Positions 1 through 64,000 of a DNA stretch of 64,000 nt are shown in pieces. The position numbers and the translations under genes were made by a program. This DNA is from Hydrotalea flava. GTDB lineage: Bacteria; Bacteroidota; Bacteroidia; Chitinophagales; Chitinophagaceae. The DNA lies in contig NZ_LUHG01000052.1 of NCBI RefSeq assembly GCF_001623405.1, forward strand, positions 1 to 64,000, given 5' to 3'. The stretch's first letter is position 1. Every line of letters begins with the position of its first letter. The notes beneath the pieces were generated by a model that ran no database searches, had not been told where the DNA came from, and was given only the letters and a program-made list of their open reading frames with translations.

Positions 1-39
1 TTTGAAAACCCAACAAAAGGTAAAACGCAATATCAAATT

Positions 40-123
40 TGTAAACCCTAATACGGACAATAAAAAATGTGTAAACCTAATGTAGGACAAACAGCAAAAA
101 AATGTAAACTTTTTTCAGGACGA
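40..123. repeat. Three imperfect 21-nt direct repeats, IS-end-like
   Basis: Copies lie at 40-60, 70-90 and 103-123. Each starts TGTAAAC and ends GGACAA or GGACGA, with a variable A/T-rich middle. Tandem imperfect copies of this kind resemble the multiple terminal repeats at the ends of IS21-family elements. No istA or istB gene lies to the right, so if this is an IS end the body would be to the left of the window or lost. The family assignment is from memory and unverified. Confidence 0.4.
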
Positions 124-439
124 GGCAGAGATGTGTCCAAGAATCAGGAAGACAAAGCAACTGGCGATAGCCTGATGAAAACAACTGGATTGGCCGAAAA
201 AACCTTAATTACATGAAAAAAAAATTAGTTTATTAAGGTAACAAAACCCATGATTGATGAGGATTGGATAAGACATGGAAAATTGAAAAGAATTAAAATC
301 AGTACTAGAATTTATTTTCCGGGTACCGAAATAAATTTGTTAATGCAGGCGTAAAAAACATTCGGGACAGCAGAAAATAGCTACATTTTTATAAATATTT
401 AAAATCATTGTTGTCCGACAAAAATTAGTATTAAAACTG

Positions 440-468
440 CTGTAACCGTTTGCTGTTATAGGTTACAG
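440..468. repeat. Hairpin, 8-bp perfect stem
   Basis: CTGTAACC (440-447) pairs perfectly with GGTTACAG (461-468) across a 13-nt loop. A run of A follows, not T, so it is not a plus-strand terminator. Its function is unknown. Confidence 0.4.
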
Positions 469-492
469 GTTAAAAAATCAGTGTTTCAATTT

Positions 493-514
493 GGGGTGTA
501 GTACCCCTTCTTTT
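493..514 (+). terminator. Possible small terminator hairpin
   Basis: GGGGT (493-497) pairs with ACCCC (503-507) around a 5-nt loop and is followed by TTCTTTT. The form fits a weak intrinsic terminator on the plus strand, but no gene is seen upstream in the window for it to serve. Confidence 0.3.
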
Positions 515-607
515 CAAATCGGTTGAAATATGGTTCTGTAAAGGGTTTGAGCCATTATTTTACAAATTTAATCGGACAATAATGATTTAAAATAACTAAA
601 AATTTAA

Positions 608-639
608 CTAAGCAGCTTAGCAAATGTACCTTTGCTAAG
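608..639. repeat. Overlapping inverted repeats, alternative hairpins
   Basis: CTTAGCAAA (616-624) pairs perfectly with TTTGCTAAG (631-639). The same CTTAG (616-620) can instead pair with the upstream CTAAG (608-612) across a 3-nt loop. The two foldings exclude each other. No T-run follows. Confidence 0.4.
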
Positions 640-711
640 ATAAATTATCAAGCTATATAAAGTGACATAAAGACAAGTAAAGTTGTTCTATTAAACAGTT
701 TTTATAGACCC

Positions 712-746
712 AAAATAAAGAAACCCGCTACTGTAACGGATTTCAA
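712..746 (-). terminator. Intrinsic terminator after the tRNA remnant
   Basis: On the minus strand, AAATCCGT and GCGGGTTT form an 8-bp stem with two G-T wobbles and a 7-nt loop, followed by CTTTATTTT. It lies just downstream of the decayed tRNA-Asp copy and would end transcripts of the tRNA/GIY-YIG unit. Confidence 0.5.
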
Positions 747-757
747 CTTCAAACTTG

Positions 758-836
758 CGGACCGGACGGGACTCGAACCCGTCTCGCCTCAGGCGAGATG
801 ACAGGGCGGCATTCTAACCAACTGAACCATCCATCC
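758..836 (-). pseudogene. Decayed tRNA-Asp copy with palindromic replacement
   Basis: On the minus strand this matches the intact tRNA-Asp at 1217-1290 in two blocks: the D arm through the anticodon loop (from GTTCAG to the GTC anticodon and following A), and the T arm to the 3' end. The acceptor 5' strand is GGATGGA instead of GGATCGG, giving two mispairs. The 12 nt that form the 3' side of the anticodon stem and the variable loop are replaced by a 17-nt palindrome (782-798). The anticodon stem cannot form, so it should not work as a tRNA. The stop codon of the neighbouring nuclease gene lies in its D-loop region. Confidence 0.8.
782..798. repeat. 17-nt perfect palindrome inside the tRNA remnant
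   Basis: The arms TCTCGCC and GGCGAGA flank a 3-nt loop. It replaces the 3' anticodon stem and variable loop of the tRNA-Asp copy, with sequence matching the intact tRNA on both sides. No second copy was noticed in the window. Confidence 0.75.
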
Positions 837-1101
837 TAATATTTTGCATCCATATATTAACCGGCTGTGCAATTAACCATTGTAAATATTTTTTATTGCA
901 TCGTTTAAGTTTACGCTCTTGTATTAACGCATCTCGTTTGGTTTCAAATGCCTGTACGAATATCAAACGCCAAGGCATTTTTTTGCTTGTAAAAGCGCTT
1001 TCTCCTCTGTTATGTTGTTCAAGTCGGTTAAGATAATTTTCTGTAACCCCCTTGTACCAATCTCCATCTACTAAACTTTCAATGATATACACATAATACA
1101 T
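814..1101 (-). CDS. GIY-YIG nuclease family protein (small, standalone)
   Basis: A 95-aa single-domain GIY-YIG nuclease of the UvrC N-terminus/UPF0213 type. The first motif reads YYVYII and the second is YKGVT where the family has YIG. The catalytic Arg lies in LNRLEQHN and the metal-binding Glu in IQERKLKR. I chose the ATG at 1101, because the open frame further upstream only reads through the tRNA-Asp gene. The usual C-terminus is replaced by about a dozen residues encoded by the 5' end of the decayed tRNA copy (NIRMDGSVG then TAG), so the tRNA remnant supplies the stop codon. It lies between an intact and a broken tRNA-Asp, all on one strand. Members of this family are often seen near RNA genes in Bacteroidota (from memory); role and substrate are unknown. 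Confidence 0.8.
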   Translation of the reverse strand: MYYVYIIESLVDGDWYKGVTENYLNRLEQHNRGESAFTSKKMPWRLIFVQAFETKRDALIQERKLKRCNKKYLQWLIAQPVNIWMQNIRMDGSVG

Positions 1102-1170
1102 ACAAAGCAGTTTTGAACTTTTTTGAAATGCAGCAATGAAGTAAAATTTTGCTTGAAATCTCTCCTTCCT

Positions 1171-1211
1171 AAAACAAAAATGCCTCGTAAATAATACATT
1201 TACAAGGCATT
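1171..1211 (-). terminator. tRNA-Asp terminator
   Basis: An inverted repeat of about 14 bp with one mismatch (1179-1192 with 1198-1211, arms AATGCCT-GTAAAT and ATTTAC-AGGCATT) is followed on the minus strand by TTTTGTTTT. It sits 6 nt past the tRNA-Asp discriminator base and separates the tRNA from the GIY-YIG gene. Confidence 0.7.
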
Positions 1212-1216
1212 TATTG

Positions 1217-1290
1217 CGGACCGGACGGGACTCGAACCCGCGACCTCCGCCGTGACAGGGCGGCATTCTAACCAACTGAACTACCGATCC
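1217..1290 (-). tRNA. tRNA-Asp (GTC)
   Basis: A complete cloverleaf is seen on the minus strand: acceptor GGATCGG/CCGGTCC with one G-T pair, D arm GTTC-AGTTGGTTA-GAAT, anticodon stem CCGCC/GGCGG with loop CTGTCAC (anticodon GTC), 5-bp T stem with TTCGAGT loop, discriminator G. The length is 74 nt. CCA is not encoded (CAA follows the discriminator). Confidence 0.95.
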
Positions 1291-1330
1291 TTTTCCCATT
1301 TTCAGGTATTTACTCCTGTTTTCGGGACGG

Positions 1331-1338
1331 CAAAGATA
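1331..1338 (-). promoter_or_regulatory. Bacteroidota-type promoter of tRNA-Asp (-7 TATCTTTG)
   Basis: The minus strand carries TATCTTTG, a perfect match to the Bacteroidota -7 consensus TAnnTTTG. A TTTG 21 nt further upstream could serve as -33. It is placed about 40 nt before the tRNA 5' end. Confidence 0.6.
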
Positions 1339-1420
1339 AGGGGATTGATATTTTCAAAACAAATCTTTTCTAAAAAAAATTACAAACCCTAATTTTACCG
1401 CATCAATCATACTTTTAACT

Positions 1421-2416
1421 ATGCCACAATACCCCAACAGACAATTCCTCGACTTCGAACAACCTATTAAAACCTTGTACGAAGAAATAGAAAAATTAAA
1501 ACAAACTGCTGAAAAAAGCAAAATAGATATGAGTGACAGCATTCAGAAATTAGAGAATGCTATCATTGAAAAAAGAAGAGAAATTACCGCTTCGCTTACA
1601 CCATGGCAAAGGGTACAGTTGAGCCGCCACCCCGACAGGCCCTATACGCATAAGTACATTGAAAAAATGTTAACCAATTATGTAGAACTGCATGGCGATA
1701 GGAATTTTCGCGATGACAAAGCCATGATTGGTGGTTTTGCACAATTAGATGGAGAAACTGTAATGGTTGTTGGTCAACAAAAAGGTATTAATACTAAAAT
1801 GCGCCAACAACGTAACTTCGGTATGGCCAATCCGGAAGGTTACCGAAAAGCTCTGCGCTTAATGAAGTTGGCCGAAAAATTCAATAAACCTGTGATTACT
1901 TTTATTGATACACCCGGCGCCTATCCGGGATTAGAAGCAGAAGAACGTGGACAAGGTGAGGCTATTGCCCGTAACATTTATGAAATGATTCGTTTAAAAG
2001 TACCCGTTATCTGTGTCATCATTGGCGAAGGTGCCAGTGGCGGTGCACTCGGCATAGGTGTGGGCGATAAAATACTCATGATGGAAAATACCTGGTACAC
2101 CGTTATATCGCCTGAAAGCTGTAGTTCTATTTTGTGGCGTAGCTGGGATAAAAAAGAAGTGGCGGCAGAGCAATTGCGCCTTACTTCAGTTGATATGAAA
2201 GGATTTGGACTGGTTGATGAAATTGTACCTGAACCAATAGGTGGTGCACATTGGGATTATAATCAGGCAGCTGCTCTTTTAAAAACATCTATCAGCAATG
2301 CATTAGCGTTAGTGAAAAATATAGACCCGGAAATACGCATTCAACAAAGAATTGAAAAATTTGGCAAAATGGGCTTTTGGGATGAATTGCCTGTTGAGCC
2401 GGCTGAAGCACAATAA
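1421..2416 (+). CDS. accA: Acetyl-CoA carboxylase carboxyltransferase subunit alpha
   Basis: The alpha half of the carboxyltransferase that moves CO2 from carboxybiotin to acetyl-CoA, making malonyl-CoA for fatty-acid synthesis in the cytoplasm. At 331 aa it is close to family length. A charged, coiled-coil-like N-terminal helix (residues 15-55) precedes the crotonase-fold core. Core motifs are DTPGAYPG (163-170) and the oxyanion-hole stretch [12 protein letters not shown] (202-213). It starts at ATG 1421. The beta subunit and biotin carboxylase are not in the window, as is common in this phylum. It is followed on the same strand by dapA after 79 nt. Confident by motif and full-length resemblance. 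Confidence 0.96.
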
Positions 2417-2440
2417 GCATCGTCCCTTGCGTCGCACACT

Positions 2441-2454
2441 TGTACTACAGTACA
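2441..2454. repeat. 14-bp palindrome between accA and dapA
   Basis: TGTACT and AGTACA flank a 2-nt centre in a spacer that is richer in G+C than its surroundings. It has no T-run. It could be part of a dispersed palindromic repeat or a regulatory site; nothing here decides. Confidence 0.3.
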
Positions 2455-2495
2455 TCATGCAACAAAACAACAATTAACCATCATTATTCTATACA

Positions 2496-3386
2496 ATGAA
2501 CTCTCTACATCAAATATTGAAAGGTACCGGTGTTGCTATTATTACCCCTTTCACTGCACAAAAAGCTGTAGATTATCCTGCACTTGGCCGGGTAATTGAA
2601 CATATTATTTCCGGTGGTGCCGAATATATTGTAACATTAGGCACAACAGGAGAAACTCCTACCTTAACCAAAGACGAAAAAATTGAAATTGTACACTTTA
2701 CTTTTGAAAAAGTAAACAACCGGGTTCCTGTAGTGGTAGGTATTGGCGGAAATAATACCCAATCTGTAATAGATGATGTACAATCCTATCCACTTGAAAA
2801 AGCCGCTGCTATTTTGAGTGCTGCACCCTATTACAACAAACCATCCCAGCAGGGTATTTATGAGCATTATAAAGCCATTGCCCAATCTGCACCCAAACCG
2901 GTTATTTTATACAATGTACCCGGCCGTACCGGCAGAAATATAACGGCAGCTACTACACTGCGACTGGCACACGAAGTACCCAATATTGCAGGCATGAAAG
3001 AAGCGAGTGGCGATTTTCAACAATGTATGGATATTTTACGCGACAGACCATCTGATTTTTTAGTAGTAAGCGGCGATGATGCTATAAGCTTACCACTGAT
3101 TGCATTGGGGATGGACGGTGTTATCAGCGTAGCAGCCAACGCCTTCCCAAAAGAATTTTCTACTATGATACGGTATTGCCTTGACGGCAATTTTAATTTG
3201 GCCAAACCCTTACACTTCAAACTTTTACAGGCATTCGATTATATGTTTGTTGAAAATAATCCGGCAGGTGTAAAAGCATTTATGCATCATTTAACCCTGA
3301 TTGAAAATTCCGTTCGTTTACCGGTGGTGCCTGTAAGCACAGAATTAGACCAGAAAATACAAAAATGGCTGCAACAATTTCAGTAG
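2496..3386 (+). CDS. dapA: 4-hydroxy-tetrahydrodipicolinate synthase
   Basis: Condenses pyruvate with aspartate semialdehyde, the first committed step of lysine and diaminopimelate synthesis. It is a TIM-barrel class I aldolase of 296 aa, the usual length. The Schiff-base lysine is K168 in AGMKEASGDF. The proton-relay residues are present: threonines in GTTGE (about 50-51), Y112 in PYYNKP and Y139 in LYNVPGRTG. The arginine of the GRTG motif that binds the substrate carboxylate is also present. It lies between accA and cmk on the same strand. Confidence 0.96.
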   Translation: MNSLHQILKGTGVAIITPFTAQKAVDYPALGRVIEHIISGGAEYIVTLGTTGETPTLTKDEKIEIVHFTFEKVNNRVPVVVGIGGNNTQSVIDDVQSYPLEKAAAILSAAPYYNKPSQQGIYEHYKAIAQSAPKPVILYNVPGRTGRNITAATTLRLAHEVPNIAGMKEASGDFQQCMDILRDRPSDFLVVSGDDAISLPLIALGMDGVISVAANAFPKEFSTMIRYCLDGNFNLAKPLHFKLLQAFDYMFVENNPAGVKAFMHHLTLIENSVRLPVVPVSTELDQKIQKWLQQFQ

Positions 3387-3425
3387 CAAACCGTTTTCTA
3401 TTGTTTGCGCATTCTAAAGCATTGT

Positions 3426-4109
3426 ATGAAGAAAATAATCATAGCAATAGATGGTTACTCATCCTGCGGTAAGAGCACATTAGCCAAAGCATTGGCTAAA
3501 AAATTACATTATGTTTTTATTGACAGTGGCGCTATGTACAGAGCTATTACTTTGTATTTCATTCAACATAAAATTAAAACCCATCATGAAAACGAAGTTG
3601 CTGAAGCTTTAAAACATATTCATTTGGCATTTGAGTTTCATCCGGAAACAGAACAAAATAACATGTTACTGAATGGGATCAATGTAGAAGCCGAAATAAG
3701 AGATATGGCAGTAAGTGCAAAAGTAAGTGAAGTGGCCGCTATACCCGCCGTTAGAAAATTTGCAGTTGCACAACAGCAGCAAATGGGCCGTTTAAAAGGC
3801 ATTGTTATGGATGGCAGAGACATTGGTACCACTGTATTTCCACAAGCAGAATTAAAAATATTTGTAACTGCCGATCCTGCCATAAGGGTTGAACGCCGTT
3901 TTAAAGAATTGTTTGCACAGAACAAAAATATAACGATTGAAGATGTAAAAGCCAATTTAGAAATGCGGGATTATATAGACACCAACAGAACGGAAAGCCC
4001 ACTACGTAAGGCAAATGATGCTAAGGAATTAAATAACAGCAACTTAACCAAAGAAGAACAGTTAAACATTGTGTATAAATGGGCAATGGAAACGATTCAC
4101 CAAAAATAA
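3426..4109 (+). CDS. cmk: Cytidylate kinase
   Basis: Phosphorylates CMP and dCMP with ATP in pyrimidine nucleotide metabolism. The protein is 227 aa from the ATG at 3426; an in-frame TTG at 3405 adds seven unlikely residues and was not used. The P-loop reads GYSSCGKST (10-18), the CMP-binding region contains SGAMYRA (34-40), and MDGRDIGT (128-135) is the family signature. The arginine-rich lid is near VERRFKE. It follows dapA by 39 nt and is closed by a hairpin pair. Confidence 0.95.
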   Translation: MKKIIIAIDGYSSCGKSTLAKALAKKLHYVFIDSGAMYRAITLYFIQHKIKTHHENEVAEALKHIHLAFEFHPETEQNNMLLNGINVEAEIRDMAVSAKVSEVAAIPAVRKFAVAQQQQMGRLKGIVMDGRDIGTTVFPQAELKIFVTADPAIRVERRFKELFAQNKNITIEDVKANLEMRDYIDTNRTESPLRKANDAKELNNSNLTKEEQLNIVYKWAMETIHQK

Positions 4110-4134
4110 CTTTCAATATCCCTTATATTGAAAG
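4104..4134 (-). terminator. Terminator of the xylose operon
   Basis: CTTTCAATAT (4110-4119) and ATATTGAAAG (4125-4134) form a perfect 10-bp stem with a 5-nt loop. On the minus strand TTATTTTTGG follows, which fits an intrinsic terminator for the operon that ends at 4188. Confidence 0.6.
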
Positions 4135-4135
4135 T

Positions 4136-4164
4136 GGCCTGTATTAAAAAACAGGCCATTTTAT
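4136..4164 (+). terminator. Terminator of cmk
   Basis: GGCCTGT (4136-4142) pairs perfectly with ACAGGCC (4151-4157) and is followed by ATTTTATT on the plus strand. With the preceding hairpin it forms a pair of terminators facing opposite ways between converging genes. Confidence 0.6.
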
Positions 4165-4187
4165 TCAAAAAACTTGTATACTTATTG

Positions 4188-5861
4188 CTACCAGAAAACG
4201 GTATACAATGCCGCTATAATGCCACAAACAATCAATACCCCTACCGTAAAAGCGGGGCTTAGTTTAAACATGGGACGATCAATTTCTAAACCTTTGGTAG
4301 TTACGCCTCGCCTGTTTTCAATCGTACTGATAACATACATTCCAAAAATGCAAATCACAAATACAAAACCCATTCTGTCTAAAAATGGAATTTCAAAAAC
4401 ACCTGATTCATTAGGTACTGCAAACCCATAAGGTGACAAGAAAGACAGATTTATGAGCATTGGCAAAAATTTAAAAACAATTGACATAGCAAAGCCGCCA
4501 ATGGTAGCAAATAAAGCTGCATTTGAAGTGGTTTTCTTCCAGAAAAAACCCAGTATAAACATGGCAAAAATACCCGGTGATACAAAGCCGGTATACTCCT
4601 GAATATACTGAAAGCCTCCTTTTTTATCGATGCCCATTAATGGTGCAATGATGATAGCCAGTATCATTGCCACTACTACTACAATTTTTCCTACAACAAC
4701 TATTTTTTGTTCAGTAGCAGCCGGATTAATTTTTTTCTTATAAATATCCAATGTAAAAATGGTAGAAATACTATTGGCTTTACCGGCTAATGAAGCTACT
4801 ACTGCAGCGGTAAGTGCGGCAAAAGCAAGCCCTTTTAATCCTGCCGGTAATAAATTCAATAAAACAGGATAAGCTTTATCGGTATTTACTTCGCCATTCT
4901 GTAACATAGCATGTTGAAAATCGCCCTGTTGGTATAAAACAAATGCGGCAATACCTGGTAATACCACAATTACAGGCATCAACAACTTTAAAAAAGCAGC
5001 AAACAATAATCCGCCACGTGCAGTTTTTAAATCGGCTCCTAATGCACGTTGGGTAATATATTGATTACAACCCCAGTAATTTAAATTTACGATCCACATA
5101 CCGCCAATTAAAACTGTTAATCCGGGCAAATCAATATAATTTGGATTATCTCTTTTCAAAATCATATGGAAATGATCATTGGCATGTGTCATCATTAAAT
5201 GAAACCCTTTTAGCAAACCTGTTGCACCAAATTTATCGGCCACCAAATTTAAAGCAAGGTAGGTAGTCACCAATCCACCTAATATTAAAAAGAAAACCTG
5301 AATAACATCCGTATATCCAATTACTTTCATACCACCCAGCGTAATAAAGATGGCAAACACGGACAATAAATACATACAAAAAGTAGTGTTAATACCCGAT
5401 ATGCTGTTAATAGCCAAAGCACCTAAATATAAAATGGATGTAAGATTCACCACTACATACAACAACAACCAAAAGACCGCCATAATCATTGCTACGGTTC
5501 CATTGTAACGCTGGCTAAGGAACTGAGGCATGGTGTAAATCTTGTTTTTCAAATAAACAGGTATGAAGAAAATGGCCACAATCATTAAAGTAGCTGCAGC
5601 CATCCACTCATAAGTAGAAATTGCAAGGCCCATTTTAAACCCATTACCACTCATGCCAATGAACTGTTCGGCTGAAATATTTGAAGCAATTAATGATGCA
5701 CCGATGGCCCACCAGGTTAAAGAACCTTCTGCCAAAAAATAATCGTGTGAGGCAGTGGTAGTTGCTTTCTTTTTTCGTTTATACACCCAATATCCATATA
5801 CCGAAACAATAATAAAATAACATAAAAAAACTAAGTAATCGAATAAATGAAGGCCTTGCAT
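4188..5861 (-). CDS. Sodium/sugar symporter (SSS family), probable xylose transporter
   Basis: A 557-aa inner-membrane protein with about 14 hydrophobic segments. The N-terminal part resembles the vSGLT/SglT branch of the sodium:solute symporters: LTWWAIGASLIASNISAEQF in the first helices, then YEWMAAATL and a polar KNKIYTMPQFL loop. It is the third gene after xylB and xylA on the same strand, 28 nt past xylA. The gene order makes D-xylose the likely substrate, imported with Na+. Substrate choice is inference from context; related proteins carry glucose or galactose. Confidence 0.85.
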   Translation of the reverse strand: MQGLHLFDYLVFLCYFIIVSVYGYWVYKRKKKATTTASHDYFLAEGSLTWWAIGASLIASNISAEQFIGMSGNGFKMGLAISTYEWMAAATLMIVAIFFIPVYLKNKIYTMPQFLSQRYNGTVAMIMAVFWLLLYVVVNLTSILYLGALAINSISGINTTFCMYLLSVFAIFITLGGMKVIGYTDVIQVFFLILGGLVTTYLALNLVADKFGATGLLKGFHLMMTHANDHFHMILKRDNPNYIDLPGLTVLIGGMWIVNLNYWGCNQYITQRALGADLKTARGGLLFAAFLKLLMPVIVVLPGIAAFVLYQQGDFQHAMLQNGEVNTDKAYPVLLNLLPAGLKGLAFAALTAAVVASLAGKANSISTIFTLDIYKKKINPAATEQKIVVVGKIVVVVAMILAIIIAPLMGIDKKGGFQYIQEYTGFVSPGIFAMFILGFFWKKTTSNAALFATIGGFAMSIVFKFLPMLINLSFLSPYGFAVPNESGVFEIPFLDRMGFVFVICIFGMYVISTIENRRGVTTKGLEIDRPMFKLSPAFTVGVLIVCGIIAALYTVFW

Positions 5862-5889
5862 ACTTGGGATTTAATGATGAAAAAACAAA

Positions 5890-7218
5890 TTAAATATAAC
5901 GATTAATAATGTTTTCAAGATATTCCTGCTGACCACTGATGATGGCAGGTGTGCCCTGCTCAACCGCATAGTTACGTAAATCCTCCAACGCTAATTTCCC
6001 CTCTTCAAAGGCTTTACCTTTACCTGTATCAAAACTGGCATACCGTTGGGTACGTACCTTTTTATAATCAGATTGGGTTAAAATTTTATCGGCAATTTCC
6101 AGTGCCCGGGCAAATGTATCCATGGCGCCAATGTGGGCATAAAATAAATCAAGATTATCGGTTGAATTTCTTCTGCGTTTAGCATCGAAATTAATACCAC
6201 CGCCTTTAAATCCACCTGCTTCCAAAATAACCAGCATAGCTTCTGTTATTTCATTGATGTTATTGGGAAACTGATCGGTATCCCATCCATTTTGATAATC
6301 ACCACGATTGGCATCCATACTGCCCAATACATCTGCATCAGCCGCTACTTGTAACTCATGTTGAAAAGTATGTCCGGCCAGTGTAGCGTGATTTACTTCA
6401 ATATTCAATTTAAAATCATTCAATAAATCATATTCACGTAAAAAGCCAATCACTGTTTCACTATCATAATCATATTGATGTTTGGTAGGCTCACAAGGTT
6501 TGGGTTCAATAAAGAAAGTGCCGGTAAAGCCATTTCTTCTGGCATAATCTTTTGCAGTATGTAAGAAGCGGGCCATGTGTTCTTTTTCACGCTTCATGTT
6601 TGTGTTCAACAAGCTCATATAGCCTTCTCTTCCACCCCAAAATACATAATTGGCTCCACCCAAAGCAATGGTAGCATCTAATGCAGCTTTTACCTGTGCG
6701 GCAGCATGTGTTAACACTAAAAAATCAGGATTAGTAGCTGCTCCATTCATGTATTTGCGATGGCTGAATAAATTAGCAGTACCCCACAATAATTGCACAC
6801 CACTATCTGTCTGTTTTTGCTTTGCATATTCAACCATTGTTAACAAGCGCTTTTCGTTTTCAATCAAATCATTGGTAAAGTCTACCACATCTACATCATG
6901 AAAACAATAAAATGGCATATTCATTTTGGTGATAAATTCAAAAGCAGCATCCATTTTATCTTTGGCACGTTCTATAGGATCTGCCTTCACATTCCAGGGA
7001 TACAAATGTGTTGGCTCACCAAACGGATCAGCGCCATTACCAACAAACGAATGCCAATAAGCACAAGCAAAACGTAACCATTCTTTCATGGGTTTGCCCG
7101 CAACTACTTTTTCAGCATTATACCATCTAAAAGCAAGTGGATTGTCTGTTTCCGGCCCTTCATATTTTATTGCGCCGGTTTCTTTAAAAAACAATTGGTT
7201 TCCTGTTACTACATTCAT
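5890..7218 (-). CDS. xylA: Xylose isomerase
   Basis: Converts D-xylose to D-xylulose, the first step of xylose use in the cytoplasm. It is 442 aa, the length of the long (class II) enzymes. The catalytic His is H107 in YCFHDVD. Metal ligands and active-site Lys lie in [15 protein letters not shown] (E238, K240). Further ligand-type residues are in the segments around [10 protein letters not shown] and GSMDANRGD. It starts at ATG 7218, 11 nt after xylB, and is followed by the symporter. Confidence 0.97.
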
Positions 7219-7229
7219 ATTATTACAAT

Positions 7230-8732
7230 TTAAAGTGATTGAATAGAATTGCTTAATTTTTCATTTAATAATGCTTCCCACCGGTTATAAATCTGGCTAT
7301 ATTGTTCCATTTTATTTTTATCGGGCATCATAACGGCAACGGGTTGCTGATGCTGCATTGCTTCCTGAATAGAGTTGTAGGCACCTGCTCCAATTGCTGC
7401 GCCCATGGCTGCGCCAATACTTCCATCGTTGTTATACAAATGCAATGGCACACCGGTATTTTGAACAAAAATATCGGCAAACACCTCACTCAAAAACATA
7501 TTGGCTTTTCCGGCACGGATAACCTTGGGTACCAGTTTATTTTCACGCATTATGTTTAGGCCATATCTAAAAGCAAATGCAATACCTTCCTGCGCTGCTC
7601 TATATAAATGTGCTGAAGAGTGTATATTCAAATCAATGTTTGCAATATGCGCCTGTAGGGTTTTATTTTGCAATATCCGTTCGGCACCATTACCAAATGG
7701 TAACATCAAAAGTCCATCACTCCCAAACGAAACTTGTGCAGCCAATTGGTTCATTTCTGCATAAGATATAGACGCACCGGTAATTTTTCGCAACCAACTA
7801 TTTAAGATGCCTGTACCATTAATACAAAGCAATACGCCAATACGTTGTGCATTATTGGTATAATTTACATGCGCAAAACTATTGATGCGGGATTGCTGAT
7901 CGAAAACAAGCTGGTCGGTAACCCCATAAATAACACCCGATGTTCCTGCTGTCGCAGCAAATTCGCCGGGTTCAGATACGTTGAGCGAAAGTGCATTGTT
8001 GGGCTGATCACCGGCTTTGTAGGTAACCGGTATGCCGGGTTGCAATTGAAGTTGTGCGGCTACATCGGGCAACAATGTACCATGTTCTCCAAAAACAGGC
8101 TGAACAGTGGGAATATAATCTGCACTAAAACCAAAATAATGCATAACAGCAGCAGATAGCTGACGCTGTTGAAAATCCCAAAAAACCCCCTCCGACAAAG
8201 CCGATACCGTTGTTGTGGTTTGTCCGGTAAATTGTAATGCAATATAATCACCGGGTAAAAGTATCTGATAAATTTGATTGTAGAGGTGTGGTTCATGCTG
8301 TTGAACCCAGGCTAATTTAGAAGCAGTAAAATTGCCCGGTGAATTGAGTAAATGCGTTAAACAATAATTTTCACCCATTGCTTGAAATGCTGTATCGCCA
8401 ATAGTTACGGCTCGACTATCGCACCAGATAATACTATTTCGGATTACCTCATGCTTTCGATTAATCATCACCAATCCATGCATTTGATAGGCAATTCCAA
8501 TGGCTTTAATTTCTTTTGGAACATACTTTTGGGTAGTATGGGCTTTTAAAATAGCCTGTTGAACATCCTCCCACCATTGGGTGGGTGCCTGTTCAGCCCA
8601 TCCATTTTCAGGAGAAATTATAGCACGTTCTTTTTCGGGATATTGCACTGTTACAACAACGCGTGCTGTTGCAATTTCAACTACTGAAACTTTAATGGAG
8701 GAAGTTCCTACATCTATTCCTAATACATACAT
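7230..8732 (-). CDS. xylB: Xylulokinase
   Basis: Phosphorylates D-xylulose to xylulose-5-phosphate, feeding the pentose phosphate pathway. It is an FGGY-family kinase of 500 aa. The N-terminal phosphate-binding loop is [13 protein letters not shown] (about 5-17), with a WCDSRA segment near residue 105. The C-terminal ATPase half contains AGTSGVIYG and, near the end, [14 protein letters not shown]. It is the first gene of xylB-xylA-symporter, with a good promoter match about 50 nt upstream. Confidence 0.95.
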
Positions 8733-8781
8733 AATAAAACATTTTCAATATGGCAATCAAATTTTGCTGTTCAGCACAGTT

Positions 8782-8813
8782 CAAAAGTAGGTGGTGCACA
8801 GAGATTGAAACAA
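8782..8813 (-). promoter_or_regulatory. Promoter of the xylBA-symporter operon
   Basis: The minus strand carries GTTG (8811-8813 region) as -33 and TACTTTTG (8782-8789) as -7, separated by 21 nt. This is a good match to the Bacteroidota TTTG/TAnnTTTG promoter. The predicted start is about 45 nt before xylB. Confidence 0.5.
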
Positions 8814-8863
8814 CTGCTATTTTTTAAAAAAAATATGCTATCTTATCATTTTTACCTAATTTT

Positions 8864-8877
8864 CAGAATATTTTCTG
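8864..8877. promoter_or_regulatory. Inverted repeat in the xylB/araC-type spacer, possible operator
   Basis: CAGAA and TTCTG flank a 4-nt A/T centre, 25 nt before the regulator start. It could bind the AraC-type regulator, but proteins of that family usually prefer direct repeats, so this is weak. Confidence 0.25.
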
Positions 8878-8901
8878 ATAAAATAGAGGTTATTTTAGAT
8901 T

Positions 8902-9750
8902 ATGCAACCACTCATTCAAAAAATTCATATTGCACAAGACAGCTCATTTGCGTGCCGAACCTATAGAACACCAAACTTTGAAACCAATTGGCACCAGCAT
9001 GAAGAATATGAATTAATTTTAATTACCGAAGGTCAGGGAACGGCCTTAATTGGAGATTACGTTGGTAATTATACGGTAGGAGATATCTTTTTTTTAGCCG
9101 GAAATTTACCACACTGGTTTAGAAAAGCACATCATAAAATGATAGGCAGTGCCATTGTTGTGCATTTTACCAAACATTTTTTAGGAGAGTCATTTTTAAT
9201 GTTACCCGAATTAAAAAGCGTTTATCATTTACTAACAGGAAATAATAATGGATTGCAACTTCAAAAAACTTTGCAAAATAAAATTGCAAAAGAAATAAGT
9301 GCCTTAGAAAAATTAAACGGATTAAACAGTATTACACAATTATTGCATTGTTTGCATGCTATTAGCACATCGAACGAATATCAGGTTATCACTGCCAACT
9401 TTTCGCTAACTCCCTCTTCCAAAGAAAACTCAGTGATTGAAAAAGTATTTGAATACTCATTAAAAAATTACCTGAAACATATTACTTTGGAGGAAGTTGC
9501 AGCCATTGCAGAAATGAGCATTCCAACATTTTGCCGCTTTTTTAAAAAAAATATTAAAAAAAGTTATTTTGATTTTTTACAGGAGCTGCGTATTGGACAT
9601 GCCTGTAAACTTTTACAAACAGGTAATCATAATATTTTAGATGTTTGTTATAACAGTGGGTATAATAGTTGGGCACATTTTAGCAAACAATTTAAACAGG
9701 TAAAACAGGTAACCCCATCTCAATATAGAAAACAGTTTAAGCTGGGCTAA
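8902..9750 (+). CDS. AraC-family transcriptional regulator, probable xylose regulator
   Basis: A 282-aa protein with an N-terminal cupin-like sensor domain (about 15-120; pattern WHQHEEYELILITEG with the two His and Glu typical of the family) and a C-terminal AraC double helix-turn-helix (about 185-280; ITLEEVAAIAEMSIPTFCRFFKK, then DVCYNSGYNSWAHFSKQFK). It is divergent from the xylB operon with a 169-nt shared spacer, so control of xylose genes is likely, with xylose or a relative sensed by the cupin. The effector is inference. Its TAA directly abuts the stop codon of the converging stress-protein gene. Confidence 0.85.
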   Translation: MQPLIQKIHIAQDSSFACRTYRTPNFETNWHQHEEYELILITEGQGTALIGDYVGNYTVGDIFFLAGNLPHWFRKAHHKMIGSAIVVHFTKHFLGESFLMLPELKSVYHLLTGNNNGLQLQKTLQNKIAKEISALEKLNGLNSITQLLHCLHAISTSNEYQVITANFSLTPSSKENSVIEKVFEYSLKNYLKHITLEEVAAIAEMSIPTFCRFFKKNIKKSYFDFLQELRIGHACKLLQTGNHNILDVCYNSGYNSWAHFSKQFKQVKQVTPSQYRKQFKLG

Positions 9751-10614
9751 TTAAATGGCAGGTTGTAGCATTAACACCTGCAAAGGAGATAACGGACTCA
9801 AAAAATCGGCCAATGAACGTTTAATAATACTTTTTTTACCTGGTGTTCCTTTTTCAGGGTTAATAAGAATCATGTCAGCATTTACCTGATGTGCATATTT
9901 AATTAATATTTCAGGCGAATTTACGCCAGAAAGCATTTTATAGTGGGGATTGAACCCTTCGTCTTTTAATTTTTTATACGTTAAATAAAACACATCTGCT
10001 ATTATTTTTGACTGGGCTTCATTATCATTTAAAATGGTGATAATATAAATCTGAGCATTGTATTTCTTTGCAAAAGCAGAAGCCAATTCTATTTTTTTAT
10101 CGGGCAAAAACGAATATACCGGTATTAAAATAGATTTAATGGAATGATTCATGGTTCCCGCATTCACACTTAACACCGGACAGCCTGCATGTTGTATAAT
10201 ATAATTGATATTGATGCCTGTTTGGTAAAAAATATTTTTTAATGTTTGACGGATAGACAATACCAGATCAATAGATGCGAGATTGATGTATTGCACCAAT
10301 GCATGATTAACAGAGGCATCTACAACAATCTGAGTATATATGATTGCATCCGGAAATGCCTGAAATACCTTGGTCTGTATTTCATTCAACAACATTTCTG
10401 CTTCAATTTTTTTTTGCCTGATACGGCTATTTTTTAAAGCTCGTTGTTGTTGCGGTTTAAGACCAATAAATTTTCTCCAGCTAAAATATTTAATTACACA
10501 AACAAAATGCAGTTCAGTGCAGGGATGTTCATACAAATCTTTTAACTTATGAATTGCAATTTCTGCATCAATATTATTATGAATGAGAATTAATATTTTT
10601 TGGAAGGGCAGCAT
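9751..10614 (-). CDS. Universal stress protein family protein (tandem Usp domains)
   Basis: A 287-aa cytoplasmic protein that appears to hold two UspA-like folds. The first half begins FQKILILIHNN and ends with CPVLSVNAG, the usual last strand of the fold. The second begins HSIKSILIPVYS and ends LQVLMLQ. The first half has a basic insert near residues 45-75. ATP-binding GxxGxG motifs are not clear, so nucleotide binding is doubtful. Its stop codon abuts that of the AraC-type gene (TAATTA) with no room for a terminator. Family assignment is moderately sure; function is unknown. Confidence 0.7.
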   Translation of the reverse strand: MLPFQKILILIHNNIDAEIAIHKLKDLYEHPCTELHFVCVIKYFSWRKFIGLKPQQQRALKNSRIRQKKIEAEMLLNEIQTKVFQAFPDAIIYTQIVVDASVNHALVQYINLASIDLVLSIRQTLKNIFYQTGININYIIQHAGCPVLSVNAGTMNHSIKSILIPVYSFLPDKKIELASAFAKKYNAQIYIITILNDNEAQSKIIADVFYLTYKKLKDEGFNPHYKMLSGVNSPEILIKYAHQVNADMILINPEKGTPGKKSIIKRSLADFLSPLSPLQVLMLQPAI

Positions 10615-10693
10615 TTACATAATTTAAACAAAACAAACATACGTTACCGAAATTAACAGGCTATTAGTGTGAAATTAGAAGTATATTAAACAT

Positions 10694-10731
10694 AAAATGA
10701 GAAAGCCGCGCTTAGAAAAGTGCGGCTTTTA
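10694..10731 (-). terminator. Terminator after the OmpA-like gene
   Basis: AAAGCCGCGCTT (10702-10713) pairs with AAGTGCGGCTTT (10718-10729) with one G-T wobble and an AGAA tetraloop. On the minus strand CTCATTTT follows; on the plus strand TTTTAATT follows, so it may act both ways. Confidence 0.7.
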
Positions 10732-10769
10732 ATTAACCCTGCTTGAGTATATGAGAAAACCTTAAATAT

Positions 10770-11660
10770 TTATTGGTTATTTTTTTCGAGTAATTTGAAG
10801 AACTGATCTAATTGTGGTAAAATAATGATTCTTGTTCTTCTATTTAGAGCTCTGCCTTCTTTGGTATCATTAGATGCAACGGGTACATACTCACCTCTAC
10901 CGGCAGCAGTAATTCGTTTAGGATCTATTTGATAGTTATGTTGTAAAATTCTTGTAACAGCAGTAGCACGTTTAACACTTAAATCCCAGTTGTCTAATAA
11001 TAATCCATTTCTATAAGGTTTAGAATCGGTATTACCTTCTACCATAAAATCAATATTAGGATGTGCATTCAAAACCTTAGCTACTTTACCCAATACTTCT
11101 TTTGCCCTGTTGGTAACATTGTAGCTACCACTGTTGAACAATAATTTATCAGAAATATCAATGTACACTACATCTTTTTCAACTTTAATGTTAATATCAG
11201 TATCATTAATATCACTTAAAGCACTTTTCAAATTCATTACCAATGCCATGTTTAAAGAATCTTTCCGGGCTAAAGATGCTTGCAGGTTGTTGATGTACAA
11301 ATCTTTTGCATTTAAATTGGCCAATGATTGTTTGATACTCTCTGCCTGAGATCCGGAAACAACAGAAAGATCTTTTAACTGATCGAGTACTCTGGTACTG
11401 TTTTGTTTCAGATAACCAATCTGGTTATTCAAATCATCAATTCTGGCTTGTAAAGCTGCTTTTTGTTTGGCAAAATCGCTTGCCTGATCATTTAGATTTT
11501 TCATATTACCCTGACATTCCCTTAATTCATTTTGCTTGGCAACATAAGCAGAATCTAATTGATTGTATTTAGCCTCGGCAGTACGTAATTTTTTGGGGCT
11601 AACACAGGCTCCAAATAAAATAATAGAGGAAGCAATGAGTAAAAGACTGGGGAGTTTCAT
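10770..11660 (-). CDS. OmpA-family lipoprotein with coiled coil
   Basis: A 296-aa cell-envelope protein starting at ATG 11660 (MKLPSLLL). The longer open frame upstream has no signal-like start and was rejected. A signal peptide ends in the lipobox LFGAC (Cys 19), so it is probably anchored in the outer membrane by lipid. Residues about 30-150 are rich in charged heptads and likely a coiled coil. The C-terminal OmpA domain (about 165-285) has the peptidoglycan-binding pattern: VEGNTDS, NWDLSVKRA and NRRTRI. It probably links outer membrane and cell wall. It lies downstream of a two-component system on the same strand. Confidence 0.88.
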   Translation of the reverse strand: MKLPSLLLIASSIILFGACVSPKKLRTAEAKYNQLDSAYVAKQNELRECQGNMKNLNDQASDFAKQKAALQARIDDLNNQIGYLKQNSTRVLDQLKDLSVVSGSQAESIKQSLANLNAKDLYINNLQASLARKDSLNMALVMNLKSALSDINDTDINIKVEKDVVYIDISDKLLFNSGSYNVTNRAKEVLGKVAKVLNAHPNIDFMVEGNTDSKPYRNGLLLDNWDLSVKRATAVTRILQHNYQIDPKRITAAGRGEYVPVASNDTKEGRALNRRTRIIILPQLDQFFKLLEKNNQ

Positions 11661-11818
11661 TGTGGTGTATTTAATTTTTTCATGCAACTTTTCAAAACAT
11701 AATACAACAAAATGTAGTTTTAATTTGCTTTGAAAAAGTTGTTTTTTTACAACAGGATGCAAGATAAAATGGTACAATTAACCGGTAATTAGTATTGCAT
11801 TAGAAAGCAATTAGAAAT

Positions 11819-13210
11819 TTAAATAAGATGGAATGACCTACCAATGGGTAGAATAATTGTAAATTCTGAGCCTTTCCCTTTTTCACTTTTGATGGTGATA
11901 TTACCCTTGTGCATTTTTATAATTCTGAGTGCCAATGGAAGGCCTAAACCAAAACCTTGTTTATTATCTGCTTCTTCGCCCCGATAAAAAGGCTGAAAAA
12001 TAAGATCAATATCACTTTGAAGAATGCCCGGTCCGGTATCACTGACCATAATATTCAACTCATTTTCAAAAAACACCAGCGAAACATTTGCAGTATGATT
12101 ATGTGAATACTTACAGGCATTCATAACAATATTTCTGATGGCACTGTATAATAAATCTACATTTCCAAATACTAATAGTTTGTCTTCATTTTCCGGAAAT
12201 GTTTCAAAATGTAGCTCTACAAAATATTTGGCATCTGTTTTACGTAATTCAACCGGCAAACGCATTAATAATTCATCAATCCTAACTAACGATAGTTCTA
12301 TACCATCTGATGTACCACTTGCTTTTGCAATTTCCAATAAGCTACGGGTTAACTGGTTCAGGTTTTTCACATCATCGTACACAGAATAAATGACCGACTT
12401 ATATTCTTCTGCGGAACGTTCATTTTGAAGTGTAATTTCTAATTGACTGGAAATAGCTGTTAAAGGGGTTGATAATTCATGAGAAGCATTGGCAATAAAC
12501 CTACGTTGAATTTCAAATGATTCCTGAAGGCGGTTTAACAACTCATTAAATGTTGAAGACAATTGGTACAATTCATCTTTGGGTTCTTTTATTTCAATTC
12601 TGCGAGATAAATTTTGAGAGGAAATTTCTTTTACTTCTCTTGTAATTTTCTGAATGGGGTGTACTATTCTTTCAGAAAAGAATAGCCCCGAAAGAAATGT
12701 GATGAGAATACCTAAAATAAAGCTGAATAATAAAATCCATTTTAATTCATCTAATTTTTGTAAACCATCTTTATCAAATGCGGCACCAACTACAATATAA
12801 TTGTGTGCATTATCCAAATAGTTTACAGCCACTACATCTCTTCCTTCGTAATTAAAAAAGTAGATTCCTTTTGTTTTTGCCCTGTTTAAAACAGCACTAT
12901 TAACAGGTACCGGTGCTACATTTTCGTCCGCATAACTATATACAATTTTACCGGAGGCATCAAACACCTGAAAGCTTTTCTGGTCTAAAGATATCTGCGT
13001 TATTTCATCAATACGCCGCAACAAATTTGGATTAATACCAGTAACTTTTAATAATAAGCTTACTGTTGTAATAGCTCTGTTCTTTATGCGTTCCCGAAAT
13101 GAAAATGCCCTGTTTAAATTGGAAAAATAAAAGATAGACAGGCATAATAAAAGCAGAATACCAGACACCACCAGTGTAAACAAAAATGTAATTCTATACT
13201 TAATCTTCAT
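11819..13210 (-). CDS. Two-component sensor histidine kinase
   Basis: A 463-aa inner-membrane kinase. TM1 is at about 8-31 and TM2 at about 158-178, enclosing a periplasmic sensor domain of some 125 residues. A HAMP linker (about 180-232) follows. The H-box is ANASHELSTPLTA with H244 as phosphorylation site. ATP-binding motifs follow: N-box NACKYSHN, G1 DTGPGI and G2 GFGLGLPLA. It is of the EnvZ/CusS type. It lies 50 nt downstream of the response regulator gene. The signal is unknown. Confidence 0.93.
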   Translation of the reverse strand: MKIKYRITFLFTLVVSGILLLLCLSIFYFSNLNRAFSFRERIKNRAITTVSLLLKVTGINPNLLRRIDEITQISLDQKSFQVFDASGKIVYSYADENVAPVPVNSAVLNRAKTKGIYFFNYEGRDVVAVNYLDNAHNYIVVGAAFDKDGLQKLDELKWILLFSFILGILITFLSGLFFSERIVHPIQKITREVKEISSQNLSRRIEIKEPKDELYQLSSTFNELLNRLQESFEIQRRFIANASHELSTPLTAISSQLEITLQNERSAEEYKSVIYSVYDDVKNLNQLTRSLLEIAKASGTSDGIELSLVRIDELLMRLPVELRKTDAKYFVELHFETFPENEDKLLVFGNVDLLYSAIRNIVMNACKYSHNHTANVSLVFFENELNIMVSDTGPGILQSDIDLIFQPFYRGEEADNKQGFGLGLPLALRIIKMHKGNITIKSEKGKGSEFTIILPIGRSFHLI

Positions 13211-13260
13211 ATTGCTGCTTTAATCATTTTCTAAAAAGCATAAAGACAGGCTATTTATGT

Positions 13261-13959
13261 TTACCGATTATGTTCTTCCTTTAACACATACCCCATGCCT
13301 ACCTGTGTATAAATTAATTTTGTTGGAAATTGTTTGTCGATTTTATTACGCAAATAGTTTACATACACATCAATTACGTTGGTTTGTGTATCAAAGTCAA
13401 TATCCCAAACGCTTTCAGCAATATCTGCCCTGGATAAAACACGATTTCGGTTACGCATAAAATATTCCAACAACTGAAATTCTTTGGCAGTAAGAATTAT
13501 TTTTTTATCGCCTCGTTTTACTTCCTTGCTATCTAAATTCATTTCCAGATCTGCCACACGTAAAATATTGCCCATGGGCATTTGTTGATTGATGGTTCGC
13601 TTTAGCAGCGCCCTTATTCTAACCAATAACTCTTTAAACTCAAAAGGTTTAATTACATAATCATCCGCACCGGCATCAAAACCTTCAATCTTATCATCGG
13701 TTGTGCTAAGCGCAGTGAGCATGATTACCGGTATGTGCTGATTTTGGGTACGAATAAATTTGCATAAATCATAACCATTCATGCCTGGCAAATTCACATC
13801 TAATATAATTACATCATATTCATGTTGCTGGAAGAGTCGTTTGGCAATAGCCCCATCAAAAACAGCTTCTACATAATAGCCATTTTCTGTTAAGCCTTTT
13901 TTTAAGGCTTGAGCAATTTTAGTTTCATCTTCCACTAATAAAATTTTTCTTTCATCCAT
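13261..13959 (-). CDS. OmpR/PhoB-family response regulator
   Basis: A 232-aa regulator with an N-terminal receiver domain (acidic pair D11/E12 region, phospho-acceptor D54 in ILDVNLPGMNG, T82, K104 in VIKPFEF) and a C-terminal winged-helix domain (about 130-228: LTAKEFQLLEYFMRNRNRVLSR, then NVIDVYVNYLRNKID). It is first in an operon with the histidine kinase. Targets are unknown; the OmpA-like lipoprotein downstream and the divergent ClC gene are the nearest candidates. Confidence 0.94.
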   Translation of the reverse strand: MDERKILLVEDETKIAQALKKGLTENGYYVEAVFDGAIAKRLFQQHEYDVIILDVNLPGMNGYDLCKFIRTQNQHIPVIMLTALSTTDDKIEGFDAGADDYVIKPFEFKELLVRIRALLKRTINQQMPMGNILRVADLEMNLDSKEVKRGDKKIILTAKEFQLLEYFMRNRNRVLSRADIAESVWDIDFDTQTNVIDVYVNYLRNKIDKQFPTKLIYTQVGMGYVLKEEHNR

Positions 13960-14141
13960 AAGAATATTTTAGAACTATATTTTTCCAATCATTTTCATTA
14001 TTTTCACCTCAATCCATCAAATGAACAACCTAATTCTAATTGGTTATTAATATCCGGAACGCTTTTTTTTAAGACCTTTGCGATTCGAAAAAATGAATTT
14101 AGTGAAATTTAATATCAAAAATAGTTATAGAATCCGAATAC

Positions 14142-15548
14142 ATGGCGATAAAAGACAAAATTAGAGCAACCGGTAAGCAGATTTATGACAGATTGCATAA
14201 TGACAGGCTTAGAAAAAATATTTTAAGTGCTATACCTTATTGGGTTGCCTCTTTATTGGTGGGATTGATTGCAGTGTACTATGGCAGGGCATTTTCGTGG
14301 GCCGAGAATATGGGAATGCAATTATTTACAACACACCGTTATTTATTATTTATTATTCCCCCCATTGCATTTGTAGTAGCCTGGTGGTTGGTGAAACAAT
14401 TTGCACCATTTGCCAGGGGAAGCGGTAATCCGCAGGTAATTGCTGCCATTGAACTGGCTAAACCTCATAATGAAGAAAAACTGACGAAGCTATTGGGTTT
14501 AAGAATTATTTTTATTAAAATATTATCCAGTTTGGTTTTTATTTTTGGTGGGGGTGTTATTGGAAGAGAAGGCCCTATTATACACATAGGCAGTTCTGTA
14601 TTTAGAAAAGTGAATGAATGGTTACCCGACTGGTGGCCCAAAGTTTCTAAACGTTATATGATTATGACAGGTGCTGCCGCCGGTCTTGCAGCCGCCTTTA
14701 ATACCCCTTTGGGTGGTATTGTGTTTGCCATGGAAGAACTCACCAAAACGCATATCAGTAATTTTAGAACCTCCATCTTCTCTGCTTTAATTATTGCCGG
14801 ATTAACTACACAGGCATTGGCAGGTCCCTTTCTGTATCTGGGCTATCCGAATGTTACCCATCTATCTAATTTTGTATTTATTCCTGTAATTATTGTAGCC
14901 ATTATATCGGGTGTAGGAGGTTCAGCTTTAGGATATTATGTTTTAAAAATATTAAAGTGGAAAGAAAGTTTTAAACACACATATCAAACCATACTATACA
15001 TTGTAATTGGCGCTTTTATTTTAGCATTCATAGCCTATTTTATTGATATAAGGGTACTAAATTCAGGAAAAGATTTAATGACCAACACCTTGTTTAGTAG
15101 TGATAAACACTTACCCTGGTATTTGCCCATTTTACGTACGGTAGGTGTTATTATTTGTAATCCTATGGGCGGTGCTGCGGGTATTATGGTAAACTCACTC
15201 AGTGCGGGGTCAACAGTAGGTGCTGTTGTGGGCGGTTGGCTTCATCTTTCTGCCACAGATACTAATGTGCTTATTTTGGCCGGCATGGCTGCTTTTTTAA
15301 CCGGCATCAGCAGAACACCCTTTACCTGTGCTATTTTAGTATTAGAAATGACGGATCGGCATACACTTATTTTTCACTTATTGCTCGCAGCAATGGTAGC
15401 CAATATGGCTGCACTGATTATTGACAGACATTCATTTTACGACAGGGTAAAAGATAAATTTATTGATGAATTAAACAAAGAAGAAGCAAAAGGAATAGAG
15501 CAAAAAAATAAAATGGTGGAAACAACTTTACCGACCACAAATTTATAA
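14142..15548 (+). CDS. ClC-family chloride channel/H+ antiporter
   Basis: A 468-aa inner-membrane protein with about ten or more hydrophobic segments and the ClC core. The gating glutamate is E143 in GREGPIIHIGS. The internal proton-relay glutamate of antiporters appears in FAMEELTKTH (E198/E199). The first selectivity motif is GSGNPQ (93-98) where the family has GSGIPE. The third motif, normally GxFAPxLxxG, is not recognisable; GGAAGIMVNSLSAGSTVG stands there. There are no C-terminal CBS domains. Anion selectivity may therefore differ. It is transcribed divergently from the two-component system. Confidence 0.9.
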   Translation: MAIKDKIRATGKQIYDRLHNDRLRKNILSAIPYWVASLLVGLIAVYYGRAFSWAENMGMQLFTTHRYLLFIIPPIAFVVAWWLVKQFAPFARGSGNPQVIAAIELAKPHNEEKLTKLLGLRIIFIKILSSLVFIFGGGVIGREGPIIHIGSSVFRKVNEWLPDWWPKVSKRYMIMTGAAAGLAAAFNTPLGGIVFAMEELTKTHISNFRTSIFSALIIAGLTTQALAGPFLYLGYPNVTHLSNFVFIPVIIVAIISGVGGSALGYYVLKILKWKESFKHTYQTILYIVIGAFILAFIAYFIDIRVLNSGKDLMTNTLFSSDKHLPWYLPILRTVGVIICNPMGGAAGIMVNSLSAGSTVGAVVGGWLHLSATDTNVLILAGMAAFLTGISRTPFTCAILVLEMTDRHTLIFHLLLAAMVANMAALIIDRHSFYDRVKDKFIDELNKEEAKGIEQKNKMVETTLPTTNL

Positions 15549-15686
15549 AACATATTTTTAGAAGAACCACTAGTTGGGAATAACAATTAAAAATGGGAAA
15601 TCTTTAATAGATTTTTTTTAGAAACTATATACTACTAAATCATCTGTATAATTTTTTAACCTTTATTTGTACGTTTTATATGTAAC

Positions 15687-15724
15687 AAAGAAGCTGCTCA
15701 AGTTTAAACAGCTTCTTTTGTTTA
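15687..15724. terminator. Bidirectional terminator between ClC and susD genes
   Basis: AAAGAAGCTG (15687-15696) pairs perfectly with CAGCTTCTTT (15709-15718). T-rich tracts follow on both strands (TTCTTTTGTTT on plus, CTTCTTTGTT on minus), serving converging genes. Confidence 0.7.
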
Positions 15725-15762
15725 TTGTAACTTTATTTAAAGGTTCTTAAATACTATTGCAA

Positions 15763-17178
15763 TTAATAACCAGGGTTTTGCACCATATTAGGATTAGCAG
15801 TCATTTCTTGTTGTGGAATGGGAGCTACTCTTCTATTATCAGGATACGGAATATTTAAATTGATATTAGAAGGTCCTGCCGGTATTGCACCCGGGTTACT
15901 GGCTCTGGCAATGGGTAATTGTAAACGATTCATATCGTATAATCTGTCGCCTTCAAATGCCAACTCTTTTCTGCGTTCTGTAACAATTGCCTGTAAGAGT
16001 AATGGGCCTGTGAGAACATAGGGCGCTGCTAAAGGATCGCGCTGCGCCAGTAATGCATTTAAGTATTTTAATGCATCCGGTTCGTTATTGGGCAATGAAG
16101 CTTCTGCAGCAATCAAATACACTTCACTTAAGCGAATTACTTTTAAATTATCACGGTCAGTATTTTGTGCATTTGGAAATTTCAATACCATATAAGCAGG
16201 AGAGCCACTTTTTGTATTGTGTGGCATTAATAAACTTCGGCGAACATCTGTTGCTGAATAAAGGTTGTATAACTGACTGGAGCAATAAATATCATTATAA
16301 CCATTATAGTACATCGCAGCTAAATCATCAAAACCATTATTGTTAATTGCATCACAATCCACTTCAAACATGGTTTCAACAGCATCGGTTCTAGCTGCAG
16401 GATTTTGCCAAAATGCACCATAGCTTGAAGCAGTAACCAATGTAAAGGGACTATTATTAATTACATCTACGGCTGCAGTTTTAGCATCAGTATTATCACC
16501 CATATACAAATAGGTTCGTGCTAATAATGCCTCAGCAGCGTATTTGCTTATTCTAACAGAAGAACTATAAGCAGGAGCAGCGGCCATAGCCATTTTAAGA
16601 TCACTTACTATTTGGCTATACACTTCACTCACTTTATTTCTTGCCGGAAATAAATTAGGGTTAAAATGCAGAATAATTGGAACTCCTAATGAGGTGGAAT
16701 CTACCGTATAAGGTTTACTATAAATATTTACCAATTTGAAATAGAGTAAACCTCTTATTGCATAAGCCTGTGCTTTAATCGCTGCAACATTTGGTCCTGT
16801 TACATTGGCATCAATAATATTATTTACGCGTAAAATATCAATATATGCCTGATTCCACATTTCACCTTCCACAACATCACTAGATACCACACTGTAATTA
16901 TACTGAGGCAAATATCTACCAGCATTTTTTGTTTCAACATACGTATTATCTGCTTGTAAATCACCTATAATTGGAAAATCTCTACCATATAGTGATACAG
17001 CTCTCAAACCAGAGTAGGCACCATTTAAAGCATCTGCTAACCCTGATTGAGTATTTAAAGCTTGACTTACAGGAACAGAATCATTGGGTGTTTTATTAAT
17101 AAAGTTTTTACTGCAGCCCGATAATAGTATTGCAACTGTACAGGCTGTAATGGAAAATCTTTGAATTATGTTTTTCAT
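15763..17178 (-). CDS. SusD/RagB-family nutrient-binding lipoprotein (first pair)
   Basis: A 471-aa surface lipoprotein. The signal peptide ends at LLSGC (Cys 22). The N-terminal tetratricopeptide-like helices include LNGAYSGLRAVSLYG, KAQAYAIRGLLYFKLVNIY and SKYAAEALLARTYLYMGD. The C-terminus has the family pattern RRKELAFEGDRLYDMNRL and ends RRVAPIPQQEMTANPNMVQNPGY-like. It caps the SusC-type pore encoded just upstream (60 nt) and binds glycan at the cell surface. No glycosidase gene adjoins this pair, so the substrate cannot be read from context. Confidence 0.93.
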   Translation of the reverse strand: MKNIIQRFSITACTVAILLSGCSKNFINKTPNDSVPVSQALNTQSGLADALNGAYSGLRAVSLYGRDFPIIGDLQADNTYVETKNAGRYLPQYNYSVVSSDVVEGEMWNQAYIDILRVNNIIDANVTGPNVAAIKAQAYAIRGLLYFKLVNIYSKPYTVDSTSLGVPIILHFNPNLFPARNKVSEVYSQIVSDLKMAMAAAPAYSSSVRISKYAAEALLARTYLYMGDNTDAKTAAVDVINNSPFTLVTASSYGAFWQNPAARTDAVETMFEVDCDAINNNGFDDLAAMYYNGYNDIYCSSQLYNLYSATDVRRSLLMPHNTKSGSPAYMVLKFPNAQNTDRDNLKVIRLSEVYLIAAEASLPNNEPDALKYLNALLAQRDPLAAPYVLTGPLLLQAIVTERRKELAFEGDRLYDMNRLQLPIARASNPGAIPAGPSNINLNIPYPDNRRVAPIPQQEMTANPNMVQNPGY

Positions 17179-17238
17179 TATAATAATATTTTAATTTAAT
17201 TAAATAATTATGCTATTGCATTATTTAATATAAAATTG

Positions 17239-20200
17239 TTATAAACCAATTTTTATACCACCCGATATTGTTTTGGGTATAAATACATCCAAATTGCCGG
17301 TTCCATTAATACCAGTTTCAGGATCAAAAGGAACATTTTTATCAACACCAAAAGTCAACAAATTAGTACCACTTATATAAACCGTTACATTCGTTAAATG
17401 TGCCCTTTTGATTAATGATGATGGAAGCATATAATTCAATTGTATATTTCTTAATCGCACATAGTCTCCCTTATATAAATACCTGGTAGATATTCTGTAT
17501 CCATTTTTATTTCCACCATATATTATTTTTGGTACTCTGGTTATGTCACCCGGTTTTTGCCATGCATTTAACTGGCTGTTCATTTGATTGAAGGCGCCAT
17601 AATAAGCACCATCACTGTTTAAATAACTCCCCCACTGATCAAATAAATAATTACCGTAATTATAAAACAACTGTGCATCTAATGAGAAGTTTTTATAAGT
17701 AAAACTGTTGGTAAGTGAACCATAATATTTTGGCGCAGCAGACATGCCGGTCAGAGCCAATTGTGTAGCTGCATAATTATTGGTTTTTGTTTTACGTGAG
17801 GCATCTGCATACCAGTTAGGATCGCCATTTGTAGGGTCTACCCCGGCATATTGTCGCAAGTAAAACTCTTGTAAATCATGGCCAACAGTATAGTAAAATG
17901 CACCGGAACTGATTGATTTATTTTGGAATAATGACTCAACAGTATTTTTATTGTGGGCAAAATTGAATGTTACTGTCCAAGAGAAATTCTTTGTAACGAT
18001 TGGCTTACCACCTACAGTTATTTCTATACCCTGATTTTTTACACTACCAACATTACTTAGCTGACCTCCAGGGAAACCGGAGGTTGGAGATAAAGTTGTG
18101 TTGGCCAACAAATCAGATGTAGTTCTACTATAAAAATCAACCGTTCCAAATAATCGATCTTTAAAAATACTAAAATCAACCCCTACATCAAAAGGCTTAT
18201 TTTTTTCCCAAGTCAGGTTCGGATTTCCAATATTTGAAGGAGCGCTTCCAGGTATACCTGTATAGTTATTTCCATAACCATAAGTAGCTAAAGCCTGATA
18301 ATTACCGAAGCCTAATGAGTTACCATTAGAGCCATAAGAGGTACGCAATTTTAATAAATTTATCCAGGTAATATTTTTCATGAAGTTTTCTTCATTCACA
18401 TTCCAGGTAGCACCAATGGAGAAGAAATCACCATAACGATTATTTACCCCAAATACAGATGACCCATCTCTACGGAAACTTCCACTAATTACATAACGAT
18501 TTTTGTAGTTAAAATCAGCATTTGAGAAAATTGAATTTGTAGCATTCCCACTTGGAAGAGCATAGGCTCTGGTAGGAGTAGCTGCAGATGCAAGATATTG
18601 TAAAGCAAGTGTTCCAGGGAAGCCCTGTGCCCTTGCCTGTAAAGTGTAATAGTTATATTGCTGTGCCTCGTAACCTAATTTGGCATCAAAATAAACATCA
18701 TTTGCTTTGTTCAAATTTTGCCTAAAGTCAGCAAAATTACTCCATGTCCAGTCAAATACTCTGGTATAGGCAGAAAATGCATCACCACCATGTGAATATC
18801 CATCACCATAAAATGGGTTTCTATATTGATCTTCCTGAATGGTAAAGTATTCACCAGAGTAACGGCTGGTAATTTTTAAGTTTTTTAATATCTGAAATTC
18901 ACCTGAAACATATCCTCTTAGGGTGGTTTGTTTAGCTGTATTCTTATTATAGGTTCCCTGAACTAGGGGATTATAGATACCCCCATGAAGAGGAAATTCA
19001 CCGGCAGCATCATTGTACTTTAATGAACCATCAGCATTACGAGGGCTATACCAGGGTAATAAAAAGAAAGATTCTAAAACCGGATTTGCAAAAGCACCTC
19101 CATTGTTAGGAGTTGACTGTTCGCTGGTACTTCCATTTAAACCGGTAGCAAAAGTAATTTTATCTGTTGCATGGTGCGTTACAGAAATACTACCGTTGTA
19201 CCTTTTAAAATAAGTATTCAACGTGGTACCATCCTGATTAAAATAACCACCACTGGCATAAAACTGTGTTTTATCGTTCCCGCCACTTAAACTTAAATTA
19301 TATTGTTGCTGAGTAGCATGGGGCTGATTAACTACATTAAACCAATTGGTATTTATAGTTGAATCAACTCCAAAACCATTTACAGGATCATAAATGATGG
19401 CATTTGCACCTGTGTTATTAGCTGCATAACCGGCGTTGATTAATGCTTGTTGATAAACAGTTACTTCTTGTGAAGTTGTTAATGGTTTTACACTTGGATT
19501 GTAGGCTCGAGTATTATCTCCAATTTCAGTACTAAAATTCAATCTGGTTTGTCCGGCTTTACCTTTTTTGGTAGTTACTAAAATAACACCATTAGCAGCA
19601 CGTGAACCATAAATAGAAGTAGCCGCAGCATCTTTTAAAACAGTAATACTTTCAATATCATCTGGATTAAGTGAACTCAAAACATTAGCTGTTGTAGTAT
19701 TTACCGTAAAATCGCCTGTTGATGCAATAACACCATCAATTACCCAAAGTGGTGATGCACTGGCATTGATAGAACCAATACCACGAATGCGGATATCAGT
19801 GGCGGAACCCGGTGCACCGGATGATGAGGTAGACTGTAAACCGGCAACATTACCTTGTAATGCTTTATCGACAGATGTAAACGGTTTATCAGCAACAACA
19901 TCTCCTTTTAAAGTTGCTACTGAACCAGTTACATTTGTTTTTTTAGTAGTACCATAAGCTACTACTACCACTTCTGACAAATCAGATGAGCCGGACTGCA
20001 TTTGTACCATCATATTTTCACGAATGGGTAATTGCAATGGGGCAAAATTAATAGCCGAAAAAGAAAGTGTTTTGGCAGACCCGGGTACTTTAATACTAAA
20101 GGTGCCATCGGCATTTGAACTGGTACCTAACTGGGTACCTTTCACTAAAATTGATACGCCTGGTAACGGAGCACCCTTTTCGTCTACAATTTTACCTTTA

Positions 20201-20274
20201 ATCGTTCTGGTTTGCGCCCATAGTGAACCGGAAGCCACAATGAGGCACAGGAAAAACGTCAGAAATTTTCTCAT
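17239..20274 (-). CDS. SusC/RagA-family TonB-linked outer-membrane transporter (first pair)
   Basis: A 1011-aa TonB-dependent transporter starting at ATG 20274, with signal peptide FLTFFLCLIVASGSLWAQ. An N-terminal carboxypeptidase-regulatory-like domain (about 22-100: KGKIVDEKGAPLPGVSILVKG) is followed by a plug (VDKALQGNVAGLQ, IRIRGIGSINAS, then ITVLKDAAATSIYGSRAANG) and a 22-strand-type beta barrel. It works with the SusD-like partner downstream to import oligosaccharides using TonB energy. No STN domain was seen, so it is unlikely to signal to an ECF sigma/anti-sigma pair. Confidence 0.95.
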   Translation of the reverse strand: MRKFLTFFLCLIVASGSLWAQTRTIKGKIVDEKGAPLPGVSILVKGTQLGTSSNADGTFSIKVPGSAKTLSFSAINFAPLQLPIRENMMVQMQSGSSDLSEVVVVAYGTTKKTNVTGSVATLKGDVVADKPFTSVDKALQGNVAGLQSTSSSGAPGSATDIRIRGIGSINASASPLWVIDGVIASTGDFTVNTTTANVLSSLNPDDIESITVLKDAAATSIYGSRAANGVILVTTKKGKAGQTRLNFSTEIGDNTRAYNPSVKPLTTSQEVTVYQQALINAGYAANNTGANAIIYDPVNGFGVDSTINTNWFNVVNQPHATQQQYNLSLSGGNDKTQFYASGGYFNQDGTTLNTYFKRYNGSISVTHHATDKITFATGLNGSTSEQSTPNNGGAFANPVLESFFLLPWYSPRNADGSLKYNDAAGEFPLHGGIYNPLVQGTYNKNTAKQTTLRGYVSGEFQILKNLKITSRYSGEYFTIQEDQYRNPFYGDGYSHGGDAFSAYTRVFDWTWSNFADFRQNLNKANDVYFDAKLGYEAQQYNYYTLQARAQGFPGTLALQYLASAATPTRAYALPSGNATNSIFSNADFNYKNRYVISGSFRRDGSSVFGVNNRYGDFFSIGATWNVNEENFMKNITWINLLKLRTSYGSNGNSLGFGNYQALATYGYGNNYTGIPGSAPSNIGNPNLTWEKNKPFDVGVDFSIFKDRLFGTVDFYSRTTSDLLANTTLSPTSGFPGGQLSNVGSVKNQGIEITVGGKPIVTKNFSWTVTFNFAHNKNTVESLFQNKSISSGAFYYTVGHDLQEFYLRQYAGVDPTNGDPNWYADASRKTKTNNYAATQLALTGMSAAPKYYGSLTNSFTYKNFSLDAQLFYNYGNYLFDQWGSYLNSDGAYYGAFNQMNSQLNAWQKPGDITRVPKIIYGGNKNGYRISTRYLYKGDYVRLRNIQLNYMLPSSLIKRAHLTNVTVYISGTNLLTFGVDKNVPFDPETGINGTGNLDVFIPKTISGGIKIGL

Positions 20275-20789
20275 GGTTTTTGATGTTTGGTTTAAAAATG
20301 TTGCATTTGGGTAAATCATTCAAAACAATGAATGCTTGGCTATTATAAAATCTGCATGCATGCATTGCAAAGAATATATTTTAAAAATTTTCTATTCAAA
20401 AACAGTTACAGTTAAATTGTGTTAATTATAAAATGAGCGTCAATAATATAAATAAGCTGCATTGTTTATCATAAAAACGTTAAATAATTTTTATTTAACA
20501 CAAGGCGTGAAGTTATTGCCAGACAAGCATTCCAGTGCCTTAAACAAAATTATAATTTGCTTAAACTATAATTAATTATTTAATTATTGATTAAGAAAAA
20601 TAAAATGACCCTTAGGTGGTAAAAAGCAATGCTAAGAAATTGCACTACGATTTAAGTGAAAATAAAATAAGGAGTTTAAAGAAAAAAAGAAGAAATTAAA
20701 TGCCTGAATGTACAGTGCAAGCATTAGTTAAATAAGCGACTAATTCTTTTATAAGAATAAAAAATCAGACAGTAATTATAATATTGAAA
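20275..20789. other. Long spacer between esterase gene and susC gene
   Basis: This 515-nt A/T-rich stretch has no gene on either strand. It holds a candidate promoter for the susC-susD pair (20368-20402) and a TGCA-repeat palindromic tract (about 20354-20366). Weak inverted repeats near 20720-20760 may end the exuT/esterase transcript on the minus strand. Nothing else was recognised. Confidence 0.5.
20368..20402 (-). promoter_or_regulatory. Candidate promoter of the first susC/susD pair
   Basis: On the minus strand TTTTTG (-33-like) is followed after about 20 nt by TATTCTTTG, a -7-like element with one extra base against TAnnTTTG. It would give a leader of about 90 nt. The imperfect -7 lowers confidence. 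Confidence 0.35.
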
Positions 20790-21644
20790 TTAATCAAAAT
20801 GCAGTGCCTGCAACCACCCCATTACCTGATTGGGCCATTGATTTAACCAGGGGTCTTGCTGTGCCATACCAAAACCATGTCCACCATGATCATAAATAAA
20901 AAGTGAGGCTCGAACATGATGCGCATGCAATTGCTCATAATACATTAAACTGTTTTGAACAGGAACCGAAGTATCATCATTGGCATGAAAAAGGATAGCA
21001 GGAGGTGTTTTTGCAGTGATATTTTTTTCTGCTGATAGGCTATCTATTAAAGCCTGAGCAGGGTGTTCACCTAAAAGCATTTTTCGGCTGTAGGCATGAA
21101 CAAAAGGAGATTCCATTGTAATAACAGGATATACCAAAATTGAAAAAGCCGGAGTAATTGTATTTGCATTCATTGGATTTAAGGTAGAAATGGTAGCTGC
21201 TAAATGACCGCCTGCAGAGAAACCCATAACGCCAATTCTGTCCTTCCGGATACCAAATGTTGCAGCATGTTCATGAATATAATACAAAGCCTTATTAGCA
21301 TCATTGTATTGCGCCGGATATCGATGCCCTTGTTGCGCTTCATTGTTTAATCGATAATACAATACAAATACATCAATACCATGTGTATTAAAAAAATGTG
21401 CCGGCAATACACCTTCTTTTTCCCAGGCCAGGTGTGTGTAAGCACCACCCGGACAAATCAAAATGGCTGTTTTTGCTGAGCCTGAACCAATTGCCCGGTA
21501 ATATTCCATATATGGCCTAACAGAATCGAATCCGTTATTTACAATACCTGTTTCATTGTTGTTGTATAAATAAATACGTTGTTGCGCTGAGAGCATAAAA
21601 GTTATTTGACAAAAAATTACAAGGAGAAAAAATGATGAACGCAT
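20790..21644 (-). CDS. Secreted alpha/beta-hydrolase esterase (acetylxylan/feruloyl esterase-like)
   Basis: A 284-aa hydrolase with a signal peptide (about 1-20) and the fold of BD-FAE-type esterases. An oxyanion motif CPGGAYTHLAW (about 64-74) precedes the nucleophile S143 in GFSAGGH. The catalytic Asp is in HANDDTSVP (about 223-224) and the His in DHGGHGFGM (H256). It is the last gene after exuT, 11 nt away, so it is probably co-expressed with hexuronate catabolism. It may remove acetyl or feruloyl groups from xylan or pectin; the exact substrate is not shown. Confidence 0.85.
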   Translation of the reverse strand: MRSSFFLLVIFCQITFMLSAQQRIYLYNNNETGIVNNGFDSVRPYMEYYRAIGSGSAKTAILICPGGAYTHLAWEKEGVLPAHFFNTHGIDVFVLYYRLNNEAQQGHRYPAQYNDANKALYYIHEHAATFGIRKDRIGVMGFSAGGHLAATISTLNPMNANTITPAFSILVYPVITMESPFVHAYSRKMLLGEHPAQALIDSLSAEKNITAKTPPAILFHANDDTSVPVQNSLMYYEQLHAHHVRASLFIYDHGGHGFGMAQQDPWLNQWPNQVMGWLQALHFD

Positions 21645-21655
21645 AGCTGTAACAT

Positions 21656-22993
21656 TTACAAATCGGTAATCGGTTTAAATCGGGGTACCAACACTTTCAT
21701 GATTGACCAAGCAAAAATGTAAGCAAAGGCACATACCAAAAATAAAATTAAATAAGCAGATTGTGGATTGTTTTTAAAAGCATCTGTTAACCAGCCTGCT
21801 AACAACTGCATTAATACACCTCCTATCCCACCTGCTAAACCACCAATTCCTGTAACTGATCCCACTGCTTTTTTAGGAAACAAATCGGATACAGTTGTAA
21901 ATATATTGGCCGACCATGCCTGATGTGCCGCAGCAGCAATACAAATTACGATGAGCGCATAAATATATGCGTTATTACCAAACAAAGCAACATCACCAAA
22001 ATATTGTGTTACAATTAAAACAATTGGCAACAAAGCAATGAGCAACATTGCTTTCATTCTGGCTTTAAAGGTTTCCATACCTTTATTAATAAAATACATC
22101 GGGAATCCCCCGCCGGCTACACTTCCTATAATAGCCACTCCATAAACTGTGAATAATGGCAACATAATTGCTTCACCTTGCATGTTAAATTGCTTTTTCA
22201 TATAATCAGGTAACCAAAATAATAAAAACCACCAAACACCATCCGTCAAAAATTTTCCTATAAAAAATGACCAGGTTTGCCGGTAAGTCAGCAATTTTAT
22301 CCATGGTATTTTTTCTTTTATTACATCATCACTGCTACTTGGTATATCATCACTATGTATATATGCAAATTCAGCTTCAGATAATTTTTTTTGCTTTGCC
22401 GGTGTATCATACAATACAAACCAAAATATTAACCAGATTAAACCAATGGCACCCGTAAATAAAAATGCCATGCGCCAGCCTTCTACCTGACCATTGAACC
22501 AGGTATTTGCAGCTAACCAGGGAACGAGTAATGCAGCAATCATTGCACCTACATTGGCGCCACTATTAAAGATTCCAGTTGCAAGTGCTCGTTCTTTTTT
22601 GGGGAACCATTCGGCTACTGTTTTAATAGAAGCAGGGAAATTACCGGCTTCACCAATGCCAAATAAACTTCTTACAATTACATGTTGATAAACTGCACCG
22701 CCACATAAAGCATTGAGCATACCCATAACAGACCAGAAACTCAAAGAAAGCGCTAATCCTAATTTGGTACCAATTTTATCTATAATGGCGCCTGCAAAAA
22801 CTGTTACACCTGCATATAAAGCAGTAAACCAGGCAGTAATCATTGCAAAATCAGAATTCGACCATCCATATTTATCTGATAAAATAGGTTTCAAATACCC
22901 AATTACCTGACGATCCATATAGTTGATGGTTGTAGAAAAAAAGAGTAATGCAACAATAGTCCACCGATATTTACCAATTTTATTCTTTATCAT
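21656..22993 (-). CDS. exuT: MFS hexuronate transporter
   Basis: A 445-aa inner-membrane protein of the major facilitator superfamily, ACS (anion:cation symporter) family, with about 12 hydrophobic segments. The N-terminal signature TINYMDRQVIGYLKP in TM1 is typical of ExuT/GudP-type carriers of sugar acids. GIGEAGNFPASIKTVAEWFP follows in the TM4 region. Its ATG overlaps the TGA of eda (ATGA), suggesting translational coupling. It likely imports glucuronate and galacturonate with protons; the substrate is inferred from the operon. Confidence 0.9.
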   Translation of the reverse strand: MIKNKIGKYRWTIVALLFFSTTINYMDRQVIGYLKPILSDKYGWSNSDFAMITAWFTALYAGVTVFAGAIIDKIGTKLGLALSLSFWSVMGMLNALCGGAVYQHVIVRSLFGIGEAGNFPASIKTVAEWFPKKERALATGIFNSGANVGAMIAALLVPWLAANTWFNGQVEGWRMAFLFTGAIGLIWLIFWFVLYDTPAKQKKLSEAEFAYIHSDDIPSSSDDVIKEKIPWIKLLTYRQTWSFFIGKFLTDGVWWFLLFWLPDYMKKQFNMQGEAIMLPLFTVYGVAIIGSVAGGGFPMYFINKGMETFKARMKAMLLIALLPIVLIVTQYFGDVALFGNNAYIYALIVICIAAAAHQAWSANIFTTVSDLFPKKAVGSVTGIGGLAGGIGGVLMQLLAGWLTDAFKNNPQSAYLILFLVCAFAYIFAWSIMKVLVPRFKPITDL

Positions 22994-23658
22994 GCAGTTT
23001 GTTTAAATTGTTGAATGATGTAAAGTATATCTTGAACCAAACTGGTAAGCGCATCAAATTTTTTTTCTTGAATGAAAGCAGATGTGATCAGTTTACTACC
23101 CATACCTACACCAACGGCACCGGCTTTTAGCCATGCCCTTATATTTTCTGCATCGGTTTCAACACCTCCGGTAACCAAAAAATCGATGGAGGGAAATAAT
23201 GGTCGAATTGCCTGTATATAATGAGGCTGTAAAACATTACCCGGAAAAAGTTTTACTAAAGACCATCCTGCTGAATATGTAATATGAATTTCGGTAGGCG
23301 TCATGCATCCCGGAATCCATAATATTTTGTTGATGTAGGCCACATCAGAAACATCAGCATCAAATACCGGGCTAATCAATACATCAGCACCTGCTTCAAT
23401 AAATAAATTTGCATCCTGTGGCGTGGTAATGGTTCCTATACATAATAATAAGTCGGGCATAGTGCAATTACGCTCTGATACCAGTATTTTAAAATTTTGC
23501 AACGCATTTTCGCCCCTATTGGTAAATTCAATGGCTCTTATACCACCTTTGTATAATGCATGCGCAATAGCAATGGTTAATTCTGCATCAGCATGATAGT
23601 ATAGCGGCAATATACCTTGTGATGTAATGATAGAAGCTGCTTGTTTACGATTATGCAT
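22990..23658 (-). CDS. eda: 2-dehydro-3-deoxyphosphogluconate (KDPG) aldolase
   Basis: Splits KDPG into pyruvate and glyceraldehyde-3-phosphate, the last step of hexuronate catabolism. It has 222 aa from ATG 23658. A longer open frame upstream lies inside kdgK and was rejected. The Schiff-base lysine is K136 in VKLFPGN, and the acid/base glutamate is E44 in AIEFTNRG. The phosphate-binding VTGGV is near residue 163. The start overlaps the kdgK end by 8 nt and the stop overlaps the exuT start by 4 nt. Confidence 0.94.
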   Translation of the reverse strand: MHNRKQAASIITSQGILPLYYHADAELTIAIAHALYKGGIRAIEFTNRGENALQNFKILVSERNCTMPDLLLCIGTITTPQDANLFIEAGADVLISPVFDADVSDVAYINKILWIPGCMTPTEIHITYSAGWSLVKLFPGNVLQPHYIQAIRPLFPSIDFLVTGGVETDAENIRAWLKAGAVGVGMGSKLITSAFIQEKKFDALTSLVQDILYIIQQFKQTA

Positions 23659-24670
23659 ATTGTTGTATTGTTTTTTGTATGTCTGCAATAGTTTGTCGGG
23701 TTGTATCGCCCATTTCCTGCAATTTACCGAATGCAGCAGCTGCAGCAAAATTGAGAATAGTTTGTGGGTCTTTCTGCTGAATTAACCCAAAAATTAATCC
23801 TGCCATAAAACAATCGCCACTGCCTACTTTATCTTTTACACTTGTACAATGCATATTAGCTGAAACATATAATTGTCCATTTGTGTACAATGTACCATAG
23901 TATTGTATGCCTCCATTGAATGTGTCGAAACGAAATGTATTGGCAACGGTATGGCATTTAGGAAAATGCTGTAAAATATATTCAGCGGTTGAAACTGCAT
24001 GCGTAAGATAGACTGACTTTTCAACATCTTCTTGCCCTGATAGTTGAAGCGGGGCACCTAATAAAGTATTAGCCGACCAAATATTACCCATTATCACGTT
24101 GCAGTACTTAGCCAAAACAGGAACAATATTTGCCGGATTTCGATTATTTTGCCAAAGCGATGCTCTAAAATTTAAATCCAGTGAAATAGTTATATTTTTT
24201 TGCGAAGCTACTTGCAACATTTCTTCACAAACCCTTACAACAGTATCATTTAATGCAGGAACAATGGCTGAAAAGTGTAGCCAGTTAATTTCTTCAAGCA
24301 CTTTTTCCCAATGAATGGTACCGGGCTGTAAAGTAGCAAATGAAGAAAATTCCCGATCAAAATAAACGTGTTTATTTTTAACATCAGTACCCCGTTCTAG
24401 AAAGTAAAGCCCTATCCGTTTACCTTGCATCTGAATATGGGTGGTATCAATGCCATCATTCTTTAAACCCTGAATAATATCTTTCGCTAAAAAATTATCC
24501 GGCAATGCCGTACAATAAGCTACCGGCATATTCCATTGAGCCAGCGCATATGCTACATTTAATTCGGCTCCGCCCGCATAAACAGACAGTTGATGTTGCC
24601 GTAACCAAACGCCATTTGATTGGGGCGACATTCTTAATAATAATTCACCAAAGCACAATATTTTTTTCAT
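23651..24670 (-). CDS. kdgK: 2-dehydro-3-deoxygluconokinase (PfkB family)
   Basis: Phosphorylates 2-keto-3-deoxygluconate (KDG) to KDPG. It is a PfkB/ribokinase-fold protein of 339 aa. The N-terminal half carries substrate-binding residues in VYAGGAELNVAYALAQW. The C-terminal signature VGSGDCFMAGLIFGL contains the catalytic Asp. Where the family usually reads DTVGAGD, this protein has DKVGSGD. It follows uxaC by 85 nt and overlaps eda by 8 nt. Confidence 0.93.
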   Translation of the reverse strand: MKKILCFGELLLRMSPQSNGVWLRQHQLSVYAGGAELNVAYALAQWNMPVAYCTALPDNFLAKDIIQGLKNDGIDTTHIQMQGKRIGLYFLERGTDVKNKHVYFDREFSSFATLQPGTIHWEKVLEEINWLHFSAIVPALNDTVVRVCEEMLQVASQKNITISLDLNFRASLWQNNRNPANIVPVLAKYCNVIMGNIWSANTLLGAPLQLSGQEDVEKSVYLTHAVSTAEYILQHFPKCHTVANTFRFDTFNGGIQYYGTLYTNGQLYVSANMHCTSVKDKVGSGDCFMAGLIFGLIQQKDPQTILNFAAAAAFGKLQEMGDTTRQTIADIQKTIQQYA

Positions 24671-24755
24671 AAAAGTATTATACTAAACAAATTGACAACA
24701 AGGTTTTAATGAACAAGAGAAGTGTAATGTAAATTCAAATTCCATTATTCGTTTT

Positions 24756-26162
24756 TTACCAGTTAAAATAATTTTTAGCATTGTAAAAGCAAATGTCCTG
24801 AATAACTTTTCCAATCCATGGAATATCATTCGGCAGTTCACCATTTTCAATTTCTTCCCCAAACAAATTACATAAAATTCTTCTGAAATATTCATGCCGC
24901 GGATAAGATAAAAAACTCCTTGAATCTGTAAGCATACCCACAAAACGACTTAACAAACCCATATTTGATAGTGCATTGATTTGTTTCACCATTCCGTCTT
25001 TTTGATCAAGAAACCACCATGCAGCACCAAACTGAATTTTACCTGCAACAGAGCCATCATTAAAATTGCCCACCATTGTTGCCATTAATTCATTGTCGGC
25101 AGGATTTAAGTTGTATAAAATGGTTTTCGCCAATCGGTCATCGTTATCTAATTTTCCAAGAAACTTAGATAAGTTTTTTCCTTGTTGAAAATCACCAATA
25201 GAATCCCAACCGGTATCGGGGCCTAATGTGGCTAACATACGAGAATTATTGTTGCGTAATGCTCCCAGATGATATTGTTGTATCCATCCTTTTTCCCAAT
25301 TCCATTCTGCAAAATGAACCAACATAGCAGATTTAAACTTACGTTGTTCCAAATCATTTAAATGTTTGCCTGAATGTACTTTATTGAAAATACTGTCAAT
25401 TTCAGAACCGGTAAAATCTTCTGCATAAATTTCTTCTAACCCATGATCACTTACACCACAACCCATTGAAGCAAAAAAATCATGTCTATTTTGTAATGCA
25501 AATAAAAAATCATCGAATGAAGAAATTGAAATATTGGTTACCCCTTCTAATTTTTTAAGATAACTATTGAACTTTTCGGGATCTGCCACGTTCATGGCAT
25601 TATCAGGACGAAATGCAGGTAAGATAGGAATTTCGAAGCCATCATTTTTTAACTTCTGGTGATATTCAAGTGTATCTACAGGATCATCGGTAGTACATAC
25701 GGTATATACATTCATTTTACGCAACAAACTTTTTACTGAATAATCAGGTTGCTGTAACAAAGCCGTGCATTGTTCATAAATACGATCTGCAGAATGTTCG
25801 TTCAATATTTCAGTAACGCCAAAATAACGTTTCAGTTCCAAGTGCGTCCAATGATACAATGGATTTCGTAAGGTGTAAGGAACAGTAGCAGCCCATTGCG
25901 TAAATTTATCTTTATCAGAAGCATTGCCTGTGCAAAATTGCTCATCCACACCATTGGTGCGCATGGCTCTCCATTTATAATGATCACCATATAGCCAAAT
26001 TTGTGTAATATTTTTAAACCTTACATCGTCTGCAATTTGTTGAGGTGACAAATGGCAGTGATAATCGATGATAGGCATTGGTTTTGCAAAATTGTGGTAT
26101 AATTTTACTGCAGATTTATTGTGCAATAAAAAATCCTCATCTAAAAATGGTTTCATATTCAT
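24756..26162 (-). CDS. uxaC: Glucuronate isomerase (uronate isomerase)
   Basis: Interconverts D-glucuronate with D-fructuronate and D-galacturonate with D-tagaturonate, the entry step for both uronic acids. It has 468 aa, the family length. It belongs to the amidohydrolase superfamily: the HxH metal-site motif is IIDYHCHLSP (H35, H37), and further features include TTDDPVDTLEYH and GPDTGWDSIGDF. It starts at ATG 26162, with a second ATG two codons later. It lies between uxaA (63 nt) and kdgK (85 nt). Confidence 0.96.
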   Translation of the reverse strand: MNMKPFLDEDFLLHNKSAVKLYHNFAKPMPIIDYHCHLSPQQIADDVRFKNITQIWLYGDHYKWRAMRTNGVDEQFCTGNASDKDKFTQWAATVPYTLRNPLYHWTHLELKRYFGVTEILNEHSADRIYEQCTALLQQPDYSVKSLLRKMNVYTVCTTDDPVDTLEYHQKLKNDGFEIPILPAFRPDNAMNVADPEKFNSYLKKLEGVTNISISSFDDFLFALQNRHDFFASMGCGVSDHGLEEIYAEDFTGSEIDSIFNKVHSGKHLNDLEQRKFKSAMLVHFAEWNWEKGWIQQYHLGALRNNNSRMLATLGPDTGWDSIGDFQQGKNLSKFLGKLDNDDRLAKTILYNLNPADNELMATMVGNFNDGSVAGKIQFGAAWWFLDQKDGMVKQINALSNMGLLSRFVGMLTDSRSFLSYPRHEYFRRILCNLFGEEIENGELPNDIPWIGKVIQDICFYNAKNYFNW

Positions 26163-26225
26163 GTATTTGAACTTTCAATTAATCGTAATTTTTTATTCAT
26201 CTGTAATACACGATGTAAGATTGTA

Positions 26226-27866
26226 TTACAAACTTACACCCCGCTTCCAGGGAATAAAGTCATCCTGATTCAGTAAAACTGCTTTTGGTATTACTTCACC
26301 ACTGGCTGCTTTAATACAATATTCTAAAATTTGTGTACCCATCTGTTCAATGGTTAAATCACCTTCAATAACGGGACCGGTATTAATATCAATAATATCT
26401 TGCATTTTTTGTGCTAAAGCGGTATTACTGGATACTTTAATAACGGGACAAACCGGATTGCCGGTTGGCGTACCCAATCCTGTTGTAAATAAAATTAAAT
26501 TAGCACCACTCGCGGCTTTTCCTGTAGTTGCTTCTACATCATTACCCGGTGTGCAAACCAAACTCAATCCGGGTTTAACAGCTTTTTCAGTATAATCGAG
26601 TACGTCTACAATGGGTGATGTGCCTCCTTTTTTGGCAGCGCCTGCACTTTTAATAGCATCTGTTATCAAGCCGTCTTTGATATTTCCCGGAGATGGATTC
26701 ATATGAAAACCAGAACCCACTTTTAATGCAGCGGCACTATATGATTGCATTAAATCAATAAATTTTTGGGCTATGGTTTCATTGTTCACCCTATCAATCA
26801 ACTCTTGCTCTACTCCGCACAATTCAGGAAATTCGGCCAACAAAACTTTGCCTCCCAAAGCAACCAACAGATCGGCACAATAACCAACTGCCGGGTTTGC
26901 AGAAATACCACTGAATCCATCACTTCCACCACATTTAACACCCAATGTAAGTTTAGACAACGGTGCAGGCTTTCTACCAATTTCATTGATTTGCATCAGC
27001 CCTTTAAAAGTAGCCCGGATGGCTTCTGAAATGAGCTTACTTTCATTACCAATTTGCTGCTGTTCAAAAACAAAAAGTGGTTTTTCGAAGTTGGGGGTAT
27101 AGGATTTAATTTCTGATAATAATTCCTTTAATTGAAGATTTTGGCAACCTAAACTTATTACGGTTACGCCACCTACATTTGGATGATTGGCATAGGCAGC
27201 TAATAATTTACCCAATACAGCAGCATCTTGACGAATGCCGCCGCAGCCACCCTGATGATTTAAAAACTTTATACCATCTACATTTTTGAATAACCGTTTC
27301 TCAGATGATATTGAGATATTATTGAAAACTACCTCATCAATACTTTCATTTTTTTCATAAGCATCAATTAAGTGCTGTGTAAATATTTTATATTTATCGG
27401 TAACAGCATATCCTAACGGTTCCTGAAGTGCCTCTTTTATTACATCTAAATTCCTATTTTCACAAAACACAGTTGGAATGAACAGCCAATAATTTGCTGT
27501 TCCAACACTGCCATCGCTTCTATGATATCCATTAAAGGTAGTGCTTTTAAAAGCAGTAACATCAGGTGCCTGCCATTGATAATGGGTTTTTCTATACTTA
27601 TAAGGCTCGGCTGCATGTTTTAAATTAGTAGTAGTCATTAATGCACCTGAAGGTATAAATTGCTGTGCTTTTCCTACCATTACCCCATACATAATAGCAG
27701 CATCGCCCGGTTGCATATCATGTATAAAAAATTTATGTTTTGCCGGAATATTTTCTGTTACTCTGTATTTTTCTTCCTGAAACGAAACCACCTCGCCATT
27801 TTTCAAATCACGCAATGCTACTATTACATTATCTTTTGGATGTATTTTTATGACAGCGTTTTTCAT
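26226..27866 (-). CDS. uxaA: Altronate dehydratase
   Basis: Dehydrates D-altronate to KDG in the galacturonate branch. It is a full-length 546-aa protein with an N-terminal SAF-like domain (about 1-90: IKIHPKDNVIVALRDLKNGE) and the large iron-dependent dehydratase domain (about 105-540). Conserved stretches include HQGGCGG, VKCGGSDGFSGI and GGTSPIVDVLDYTE. It follows uxaB by 10 nt in the hexuronate operon. Confidence 0.95.
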   Translation of the reverse strand: MKNAVIKIHPKDNVIVALRDLKNGEVVSFQEEKYRVTENIPAKHKFFIHDMQPGDAAIMYGVMVGKAQQFIPSGALMTTTNLKHAAEPYKYRKTHYQWQAPDVTAFKSTTFNGYHRSDGSVGTANYWLFIPTVFCENRNLDVIKEALQEPLGYAVTDKYKIFTQHLIDAYEKNESIDEVVFNNISISSEKRLFKNVDGIKFLNHQGGCGGIRQDAAVLGKLLAAYANHPNVGGVTVISLGCQNLQLKELLSEIKSYTPNFEKPLFVFEQQQIGNESKLISEAIRATFKGLMQINEIGRKPAPLSKLTLGVKCGGSDGFSGISANPAVGYCADLLVALGGKVLLAEFPELCGVEQELIDRVNNETIAQKFIDLMQSYSAAALKVGSGFHMNPSPGNIKDGLITDAIKSAGAAKKGGTSPIVDVLDYTEKAVKPGLSLVCTPGNDVEATTGKAASGANLILFTTGLGTPTGNPVCPVIKVSSNTALAQKMQDIIDINTGPVIEGDLTIEQMGTQILEYCIKAASGEVIPKAVLLNQDDFIPWKRGVSL

Positions 27867-27876
27867 AACATGTTAT

Positions 27877-29418
27877 TTAAATCAACGTATATACGTTTTG
27901 CTCTTGTACAATATTTTCAATTACCTGTAATACATTTCCCTTCAATAAATCGGTTAGATAAGATTTTACCTGACAAACAAAATCGGGAATTGTGGCAACG
28001 TCCATATCCATAAATTGTTGATCGCTTAATATTTTTTGTATTAACAAATCCAAACTACTTGTTTCAACCCAAAGCTTATGTATTTGAATGGCATAATCAT
28101 CCTGCACAATATACTGTTGCTGATATTGTTCCTGAATTGGCTGACCTGCATTATTTAATTGTGTTTTCATAAATAATAGATAACCGGCAAAACCCAATGC
28201 CATTAATTTGGGTATAGATTTAAATTGTAGCAAATACTTTGAGACGATTGGAACATTTCGCATTTTCATTTTAGAAGTGTACTGCATGGTAATACTAATC
28301 CAATGATGTGCAATAGCAGGGTTTTTAAAACGATCAATTACTTGTAAAGAAAATTGTTTAGCTTTTTGTTGCGTTAACTTTTCGCTTAATATTACCGGCA
28401 CAATTTCATATAACATCAAATTCGTAATAAATGCTGTGAAAATTCGGTTGCCCATAGCTTCTTTTACCGTATCAAAACCTGCCAAAAAAGCCAACCCGCA
28501 AGAAAAGGTGTGTGTACCATTCAATAAACGCAATTTCAACTCACGATACATGGTAATATCTTCATCAATTATAACGCCACTATCGGCTTCGGCAAATGAT
28601 AAAATGGCTTTAGTTCTATCACTGCATGTTTCAATAGCCCATAAGCGATAAGCTTCACTCATAATCATCAATTCATCTTGATAGCCTAATTGCGCAGTTG
28701 CAAATTGCGCTTCTTGTTGTGGTAATTTGCCGGGCACAATTCTATCTACCAAAGAATTACAAAAATCGTTCGATTCATGCAGCCATTGAATAAACCCCTC
28801 ATTTAAATGATTGATATGTGCTAACTCAAGCACAATTTCTTTTAATTTTTTTCCATTATTTACAATCAGTTCAGTCGGAATTATCACCATTCCACTTTCA
28901 TGGCTACCATTAAAAATTGTGTAACGGTGATATAAAAATGCCAATAATTTACCTGGAAATGAGGTCGGCGGAGCGGCAAAAATATCATCATCCTTCATTA
29001 ATGCAATCCCCACCTCCGTGGTATTAGAAATAACAATCTGCAGCGCAGGATTTGCAGCGCAGGATAAAATTTCGCTCCATGCATCATTTGCATTTAACAC
29101 ACGACTGATGGCTGCATTTACCCAATATTCATCAATTATAGTATTATTTTCAATGCCTCGTACCGCAATGGTATATAAACCATCCTGATCCGTAAATGCA
29201 TCAGTTGTACCTGATTGTGTTGATTTTATAACAACAATTCTGCCATTAAATTTACCCTGCTTATTTGCCTTATCTACAAAATAATCGGGTAAGCCTCTGA
29301 GAAGCACTCCGGTACCAAACTGAATAATTTTTTCAGGTAATGAAAATATGGTTTCATCCGGCAATGACAGGCCACTTATTTTTCGAATTTTTGCTAATGT
29401 TTTTTTTGATAATTTCAT
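27877..29418 (-). CDS. uxaB: Tagaturonate reductase (altronate oxidoreductase)
   Basis: Reduces D-tagaturonate to D-altronate with NADH. It is a long-chain polyol/mannitol dehydrogenase of 513 aa. The N-terminal nucleotide-binding segment is IIQFGTGVLLRGL. The C-terminal catalytic region contains KLRLLNGTHTFSCGLAFLAG, whose Lys, Asn and His are the family catalytic set. It starts 6 nt after the last codon of the broken pectinesterase gene. It could also reduce fructuronate, since UxuB of E. coli belongs to the same family; UxaB is preferred from the adjoining uxaA. Confidence 0.9.
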   Translation of the reverse strand: MKLSKKTLAKIRKISGLSLPDETIFSLPEKIIQFGTGVLLRGLPDYFVDKANKQGKFNGRIVVIKSTQSGTTDAFTDQDGLYTIAVRGIENNTIIDEYWVNAAISRVLNANDAWSEILSCAANPALQIVISNTTEVGIALMKDDDIFAAPPTSFPGKLLAFLYHRYTIFNGSHESGMVIIPTELIVNNGKKLKEIVLELAHINHLNEGFIQWLHESNDFCNSLVDRIVPGKLPQQEAQFATAQLGYQDELMIMSEAYRLWAIETCSDRTKAILSFAEADSGVIIDEDITMYRELKLRLLNGTHTFSCGLAFLAGFDTVKEAMGNRIFTAFITNLMLYEIVPVILSEKLTQQKAKQFSLQVIDRFKNPAIAHHWISITMQYTSKMKMRNVPIVSKYLLQFKSIPKLMALGFAGYLLFMKTQLNNAGQPIQEQYQQQYIVQDDYAIQIHKLWVETSSLDLLIQKILSDQQFMDMDVATIPDFVCQVKSYLTDLLKGNVLQVIENIVQEQNVYTLI

Positions 29419-29424
29419 ATACTT

Positions 29425-30250
29425 TTAATTTTTAACTGGATTCCATTTATCGCCAAATACCCAATGCGGAGTAATATCTTTTGCTAACGGAAACCCTTTT
29501 GCGGTTTGTAAATTATTTTTAAACCATTCACAATCTCCACCAGATTTGTGGCAGTTATAGTAATACACCCGATAGCCCCATTGAATTACCTTATGGGGTG
29601 GGTACTAAATAATAGGTTGCCATATTGGCTGCAAAATGGCAACTTATTAAATAGAATTGACATCCTTATAAAACCTTCCTAACATAAAACCATTATATCC
29701 TTCAAAGCAGCAATTTTTCAATACGGTTTTAGCATCTTCATTCGCAGAGCCATCATGCCAAATACTGGCAGGGCCCTAGTGGCTATAAAAGTACAATTTT
29801 CTGCATAAGCCCATCCACGTGGACAATAAAAATCAACCCCACCCATCATGGTACAATCTTTAAAATAAAACATACCATCAGTTACACTCCTTGGGCTGAC
29901 CGTATCACCACCAAATGCTTTTAAAATACAGTTGATTACTTTTAGCCTTGTTGTAGCAAATGTTCTAAGTGCCATTTGATGCCCATCTTTCCTGATTTTT
30001 TTTGAAAAGTTCTCAATGGTAACTGAAGCACAGTATACTATACTTGTATTAATTTCAAACCCATAGGTATTTTGAATAGTTAAATTTTTAAGCGTAGTAT
30101 CATTGCCACTAATATTTAAAGTAGCTACTCCCCAATCATCGGGATGGGTGCATCGCCAAATGTAATCTCTAACAGAAATTTTATTAAAAAACAGAAATGT
30201 ATACCTGTACAAATATTTTTTTGAAAACAGAGAATTGATTAATTTGATTG
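29425..30250 (-). pseudogene. Pectinesterase (CE8) pseudogene, truncated and frameshifted
   Basis: The conserved core begins near 30180 with DYIWRCTHPDDWGVATLNI, then LKNLTIQNTYGF and VDFYCPRGWAYAENCTF, all typical of Bacteroidota pectin methylesterases. The reading frame then breaks at least three times. Near 29775 the frame changes before IWHDGSANEDAKTVLKNC. Near 29652 it changes before FYLISCHFAANMATYYLVP. Near 29600 it changes before HKVIQWGYRVYYYNCHKSGG. The true C-terminus TPHWVFGDKWNPVKN ends at TAA 29425-29427. The N-terminal third and signal peptide are absent, cut off where the thioesterase gene begins. It would have been the first gene of the uxa operon. Sequencing indels could explain single shifts but not the missing start. 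Confidence 0.85.
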
Positions 30251-30256
30251 AAAAAA

Positions 30257-30691
30257 ATGGAAACATATTTAAAGCATGTTACAATTCGTTGGAGCGATTT
30301 AGATCCTAATTTTCATGTTAGGCATAGTGTTTATTATGATTGGGGTGCTTATGTAAGAATGTGCTATTTGAACGAAACCGGTTTAACGCCACAATTACTT
30401 TTGCAACACCATCTAGGTCCTATTCTTTTTAGAGAAGAAGCCATTTTTAAAAAAGAAATTCATTTTAATGATGTAATACAAGTTAACTTACAAATGCGTT
30501 CAGCTACGGCAAGTGGCGACCGTTGGAATTTACAACATGAATTAAAGAACGAAAATGGAACATTGCATGCCATCATTAATATTGATGGTGCATGGATGGA
30601 TACATCAACACGAAAATTAACAGCCCCACCGGAAAAATTTCTCGAACAATTTTTGGCGATACCCAAAACAGAAACGTTTTTGCTATTGTAA
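30257..30691 (+). CDS. Acyl-CoA thioesterase (4HBT hotdog fold)
   Basis: A 144-aa hotdog-fold protein of the 4-hydroxybenzoyl-CoA thioesterase group, starting at ATG 30257; an in-frame TTG nine nt earlier was not used. The signature near the N-terminus is IRWSDLDPNFHVRHSVYYDWG, where the family has the catalytic Asp and a following HxxN/HVR-type motif. It probably cleaves acyl-CoA or acyl-ACP thioesters in the cytoplasm; the substrate is unknown. It is head to head with the truncated pectinesterase pseudogene and converges with uxuA, 14 nt away. Confidence 0.8.
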   Translation: METYLKHVTIRWSDLDPNFHVRHSVYYDWGAYVRMCYLNETGLTPQLLLQHHLGPILFREEAIFKKEIHFNDVIQVNLQMRSATASGDRWNLQHELKNENGTLHAIINIDGAWMDTSTRKLTAPPEKFLEQFLAIPKTETFLLL

Positions 30692-30705
30692 AAGTAGTTA
30701 ATGTA

Positions 30706-31878
30706 TTATATGCGTGAAATAGCCAATTCCAATCCACGTAATTCAGCCAAACCTCGTAAACGCCCTATTGCCGAATAGCCAGGATAAGTTGTCTTTTTTA
30801 AATCGTCTAACATTTGGTGCCCATGGTCGGGTCGCATGGGGATACTTATTTTACGTTTTTGCATTATATCCCACAATGCTTTTACAACAGCATACATATC
30901 TACATCTCCTTCTAAATGATTGGCTTCATAAAAATTACCATCCGCATCTCGTTTTGTGCTGCGGAGATGAATAAAATGGATATGACCTGCAAAATGCTCA
31001 ATCATGGCTACTAAATCATTATCAGCCCTTACACCAAATGATCCGGTACAGAAACAAATACCATTGGCAGATGAGGGTGCTGCCGTCAGTAAATCTGCCA
31101 CATCGGCTTCAGTGCTTACTATTCTGGGCAAACCAAGCATCGGGTAAGGTGGATCATCAGGATGAATAGCCAATTTTAAACCTGTTGATTCGGCAACCGG
31201 AACAATTTGCTGCAAAAAGTAAAATAAATGTTGCTTTAATTTTAAAGCGTCAATCGCTTTATATTCCTGAAGTGCTTTTAAAATTTGTTCGGGTGTAAAA
31301 CTTTCCTCACTTCCGGGCAACCCAAGCAGGGTATTATTAAAAAGTGTTTGTTTCTCTTCCTCATTCATTGATTGAAATGTGTGCCATGCATTTTCTTTTT
31401 CAATAGCTGTATATTCTGCTGCTGCGCCGGGCCTTTGCAACATAAATAAATCAAATGCAATAAAAGCCAGTCGGTTAAAATACAAGGCTTTACTGCCATC
31501 GGGCATGGTATAATTTACATTTGTGCGCATCCAGTCTAATATGGGCATGAAATTATAGGTAATTACCTCTAAGCCACATTGAGAAAGGTTTTCAAGGCTT
31601 TTTTTATAATTAGTAATGTATATTTCGAAATTTCCTTTCTGCTTTTTGACAGCCTCATGCACGGGTAAACTTTCTACAACAGTCCATTTAAGGCCAACAG
31701 CCTCAATCATCTTTTTTCTTTCCAGAATGGCATCAACAGACCAAACATCACCTACCGGAATATGATGCAGTGCCGTTACTACACCGCTACAGCCGGCTTG
31801 TTTGATATCTTGTAAACTTACAGGGTCAGTTGGACCAAACCAACGCATGGTTTGTTGCATGAAATATTGTTGATTCAT
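30706..31878 (-). CDS. uxuA: Mannonate dehydratase
   Basis: Dehydrates D-mannonate to KDG in the glucuronate branch. It has 390 aa, the length of the UxuA family with a xylose-isomerase-like TIM barrel. Metal-ligand and active-site segments include [37 protein letters not shown] and [11 protein letters not shown]. The gene lies alone between the hexuronate operon and the xylan locus, 250 nt after the GH10 gene on the same strand with a strong terminator between them. It is therefore probably transcribed from its own promoter. Confidence 0.95.
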
Positions 31879-31907
31879 AGATGAACAGGAATTATTTTAT
31901 AAAATAT

Positions 31908-31927
31908 GCCGATGAAGAATCATCGGC
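31908..31927. repeat. Hairpin in the uxuA leader
   Basis: GCCGATGA (31908-31915) and TCATCGGC (31920-31927) form a perfect 8-bp stem with an AGAA loop about 30 nt before the uxuA start. There is no strong T-run. It may be a 5'-leader structure or an operator. Confidence 0.4.
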
Positions 31928-32039
31928 AGTTACTAAACGACTACTGATGCATAAAGATAAAGCGATAAGGAGTTTTGTACACAAAATTTTTGGGGGAGAC
32001 TATTCAACTACTATTTGTTTTATTGAATATTGTTTGTAA

Positions 32040-32092
32040 GTAAAAGATAAGCTAACAGGCAAAGGGGGTATATTGCCATGTTAACTTATCTT
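32040..32092 (-). terminator. Strong terminator of the GH3-SusCD-GH10 operon
   Basis: Arms 32044-32057 and 32079-32092 form a 14-bp stem with one G-T pair on the minus strand. An inner GGCAA/TTGCC pairing (32058-32062 with 32073-32077) extends it. TCTTTTACTT follows on the minus strand. It lies 39 nt past the GH10 stop and separates that operon from uxuA. Confidence 0.7.
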
Positions 32093-32130
32093 ACTTAATA
32101 TATGCACGGTTAAATCATTTGCATGAATTA

Positions 32131-33765
32131 TTATTGTTGTGCTTTAAGTGCATTTAAAAATCCACTATATGCAGGTTTTCTTGCAAAATTGGCATCAAAT
32201 AATAATGGGTTATCAACTTTTTTCTGAGATGTGATAATCCAACTTTCAGGATCATCAACGCCCCAAACTGTAATGCCATAGCGTTGTGCTTTGGGAATAT
32301 ATTTTAAATAAGCGTTTACAACATAATTATACATATCGGCCTGATAACCATAAAATAGTGAGGTTGGCATAAATCCGGTTTTATCATTCGGATTAATACG
32401 AACATCTAATTCTGAAATTCTAATCAATAAGCCGGTAGCTGCCAGTTTTTGGAACATAGCATCAATACCTGCATAACTGGTATTCCAGGCAATATGCATT
32501 TGTGTTCCAATGCCATCTACTTTTGCACCATTTGCTTTTAAAAATTTAACATACGAAATCAACGAATCTAATTTTACTGAATTAGATTCTAAACCATAAT
32601 CGTTTATGAACAATAAGGCATTAGGATCTGCCGCTTGTGCATACTGAAATGCATGCAGAGGATAAGTATTTCCCATATAATTTGACCAAACCAAAACATC
32701 CGATCCTGTTATAGAAGTATTACTGTTATTGCGCAATGTACCATTATCGGCAAATAATTCATTGATAACATCCCAGGCTTTTACCACTCCTTTATATCGG
32801 GTAACTGTATTGGTAATAAAATTATTGAGTGCCGAATCTAACTTCACCGCAATTTGCGAGCCTGATGGCGCTGCTATTACCTGCTTTACACTGGCATCAT
32901 CAATATAATAGGTATTAGCGGCTTGCCCCATGTCAAACAAAATTCTGGTTTGAGGTGAGTTTGCAGTGATTGTCCAGGTAATTAATTGCCAGCTTGTGCC
33001 AATGGTCTGATCTCCCTGATATTGGGCAGAACCACCGCCACTGGTTTGGGTAGAAAGACGGATAGAACCACCCGCAGCTGCTGCATATACCCAATAAGAA
33101 ACGGTATATTGATGACCAACCGTTGTATTAAACAAATCACTGGCTACCTGAACTTTCCATTGACTACCAGGGTTGGCAACAGGATTAACCACCATCATTG
33201 CACGTGTACCACTATGCACTTGGCTCGGGGTTGTTGTTACAGAAATGGTAGCACCGTTAGATGCATTATAAGTTGACCAGTTACTAAAAGAAGTTGCATT
33301 GCCCAACTCAAAACCGGGATTCGCCAGTAATTCAGTTGCTGCAGGAATTGTAATACCAGCATAACTTTTTAAGTAAGTAGCGTTTTGGTTTTGATGCCAG
33401 CCTAAAGTATGTCCATAAATTTGTAAACCTGCATTTACACATGCATTCACCAGTGCATCTGTATTGGTATAATTTAAACTACCATCATTTTGAACAATAG
33501 CGCCATGCTTCATTTGATAACCAAACGTTACACTATTTGCTTCCCGGGTAACTGTTCCGGCATAAACCGGATTATTCAACATAGGGGTGTAATCAATTGC
33601 CAACCCAAACGGAAAACCATCTGCTGTGGCTGCTGCTTTAATCAATCCGGATGTATCTGAATAATTGCCCAGATTCATGATATTATTTACCGGAACCTTT
33701 TTGCAGGAAGATAATCCTGCATAACAGCAAATCGGCAAGGCTATATAAAGCAATACTTTTTTCAT
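32131..33765 (-). CDS. Endo-1,4-beta-xylanase GH10 with inserted carbohydrate-binding module (lipoprotein)
   Basis: A 544-aa secreted lipoprotein; the signal ends at LSSC (Cys 21). The GH10 barrel is split. Its first part is about 50-140 (KHGAIVQNDG, GHTLGWHQNQNATYL). A CBM4/9-like beta-sandwich follows at about 145-297 (ELLANPGFELGN, VSYWVYAAAAGGS, YYIDDASVKQV). The barrel then resumes. The acid/base is E336 in WDVINELFAD and the nucleophile E452 in ISELDVRI. It probably cuts xylan backbone at the cell surface before uptake by the SusC/D pair upstream. CBM insertions at this place are known in Bacteroidota GH10 enzymes. Confidence 0.93.
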   Translation of the reverse strand: MKKVLLYIALPICCYAGLSSCKKVPVNNIMNLGNYSDTSGLIKAAATADGFPFGLAIDYTPMLNNPVYAGTVTREANSVTFGYQMKHGAIVQNDGSLNYTNTDALVNACVNAGLQIYGHTLGWHQNQNATYLKSYAGITIPAATELLANPGFELGNATSFSNWSTYNASNGATISVTTTPSQVHSGTRAMMVVNPVANPGSQWKVQVASDLFNTTVGHQYTVSYWVYAAAAGGSIRLSTQTSGGGSAQYQGDQTIGTSWQLITWTITANSPQTRILFDMGQAANTYYIDDASVKQVIAAPSGSQIAVKLDSALNNFITNTVTRYKGVVKAWDVINELFADNGTLRNNSNTSITGSDVLVWSNYMGNTYPLHAFQYAQAADPNALLFINDYGLESNSVKLDSLISYVKFLKANGAKVDGIGTQMHIAWNTSYAGIDAMFQKLAATGLLIRISELDVRINPNDKTGFMPTSLFYGYQADMYNYVVNAYLKYIPKAQRYGITVWGVDDPESWIITSQKKVDNPLLFDANFARKPAYSGFLNALKAQQ

Positions 33766-33791
33766 ATAATTTGTTTTCTTATTTAAAAAAA

Positions 33792-35573
33792 TTAATAACC
33801 CGGATTTTGATATTGTGCCCTATTTGCATCAGCAGTAGCATTCAACTGACTTTGAGGAATAGGCCTGAGTGTATGAAATGGTTGAATATTTGCGGCACCA
33901 TCCGGATTATACAATTGTACACGCTGCACCAATTTACCGCGCATGGCCAGATCGGGCCATCTTAGGCTTTCGCCGCATAATTCTCTGGTTCTTTCATCTA
34001 AAATAAAATCAAGTGTTACCTGCGATGCATTGATATCCATTGCAACTACACGGGCTGATAAGTCGGATGCAGATAAACCGGGCCTGTAAGCAGCTCTCTC
34101 CCGAATTACATTGATAAGTGTAACTGCCTGATTAACCTTTCCGGTTTGAAAAGCAGCCTCAGCAGCCAATAAATACAATTCAGATAATTTTGCAACAGGA
34201 AATGGGCGTCCGCCCGCATCATTGGCCTGCATTTTTTTACTGTCTTCATATTTGCGTAAAGAAGGATAAATATTTTGGGTGGTGGTACCTCCAATAATAT
34301 AAAACTCTCTCGGAGCAATTACCCTGTAAGGTTTTGGAATGGCATTCATAGAATCGGCCATTGCATTGGTATATGCCAAAACAAAAGCGGTATCACCTAC
34401 ATTAAAACCGCCACCTGCCTGGGTTGCCAGCCATACCGTTCTAAAGCTGCCATCATATCTGCTATCATTCAATTTATCAGCAAAAGCAACATTATATAAC
34501 CATGCTGTAGGGCAAAACCTTCTAATTGGCCTGCCATATAATACAGTTCTTGTTGCACATGGCGCAGTAGATGAATTTGCCTTAGGTGATTTAACCGTAG
34601 TATAATCGGGAGTAAAATCATTGCTTGCATCTACACCTTTACCGCCTCCAATGCCTGATGGATTACCTACTTCATTGTCGTTATTATCACCGGGAATCCT
34701 TTCAACCGAATACAATATTTCCGGATTATATTCATTCCCTTCTCTATTCACATCAGCAAAATTTTGCAGTAAAGATGTTCCGTACTTAGCCTGATTATTA
34801 ATTACTTCCATTGCGGCATTATAAGCATTTGCAAAATCAGAACTTTGTTTTGCGGCAGAATATGCTCTAAAAATATAGGTTCGTGCCAGCATTAAATAAG
34901 CTGCCGCTTTTGAAAGTTTGAATGCATTGGCCGGGCGCTGGTAGGGCAAGTACTGTGTAGCATAGGTAAAATCATTAATCATGGCTTGATAATTTTTTAC
35001 CAGCAAATCGGCGGTAGGTAAGCGATTAAACCCTTGATATGGAGTTGCGTTAAAATGCAAATCGCCTGCACCTAAATCAGTAGGTACTGCACCAAATTGT
35101 TCAACCAATAACAAATAGTATAACCCACGGAGAAAACGCGCCTGGGCAACAATTCCATTACGAATGGTGGTATCCATGTTTACAGTTGGGGCTAAATCAA
35201 TCACTGCATTGGCTAAATTAATATTCGAGTAATTTCTGTTCCAAGGCGTCAATATGGCGCCGTTAGAAGCATCTAACGTATAATTACCTAACGTTAAATA
35301 ATCAGCAGTACCACCGGCACCGGTTCTTGGCTGGTCTGCATAGGTCCATTCATCTGTTCCGTCACAGGTAATACCTACTGCACCTTCTGGGCCGTAATTA
35401 AAGCGCATACCGGAGTATAAAGCATTAACAGCACTTTGTAATCCGGTAGGTGTTTTAAAATAATCTACCGTAAAAACTGTGTAAGGGTGCTCTTGTAACT
35501 TTTTACTACACCCAACACTTAACATAGCAACCAAAGCAGCTGATATGACTGAAATTTTATACAATGATTTCAT
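33792..35573 (-). CDS. SusD/RagB-family lipoprotein of the xylan locus
   Basis: A 593-aa surface glycan-binding lipoprotein. The signal region MKSLYKISVISAALVAMLSV leads to GC (lipobox SVGC). Helical repeats include VAQARFLRGLYYLLLVEQFG and LSKAAAYLMLARTYIFRAYS. The C-terminal pattern LDERTRELCGESLRWPDLAMRG and the end PIPQSQLNATADANRAQYQNPGY-like are classic for SusD. It is between SusC (17 nt) and the GH10 gene (26 nt), so it likely binds xylo-oligosaccharides for import. Confidence 0.95.
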   Translation of the reverse strand: MKSLYKISVISAALVAMLSVGCSKKLQEHPYTVFTVDYFKTPTGLQSAVNALYSGMRFNYGPEGAVGITCDGTDEWTYADQPRTGAGGTADYLTLGNYTLDASNGAILTPWNRNYSNINLANAVIDLAPTVNMDTTIRNGIVAQARFLRGLYYLLLVEQFGAVPTDLGAGDLHFNATPYQGFNRLPTADLLVKNYQAMINDFTYATQYLPYQRPANAFKLSKAAAYLMLARTYIFRAYSAAKQSSDFANAYNAAMEVINNQAKYGTSLLQNFADVNREGNEYNPEILYSVERIPGDNNDNEVGNPSGIGGGKGVDASNDFTPDYTTVKSPKANSSTAPCATRTVLYGRPIRRFCPTAWLYNVAFADKLNDSRYDGSFRTVWLATQAGGGFNVGDTAFVLAYTNAMADSMNAIPKPYRVIAPREFYIIGGTTTQNIYPSLRKYEDSKKMQANDAGGRPFPVAKLSELYLLAAEAAFQTGKVNQAVTLINVIRERAAYRPGLSASDLSARVVAMDINASQVTLDFILDERTRELCGESLRWPDLAMRGKLVQRVQLYNPDGAANIQPFHTLRPIPQSQLNATADANRAQYQNPGY

Positions 35574-35590
35574 ATATATTATTTTAAATA

Positions 35591-38500
35591 TTAAAAGCTA
35601 ATATTGGCACCTACAATAAAATTTCTGGGAAGTGGTGTACTGGCATTAATGGTAACCATGCCATTATTACCGCTTCTTAAATTTCCCGGATTTCCCACTC
35701 CTGCATTACCTACATTGGTACCAATCGGGTCAATACCGGTTTGGTTTTTATAGGGAGAGAAAAGAAAACCAACATTATCTACTGTGAAATACAAGCGAAT
35801 TGACTGTGCATTAACTCTTTTCAGCATGCGATCTCCAAAGCTATATCCCAGATTGATGCTTCTAATTTGAACAAAAGAAGCATTGTAATAACCGAGTGTT
35901 GTCCACGCAGTACTAATTGGGCTGATGGATGTTGATGGCTCGGGAAACCAGTTGGTTGGGTTGGTTGGTGTCCAGTAATCTACTTTAATACCATTTCTTT
36001 TACCATCCATTACCGTTAAATAAGAAGCAACAGGCTGATGAATCTGACTCACCAATAACCCGCCAAATCGAGCGTACACTACAATCGACAAATCGAAATT
36101 TTTATAGGCAAACCGATTGGTCATACCGCCTTGTAATTTTGCATCACCATTGCCAATTACATATCTGTCATTATTCGCATCAATTTTACCATCCGGTTTT
36201 CCACCAGGTCCGCTATGGTCTTCTAACTTAATTTGACCGGGAACAGAACCATATTGCGCAGCTCGTGCAGCTTCATTTTTCTGCCAGATTCCCAACTTTT
36301 TATAATCATAAATTGCTGTCATGGAATAACCAACAAATAACTGATTGGCAATATCCTGTGCTATTCCACTACTTAAGCTAAGCAGCTTGTTCTGATTGAA
36401 GAATAAATTCAAATCAGTTGTCCAGCTAAACCCATGCCTGTTTTGAATATTGATGGTAGAGACGGTAAATTCCATACCCTGATTTTGCATAGATCCTACA
36501 TTGGTTGTATAATTTCCTGAAACACCTGAAGTTGGAGGCAACACCACACTATATAAAATTTTATCGGTGTGTTGGTGGTAATATTCAATTGATCCGGTAA
36601 TCCTGTTTTTCAAAATTCCAAAATCAATACCCACGTTAACTGTTTTGGTATATTCCCAGTCTAAGTTTGGATTAGGCAATGCCGAAACATTGTATCCTGT
36701 TACAACAGTTGGTCCGTAATTATAACGAATTACATTTCCCGGGTTTGCCAAACCATTATTATTAGAAACCAGTCCTAATGATGAATAAGGATTAATGGAC
36801 TGGTTAGAGGTTTGACCAAATCCCGCCCTCAGTTTCAAATTAGAAAAGTTATTGGATAAAAATTTGCTGTTTCTAAAAAATTGTTCATTATTCAAATTCC
36901 AACCTGCAGAAACCGCAGGATACTGATGCCATTTATGCCCGTTGGCTAATCTTGAAGAACCATCTATCCTGCCGGTGAGCGTTAGCATATACCGATTATC
37001 ATAATTATAATTTAAACGCCCCATGTAAGATATCAGTGCCCATGACTGCTCACCTCCGCTTACAACAGGTGCAGGTGTAGGATTTGACAGGCCTAAAGCA
37101 TAGAATTGAGAAAAATTATCGGTAATTGAATCTTTGCTTACAGAAGTATTATGTGTGTGGTACTCCTGAATACTATACAGACCTGTAAAATTAAAACGAT
37201 GTTTTTTGATTGATTTATCATAGGTTAATATATTTTCAACAGTATAGCCCCAGGCTTCGGCATTGTTTACATAAGCAGTATTCCCTTTTTGAGGTCGGAA
37301 ATAACTGGGATTGATGCCGGTAGGATCATCTGATGCCTGAAACTGATCATCTTCTTCCTGTGTATAATTTAACCCAATATTGGCGCGGTATTTTAAACCG
37401 GGCATGATCTGATATTCAGCATACAAACTATTAAAAGTTCTTAATCTTCTTACTCTGTCAACCCAGCTATTGTTATTGTGTTTAAGCAACAAGGGGCTGT
37501 ATTGAATTTGTCTGTCATCATTATTGCCATTAGGTGCAGTAATTATTTTTCCGGTGCTATCATAAGCCGGCATTAAAGGGCTTAAAGCTAATATAGGGAA
37601 CATGGGATTCACAAATTGAGAACCGTTGGTAACACCCACACTGTTCATGGTATTTAAACCAATTTTTATTCTATTACCTACTTTTGAGTCGATGGTTGCT
37701 CTAACAGAATAACGGGTAAAATCCTGTCCGGGTAATAATGCAGTTTCGTTATAATAACCACCACCGAGCGAAAAGGTACTACCATTAGCCGTTCCCCCTG
37801 ATACAGTAATATTTTGATCTGTTTTATGAGAATTTTGATACATCAGATTCTGCCAGTCAGTAGATTTACCCGCAGCCATATATGCCAGTTCTTCCGGCTC
37901 ATAACCCTGATTCCATGGAGAGATGTTGCGCATAGCCTGATATTCGGCCGCATTAAATACAGGATATTTATTAGATACGGTTCCAATACCATAATAGCCA
38001 CTGTAAGAAACTCTGGTAGCACCGGCTTTTCCACGTTTGGTAGTAACCAACAATACTCCATTTGCACCCCTTGATCCATAAATGGCTGTAGCCGAAGCAT
38101 CTTTCAATATTTCTACCGAAGCAACATCATCGGGATTAATATCATTTAAACTACCATCATAGGGAATACCATCTAATACCAATAACGGATCATTCGAACC
38201 ACTGATTGACCTTGTACCACGGATACGGATTTGCGCACCTGAACCTGGCTTGGTTCCTACTGTCTGTATTTCTAAACCCGCTGCTTTACCTTGTAAGGCT
38301 TGTTGCATATTGGCAACCGGTACATCCCTTAAAGCCTGTTCATTTACAGAAGATACAGATCCGGTAACATCACGCTTACGTTGTGTTCCATAACCAACTA
38401 CTACCACCTGATCTAAATCATTATTGGCAGATTGCAATTGAATAGAAATATCAGATGTATTTTTGTTGATATCAATAAACTTGTTTTGATAACCAACATA

Positions 38501-38797
38501 ACTTATTACTAAAGTTGACTCTTCAGGAACAGAAAGTGAAAATGCACCCCGCTCGTTTGTAGTAGTGCCAACTTTTAATCCCTGAACAGTAACAGAGGCA
38601 CCTACAACCGGTTCATTCTTTTCATTTACTACAACCCCTTTCACAATTTTTCTTGACTCATTATTTTGAGCATAAAGTGGCTGAGTGGAAACAATCAATA
38701 AAAAAGTTGAGAATATGGCTAATGAAAATGAGAAATGAAACTGCCGTATTAACCTGCCTGGCAGTTGCTTCATTTTTTGAGCAATCATTTTTTTCAT
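35591..38797 (-). CDS. SusC/RagA-family TonB-linked transporter of the xylan locus
   Basis: A 1068-aa outer-membrane transporter. The signal peptide ends near QPLYAQ (about residue 44) after a long basic N-terminus; ATGs at residues 1, 4 and 8 are all possible starts. A carboxypeptidase-regulatory-like domain (about 52-130: KGVVVNEKNEPVVGASVTVQG), a plug (MQQALQGKAAGLEIQ, IRIRGTRSISGS, VEILKDASATAIYGSRGANG) and a large beta barrel follow. It probably imports xylo-oligosaccharides together with the SusD partner. It is downstream of the GH3 gene (125 nt). Confidence 0.96.
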   Translation of the reverse strand: MKKMIAQKMKQLPGRLIRQFHFSFSLAIFSTFLLIVSTQPLYAQNNESRKIVKGVVVNEKNEPVVGASVTVQGLKVGTTTNERGAFSLSVPEESTLVISYVGYQNKFIDINKNTSDISIQLQSANNDLDQVVVVGYGTQRKRDVTGSVSSVNEQALRDVPVANMQQALQGKAAGLEIQTVGTKPGSGAQIRIRGTRSISGSNDPLLVLDGIPYDGSLNDINPDDVASVEILKDASATAIYGSRGANGVLLVTTKRGKAGATRVSYSGYYGIGTVSNKYPVFNAAEYQAMRNISPWNQGYEPEELAYMAAGKSTDWQNLMYQNSHKTDQNITVSGGTANGSTFSLGGGYYNETALLPGQDFTRYSVRATIDSKVGNRIKIGLNTMNSVGVTNGSQFVNPMFPILALSPLMPAYDSTGKIITAPNGNNDDRQIQYSPLLLKHNNNSWVDRVRRLRTFNSLYAEYQIMPGLKYRANIGLNYTQEEDDQFQASDDPTGINPSYFRPQKGNTAYVNNAEAWGYTVENILTYDKSIKKHRFNFTGLYSIQEYHTHNTSVSKDSITDNFSQFYALGLSNPTPAPVVSGGEQSWALISYMGRLNYNYDNRYMLTLTGRIDGSSRLANGHKWHQYPAVSAGWNLNNEQFFRNSKFLSNNFSNLKLRAGFGQTSNQSINPYSSLGLVSNNNGLANPGNVIRYNYGPTVVTGYNVSALPNPNLDWEYTKTVNVGIDFGILKNRITGSIEYYHQHTDKILYSVVLPPTSGVSGNYTTNVGSMQNQGMEFTVSTINIQNRHGFSWTTDLNLFFNQNKLLSLSSGIAQDIANQLFVGYSMTAIYDYKKLGIWQKNEAARAAQYGSVPGQIKLEDHSGPGGKPDGKIDANNDRYVIGNGDAKLQGGMTNRFAYKNFDLSIVVYARFGGLLVSQIHQPVASYLTVMDGKRNGIKVDYWTPTNPTNWFPEPSTSISPISTAWTTLGYYNASFVQIRSINLGYSFGDRMLKRVNAQSIRLYFTVDNVGFLFSPYKNQTGIDPIGTNVGNAGVGNPGNLRSGNNGMVTINASTPLPRNFIVGANISF

Positions 38798-38922
38798 AAT
38801 TATTTGTTTTGGTATTTATTTATTTCTCTTTACTGAGTGGTTCAGTTTATTTATTTTTTTAAATTATTAGCTCGAATTGAAATTATATGGCATAACTAAA
38901 TTAGTTAATAAGGAAATAAAAT

Positions 38923-41112
38923 TTAATTTGAGATTATAGAAAGAGATGCTGGTTTAGAAGCACCTAGTTCAATGCTTCGTTTATCCGGCAAGGAGCCTCC
39001 TGCATAAATATCAATGGTTCCTTTCGGTAAATATGATTCACCTTTCTCATTTACCAATTCCAACATATCCGGGCTTATTATAAATGAAACTTTTTGAGAT
39101 GCACCAGCACGAAGATTAATTTTTTTAAATGCTTTTAAAGCATAAACCGGCGCATCTGCAGGGGCATCTTTATGTTGAACATATAATTGCACCACTTCAG
39201 CACCATCATATTTGCCGGTATTTTGAACTGTAACAGTAAATTGAATACTGTCTTTTGCCTGAATATTTGATTTACTAACAACCGGCTTGTTATATGAAAA
39301 ATGAGTGTAACTCAATCCAAAACCAAATGGATACATGGGTGTTGACTTCATAAAGCGATATGTACGGCCCTGCATACTGTAATCATCATAAGGCGGTAAT
39401 TGATCATAAGACATAGGAAATGTAACAGGTAATTTTCCTGATGGTGAAGATTTTCCAAAAACAATATCAGCTACTGCATTACCTCCTTCTTCACCCGGAT
39501 ACCAGGCCAATAAAACCGCATCTGCCAACTGATGCACTTCTAACAAATTCATTGGACTACCACCTGTAACAATCACAACAATGGGCTTCTTATTGCCTTC
39601 TCTTAATTTTTTTAAGAAATCAATTTGATTTTGCGGGATATTATAATTTAAACGATCACCATAAGTTGGAGAAGCAATTGATTCGCCTTCTTCGCCTTCC
39701 AATAATCCTGAAACACCTAATACAGCAATGGTTACATCAGAATTTTTAGCATCACCGGTAGTCCAATCAATTGGATTCGAAGATGGCCTGTCTAATAAAC
39801 ATCCCATTTTATATTGCAACTGACTACCCGTTGCAATATGGCCGGCAAAACCTTCTAAAAATGTAACCAGCCTATTATTTACACCATAATAGTTGCCTAA
39901 TAAAACATCAACATTTGAAGCATTCGGCCCTGTAATAAAATATCGCGGTAAATTATTTTTGAGCGGCAGCACACCATTGTTTTTTAGTAATACAACAGAC
40001 TGTAAGGCCACTTCTTTGGCTAATGCACGATGCGCCGGACTATTAATTACTGACTCAGGTATTTTGTTATACGGATTGGCATTTGCGCCATCAAACATGC
40101 CCAGTTTAAAACGAGTAGTTAATAATTCAGCCAGTGCACTGTCAATGGTTGATTCAATAATTAAATGCTGGTGAACCGCATCAATCAATGCAGGATATTC
40201 AACACCACAATCTAAACTCACGCCTTTTATAACTGAAAGCGCTACCGCCTCTGCGGCAGTTTTAACATAATGATGGCCTTCATAAATATCACTAATTGCA
40301 CCACAATCAGAAACAACATGCCCTTTAAAATTCCATTCCTTTCTTAATATATCATCCAACAAAAAAGTATTTGTGCAACAGGGCTCACCATTCGTACTAT
40401 TGTATGCACACATAACAGCCTCAACATGTGCATCTTTTACCAAAGCTTTAAAAGCAGGCAAATAGGTTTCTCTCAAATCTTTTATAGAAGCAACCGCATT
40501 AAACGAGTGGCGTAAACGCTCCGGTCCGCTATGTACTGCATAGTGTTTTGCACAGGCAGCAACTTTTAAATATTGGGGATTATTGCCTTGCAACCCATTT
40601 ACAAATGCAACCCCAATTTTTGCAGTTAATGTTGGATCTTCTCCATAAGTTTCCTGCCCTCTTCCCCAACGCGGATCTCTGAAAATATTGATATTGGGTG
40701 TCCAAAAAGTTAAGCCTGCATATTGTTCATAAATACCACGTTTTATTGATGCAGCATACATAGCCCTTGCTTCATCGGAAATGGCTGTAGCCTCTGCAAA
40801 AGCAAGGCTATCATTAAAAGTAGCAGCTAAACCAATTGCTTGCGGAAATACCGTTGCAACACCAGACCTGGCAACGCCGTGCAATGCTTCATTCCACCAA
40901 TTATAAGCAGGTATGTTTAACCGTGGAATAGCAGGGCTGTTATTCATCATCTGACATACCTTTTCTTCAAGCGTTAAGCGACTGATAAGATCATTTACCC
41001 TGACAGGTATAGGAAGAGCTGGATTTAAATAAGATGCAGATTGGGCGATAGCAAAATGAATTTGCAGCAGCAACAAAAAGAAGCAGGTTAATTGATAACT
41101 AAACCTTTTCAT
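38923..41112 (-). CDS. GH3 beta-xylosidase/beta-glucosidase
   Basis: A 729-aa exo-glycosidase with a signal peptide (about 1-24). It has the N-terminal GH3 barrel, the alpha/beta sandwich and a C-terminal fibronectin-III-like domain (about 615-715). The nucleophile is D269 in HVVSDCGAISDIYEGHHY. Substrate-pocket motifs include WWNEALHGV and KHYAVHSGPE. The order WWNEALHGVARSG with DCGA resembles beta-xylosidases more than beta-glucosidases, and the xylan locus agrees. It likely releases xylose from xylo-oligosaccharides in the periplasm. It is divergent from the lacI pair, with two palindromes in the spacer. Confidence 0.92.
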   Translation of the reverse strand: MKRFSYQLTCFFLLLLQIHFAIAQSASYLNPALPIPVRVNDLISRLTLEEKVCQMMNNSPAIPRLNIPAYNWWNEALHGVARSGVATVFPQAIGLAATFNDSLAFAEATAISDEARAMYAASIKRGIYEQYAGLTFWTPNINIFRDPRWGRGQETYGEDPTLTAKIGVAFVNGLQGNNPQYLKVAACAKHYAVHSGPERLRHSFNAVASIKDLRETYLPAFKALVKDAHVEAVMCAYNSTNGEPCCTNTFLLDDILRKEWNFKGHVVSDCGAISDIYEGHHYVKTAAEAVALSVIKGVSLDCGVEYPALIDAVHQHLIIESTIDSALAELLTTRFKLGMFDGANANPYNKIPESVINSPAHRALAKEVALQSVVLLKNNGVLPLKNNLPRYFITGPNASNVDVLLGNYYGVNNRLVTFLEGFAGHIATGSQLQYKMGCLLDRPSSNPIDWTTGDAKNSDVTIAVLGVSGLLEGEEGESIASPTYGDRLNYNIPQNQIDFLKKLREGNKKPIVVIVTGGSPMNLLEVHQLADAVLLAWYPGEEGGNAVADIVFGKSSPSGKLPVTFPMSYDQLPPYDDYSMQGRTYRFMKSTPMYPFGFGLSYTHFSYNKPVVSKSNIQAKDSIQFTVTVQNTGKYDGAEVVQLYVQHKDAPADAPVYALKAFKKINLRAGASQKVSFIISPDMLELVNEKGESYLPKGTIDIYAGGSLPDKRSIELGASKPASLSIISN

Positions 41113-41169
41113 AATGCAAGCATTTTAGGTAATAGCAAACCTTTTAACAGGTCATAATTTTATAAAAGC

Positions 41170-41189
41170 ATTCGTTTGACAAAACGAAT
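41170..41189. promoter_or_regulatory. Perfect 8-bp-arm palindrome in the GH3/lacI spacer
   Basis: ATTCGTTT and AAACGAAT flank a 4-nt centre (GACA). This 20-bp palindrome lies 58 nt before the GH3 start on one side and about 97 nt before the lacI start on the other. It is a likely regulator-binding site; the protein is unknown. Confidence 0.5.
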
Positions 41190-41210
41190 ATAGAAAAGAA
41201 TTTTAAAAAA

Positions 41211-41224
41211 TGCAACCGATTGCA
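41211..41224. promoter_or_regulatory. LacI-type operator upstream of the first lacI gene
   Basis: TGCAACCGATTGCA has the form of LacI/CcpA-type operators, with arms TGCAA/TTGCA around a central CG. It lies 62 nt before the lacI start in the divergent GH3/lacI spacer. The 12-bp core GCAACCGATTGC recurs exactly before the second lacI gene. Confidence 0.7.
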
Positions 41225-41285
41225 AAAAAAATTTAAAAAAAATTAGAATTACTTTGTATCGCTTACTAATTATATATTATTGAAC

Positions 41286-42308
41286 ATGGCCCCTGAAAAA
41301 GAAGTTACTATATATGATATAGCACGGTATTTAAACTTATCGGCGGCAACGATAAGCCGCGGATTAAAAGACCATCCTGCCATCAACAAAAAAACAAAGA
41401 AAAAAATTATAGAAGCCGCAAAAACATTAGGGTACCGCAGTAATATGTTTGCCAGTAATTTGCGGACACGACAAACCAAAACTATCGGTGTAATTATACC
41501 CCGTTTGAACAGCTACTTTATGTCAACGGTAATTGCAGGCATTGAAAGTATTGCCAATGAAGAAGGCTATAACCTTATCATCAGTCAGTCGCTGGAAAGT
41601 ACCGAAAAAGAAGCTGCAAACGCCATTACCATGTTCAACAGCCGCGTAGACGGGGTGCTGGTTTCATTAGCATCAGATACAAATAACGTAAACCACTTCA
41701 ACGCTTTTCTACAGAAAAAAATTCCAATCATTTACTTTGACAGGACAATGGCTACATCTGACTGCATGAGCATTTCGATCGATAATTTTAAAGCAGCATT
41801 TGAAATAACTACGCATTTGATTGAGCAGGGTTGCAAACGCATTATGCATTTGGGAGGAAATATTACCCGCAATGTATATGCCGACCGATTAGCCGGCTAT
41901 AAAGCAGCATTAAAAAAAGCAGGCCTACCTGTTCACGAAAATCTGATACGATTCAGCAATTTAAGCGATGAAGCAGGTACAGAAGCAGGAAAGTACATTT
42001 GTTCGCTTACTCAAAAACCAGACGCAGTATTTGCCGCAAACGATACCTGTGCCACTTATTGTATGTTGTATTTAAAACAACATGGCTATAAAATTCCTAC
42101 CGACATTATGTTTGCCGGATTTAACAACGACCCCATCAGCAAAGTAGTAGAACCTAATTTAACTACTATTAATTACCCGGGCTATGTTATGGGGCAAATT
42201 GCGGCCACTAACCTCATCAATCACCTCAAAGGCATAGCCGATATCGGCACAACAAATATTGTTATTCTAAGATCCGAACTCATTGTAAGAGCATCTTCAA
42301 AAAAATAA
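41286..42308 (+). CDS. LacI-family transcriptional regulator 1
   Basis: A 340-aa repressor-type regulator starting at ATG 41286. An in-frame TTG six nt upstream was not used. The N-terminal helix-turn-helix is VTIYDIARYLNLSAATISRGL with a hinge helix near ASNLRTRQT. The periplasmic-binding-protein-like effector domain (about 60-335) contains IGVIIPRLNSYF and FAGFNNDPISKVVEPNL. It heads the plus-strand arm of the xylan locus and is followed by a second LacI gene 51 nt later. It probably senses a xylan-derived sugar or uronic acid; the effector is unknown. Confidence 0.93.
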   Translation: MAPEKEVTIYDIARYLNLSAATISRGLKDHPAINKKTKKKIIEAAKTLGYRSNMFASNLRTRQTKTIGVIIPRLNSYFMSTVIAGIESIANEEGYNLIISQSLESTEKEAANAITMFNSRVDGVLVSLASDTNNVNHFNAFLQKKIPIIYFDRTMATSDCMSISIDNFKAAFEITTHLIEQGCKRIMHLGGNITRNVYADRLAGYKAALKKAGLPVHENLIRFSNLSDEAGTEAGKYICSLTQKPDAVFAANDTCATYCMLYLKQHGYKIPTDIMFAGFNNDPISKVVEPNLTTINYPGYVMGQIAATNLINHLKGIADIGTTNIVILRSELIVRASSKK

Positions 42309-42342
42309 AAATTTGTCAATTGGTTCAAAATATAGAAATTTA

Positions 42343-42356
42343 CGCAACCGATTGCA
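42343..42356. promoter_or_regulatory. LacI-type operator upstream of the second lacI gene
   Basis: CGCAACCGATTGCA carries the same 12-bp core GCAACCGATTGC as the site at 41212-41223. It ends 3 nt before the ATG of the second lacI gene, so a bound protein would block its transcription or translation start. Confidence 0.7.
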
Positions 42357-42359
42357 ATT

Positions 42360-43412
42360 ATGACCCCCAAAAAAGATGTTACCATATATGATATTGCCAG
42401 GCAGTTGAACATTTCTACCTCAACTGTAAGCAGAGCTTTACAAGACCATCCGGCTGTAAACAAGCTTACCAAAAAAAAAGTATTCAAAACTGCCGGAGAA
42501 ATTGGCTATCAATACAACACTTTTGCAGGCAGTCTTCGTAAAAAATCAACCAGTACCATCGGGGTAATTGTGCATGAATTAAACAGTAATTTTATTACTT
42601 CCGTTTTAGCAGGAATTGAAAAAGTAACTTCAGAAGCCGGTTATGATATTATTATTGCACACTCATCAGAAAGCTATACAAAAGAAGCCGCTAATGCCGT
42701 TAACTTATTTCATAAACGCGTAGATGGATTAATTGCATCATTAGCATTCGACACAAAAAATCTCGATCATTACCAACCTTTTCATAAAAAAGGCATTCCG
42801 ATAGTATTTTTCGATCGGGTTGAACCAACCGATAATAGCACTGTTGTAGTAATTGATAATTTTAAATGTGGATATCAGGCAACCAAACATTTAATTGACC
42901 AGGGCTGCAAACGCATAGCACACATAACTGCAAGCTTAAACAGAAATGTGTATGCACAACGATATCAGGGTTACAAAAAAGCCCTATCTGAACATAATTT
43001 ACCTTTCGAAAAAAAACAAGTTATTATTAATGACCTGAGCGAGGAAGCTGCCCGTAATGCAGCATATCAATTATTACAATGTACACAAATTCCAGATGGT
43101 GTTTTCATTACAAATGATTTTACTGCAGCTGTCTTTATTCAAACATTAAAAGAAAATGGCATTGTAGTTCCAGACGATATTGCCATAGTAGGTTTTAACA
43201 ATGACGCCATTAGTAAGTTGATTGAGCCAAAAATTACTACATTTAATTACCCGGGTATTGAAATGGGTGAAATAGCCGCCAGGCAAGTGGTTGCTCATTT
43301 AAAAGGCGAACAAAACCTGCAACTCACCAATACAATTATTATCCGTTCTGATTTAATTATACGGGAATCTTCTCTTAAAAAACATACCCCACTTAGTATT
43401 GTCGGAACCTAA
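42360..43412 (+). CDS. LacI-family transcriptional regulator 2
   Basis: A 350-aa paralogue of the preceding gene. The helix-turn-helix is VTIYDIARQLNISTSTVSRAL and the effector domain contains TIGVIVHELNSNF and IVGFNNDAISKLIEPKI. It shares the layout and much of the sequence of regulator 1 (for example CKRI, RNVYA and IPDD-type segments), pointing to a tandem duplication with divergence. An operator-like palindrome lies directly before its start. It is followed by the SDR gene after 33 nt, so it probably lies in one transcript with the degradative genes. Confidence 0.93.
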   Translation: MTPKKDVTIYDIARQLNISTSTVSRALQDHPAVNKLTKKKVFKTAGEIGYQYNTFAGSLRKKSTSTIGVIVHELNSNFITSVLAGIEKVTSEAGYDIIIAHSSESYTKEAANAVNLFHKRVDGLIASLAFDTKNLDHYQPFHKKGIPIVFFDRVEPTDNSTVVVIDNFKCGYQATKHLIDQGCKRIAHITASLNRNVYAQRYQGYKKALSEHNLPFEKKQVIINDLSEEAARNAAYQLLQCTQIPDGVFITNDFTAAVFIQTLKENGIVVPDDIAIVGFNNDAISKLIEPKITTFNYPGIEMGEIAARQVVAHLKGEQNLQLTNTIIIRSDLIIRESSLKKHTPLSIVGT

Positions 43413-43445
43413 ATAAAAAACACACTAAAAAATAATTTAATTAGC

Positions 43446-44198
43446 ATGACTAACAACAAACCTTTAAAAACAGCTATCGTTACCGGTGGTGGCTCCGGAA
43501 TAGGATTAGCAATTACTGAATTGTTCATTCAAAATGGCATACGAACCATTATTATTGGCAGAGATGTAAAAAAATTGCAAGCAACTAAAGAAAAACTAGG
43601 CGAATTATGTATTCCCATAGCATTTAATCTGACAGAGTTTGAAAAAATTTCGCAATTAACAGATTCACTAATAATGGAATATGGCCCCATTCATACCTTG
43701 GTAAATAATGCAGGAATTAATTTAAAAAAAGATTTTATATCAGTTACGCACCAAGAATTTGAAAATATACTATCAACAAACGTAACAGCGGTATTTGCAC
43801 TTTCTAAAGCAGTGGTTAAACATATGCTGTCTGAAAAAAATGGCAATATTATCAACATTAGTTCAATGGCTTCGCAATATGGCATTCCAAAAGTGATTGC
43901 TTATACCGCATCTAAAGCTGCTATTGAAGGCATTACAAAAGCAATGGCAGTAGAGCTTTCGCCAATGGGTATACGTGTAAATTGTATAGCACCCGGATTT
44001 ATAGCTACTGAAATGAGCGCCAAAGCACTAAATAACGATAAAGAAAGAATGCAAAAGGTACTTTCAAGAACACCTCTTGGCGTTTTAGGAAAGCCTGAAG
44101 ATATTGCTGCGGCAGCTTTATTCCTATCATCAGATGCTGCAAAATTCATTACCGGAACCATTTTACCAGTTGATGGGGGAAATTCAATTGGTTTTTAA
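43446..44198 (+). CDS. SDR-family oxidoreductase, candidate fructuronate/mannonate reductase
   Basis: A 250-aa classical short-chain dehydrogenase with a Rossmann cofactor loop TGGGSGIG (about 13-20), NNAG (87-90), catalytic Ser near 139-140 (NISSM) and YTASK (Y153, K157). The closing DGGNSIGF is typical. Relatives act on gluconate, KDG or mannonate. It sits in the xylan operon just before the alpha-glucuronidase gene, and the window has uxuA but no clear uxuB. It is therefore a good candidate for reducing fructuronate to mannonate. That role is inference. Confidence 0.85.
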   Translation: MTNNKPLKTAIVTGGGSGIGLAITELFIQNGIRTIIIGRDVKKLQATKEKLGELCIPIAFNLTEFEKISQLTDSLIMEYGPIHTLVNNAGINLKKDFISVTHQEFENILSTNVTAVFALSKAVVKHMLSEKNGNIINISSMASQYGIPKVIAYTASKAAIEGITKAMAVELSPMGIRVNCIAPGFIATEMSAKALNNDKERMQKVLSRTPLGVLGKPEDIAAAALFLSSDAAKFITGTILPVDGGNSIGF

Positions 44199-44217
44199 TC
44201 CCAAAAAATTTGATGCT

Positions 44218-46800
44218 ATGATAAAAAAAATAATAGCTACTATTTTATTCATCGGATGTGCGCATGAAATATTTGCTCAATCGTTCATTGTTTTCAATAA
44301 TCAGAAAAATACCTGGAATATAACGGCCCCCAAACAAAACCTGTCAATTTATACCGATGATATAGATGACTGGCTGGTGCAAAAATCAGCAGCTTTGTTG
44401 CAATCTGATTTAGAAAAAGTGATTGGCAGAAATATTGCACTTACACATGATTTACAACATGCACAAGGAAATTTAATCATAATTGGAAGCATAAAAGGTT
44501 CAACAACTATCAACAGTTTAAAAGAATCTCATCAAATAAATATAGATGCCATTAATAACCAATGGGAAGCTTTTCAGTTACAAACAGTTGAAAAACCTTT
44601 TAAAAATGTATCAAAAGCATTCATCATTACCGGAAGCGATAAACGCGGAACTGCATACGGAGTTTTTGAATTTTCAAAACAAATGGGTGTTTCACCATGG
44701 TATTGGTGGGCAGATGTACCTATTGTAAAACACCAAAATATTTTTATAAAAAACGGAGTTTATACATTCCCCTCTCCTTCAGTTCAGTACCGGGGTATTT
44801 TTATTAATGATGAAGCACCTGCATTCTCCGACTGGGCAAAAGAAAAATTTGGCGGTATTAATCATCATGTATATGAGAAAGTGTTTGAATTATTATTACG
44901 ATTAAAAGCAAATTATTTATGGCCTGCCATGTGGGGCAACGCTTTCAATGATGATGATTCACTCAATCCAATTTTGGCCAATCAATACGGAATTGTTATG
45001 GGTACATCGCATCATGAACCCATGATGCGGGCCCAACAGGAATGGAAACGATATGGGCATGGTGAATGGAATTACCAAACCAATCAGGCGGTATTAGATT
45101 CGTTTTGGAAAAAAGGAATCGAGAATATGGATCATCACGAAAGCATTGTTACCATTGGTATGCGTGGTGATGGGGATGAACCGATGACGACCGGTACCGC
45201 TACTGCATTATTAGAAAAAATAGTAGCACGTCAAAGAAAAATAATAGAAGAAGTAACACATCTACCTGCAGCAGAAACGCCACAAGTTTGGGCATTGTAT
45301 AAAGAGGTGCAAGATTATTATGATAAAGGCATGCGTGTACCCGATGATGTTACATTATTATTGTGTGATGACAACTGGGGCAATATTAGAAGATTACCAA
45401 AACTTTCTGATACAGGAAGAACCGGAGGTTATGGCATCTATTACCACTTTGATTACGTAGGTGACCCAAGAAATTACAAATGGATTAATACCAATAATAT
45501 TGCAAGAGTTTGGGAACAAATGCATCTGGTCTATGAATACCATGTTAGAAAAATATGGATTGTAAACGTTGGAGATATAAAACCAATGGAATTACCCATT
45601 AGCTTTTTTTTAGATTATGCATGGAATACGCACCAATGGGATGCAGATAAAATATTACAATATCATGTTCAATGGGCTACACAGCAATTTGGAAAAAAAT
45701 ATGCCAATAAAATTGCAGACGTCTTAATTAAATATGCACAATATAATAGCAGAAGAAAACCGGAGTTATTGTCACCGGAAACTTATAGTCTGATACATTA
45801 TCATGAGTTCCAAAGAATTGTAGATGAATACACTCAAATTGAAAATGAAGCAACAAAAATTAATCAGCTGTTGCCACAAAAATATCAGGATGCATTTTAT
45901 CAATTAGTATTATATCCGGTAATAGCAAGCGCCAATTTGAATAAGATGTATTTGGCAGCCGCAAAAAACAGATGGTATGCCAATCAAAACAACAGTAAAA
46001 TAGCACAATTATATGGCGATAGTGTTCATTATTTTTTCAAAAAAGATTCGTTGATGGCCAATTATTACAACCACGAGCTATCCAATGGAAAATGGAATCA
46101 CATGATGGATCAAACACATATTGGCTATACCTACTGGCAACAACCGCCGGTCAATAAACTGCCGGAAATTTATTTAACACCATTTTCGGATAGTACCCAT
46201 CATCAATCAGAAAAAAACACAAAGCAAATTCAGCCAAAATTTTTAAACAATAGCATTGCTTCAAAAAATAAAAATTATTTCATGGAACAAGATGGATATG
46301 TTTCAATAGAAGCAGTACATTTTTCAGAGCAAACCCAAACTAATGGTATGCACTGGCAAAAAATTTCATATATCGGTAGAACAAACGGTGGTATTACTGC
46401 ATTTCCAGTAACGGCACAACAACAAAATACAGGCACCAATGCCACTACGTTAGTATATTATTTTTATGCAACAGACACTGGTAGTATAAAAATAAATGCA
46501 TACTTCTCTCCCACATTAAACATCCACCATGATGAAGGACTAAAATATGCAATTGCAATTGATCAGGAAACACCTCAAATTATATCCATCAATAAAAACG
46601 ACAATAATCCAAAGGAATGGGGCAAATGGGTGTCAGATAATATCATTATTAAAACAACCGGCCACCATCTTCAACAACCCGGATTACATAAAATAACTTA
46701 TACATTAATTAACACAGGCGTGGTGCTTCAAAAATTAGTGATTGATCTGGGTGGTTTAAAAGAAAGTTATCTGGGACCACCAGAATCAAAAAAATATTAA
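44218..46800 (+). CDS. GH115 xylan alpha-1,2-glucuronidase
   Basis: An 860-aa secreted enzyme starting at ATG 44218 with a signal peptide ending near HEIFAQ (residue 20). A longer frame upstream lies in the SDR gene and was rejected. The GH115 signature segments are seen: FEFSKQMGVSPWYWWADVP, then YRGIFINDEAP, LKANYLWPAMWGNAFNDDD, and GTSHHEPM. It removes (4-O-methyl-)glucuronic acid side chains from glucuronoxylan, acting on long chains unlike GH67. A C-terminal beta-domain follows (about 690-860). It is one nucleotide from the following esterase gene. Confidence 0.93.
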   Translation: MIKKIIATILFIGCAHEIFAQSFIVFNNQKNTWNITAPKQNLSIYTDDIDDWLVQKSAALLQSDLEKVIGRNIALTHDLQHAQGNLIIIGSIKGSTTINSLKESHQINIDAINNQWEAFQLQTVEKPFKNVSKAFIITGSDKRGTAYGVFEFSKQMGVSPWYWWADVPIVKHQNIFIKNGVYTFPSPSVQYRGIFINDEAPAFSDWAKEKFGGINHHVYEKVFELLLRLKANYLWPAMWGNAFNDDDSLNPILANQYGIVMGTSHHEPMMRAQQEWKRYGHGEWNYQTNQAVLDSFWKKGIENMDHHESIVTIGMRGDGDEPMTTGTATALLEKIVARQRKIIEEVTHLPAAETPQVWALYKEVQDYYDKGMRVPDDVTLLLCDDNWGNIRRLPKLSDTGRTGGYGIYYHFDYVGDPRNYKWINTNNIARVWEQMHLVYEYHVRKIWIVNVGDIKPMELPISFFLDYAWNTHQWDADKILQYHVQWATQQFGKKYANKIADVLIKYAQYNSRRKPELLSPETYSLIHYHEFQRIVDEYTQIENEATKINQLLPQKYQDAFYQLVLYPVIASANLNKMYLAAAKNRWYANQNNSKIAQLYGDSVHYFFKKDSLMANYYNHELSNGKWNHMMDQTHIGYTYWQQPPVNKLPEIYLTPFSDSTHHQSEKNTKQIQPKFLNNSIASKNKNYFMEQDGYVSIEAVHFSEQTQTNGMHWQKISYIGRTNGGITAFPVTAQQQNTGTNATTLVYYFYATDTGSIKINAYFSPTLNIHHDEGLKYAIAIDQETPQIISINKNDNNPKEWGKWVSDNIIIKTTGHHLQQPGLHKITYTLINTGVVLQKLVIDLGGLKESYLGPPESKKY

Positions 46801-46801
46801 A

Positions 46802-48742
46802 ATGAAATACCTCATTTCCATTTTTTCATACTTCATACTGTGTATACATCAACCGACATTAGGGAATGTAACATTACCCAAATTGGTTGGTGACAGTATG
46901 ATATTGCAAAGAAATGTACCTGTTAAAATATGGGGATGGGCCACGCCCGGAGAAAGCATTCAACTTCGTATGCTTTCAATGAAATTTAAAACAGTTGCCA
47001 ATCAGAAAGGAGAATGGGAAATTCTGTTACCCTCCATGAAGGCAGGCGGCCCCTATACAATGCAGATAAATGGTCATAACCAATTCATTTTAAAAGATAT
47101 TTATTTTGGTGATATTTGGTTATGCGCCGGCCAATCCAACATGGCACACCAATTGGGCATTCACCTTTATACCTATGCCAATGAAATTAAAAATGATGAT
47201 TTCCCTTTAATTAGGCAATTTTTAGTACCTGAAAATGCCAATTTAGTTGATCAAAATACCAATTACCAATCGGGCAAATGGGAAACCGCTACCGGAAATA
47301 ATTTATGCCAATTTTCTGCAGTAGCTTATTTCTTCGCCAGGAAATTATTTGAAAAATATCATATTCCGATCGGCATTATCAATGCAAGTGTTGGTGGTAC
47401 ACCTATTGAAGCCTGGATAAGTGCTACTGCATTACAACCCTTTACTTCAATACATACATTAATACAAAAAAATAAAGACACCGCATATATTAATAAAATA
47501 GTAAACGCCAATAATTTGGCAAATAATTCAATACAAGCCATGTTAGCCAATGATAAGGGCATTACTGAAAATATAAGATGGTATGATAGTAATTATGTTC
47601 CAAAAGAATGGCACAATATCAATGTTCCCGGTTTTTGGAACGATCAAAGTATACCTAACGTATACGGCATTGTGTGGTATAGAAAAAATATAAGCCTTCC
47701 GGAAAATTTTACCGGTACACCTGGGCAATTAGCATTAGGTAGAATCGTAGACGCAGATGAAACATACTTTAATGGCGTTTTAGTTGGCAAAACCGGCTAC
47801 CAATATCCTCAACGGTATTATTATTTACCCCCGCACTTATTAAAAGCAGGCAACAATAGTATTGTGGTTAAAATTACCAGTTTATATGGAAAAGGGGGCT
47901 TTGTAACAGATAAGCCTTACTATATATCAGCCAATAATGATACAATCGATTTAAAGGGTAATTGGTTGTACAAGGTAGGGTTTGCTCTTCCTTCTAATCA
48001 AAGAATTACTTCTAACTATTTTTCTATTTCATACCAACCTACTGCTTTATACAATGGAATGATTGCACCCATGATTAATTATCGTATCAAAGGGGTATTA
48101 TGGTATCAGGGCGAAAGCAATACCTCAAATGCAGAACAATATGCGCAACTTTTACCTACTATGATTCAGGATTGGCGTAAACAATTTCTACAAAATAGTT
48201 TGCCCTTTATATATGTGCAATTACCCAATTACGGACCCGTTGAAAATGTACCAACAGAAAGTAATTGGGCAATGGTGAGAGAGGCACAGTTAAAAACCTT
48301 ATCGGTTCCAAACACAGGCATGGTAATTACCATTGATTTAGGTGAATGGAATGATATACACCCATCTAAAAAGAAAGAAGTAGGTATAAGGGCTGCATTA
48401 TCTGCTGAAAAAATAGCCTACCACGATAACAATATTGTTTATTCAGGCCCTATATTTCAAAAAGCAGAAATAAACGGAGATTCTATCCTGTTGCATTTTA
48501 CGCAAATTGGCGGAGGATTAATTTCTATTGATGGAGAGCCATTAAATTGTTTTGAGATAGCAGGTGTAAATAAACATTTTGTTAAGGCGAATGCTAAAAT
48601 TATCAATAATGCAATTATGGTTTGGAACAAAAAAATCTCTAAACCTGTATATGTTAGGTATGCATGGGCAAACAATCCAAGAGATGCCAATTTATATAAC
48701 GTGGAAGGATTGCCGGCATCTCCTTTCAGAACAGATCAATAA
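46802..48742 (+). CDS. SGNH-type acetylesterase (sialate O-acetylesterase family)
   Basis: A 646-aa secreted esterase with a signal peptide (about 1-21). The nucleophile is S112 in WLCAGQSNMAHQLG. A second conserved block is GVLWYQGESN (about 430) and the catalytic Asp/His pair is in WNDIHPSKKKE (about 518-528). A beta-sandwich like that of GH2 proteins is inserted at about 255-375 (WHNINVPGFWNDQ, VWYRKNISLP). Despite the family name, context in the GH115 operon points to removal of acetyl groups from xylan; that is inference. It starts 1 nt after the GH115 stop. Confidence 0.87.
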   Translation: MKYLISIFSYFILCIHQPTLGNVTLPKLVGDSMILQRNVPVKIWGWATPGESIQLRMLSMKFKTVANQKGEWEILLPSMKAGGPYTMQINGHNQFILKDIYFGDIWLCAGQSNMAHQLGIHLYTYANEIKNDDFPLIRQFLVPENANLVDQNTNYQSGKWETATGNNLCQFSAVAYFFARKLFEKYHIPIGIINASVGGTPIEAWISATALQPFTSIHTLIQKNKDTAYINKIVNANNLANNSIQAMLANDKGITENIRWYDSNYVPKEWHNINVPGFWNDQSIPNVYGIVWYRKNISLPENFTGTPGQLALGRIVDADETYFNGVLVGKTGYQYPQRYYYLPPHLLKAGNNSIVVKITSLYGKGGFVTDKPYYISANNDTIDLKGNWLYKVGFALPSNQRITSNYFSISYQPTALYNGMIAPMINYRIKGVLWYQGESNTSNAEQYAQLLPTMIQDWRKQFLQNSLPFIYVQLPNYGPVENVPTESNWAMVREAQLKTLSVPNTGMVITIDLGEWNDIHPSKKKEVGIRAALSAEKIAYHDNNIVYSGPIFQKAEINGDSILLHFTQIGGGLISIDGEPLNCFEIAGVNKHFVKANAKIINNAIMVWNKKISKPVYVRYAWANNPRDANLYNVEGLPASPFRTDQ

Positions 48743-48749
48743 AAAAATT

Positions 48750-49544
48750 ATGAAACAACTCAAGCTATCGCTAACGCTGGTATTATTTAGCTGTATTCTG
48801 TTTGCTCAAACAGATACTACCTGGAACAAAAAAAATTGTGCAGTAGTGCTAACTTACGATGATGGATTAAATATTGATATCAATCATGTATTACCTACAT
48901 TAGATTCATTTCAACTTAAAGCAACCTTCTATATTTCAGATTATTTTAATGGATTAAATGCACAAATACCACAATGGAAAAAAGCAGCTGCTGAAGGACA
49001 TGAATTAGGCAACCATACCATTTGGCATCCCTGCAATGGAAGATTACCCGGCAGAAGTTTTGTAACGCCTGATTATGATTTAACTAATTACACCGTAAAA
49101 AGAATGGAAAATGAAATCTTAGCCATGAATAATTTATTAGTGGCTATTGATGGCGAGAACACCAGAACCTTTGCGTACCCATGTGGCGATACCAAAATAC
49201 ATGACACCGATTATTTAGCACCCTTACACAAATATTTTATTGCAGCCAGAGGTGTAACACCGGCTATGCAAAGTATTCAACAAATTAATTTATACAACAT
49301 TGGATGCTACACCATGAATGGCCAATCGGGAAAAGATATGATTGAATTGGTTAAACAGGCTGAACAAACACATGCTTTGCTGGTATTTTTATTTCATGGG
49401 GTTGGTGGCGAGCATAGTTTGAATGTTAGCATAGGTGCACATCATGAATTATTACAATACTTAAAAGCACATGAAAACACAATCTGGGTAGTACCATTAA
49501 AAACAATTGCAGCCTACATTAAAGAAAAACAAAACAAGAATTAA
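48750..49544 (+). CDS. Polysaccharide deacetylase (CE4/NodB fold)
   Basis: A 264-aa secreted deacetylase starting at ATG 48750 after the preceding gene. The signal peptide ends near LFAQ (residue 20). The metal-binding NodB motifs are present: TYDDGL (D37, D38) and GNHTIWHP (H89, H93). A further motif AYPCGDTKIHD is near residue 145, and FLFHGVGG holds the late His. CE4 enzymes remove acetyl groups from xylan or chitin oligomers; the neighbours favour xylan. Confidence 0.88.
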   Translation: MKQLKLSLTLVLFSCILFAQTDTTWNKKNCAVVLTYDDGLNIDINHVLPTLDSFQLKATFYISDYFNGLNAQIPQWKKAAAEGHELGNHTIWHPCNGRLPGRSFVTPDYDLTNYTVKRMENEILAMNNLLVAIDGENTRTFAYPCGDTKIHDTDYLAPLHKYFIAARGVTPAMQSIQQINLYNIGCYTMNGQSGKDMIELVKQAEQTHALLVFLFHGVGGEHSLNVSIGAHHELLQYLKAHENTIWVVPLKTIAAYIKEKQNKN

Positions 49545-49580
49545 ACTACTATTTACTTTTTTACCAATGAATGCTTTACC

Positions 49581-50651
49581 ATGAAAAAAAAATTTTTACT
49601 TCTCGCTACCCTTATATTCGGGAGTTTATGGAGTGCTGATGCACAAACTACTTTGGGTTTAAAAGATTATTATAAAAACTATTTCCCCATTGGCGTAGCG
49701 GTAAGTGCCAAAAACATCATGAGCAGCGATACATCATTTATTTTAACACAATTCAATAGTTTAACACCTGAAAATGCCATGAAAATGGGGCCCATACACC
49801 CCAAAGAAAATGAATACAATTTTACAGAAGCAGATGCCATTGTTAATTTTGCACAACGACATCATTTAAAAGTTCGCGGTCATAATTTATGTTGGCATGA
49901 ACAAACACCCGACTGGATTTTTAAAGACAAAGATGGAAAACTGGTATCTAAAACAGAACTTTTAAAAAGATTAAAGGAACACATTTTTACAGTTGTAAAT
50001 CGATACAAAGGAAAAGTGTATGCCTGGGATGTAGTGAATGAAGCCATTGATGATGACAGCACCCACTTTCTTCGCAATTCATTATGGTTTAAAATATGTG
50101 GTATAGATTATATTATTAAAGCATTTGAATATGCTCATGAAGCCGACCCTAATGCCATTTTGTTTTATAATGATTATAACACTGAAAGACCGGAAAAAAG
50201 AGAAAGGGTACTTCAATTAATTAAAAAATTACAATCCCTGCACGTTCCGGTAATGGCAGTAGGATTACAGGGGCATTGGAGTATTTACGAACCTACCCAA
50301 CATGAATTACAATCAACCATTCAAAGCTTTGCAGCTTTAGGTTTACAGGTACAGATTACTGAATTAGATATTTCTATTTATCCTTGGGAGAAAAATGTTA
50401 GAAAAAAAACAGATAAAGATATTGATATATATACAACAACAATCGAAAATAAACAGGCAGAACAATACAAAATGGTTTTTGATGTATTCAGAAAAAATAA
50501 AAAATATATAACCGGCGTTACATTTTGGAATATAACAGATAAAGTTACCTGGTTAGATCATTATCCGGTGCCAGGAAGGAAAAATTATCCATTACTGTTT
50601 GATGCCGATTACCAGCCCAAAAAAGCCTATTGGGATGTTATTCATTTTTAA
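49581..50651 (+). CDS. Endo-1,4-beta-xylanase GH10 (single domain)
   Basis: A 356-aa secreted GH10 enzyme with a signal peptide (about 1-22, LWSADAQ). The barrel motifs are complete: NSLTPENAMKMG, RGHNLCWHEQTPDW, acid/base E154 in WDVVNEAI and nucleophile E261 in ITELDISIY. A late aromatic is in GVTFWNITDKVTW. Unlike the GH10 at 32131 it has no binding module and no lipobox, so it probably acts in the periplasm on imported oligomers. It is 10 nt before GH43. Confidence 0.95.
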   Translation: MKKKFLLLATLIFGSLWSADAQTTLGLKDYYKNYFPIGVAVSAKNIMSSDTSFILTQFNSLTPENAMKMGPIHPKENEYNFTEADAIVNFAQRHHLKVRGHNLCWHEQTPDWIFKDKDGKLVSKTELLKRLKEHIFTVVNRYKGKVYAWDVVNEAIDDDSTHFLRNSLWFKICGIDYIIKAFEYAHEADPNAILFYNDYNTERPEKRERVLQLIKKLQSLHVPVMAVGLQGHWSIYEPTQHELQSTIQSFAALGLQVQITELDISIYPWEKNVRKKTDKDIDIYTTTIENKQAEQYKMVFDVFRKNKKYITGVTFWNITDKVTWLDHYPVPGRKNYPLLFDADYQPKKAYWDVIHF

Positions 50652-50661
50652 AATTCACCTC

Positions 50662-52377
50662 ATGAAAAAATACATAATATTAATACTCTTCATGCATTCT
50701 ATTGTATGTAGCGGTTATAGCCAAGCTACTAATCATTTTGTCAATCCAATTTTATCAGGATTTTATCCCGACCCTTCTTTTTGTAAAGTAAACAACGATT
50801 ATTATCTCACCAATTCAACCTTTGCTTATTTTCCGGGTTTGCCCATTTTTCATAGCAAAGATTTGGTGTATTGGGAACAAATTGGATTTGCTTTAAACAG
50901 ACCCGAACAACTTAATTTGAACGGTGCCGGTGTTTCAAGAGGTTTATTTGCGCCGGCCATCAACTATCACAACGGAATTTTTTATATCGTGTGTACTTAC
51001 ATTGACAGGTTAGGGAATTTTGTTATTCATTCAAAAAATCCGGCAGGGCCATGGAGTAACCCGGTTGCATTGCCGCAAGTAAATGGCATTGACCCATCTT
51101 TATTTTTTGATACCACTACCAACAAAACTTATTTGGTGTACAATAGCGTTGCACCCAATAATCAACCATTGTATGATGGCCATAGAACCATCAGATTAAT
51201 AGAATTCGATATTCAGCATTTAGCAACAGTTGGATATGAAAAAATTCTCATAAACGGAGGTACAGATCTTTCAAAAAAACCGGTTTGGATTGAAGCACCG
51301 CATATATTTCAAAAAAATGGATTTTACTATTTAATAGCGGCAGAAGGTGGTACTGCTTATCAACACTCCGAGGTTGTTTTTAGAAGCAAACAAGTAGATG
51401 GCCCCTATGAACCTTTCGCAAATAATCCCATATTAACCCAACGCCAGTTAAATCCTAATCGCCCTAACCCCATTACCACAACCGGACATGCAGATTTTAC
51501 ACAAGCAAAGAATGGTGAGTGGTTTGCAGTATTTTTAGGTTGCAGGCCTTATGAAGATGATTATTATAACACAGGCAGAGAAACATTTATGGCACCCGTA
51601 AAATGGGAAAATGATTGGCCAATTATTACACAGCATGATGATTTAGTAAAATACCAATATCCTATTACACCCACTTTCAATAAACCCTATCAACAAAAAT
51701 ATAATGGCAACAATACATTTACAGACTCGTTTCAAACAAATGCTTTAAACCTTAGCTGGCAGTTTTTAAGAACACCTTTACAACAATGGTGGCAATTCAC
51801 TCAATTGGGTATTGCCATACAACTACAACCAAGTACTTGTAGCGGTATGGCTAATCCTTCTTTTTTAGGATGGCGGCAAACGCATTTAAAAGGTTTTGGC
51901 AGCACCACACTGAGTTTTTCTACACAAAAAGAAAATGAAAAAGCCGGACTGCTCATTTTTCAAAATGAACATGCATTTTATTACTTATGTCAGTCGGTGG
52001 AAAATCATCAACCGGTTATTCAACTATATCAAGCAAATGAAAATGCAGATACCTTACAAATGCATTTAATGACATCACAAAAAATTGCGCTCAATGGTTT
52101 ACCACTTCAACTTAAAATTGAAACAGACAATGCATTTTATACTTTTTACTTTGCTACCCGGCCTAACGAATGGCAATTATTAAAAAACCATGTAAACGCA
52201 AAGCCATTAAGTACAAAAGTTGCCGGTGGATTTGTGGGATGTATGTATGCAATATATGCAACTTCATTGGGGCAAACAACAACAAATAAGGCTATTTTCC
52301 ACCAATTCACCATCCAAAACAATGATATTATATATAACCTTTTAAAACAATCCATCAATCAATCCTTACCCGATTAA
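50662..52377 (+). CDS. GH43 beta-xylosidase/alpha-arabinofuranosidase
   Basis: A 571-aa secreted enzyme starting at ATG 50662, with signal peptide ending near SGYSQ (residue 21). The five-bladed propeller has the GH43 triad: base D37 in GFYPDPSF, pKa modulator D144 in GIDPSLFF and acid E211 in VWIEAPHIF. A C-terminal concanavalin-like sandwich (about 370-560: FTDSFQTNALNLSWQFLRTP) matches the beta-xylosidase subgroup. It removes xylose (or arabinose) from xylo-oligomers. It is the last gene of the plus-strand operon. Confidence 0.92.
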   Translation: MKKYIILILFMHSIVCSGYSQATNHFVNPILSGFYPDPSFCKVNNDYYLTNSTFAYFPGLPIFHSKDLVYWEQIGFALNRPEQLNLNGAGVSRGLFAPAINYHNGIFYIVCTYIDRLGNFVIHSKNPAGPWSNPVALPQVNGIDPSLFFDTTTNKTYLVYNSVAPNNQPLYDGHRTIRLIEFDIQHLATVGYEKILINGGTDLSKKPVWIEAPHIFQKNGFYYLIAAEGGTAYQHSEVVFRSKQVDGPYEPFANNPILTQRQLNPNRPNPITTTGHADFTQAKNGEWFAVFLGCRPYEDDYYNTGRETFMAPVKWENDWPIITQHDDLVKYQYPITPTFNKPYQQKYNGNNTFTDSFQTNALNLSWQFLRTPLQQWWQFTQLGIAIQLQPSTCSGMANPSFLGWRQTHLKGFGSTTLSFSTQKENEKAGLLIFQNEHAFYYLCQSVENHQPVIQLYQANENADTLQMHLMTSQKIALNGLPLQLKIETDNAFYTFYFATRPNEWQLLKNHVNAKPLSTKVAGGFVGCMYAIYATSLGQTTTNKAIFHQFTIQNNDIIYNLLKQSINQSLPD

Positions 52378-52398
52378 GCACTTACCATAACAATTCCC

Positions 52399-52406
52399 TA
52401 TTTTTG
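52399..52406 (+). promoter_or_regulatory. Promoter -7 element before the carboxylase gene
   Basis: TATTTTTG matches TAnnTTTG exactly, 20 nt before the start codon at 52427. No clear -33 TTTG was seen. It suggests separate transcription after the xylan operon. Confidence 0.45.
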
Positions 52407-52426
52407 TAATACTAACAATTGTTCGT

Positions 52427-54076
52427 ATGATAGATATTGCATTTAACAAAAATGAGGACTGGATGAAACTGCTCAACAGCGCAGTAAAAAAAAATAAAGA
52501 AAAAATAGGGTTGGGTGGTGGAAAAAAAGCAGTTGAAAAACAACACCAAAAAAATAAACTATCGCCCCGAGAACGCATTGACTATTTAATTGATAAAAAC
52601 ACACAATTTATAGAATTAGGCACATTTGCCGGATGGGAAATGTACGCAGATGAAGGCGGTTGTCCGGCCGGAGGAACAGTAGGTGGAATTGGGATAATTA
52701 GTGGCCGTCAATGCGTTATCGTTGCCAACGATCAAACAGTAAAAGCAGGTGCATGGTTTCCTATTACCGGAAAAAAAAATTTACGGTTGCAGGAAATAGC
52801 CATGGAAAATAAGTTACCCATTATTTACCTGGTAGATAGTGCCGGCGTTTATTTGCCTTTACAAGACGAAATTTTCCCCGACAAAGAACATTTTGGCCGC
52901 ATATTTAGAAACAATGCTAAGATGAGTGCCATGGGGATCACACAAATTGCAGCAGTACTGGGTGCCTGTGTTGCAGGCGGTGCTTATTTGCCTATTATGA
53001 GCGATGAAACATTGATGGTTGAAGGGAATGGCTCTATTTTTCTAGCAGGCTCTTACTTGGTAAAAGCAGCTATTGGAGAAGTAATTGACAATGAAACTTT
53101 AGGCGGTGCCATTACGCATACCGAAATTAGCGGAATAGCAGATTATCGGTTTAAAACTGAACAGGAATGTTTAGATCATATTAAAAGAATAGTGCAACAA
53201 ATGGGGCACTTCCCAAAGGCAGATTTTAATAAAATGAAACCTTTACTACCGTTTAAAAATCAGGATGAAATATATGGCATTATGCCGGTTGACAATGCCA
53301 AGCCGTATGATATGCACGAAATTATTGAAAGAATAGTTGATGCGAATGAATTGGGTAACGGCAGCTCGTTTGTACCATTTAAAAACGATTACGGCAAAAC
53401 CATTATTTGTGGTTATGCCAGAATTGAAGGATGGAGTGTAGGAATTGTAGCCAATCAACGCTTAATAACAAAAAGCAAAAAAGGCGAATTGCAAATGGGT
53501 GGTGTTATTTATAATGATAGTGCCGATAAAGCTGCTCGTTTTATCATGAATTGTAATCAAAAGAGAATACCACTCGTATTTTTGCAAGATGTTACCGGTT
53601 TTATGGTGGGTAGCAGAAGCGAACATAGTGGCATAATTAAAGATGGTGCCAAATTAGTGAATGCGGTTGCCAATTCCGTTGTACCCAAAATAACCATTAT
53701 TATAGGTAATAGTTATGGCGCCGGAAATTATGCCATGTGCGGAAAAGCTTATGATCCACGGTTTATTTATGCCTGGCCAAGTGCCAAAATAGCGGTAATG
53801 GGTGGCGAACAAGCCGCTAAAACCATGCTTCAAATTCAAGTAGCCACATTAAAGGCCCAAGGCAAAACCATTACCGAAGAAGAAGAAAATAAATTATTGA
53901 ATGATTTGAAAGAAAAATACAATCAGCAAACAACCCCTTATTATGCAGCAGCAAGGTTATGGGTTGACGAAATAATTGACCCCATTGCTACACGGCATTA
54001 CATTGCCGCAGGTATTGAAGCTGCTAATCATAATGCCGATATTCCTGAATTTAAAACAGGTGTTTTTCAAGTATAA
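52427..54076 (+). CDS. Acyl-CoA carboxylase beta (carboxyltransferase) subunit, methylcrotonyl-CoA type
   Basis: A 549-aa carboxyltransferase that moves CO2 from carboxybiotin to an acyl-CoA. Two crotonase-like halves are seen (about 45-290 and 300-545). Signatures resemble methylcrotonyl-CoA or geranyl-CoA carboxylase beta chains: HFGRIFRNNAKMSAMGI, GACVAGGAYLP, then LQDVTGFMVGSRSEHSG, GNSYGAGNYAMCG and AWPSAKIAVMGGEQA. The matching biotin carboxylase alpha subunit is not in the window. It likely works in leucine or branched-acid breakdown; the exact substrate is uncertain. Confidence 0.85.
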   Translation: MIDIAFNKNEDWMKLLNSAVKKNKEKIGLGGGKKAVEKQHQKNKLSPRERIDYLIDKNTQFIELGTFAGWEMYADEGGCPAGGTVGGIGIISGRQCVIVANDQTVKAGAWFPITGKKNLRLQEIAMENKLPIIYLVDSAGVYLPLQDEIFPDKEHFGRIFRNNAKMSAMGITQIAAVLGACVAGGAYLPIMSDETLMVEGNGSIFLAGSYLVKAAIGEVIDNETLGGAITHTEISGIADYRFKTEQECLDHIKRIVQQMGHFPKADFNKMKPLLPFKNQDEIYGIMPVDNAKPYDMHEIIERIVDANELGNGSSFVPFKNDYGKTIICGYARIEGWSVGIVANQRLITKSKKGELQMGGVIYNDSADKAARFIMNCNQKRIPLVFLQDVTGFMVGSRSEHSGIIKDGAKLVNAVANSVVPKITIIIGNSYGAGNYAMCGKAYDPRFIYAWPSAKIAVMGGEQAAKTMLQIQVATLKAQGKTITEEEENKLLNDLKEKYNQQTTPYYAAARLWVDEIIDPIATRHYIAAGIEAANHNADIPEFKTGVFQV

Positions 54077-54085
54077 TATCATTCC

Positions 54086-54877
54086 ATGAAAGCTTACCCC
54101 ATTTATCAGGTAGATGCATTTACCGATACCTTATTTGGCGGCAATCCGGCTGCCGTTTGTCCGCTGCAAGCTTGGCTACCAGACCATACCATGCAACAAT
54201 TAGCCATGGAAAATAATTTATCTGAAACAGCTTTCTTTGTTCAGAAAGAAAATGTTTTTGAAATCAGGTGGTTTACACCGGAAATGGAAATTGATTTGGC
54301 CGGCCATCCTACTCTGGCTGCAGCATGTGTTATTTTTAATGTATTAAAAACAGCAAAGCATACCATACACTTTGAAAGTAAAAGTGGCAGATTAATGGTA
54401 GAAAAGAAAAACACCTTGCTGGTGATGAATTTTCCCTCTCGCATGCCAGTTAAAACCGAACAAATTCCGGAAGGTTTGTTACATGGATTTAATATAGCAC
54501 CACTAGAAGTATGGAAATCAAGAGATTTTTTGCTCATATATCCCGATGAAAACACAATACTTTCATTGGTACCCAATTTCAATCAACTCAACACAGTTGA
54601 TACCTTAGGTGTAATTGTTTCTGCTGAGGGTAAACAAAGCGATTTTGTTTCCAGATTTTTTGTACCCAATTCTGTCATTGGCGAAGATCCTGTAACCGGA
54701 TCAGCGCATGCAACTTTAATTCCCTATTGGCATCATAAACTCGGGAAAAATGCCATGACCGCTCAACAATTGTCAAAGCGCGGAGGTAAATTGTGGTGCG
54801 AAATGATGCATAACCGGGTTAGCATAGCAGGTAAAGCGGTTGTGTACATGAAAGGTGAATACTATTTGCCTGCATAA
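54086..54877 (+). CDS. PhzF-family isomerase/epimerase
   Basis: A 263-aa protein with two similar diaminopimelate-epimerase-like halves. The family glutamate is E47 in NNLSETAFF. Conserved blocks are DLAGHPTLAAA (70-80) and GEDPVTGSAHA in the second half. Members include the phenazine enzyme PhzF, but most, like this, are stand-alone enzymes of unknown substrate. It follows the carboxylase gene by 9 nt, so they are probably co-transcribed. Confidence 0.9.
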   Translation: MKAYPIYQVDAFTDTLFGGNPAAVCPLQAWLPDHTMQQLAMENNLSETAFFVQKENVFEIRWFTPEMEIDLAGHPTLAAACVIFNVLKTAKHTIHFESKSGRLMVEKKNTLLVMNFPSRMPVKTEQIPEGLLHGFNIAPLEVWKSRDFLLIYPDENTILSLVPNFNQLNTVDTLGVIVSAEGKQSDFVSRFFVPNSVIGEDPVTGSAHATLIPYWHHKLGKNAMTAQQLSKRGGKLWCEMMHNRVSIAGKAVVYMKGEYYLPA

Positions 54878-54931
54878 ATTATTTTTATTGTTGCGCAGAA
54901 AATGTTCTGCATTTCTCTGTATGTTTACGCC

Positions 54932-55414
54932 ATGCAAACTACCCAAACAATTACCATTTATACTGATGGTGCATCCAGAGGAAATCCCGGGCCGGGTGGT
55001 TATGGTATTATACTCATTTGGGGTGCACATAAAAAAGAACTATCAGCCGGGTACAGACTAACAACGAATAACAGAATGGAATTAATGGCTGTTATTGTTG
55101 CGTTGCAATCACTCACCAAAAAACACATTCCGGTTATTATTTATACAGATAGCCAATATGTTGTTAACAGTGTAGAAAAAAAATGGTTAGACAACTGGAT
55201 TAAGACCGACTTTAAAGGCGGAAAAAAAAATAAAGATTTATGGTTACAATACCATCAGCTTTCAAAACATTTCAACATTCAATTTAAATGGGTGAAAGGC
55301 CACACCGATAATCCATGGAATAACCGTTGCGATGCGCTGGCTACAGCTGCCGCAGATGGCAAAAATTTGTTGATTGACGAAGGCTATGAAAAAGAAATAA
55401 ACCTACTGCAATAA
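54932..55414 (+). CDS. rnhA: Ribonuclease HI
   Basis: Degrades the RNA strand of RNA-DNA hybrids, for example primers and R-loops. It has 160 aa from ATG 54932; an upstream in-frame ATG at 54902 gives ten unlikely residues. The metal-binding carboxylates are D12 (YTDGASRGNPGP), E50 (NNRMELMAV), D73 (YTDSQYV) and D134 (NNRCDALA). The basic handle region KKWLDNWIKTDFKGGKKNKD is present. Confidence 0.95.
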   Translation: MQTTQTITIYTDGASRGNPGPGGYGIILIWGAHKKELSAGYRLTTNNRMELMAVIVALQSLTKKHIPVIIYTDSQYVVNSVEKKWLDNWIKTDFKGGKKNKDLWLQYHQLSKHFNIQFKWVKGHTDNPWNNRCDALATAAADGKNLLIDEGYEKEINLLQ

Positions 55415-55452
55415 GTAAAATTGTGTGCCGGTTATATTTAACCTTTAAGGTT

Positions 55453-55460
55453 TACTTTTG
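55453..55460 (+). promoter_or_regulatory. Promoter -7 element before ubiX
   Basis: TACTTTTG matches TAnnTTTG 20 nt before the ubiX start. A -33 element at the usual distance is not clear. Confidence 0.35.
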
Positions 55461-55480
55461 TTATTCCAGCAAAGAAATCT

Positions 55481-56044
55481 ATGCAACACAAAATTATATT
55501 AGCTATTACGGGAGCCAGTGGTGCTATTTACGCTAAATTATTGTTAGATAAATTGGTGGCACTGCAAACCCAAATTGCAGAAGTAGGGATAGTAATGAGT
55601 AATAATGCCAAAATTGTTTGGAACACAGAATTGGGCAATAACAGTTATTTACAATACCCCTTTCAATATTATGAAAAGCATGATTTTAATGCACCATTTG
55701 CTTCCGGATCGGCACAATTCAATACCATGATTGTTGCACCTTGCAGTATGGGTACAATGGGAAGAATTGCAGCAGGCGTAAGTGATGATTTATTAACCCG
55801 ATCTGCAGACGTAATATTGAAAGAACGAAGGAAATTAATTTTAATGATTCGCGATACACCTTACAATTTAATCCATATCAGAAATATGGAAACCATTACC
55901 TTGGCCGGAGGAATTATTTTACCTGCTACTCCTTCATTCTATCATCAACCCACCACTATTGAAGCCGTTGCAGCATCGGTAGTACACAGGATATTAGATA
56001 TTGCAGGCTTACATATAAACACTTATAGATGGGGTACAAAATAA
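55481..56044 (+). CDS. ubiX: UbiX-family flavin prenyltransferase
   Basis: A 187-aa flavoprotein that joins dimethylallyl phosphate to FMN to make the prenylated flavin of UbiD-type decarboxylases. The N-terminal loop is ITGASGAIYAKLLLD, followed by the conserved SGSAQFNTMIVAPCSMGTMGRIAAG segment in two pieces, and RDTPYNLIHIRNM. The length is normal. The partner UbiD is not in the window. Confidence 0.92.
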   Translation: MQHKIILAITGASGAIYAKLLLDKLVALQTQIAEVGIVMSNNAKIVWNTELGNNSYLQYPFQYYEKHDFNAPFASGSAQFNTMIVAPCSMGTMGRIAAGVSDDLLTRSADVILKERRKLILMIRDTPYNLIHIRNMETITLAGGIILPATPSFYHQPTTIEAVAASVVHRILDIAGLHINTYRWGTK

Positions 56045-56051
56045 GTATGCG

Positions 56052-57080
56052 ATGAAAAAAATCTTTTTATTTATCACGATAATAGCTTTTTGTGGCTATT
56101 GGGGTTGCTCTAAAAATAAACAAAACATTATTATTACTTCTAATGACACAACCCATTTTTTTAAAGGGGCTGATGTAAGCTGGGTTACTGAAATGGAAGC
56201 AGCCGGCATTCACTTTTATGATTCTACCGGAACGAAAACAGATTTGTTTACATTGCTTAAACAAAAAGGCATTAACGCTATTCGTTTAAGAATATGGGTG
56301 AACCCAACCAACGGTTGGTGCAATACGAATGATGTTATCATCAAAGCAAAAAGAGCCCAACAAGCCGGTATGAAAATTTTACTCGATTTTCATTACAGTG
56401 ACAGTTGGGCTGATCCGGGTAAACAACCCAAACCTGCCACCTGGTTAAACTTATCGTTTCCCTCACTGGTAACAACATTAGGTACTTATACCACCCAGGT
56501 ATTACAAGCTTTGCAACAACAAAACATTACCCCCACCTGGGTACAAATAGGAAATGAGGTAGACAATGGAATGTTGTGGGAAGACGGCCGGGCATCTACC
56601 CACATGAATCAGTTTGCAGCATTGATTCAATCGGGATATACTGCGGTAAAAAGCTTTAATACAAATATTAAAGTCATTGTACATGTATCAAATGGATATA
56701 ATAACAGTTTATTCCGCTGGCTGTTTGATGGTTTGCACGCAAATGGCGCTAAATGGGATATCATTGGTATGTCATTATATCCTGATACCGCGAATTGGGC
56801 TTCCTATAATTTGCAATGCATTACCAATATGAATGATATGATTGCCAGATACCACACATCAGTAATGATATGTGAAGCAGGTATGCCGGTAACACAACCG
56901 GATATTTGCAGACAATTTTTAACTGATTTAATTCAAAAAGTTCGCTCTTTGCCCAATCAACAAGGTATTGGCGTATTTTACTGGGAGCCGGAATGTTACA
57001 ACAACTGGCAAGGTTATACACTAGGTGCTTTTGACAACACAGGCAAACCAACGGTAGCGATGAATGCATTTTTGCAATAA
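56052..57080 (+). CDS. GH53 endo-beta-1,4-galactanase (lipoprotein)
   Basis: A 342-aa secreted enzyme with a lipobox-like YWGC (Cys 19), so probably lipid-anchored. The GH53 barrel begins FKGADVSWVTEMEAAG. The acid/base is the Glu of WVQIGNEVDNGMLW (about residue 168) and the nucleophile the Glu of MICEAGMP (about 276). INAIRLRIWVNP and LLDFHYSDSWADPG are family blocks. It cleaves beta-1,4-galactan side chains of pectin. It stands apart from the xylan locus, 7 nt after ubiX, with no SusC/D pair of its own. Confidence 0.9.
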   Translation: MKKIFLFITIIAFCGYWGCSKNKQNIIITSNDTTHFFKGADVSWVTEMEAAGIHFYDSTGTKTDLFTLLKQKGINAIRLRIWVNPTNGWCNTNDVIIKAKRAQQAGMKILLDFHYSDSWADPGKQPKPATWLNLSFPSLVTTLGTYTTQVLQALQQQNITPTWVQIGNEVDNGMLWEDGRASTHMNQFAALIQSGYTAVKSFNTNIKVIVHVSNGYNNSLFRWLFDGLHANGAKWDIIGMSLYPDTANWASYNLQCITNMNDMIARYHTSVMICEAGMPVTQPDICRQFLTDLIQKVRSLPNQQGIGVFYWEPECYNNWQGYTLGAFDNTGKPTVAMNAFLQ

Positions 57081-57160
57081 AAAGAAAAGCTCGCAAAAGT
57101 AAAAGGAAACGTTTGAGAATAGCTTAAATGAAAACTTTCTTCATCTCTTTACCGAATAAA

Positions 57161-57197
57161 AAAAGGCTGCCTCAAATTTCTTCTGAGACAACCTTAT
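57161..57197. terminator. Terminator between GH53 and clpC genes
   Basis: AAGG-TG-CTCA (57163-57174) pairs with TGAG-CA-CCTT (57184-57195), interrupted by two mismatches. It is flanked by an A-run on the left, which is a T-run on the minus strand, fitting a terminator for clpC. It lies between converging genes. Confidence 0.55.
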
Positions 57198-57230
57198 ATT
57201 CATTCAAGCTTCAACAATAAAAATAGTTAT

Positions 57231-59774
57231 TTATGCTTTTGCATTTTCTTCTTCTGCTGCTCTTTTTAATTCAAATACAATCTTACCATTTTCTTTATCG
57301 AGCGAAGCAATAAGAACATCTCCACTTTTTACATGCATATTCAATATTTCCTCTGCTAAAGGATCTTCCAGATATTTTTGAATGGCACGATGTAATGGCC
57401 TTGCGCCGTATTGTACATCATAACCTTTTTCTGCAATAAATTCTTTTGCTTCATCAGTTAATTCAAGTGTGAAGCCCAAATTTACCAAACGCTTCATCAC
57501 TCCCTTCATCAAAATATCAATAATGCTGAAGATGTTTTCTTTGGTCAATGCATTAAAAATAACCACGTCATCAATTCTGTTTAAAAATTCTGGAGAGAAG
57601 GTTCTCTTCAATGCTTTTTCAATAACAGCTTTATTATTCTCTTCTTCATTCTGAATACGAGCTGCAGTAGCAAAACCAACTCCGCTTCCAAAATCTTTCA
57701 ACTGCCGTACACCAATGTTGGAGGTCATGATAATTAAAGTGTTCTTAAAATCAATTTTGCGACCCAATCCGTCTGTTAATTGTCCATCATCCAACACTTG
57801 CAATAAAATATTATAAATGTCGGGATGCGCTTTTTCAATTTCATCCAGTAAAATAACGCTATAGGGTTTACGACGCACTTTTTCTGTAAGCTGGCCACCT
57901 TCTTCATAACCCACATAGCCCGGAGGTGCACCAATTAAACGGCTCACGGTAAATTTCTCCATATATTCACTCATATCAATGCGTATCAATGCATCTTCCG
58001 AATCGAACATATAACGGGCTAATGAACGGGCCAATTCTGTTTTACCAACGCCGGTGGGTCCTAAAAATATAAACGTTCCAATAGGCTTCTTAGGATCTTT
58101 TAAACCCACTCTATTTCTTTGAATGGCTTTTACCACTTTACTAATAGCTTCTTCCTGCCCTACTACCATTCCCTTCATATCTTCTGCCATCCGGCGAAGT
58201 TTATCAGTTTCAGCTTGAACCATTCTTTTAACAGGTATACCGGTCATCATGCTTACTACTTCAGCAATATCTTCTTCGCCAATTGGGTACCGTTTATTTT
58301 TACTTTCTTCTTCCCAAATGAGTTTAGCTTTTTCCAATTCTTCACCCAAACGTTTTTCTTTATCGCGTAAAGCGGCTGCTTCTTCAAATCGTTGACTCTT
58401 TACAACACGATTTTTTTCGTTTTTAACTTCTTCTATTTGTTTTTCTAATTCAACAATTTCCTCAGGAACATTGATGTTTTTCAAGTGTACTCTTGCACCT
58501 ACTTCATCTAATACATCAATCGCTTTGTCGGGCAATAACCGGTCTGTCATGTACCTATCGCTCAATTTTACACAAGAATCAATAGCTTCTTCATCGTACA
58601 CTACATTATGAAAATCTTCATATTTGCTTTTAATGTTGTTCAAAATCATAATGGTTTCAGGAACACTAGGTGGCTCAACCAAAACTTTTTGGAAGCGGCG
58701 ATCCAAAGCACCATCTTTTTCAATGTACTGCCTGTACTCATCTAAAGTAGAAGCACCAATGCATTGCAACTCGCCACGGGCAAGGGCAGGTTTAAAAATA
58801 TTTGAGGCATCTAATGAACCACTGGCACCGCCTGCACCCACAATGGTATGAATTTCATCAATGAACAAAATCACATCTCTGTTTTTCTCGAGTTCATTCA
58901 TAATGGCTTTCATGCGCTCTTCAAACTGACCTCTGTATTTGGTACCTGCTACCAATGCAGCTAAATCGAGCGATACCACTCTTTTATCAAATAATACCCG
59001 ACTCACTTTTCGTTGTACAATACGCAATGCTAAACCTTCTACAATGGCTGTTTTACCTACACCAGGCTCGCCAATTAATATAGGATTGTTTTTCTTTCTG
59101 CGAGATAGGATTTGCGAAACTCTTTCAATTTCAGCCTCACGGCCTACAATTGGATCTAAAGAATTAGTTTCAGCCAATTTAGTAATATCACGTCCAAAAT
59201 TGTCTAATACCGGCGTTTTACTTTTTACATTACCCGGTTTGGCAGTACGTTGCTGATAAGCTTTTTGCTTTTCATCATCAAAGTCATCTTCCCCTTCATC
59301 TGAAAATTCGTTTTTGGGGGGCGGCGCTGAAGAATTGGTACCTACCATTCCCAGTTCATTTTTGAAAATATCATAATCTACATCAAATTGATTTAAAATT
59401 TGTGTGGCAATATTTTCTTTATTTTTTAGAATACTTAAGAGTAAATGTTCAGTTTCTACCAACGGACTTTTTAATGCTTTGGCTTCCAGAACGGTTACGC
59501 GAATTACTTTTTCGGCTTGTTTGGTTAAAGGCAAGCTATTAATGTTGGCAATGTTTTTTCCTGTTTTATCTTTCACGGCCAGTTCAATTTCTTTCCGCAA
59601 TTCATAAAGGTCAACATTCAATTGCTTCAACACTTTTATAGCAAGATTTTCACCATCTCTAATTAAGCCTAATAACAAGTGCTCTGTGCCAATAAAATCA
59701 TTCCCGAGCCGCAAAGCCTCTTCGCGACTGAATGAAATGATTTCTTTTACCTGGGCTGAAAAATTATTATCCAT
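57231..59774 (-). CDS. clpC: ATP-dependent Clp protease ATP-binding subunit ClpC
   Basis: A class I HSP100 unfoldase of 847 aa from ATG 59774; seven residues further upstream are unlikely. It has an N-terminal double Clp-N repeat (about 1-145), a first AAA+ module with Walker [10 protein letters not shown] (235-243), and a UVR-like coiled middle segment (about 425-465: [18 protein letters not shown]). A second AAA+ module follows with [17 protein letters not shown] and a C-terminal D2-small domain. It feeds unfolded proteins to ClpP. It is divergent from the STAS gene. Confidence 0.96.
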
Positions 59775-59780
59775 AAACTT

Positions 59781-59813
59781 TTTGGATTTATACAATTATA
59801 ACGAATATTTTTG
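59781..59813 (+). promoter_or_regulatory. Promoter of the STAS-protein gene
   Basis: TTTG (59781-59784) and TATTTTTG (59806-59813) are spaced by 21 nt, a good match to the Bacteroidota promoter. It starts in the spacer next to the clpC start and points to the STAS gene, whose ATG is about 48 nt downstream. Confidence 0.5.
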
Positions 59814-59861
59814 ATCAAAGTTGCTTTCAACTTATTCACAAAATGTTTAGAAAGTCTTTTT

Positions 59862-60266
59862 ATGAAAGTCAAAATTGATACCAAGGAAAAATTTACCGTT
59901 TTAACCCCTGAAGAACCCAATATTTATGACAATATGGCTGATGAATTAGCTGCTGCATGTCAACAATATCTTCAGGCGCCTATCAAAAATCTAATTTTAA
60001 AATTAAGCAATGTTCAAGATATTGACGGCAATATAGCGCAAAAGATTATTGATTTGCAACAAAGTTTTTACGATAAAAATGCTTCTTTTCTGGTTTGTGA
60101 AATGAATAAAAATATTGAGGCTGTTTTTGAACAGAACGATTTGATTGAAATGTTGAATTTTACGCCTACAGAATGCGAGGCATGGGATATTGTTCAAATG
60201 GAAGAGATTGAACGGGAGCTTTTAGATTCAAACGATTTTTCTTTTGATACGGATAATATGTCATAA
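59862..60266 (+). CDS. STAS-domain protein (anti-sigma factor antagonist-like)
   Basis: A 134-aa protein starting at ATG 59862, with a single STAS-like fold: IKNLILKLSNVQDIDGNIAQKII contains the strand-helix where SpoIIAA-type proteins are phosphorylated. Here the site reads DIDGN in place of the usual D-S-S/T, so the phospho-serine appears absent. The C-terminus is acidic (ERELLDSNDFSFDTDN). The gene precedes rnz. No anti-sigma kinase is nearby, so the role is unclear. Confidence 0.7.
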   Translation: MKVKIDTKEKFTVLTPEEPNIYDNMADELAAACQQYLQAPIKNLILKLSNVQDIDGNIAQKIIDLQQSFYDKNASFLVCEMNKNIEAVFEQNDLIEMLNFTPTECEAWDIVQMEEIERELLDSNDFSFDTDNMS

Positions 60267-60297
60267 ACTGTTTTTTAGTTTTACATTCATTTTTTTC

Positions 60298-60337
60298 TTA
60301 TATTGAAGGAAAAAGAGCAGCATTCAATATAATTTTT
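60298..60337 (+). terminator. Terminator after the STAS gene
   Basis: TTATATTGAA (60298-60307) pairs with TTCAATATAA (60323-60332) in a perfect 10-bp stem and is followed by TTTTTAAC. The stem is A/T-rich, so strength is uncertain. Confidence 0.45.
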
Positions 60338-60402
60338 AACAATTTCTTGCAGCTATTCCGGTATTAAATTGTCTTCCATACACTGTAAAAAAAATTCACA
60401 AT

Positions 60403-61308
60403 ATGTTTGGTGTAACTATTTTAGGGAATAACTCAGCGCTGCCGGCTTATGACCGTCACCCTACTGCACAGGTAGTTACCCTGAACGATCAGCTTATATT
60501 AATTGATTGTGGAGAAGGTACACAAACACAATTGTCGAAATACAAAATCAAACGAAGCAAAATCAATCATATCTTAATCTCGCATTTACATGGCGATCAT
60601 TATTTTGGATTGCCGGGATTAATTACCAGCATGGGTTTGTTAGGAAGGGAGCAAGATTTGCACGTGTATGCACCTGCTGCATTAAAAACAATTATTCAAT
60701 TACAATTGAAGGCAGGAAATACCGATTTACCGTATACATTGCATTTTCATGCCTTAGAAACGTATGATGATTTATTAATTGATGAAAAAAAATTTAGTGT
60801 TCAAATTTTTACTACTGAACACCGGGTACCTTGCTGGGGTTTTATTATAAAAGAAAAACGAATGCCTCGTAAAATTAATAAAGAAGCAGTACTGCAATAT
60901 GCAATACCGGCTTCATTTTACGAAGCCTTACAAAGAGGTGAAGATTATACCAACAAAGCAGGCAATACCATTCAAAATAATGTATTGACGATTCCAAATA
61001 AAGCATCCAAATCATATGTGTATTGTGCAGATACCCGCTATGCCGAGAAAAACATAAGTGTATGCAGCCATGCATCATTACTATATCATGAAACCACTTA
61101 TTTACAAAACTGTGAAGATAAAGCTGCGTTACGATTTCACTCTACTTCCATACAGGCTGGTACATTTGCCACAAAAGCCGGTGCAAACAAATTAATTATT
61201 GGCCATTTTAGCAGTAAGTATGAATCATTAGATCTGTTTTTAAAAGAAACACAGGCTGCTTTCGCCAATACTGATTTGGCATTAGAAGGTGTAACTTTTT
61301 TGGTTTAA
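60403..61308 (+). CDS. rnz: Ribonuclease Z
   Basis: The tRNA 3'-end endonuclease of the metallo-beta-lactamase fold, 301 aa. Zinc ligands are H61, H63, D65 and H66 in SHLHGDHYFGLPG, then His in TTEHRVPCWGF, Asp in YCADTRY and His in IIGHFSSKY. The flexible-arm region is near 150-195. The window's tRNA-Asp lacks an encoded CCA, consistent with need for this enzyme. Its stop overlaps that of the converging esterase gene by 4 nt. Confidence 0.95.
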   Translation: MFGVTILGNNSALPAYDRHPTAQVVTLNDQLILIDCGEGTQTQLSKYKIKRSKINHILISHLHGDHYFGLPGLITSMGLLGREQDLHVYAPAALKTIIQLQLKAGNTDLPYTLHFHALETYDDLLIDEKKFSVQIFTTEHRVPCWGFIIKEKRMPRKINKEAVLQYAIPASFYEALQRGEDYTNKAGNTIQNNVLTIPNKASKSYVYCADTRYAEKNISVCSHASLLYHETTYLQNCEDKAALRFHSTSIQAGTFATKAGANKLIIGHFSSKYESLDLFLKETQAAFANTDLALEGVTFLV

Positions 61309-62462
61309 TACAGTTGCATCAGCCAACGATAAAATGTAGGGAACTCCTCTCTCCAGTATTTTTCCTGATGTGTACCCGGCGGATACACAGAGCGACGAAT
61401 AATATGGCTGGGGTAAGAAGCATCTAAATTTTTGATTACCTCATCCATATCAGACAACATGGTGGCACTCTCTTTCCCACCTGCATAAAAATAATAAACC
61501 GGTTTAAAATCAGCTTGCACAGCAGGTTTTAATTGTTGTGGCGAATAAAGCCAAAATGCAGGTGAAAAGATGCCTGCAGCGCCAAATATATTGGGGTATT
61601 TCATGAATGCATAGTAACTAATGATAGCTCCCATACTGCTTCCGGCAATATAAGTATAATGTGGCCCCTTTTTGGTTCTGTATTTGCTATCAATAAAAGG
61701 CTTTAATGTATGCACAATAAAATATATATAATCAAATCCTTCTCCTTTTACGGAATCTTTGCCCACTTTTCCTGCAGGAATGGTATAAGGGCTGTATTCA
61801 CTCAAACGCTTGTCCCCACCATTATCAATACCAACTACCATACAATATTTACCTAATTTTTGCGCTAGTGTATCCAAACATTCATCAATGCCCCATTCGC
61901 CTGCAAATGCAGTTTGTTCATTGAATAAGTTTTGTCCATCCTGCATATATAAAACGGGATATGTTTGGGTTGACTGGTAGTAATTTTTGGGGAGGTACAG
62001 CCAAATTCGCCGGGTGCCATGTAATTGGGGAATATAAAAAGCAGTATCAATAATTGAAACTTGCGGACTGGCGGTATAGGGTTTGGGTTTTTCAGGGTAA
62101 TCATCTTTCCAACCGGCAATGGTAAAAGAAGAATCAATATCCGAATCTATCTGTAAAACCCTGTCATTCATATCACGCCCATCTGCCAAACATTCCACTT
62201 TATCAAAACTGCCTCTGGTAAACTTAAAAGCATAATTACCCGGTGCCATATTTTTAATTACAATCCCCACCCTGCTGCCACCAAAAGGCTTTAACCGATA
62301 TTGCTCATCTTTCGGATTCCAGTTGTTAAAATTGCCACTTACATAAATGGGCTCATTTTGCCGGGTAGCCACTTTTGTAACCATTAACTTAACGTTAAAT
62401 TGTGCCTGTACTGCCGGTATTAGCAGGAGTAGTAATGCAAAGCTGAAAATTATGTTTCGCAT
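61305..62462 (-). CDS. Secreted esterase (enterochelin-esterase-like fold with N-terminal E-set domain)
   Basis: A 385-aa secreted protein with signal peptide (1-20, AVQA). An N-terminal immunoglobulin-like/CBM48-type domain (about 25-115: YVSGNFNNWNPKDEQYRL) precedes an alpha/beta-hydrolase of the esterase D/Fes family. The nucleophile Ser is in YIAGSSMGAIISYYAFMKYP. YPVLYMQDGQNLF is the typical strand before it, and the catalytic His is probably in PPGTHQEKYWREEF. The substrate may be a feruloyl, acetyl or siderophore ester; it is not decided by context. Confidence 0.85.
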   Translation of the reverse strand: MRNIIFSFALLLLLIPAVQAQFNVKLMVTKVATRQNEPIYVSGNFNNWNPKDEQYRLKPFGGSRVGIVIKNMAPGNYAFKFTRGSFDKVECLADGRDMNDRVLQIDSDIDSSFTIAGWKDDYPEKPKPYTASPQVSIIDTAFYIPQLHGTRRIWLYLPKNYYQSTQTYPVLYMQDGQNLFNEQTAFAGEWGIDECLDTLAQKLGKYCMVVGIDNGGDKRLSEYSPYTIPAGKVGKDSVKGEGFDYIYFIVHTLKPFIDSKYRTKKGPHYTYIAGSSMGAIISYYAFMKYPNIFGAAGIFSPAFWLYSPQQLKPAVQADFKPVYYFYAGGKESATMLSDMDEVIKNLDASYPSHIIRRSVYPPGTHQEKYWREEFPTFYRWLMQLY

Positions 62463-62486
62463 GTAATAAAGTTAAGTAACCCACAT

Positions 62487-62512
62487 AAAAAAAGCCACCT
62501 TTTAGAGTGGCC
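62487..62512 (-). terminator. Terminator of the LolA-like gene
   Basis: On the minus strand GCCAC and GTGGC form a short GC-rich stem with an 8-nt loop, followed by seven T. It lies about 20 nt past the stop at 62534. Confidence 0.7.
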
Positions 62513-62533
62513 TATGATTTATTTCATTCATTT

Positions 62534-63163
62534 TTAATCTAATAATTCTGCATCGGCAGGATAGTTGGCGCGGTTAAAATTAAACATACCATCCGGCAAC
62601 TTTGCTGCCGTATTCATGTTACTGATTAACACCACAGTTTTATTGTTGCTTTTATCTAAAATTACCGCTTTTGTTACTAAGCGTTTTAATTTATTGATAA
62701 ACAAATCAACTTTTTGGAAACTACGCCTGTCATCTTTTGGAAACATTTCTATTTGATAACTACTGCCGTTGGAAGAAATGAGTTTGTAATTAAAATCTTT
62801 ATCATAAGAACCGGATAGTAATTTTTGTGGGCTCAAGGTTGCAGCACTTTCTTCTACTGAAGATTTTGTAATGGTTTTATTGCCATCATAATTGTAAACA
62901 TTGATTCCATCACAAATAATAACAGTTTTACCCTGTTTCAGTAAATATTTATCACCTTTCATAGAAAGCGTTCCTGCTTTAATACCATTGGGCTTTCCTT
63001 TACTGGTAATGGATTCCAGCATAAACTTTGCAGTAATACCTTTGGCTGATTTTACTTTTTCGCCTACCTCATTTAAAACCTTTTTAGCTGCAGGATCATT
63101 TTGTGCTTTTACCTTTGTTGACGTGCCAATCAAAAATGCTGCAACAAAAAACAAATACTTCAT
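62534..63163 (-). CDS. LolA-like outer-membrane lipoprotein carrier
   Basis: A 209-aa periplasmic protein with a signal peptide (about 1-20, TSTKVKAQ). The mature part has the half-barrel pattern of LolA: KGITAKFMLESITSKGKPNG, then GTLSMKGDKYLLKQGKTVIICDGINVYNYD and a late strand with DDRRSFQKVDLFINK. It may shuttle lipoproteins from the inner to the outer membrane. It follows ftsK on the same strand, an order familiar in this phylum, but has its own promoter match. Confidence 0.85.
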   Translation of the reverse strand: MKYLFFVAAFLIGTSTKVKAQNDPAAKKVLNEVGEKVKSAKGITAKFMLESITSKGKPNGIKAGTLSMKGDKYLLKQGKTVIICDGINVYNYDGNKTITKSSVEESAATLSPQKLLSGSYDKDFNYKLISSNGSSYQIEMFPKDDRRSFQKVDLFINKLKRLVTKAVILDKSNNKTVVLISNMNTAAKLPDGMFNFNRANYPADAELLD

Positions 63164-63241
63164 TGTTTAAATTTAATTTGAAAAATGAATCAAAACAGCG
63201 CTAATTGTATCAAACTTTTTTGATTTTTTAAATATTGGGCG

Positions 63242-63249
63242 CAAAGATA
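63242..63249 (-). promoter_or_regulatory. Promoter -7 element of the LolA-like gene
   Basis: TATCTTTG on the minus strand is a perfect -7 match, about 80 nt before the start. A -33 TTTG at the standard distance is not evident. Confidence 0.5.
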
Positions 63250-63371
63250 AGGCTTTAAAAATTTTAGACCTGTATTCAATTGGTTTGTTTAGCGGTTGTT
63301 TAAAAAAATGGAGGTTAATGAATGCGTTTCAGCTAACAAATCATCTATGGAATGTTTCAAATCAGCATTTG

Positions 63372-64000
63372 CTAAGGAATAGAATGCAGGTATTCTTCCA
63401 GTTCCGATTCTGTTTTAAAACGTACTTCTCTTGCTTTACTGCCCAAATTAGGCCCAACAATGCCGGCGGCTTCTAACTGATCCATTAACCTGCCGGCCCG
63501 ATTATAACCCAATTTCATTCTTCGCTGAATGAGCGAAGTGCTACCTACCTGATTTTGCACAATTAAACGCGCTGCATCTTCAAACAGTGGATCACGATCT
63601 GTAACATCCATTTCTCTGCCTTCCATATCTTTTTCATCTACATATTCCGGCAATAAAAATGCTTCAGGATATCCTCTTTGTTCCCCAATAAAATTACATA
63701 CCTTATCTACTTCAGGTGTATCAACAAAAGCGCACTGTAATCGAACAATTTCCCCATTATAATTAATCAGCATATCGCCTTTCCCAATTAACTGCTCTGC
63801 CCCTCCTGCATCTAAAATGGTTCTGCTATCTATTTTAGAAGACACTTTAAAAGCAATTCGGGCAGGAAAATTGGCCTTGATGGTTCCTGTAATAATATTT
63901 ACCGATGGTCTTTGTGTAGCAATAATTAAGTGTATACCGATTGCCCTTGCCAATTGCGCCAACCGGGCAATGGGCATTTCAACTTCTTTACCGGCAGTCA
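63372..64000 (-). CDS. ftsK: DNA translocase FtsK, C-terminal part (runs off the window)
   Basis: The open frame continues past position 64000; about 209 codons of the C-terminus are visible. The end of the RecA-like motor is seen: IARLAQLARAIGIHLIIATQ, then RPSVNIITGTIKANFPARIA and ILDAGGAEQLIGKGDML. The winged-helix gamma domain that reads KOPS sites follows at the C-terminus (STSLIQRRMKLGYNRAGRLM). It pumps DNA and helps resolve chromosome dimers at the division septum. The N-terminal membrane part lies outside. Confidence 0.95.
   Translation of the reverse strand, partial: TAGKEVEMPIARLAQLARAIGIHLIIATQRPSVNIITGTIKANFPARIAFKVSSKIDSRTILDAGGAEQLIGKGDMLINYNGEIVRLQCAFVDTPEVDKVCNFIGEQRGYPEAFLLPEYVDEKDMEGREMDVTDRDPLFEDAARLIVQNQVGSTSLIQRRMKLGYNRAGRLMDQLEAAGIVGPNLGSKAREVRFKTESELEEYLHSIP

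Follow-up and report, generated by a model that had tools for sequence, protein, structure and literature searches.

A small GIY-YIG nuclease gene with a palindrome-broken tRNA copy as a recurrent unit in structured RNA genes of Bacteroidota

It is clear that a small GIY-YIG nuclease gene accompanied by a broken tRNA copy is a real, widespread and recurrent unit in Bacteroidota. The example described here in full is found in Hydrotalea flava, in a 64-kb window, which is the whole stretch of DNA that was analysed, and its nuclease gene is placed between an intact tRNA-Asp and a second tRNA-Asp copy interrupted by a palindrome. In our judgement the chance falls just short of even that this unit, about 0.4 kb long, is a minimal mobile element of homing- or transposon-like type, residing within tRNA genes and restoring an intact copy. 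This reading is drawn from the anatomy of the unit, its recurrence, the clustering by tRNA isotype, an empty site, the arrays, the conserved catalytic-type residues and the clean palindrome insertion seen in one group. No published description of the unit was recognised in the literature searched, with preprints and most subscription journals outside its scope.

All parts of the unit are found on the minus strand of the window. The intact tRNA-Asp(GTC) (1216-1290), detected by ARAGORN, is the sole tRNA in the 64 kb and the only intact tRNA-Asp found in the H. flava genome (G000). It is followed by a terminator-like hairpin (1212-1178), by the nuclease gene (814-1101; 95 residues, a single domain; PF01541, E 2.4e-14) and by the broken tRNA-Asp copy (757-836), which was delimited by alignment to the intact gene. 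A further terminator-like hairpin (744-720), 3' of the broken copy, closes the unit. The hairpin search found these two terminator-like hairpins against a mean of 0.8 in shuffles, and the one at 744-720 is similar, as compared by eye, to the hairpins after the intact tRNA-Asp in two other loci (L011 and L077). These searches confirm the arrangement given in the original prediction, in which an intact tRNA-Asp, a terminator, a GIY-YIG gene and a second tRNA-Asp copy lie on one strand. They also confirm that the second copy supplies the end of the nuclease, given that it encodes both the TAG stop codon (814-816) and the final six to seven residues, (R)MDGSVG.

The broken copy is identical to the intact gene at 35 of 38 bases in its 5' part and at 25 of 25 in its 3' part. 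It had been predicted to be intact on both sides of the replaced stretch, which is correct for the 3' part and fails for the 5' part, where three substitutions occur among the first nine bases. Directly 3' of the anticodon, TCTCGCCTGAGGCGAGA (782-798) occupies the place of CGGCGGAGGTCG in the intact tRNA-Asp. From sequence comparison, this insert is a palindrome of 17 nt with perfect arms, TCTCGCC-TGA-GGCGAGA, that replaces 12 nt belonging mainly to the 3' side of the anticodon stem and the variable region. The palindromic nature of the insert and its recurrence were absent from the original prediction. The broken copy obtains a tRNA model score of 28.8, versus an Rfam cut-off of 29, and has a fold z-score of -0.93, compared with -0.62 for the intact tRNA-Asp. 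A group I intron was rejected, given that the insert measures 17 nt. The palindrome has a single exact match in the H. flava genome, and its identification as a dispersed repeat of that genome was rejected because the near matches lie in structured RNA genes. One of these is in a model helix of the RNase P RNA on contig C8, and two are within the 23S rRNA gene on contig C20, where the placement in helices is putative.

The nuclease is assigned to the GIY-YIG superfamily by the PF01541 match, by its invariant residues and by its fold. Residues Y5, Y16, G18, R26, H30 and E62 are invariant in an alignment of 51 sequences that includes the window protein, and the catalytic residues of GIY-YIG enzymes are Tyr, Arg, His and Glu. 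The fold predicted for the window protein is that of GIY-YIG domains (pLDDT 95), and the protein consists of one domain without a separate DNA-binding part. UPF0213 is the best structural match, followed by the structure-specific Slx1, with I-TevI lower, and one match has E ≤0.001. The nuclease resembles UPF0213 (BH0048) in sequence and, according to the model, both UPF0213 and Slx1 in fold. Nonetheless, a clade of small GIY-YIG genes that is UPF0213-like in sequence, as judged by eye, has no tRNA link in any of its 37 rows in a nuclease tree of 146 rows. The accessible part of the GIY-YIG survey of 2006 contains none of the terms UPF0213, YhbQ, Bacteroid- and palindrom- (PMC1564403). A phage origin was rejected, the window protein having two weak phage matches (36% identity), and plasmids searched with a related nuclease (L049) gave no match at E 1e-5. 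The units look chromosomal.

Recurrence was evaluated with a discovery set, taken mostly from the host family of the window, and a test set from other families, both composed of the best-scoring matches listed and not of a random sample. For the discovery set, 117 genomes were searched with PF01541, and 80 regions plus further loci were taken; its 156 GIY genes include 16 loci from a separate search, several of them not Bacteroidota. Among these best-scoring matches listed, 97 of the 156 genes have a tRNA within 700 bp, in all 97 cases on the same strand. Many of the genes that lack a tRNA fall in a separate subfamily, the clade of 37 rows described above. In the tree of 146 rows the tRNA-linked label requires 6 changes, compared with 40.5 in shuffles; genes with short domains were left out of the nuclease trees. 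Nuclease relatives also occur near tRNAs in records of Berkelbacteria, Shapirobacteria and Margulisiibacteriota (L016, L023 and L025).

For the test set, the query was an alignment of 51 tRNA-linked nucleases; at E 1e-12, 186 of the 296 Bacteroidota genomes sampled contain sequences that match it. Outside the host family of the window (four of its loci, L149, L150, L151 and L161, were left out), a tRNA is present within 500 bp at 93 of the 106 best-scoring loci listed. The outside-family loci contain 164 nuclease ORFs, of which 119 are within 500 bp of a tRNA, every one of them on the strand of the tRNA. A comparison with relatives had been proposed in order to see if the nuclease gene drifts independently of the tRNA, and these counts speak against such drift.

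The other 13 outside loci have no tRNA found by ARAGORN within 500 bp. The nuclease of L236 directly follows a tmRNA, and after it comes a second copy of the 3' end of that tmRNA, whose T-loop has an insert (1121-1810; Rfam), while in L189 and L192 the nuclease gene adjoins the RNase P RNA (979-1701; Rfam). Taken together, the 93 loci at tRNAs and the three at tmRNA or RNase P RNA indicate that the host is a structured RNA gene, mostly a tRNA. In L239 a tRNA is present beyond 500 bp (Rfam), L212 and L247 contain, by reading, tRNA fragments with palindromes, and six loci (L158, L170, L177, L210, L231 and L246) are close to contig ends; in L203, ARAGORN and Rfam found no structured RNA near the nuclease. 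It was also observed that the nuclease genes of L189 and L192 end at the 5' start of the RNase P RNA, and that L189 has an inverted copy of the start of the RNase P RNA gene just upstream of the nuclease, which gives flanking inverted repeats.

A frequent layout of the unit is an intact tRNA, a terminator, the nuclease, a short 5' piece of the tRNA, the palindrome, the 3' part of the tRNA and a terminator. In variants, the nuclease module is repeated, or there are upstream copies of the promoter region with the tRNA 5' part and the palindrome. Such arrays are common, with 35 to 37 loci having an upstream tRNA. The use of tRNA sequence to end the nuclease gene is also recurrent: the stop codon lies within tRNA-like sequence in 55 of 214 genes, compared with 0 of 214 for a control placed 60 nt upstream, and inside an intact tRNA in 29 of 214.

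By a strict test, a broken tRNA copy accompanies the nuclease at 63 of 77 and 75 of 93 loci of other genomes (138 of 170 together). In the H. flava genome, where 35 of the 38 intact tRNAs were checked, two of the 35 have a broken copy nearby, one being this unit and the other a tRNA-Arg. Given this difference, the broken copies at nuclease-adjacent loci are beyond chance. A control made of tRNAs of the same loci more than 700 bp from GIY genes was rejected: these tRNAs were few and in part members of the same arrays, and with broken copies at eight of 13 they showed no contrast. The tRNA-Arg(ACG) of H. flava (L327; contig C108, 1526-1656) has a truncated upstream copy broken in the T arm, with neither palindrome nor nuclease, which is possibly the scar of a lost unit.

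The breaks are located in the D, anticodon or T region of the tRNA. A perfect palindrome (arms of at least 6) adjoins one or more of the breaks in 64 of 67 loci of the host family and in 65 of 88 outside loci, the other 3 and 23 having no perfect palindrome of that arm length at the break. Counted per break, where breaks in arrays count several times, a palindrome abuts in 340 of 604 cases, versus 211 of 12080 in letter shuffles. The type of palindrome, which was read by eye and not scored, varies with the nuclease group. The main Met group has TCCGCC...GGCGGA, and the Leu-CAA group has CCTGCCTGCCGGCAGGCAGG. The main Asp group of the host family shows TCCCCACA...TGTGGGGA or TCTCGCC...GGCGAGA, and a Pro group shows GCCCCGCC...GGCGGGGC; TCCCG...CGGGA is found in most Ala loci and in several Val and Arg loci. 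In four tRNA-Leu(CAA) loci (L033, L043, L068 and L099) a palindrome of 20 nt is placed between tRNA positions 39 and 40 with zero loss, and L099 has a second palindrome between positions 70 and 71, in the T-loop. The palindrome is likewise a clean insertion in three Arg loci (L153, L171 and L252), whereas in most Ala, Val and Asp copies it takes the place of tRNA bases.

The nuclease clades are largely faithful to one tRNA isotype. In a tree of 166 loci, with one nuclease per locus, the tRNAs belong to 16 amino-acid groups, and their amino-acid type needs 48 changes, compared with 121.5 when shuffled (0 of 200 as low); in the 146-row tree, 11 isotype labels were assigned by hand from tRNA remnants. 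When isotypes are permuted within host families, using the 160 of the 166 rows that have family codes, 46 changes are observed against a mean of 110.6 (0 of 300 as low), and host family alone is therefore no explanation for the clustering. The nearest nuclease relative is at a tRNA of the same isotype for 129 of 160 loci and of a different one for 31, and where the nearest relative is in another host family the isotype is still common to 46 of 64 loci. Host family clusters on the nuclease tree too (55 changes versus 86.5 shuffled), and vertical descent therefore contributes. The original prediction had suggested tRNA-Asp as the target. This is in line with the fidelity of the clades, and it does not extend to the family as a whole, which with 16 amino-acid groups is not tied to tRNA-Asp.

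One clade is an exception to this fidelity. Its five loci (L058, L062, L063, L102 and L110) are at Asp, Lys, Leu, Val and Leu tRNAs, with SH-aLRT supports of 93 and 91, and in all five the hairpin stops just before TTCGA, which is common to the T-loops of tRNAs. A near relative, L188 (Ser), which is placed closest to L110, has a related hairpin without TTCGA. These few loci suggest that the clade may be addressed to a part of the tRNA that is common to isotypes. When palindromes were assigned automatically to the D, anticodon or T region, isotype fidelity was no lower for T-region loci (nearest relative of the same isotype in 14 of 17, versus 60 of 73 and 30 of 35). This assignment was rejected as too crude, since the T-loop clade was misclassified, and for this reason what is said of the T-loop is based on the six junctions that were read.

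At the tRNA-Asp locus itself, four genomes of the genus can be compared. The intact tRNA-Asp is 100% identical in all four, with one intact copy found per genome. The comparison with relatives that have a single clean tRNA-Asp, which had been suggested, is provided by G003, where a lone clean tRNA-Asp at the same accA-linked place is without the unit and represents an empty site; its sole nuclease relative is a 41% match on a different contig. Together with the recurrence of the unit, this upholds the proposal of a tRNA duplication tied to a nuclease gene. The proposal that the element leaves an altered, resistant copy finds no support in that form, because the intact tRNA-Asp beside the nuclease is identical to that of the unit-free relatives. 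A changed, resistant intact tRNA-Asp was accordingly rejected, and the altered copy alone cannot explain survival. In G002, where the tRNA-Asp is at a contig end, a nuclease relative was looked for and none was found.

The order of the parts differs among the Asp loci: intact tRNA-Asp, GIY gene and broken copy in the window; intact tRNA-Asp, broken copy and GIY gene in L008 (G001), which is next to accA; and broken copy, GIY gene and intact tRNA-Asp in L010 and L011. The parts of the unit are thus constant and their arrangement is variable. The palindrome arms of the window are also present in the broken tRNA-Asp copies of L008, L010 and L011, at the same position, and in that of L014 at another position. 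The common position may reflect common descent, and it is not independent evidence.

If the unit is a mobile element, the nuclease would cleave a tRNA gene at a single internal position, which in the window would be just after the anticodon, and repair would copy the unit into the break. The unit would bring the half of the tRNA that is lost on insertion, so that an intact tRNA would be rebuilt at once. The form in the window would supply the 3' half and the terminator, and the mirror image in L010 and L011 the 5' half. A segment composed of the tRNA 3' part, the terminator, the nuclease and the palindrome would enter the tRNA gene at the position of the palindrome, and the displaced native 3' part would stay behind the palindrome as an orphan tRNA part at the other junction; such an entry would give the common layout. 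The palindrome may serve as an uncuttable junction or as an end bound by the nuclease, and transfer would occur between strains. Given that the intact tRNA of the unit is unchanged, simple immunity through destruction of the site fails. The carrier could be spared if cutting depends on the downstream flank, which the unit alters, or if the donor is cut weakly; weak donor cutting is cited for free-standing GIY-YIG enzymes in the accessible part of one report (PMC13096335).

Several points count against a mobile element. The protein has one domain, and its modelled structure is closer to UPF0213 and Slx1 than to I-TevI. The isotype clustering could be partly a matter of vertical inheritance. Some loci are without a perfect palindrome, most Ala, Val and Asp palindromes replace bases, and no strain-level insertion event was seen among the loci examined. 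Furthermore, the truncated tRNA-Arg copy in L327 exists without nuclease or palindrome.

The closest known system in effect is SegB of T-even phages. According to the accessible part of its description, SegB is a free-standing GIY-YIG homing endonuclease that cuts within tRNA genes, with a preference for the motif RAWTSGAAC. It drives the amplification of tRNA and segB in tandem, and in these repeats the 5' end of the tRNA shares microhomology with the 3' end of segB (PMC13096335). On our reading of the motif, it would be the complement of the tRNA T-loop GTTCSAWTY, from which the tRNA-Asp of the window (GTTCGAGTC) appears to differ at one base. The likeness, as far as the available text on SegB goes, is that of a GIY-YIG nuclease adjoining tRNA genes and of tandem tRNA-nuclease repeats. 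Unlike the unit described here, which looks chromosomal, SegB is encoded by a phage gene, and its protein is larger than the nuclease of the unit. Palindromes and a tRNA copy broken at a fixed site also set the unit apart, neither being reported in the accessible part of the description (PMC13096335).

As with free-standing homing endonucleases in general, the nuclease gene is beside its presumed target (93 of 106 loci, 119 of 119 genes on the same strand) and an empty allele exists, namely the clean tRNA-Asp of G003. Homing alleles usually have the target disrupted in the carrier, whereas here an unaltered tRNA remains beside the disrupted copy; the carrier in the window could still be protected through changed flanks. 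The unit can also be compared with phages and islands that integrate into tRNA genes, which are frequent integration sites, and where the element supplies the missing part and the tRNA is rebuilt. In both cases an intact tRNA is kept and an orphan tRNA part is found at the far junction. The unit differs in having its breaks in the D, anticodon or T region and in its total of about 0.4 kb, and no ORF of the size of a tyrosine or serine integrase is present in its stretch, where the other ORFs have at most 62 residues.

REP palindromes and RAYT (TnpA_REP) transposases resemble the unit, as far as the available accounts show, in having short palindromes, some of them dispersed, linked to a small nuclease gene. 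REP palindromes are reported to be accompanied by a GTAG/CGTC-type tag. The nuclease described here is of GIY-YIG type and not a tyrosine (HUH) transposase, and the palindromes are within tRNA copies; a Y1 (HUH) transposase is absent from the unit, and a search of G000 for PF01797 gave none at E 0.001. Many dispersed palindrome copies are present in many relatives and absent in the genome of the window. A rather unlikely alternative is that the palindromes come first, as REP-like mobile pieces spread over the genome, with the GIY-YIG enzyme acting on hairpins or cruciforms and its gene being housed preferentially in tRNA genes because these are rich in hairpins. The position of Slx1 as top structural match after UPF0213 would fit such an activity, as would the palindrome types that, by reading, differ among nuclease groups, the clean insertions at tRNA-Leu(CAA) and in the three Arg loci, and the second insertion in the T-loop of L099.

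The motif TCCCGA-N4-14-TCGGGA is in excess, with 1369 occurrences versus 428 for the reversed control over 117 genomes and a maximum of 110 versus 2 in G041, and this excess tracks the number of GIY genes more closely than that of Y1 transposases. The Spearman correlation with GIY number is 0.52, and the partial correlation allowing for Y1 transposases is 0.42 (p 2e-6), compared with 0.12 (p 0.19) for Y1 transposase number given GIY; these correlations ignore kinship, and UvrC-type genes are counted among the GIY genes. When only the 29 genomes that lack Y1 genes are considered, the correlation is weak and not significant (0.22, p 0.26). The genome of the window, with its one exact copy of the palindrome, also argues against palindromes as the primary mobile pieces. 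The palindrome ACCTGCCTGCCGGCAGGCAGGT, with at most one mismatch, is present in 18 of 117 genomes and reaches 34 copies in G073 and 20 in G076, yet a close nuclease of the Leu-CAA type was not found in these two (best 45% identity; none at E 1e-9). For this reason, mobilisation of palindromes by the nuclease is treated as a rival and not as a result. Twenty dispersed copies were read in three genomes: 14 of them are not spanned by an open frame of 90 codons, many belong to degenerate short repeats, and one lies within a broken copy of tRNA-Leu. Dispersed palindromes of 22 nt were also seen in L255 to L273, many of them within degenerate short repeats such as ctcaaaatctcgaaatc, and some of the copies in G073 have flanks like the anticodon loop of tRNA-Leu(CAA).

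It is quite improbable that the units result from local amplification only, with rare tRNA duplications that decay, REP-like palindromes that land in the dead copies in the absence of counter-selection, and a nuclease gene that persists beside tRNAs because its cuts stimulate local recombination, with no homing to new sites. In favour of such a process, insertions into dead copies would be tolerated, arrays are frequent (an upstream tRNA in 35 to 37 loci) and host family clusters on the nuclease tree. The polarity of the arrays bears on the same question. A mobile element whose rebuilt tRNA keeps the site would be cut again, and copies would be added on the tRNA side to give tandem nuclease arrays, in which the distal tRNA end would be the most decayed. 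This polarity is not established, which is to the advantage of local amplification: of the 25 arrays whose proximal tRNA end is clear, 15 have a worse distal end, 9 an equal one and 1 a better one, in the 14 with both tRNA ends recognisable the counts are 4, 9 and 1, and a looser count of 37 arrays gives 19 worse, 12 equal and 6 better. Local amplification alone is opposed by the isotype fidelity that is kept across families (46 of 64), by the tRNA copies that supply stop codons (55 of 214) and by the rarity of broken copies at the other tRNAs of the H. flava genome (2 of 35, one being this unit).

A benefit to the host, in which the unit would shield tRNA genes or raise tRNA dosage against tRNA-cutting defences and the broken copies would be decoys or small RNAs, is very improbable given the uneven occurrence of the nuclease (matches at E 1e-12 in 186 of 296 genomes), the degenerate broken copies and the single intact tRNA-Asp of H. 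flava, which means no added dosage there, even if the broken copy is predicted to be still foldable as a hairpin-bearing RNA and if in phage T6 a defence that cuts tRNAs is countered by SegB through amplification of tRNA-Tyr, according to the accessible part of that report (PMC13096335).

Returning to a mobile element, a broader proposal is possible, although we doubt it: that these units are a previously undescribed class of about 0.4 kb, made of a GIY-YIG nuclease of about 80-95 residues and a palindromic end, in which each lineage is addressed to one structured-RNA gene (a tRNA isotype, the tmRNA or the RNase P RNA) and rebuilds its target. Apart from the T-loop clade, the clades would mostly keep to one isotype, and the class may also seed REP-like palindromes in Bacteroidota. 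If this is true, a large fraction of the genomes of Bacteroidota (matches in 186 of the 296 sampled) would harbour an autonomous mobile element that is among the smallest, residing in essential RNA genes with the host surviving. Broken tRNA copies, tRNA arrays and perhaps part of the palindromic repeats of the phylum would then be explained, and small nucleases with differing tRNA-gene addresses would be available as a natural collection. Many small proteins annotated as 'GIY-YIG' would also gain a testable function.

Elsewhere in the window, at positions 40-125, three degenerate direct repeats (GTAAAC...GGAC) resemble the end of an insertion sequence.
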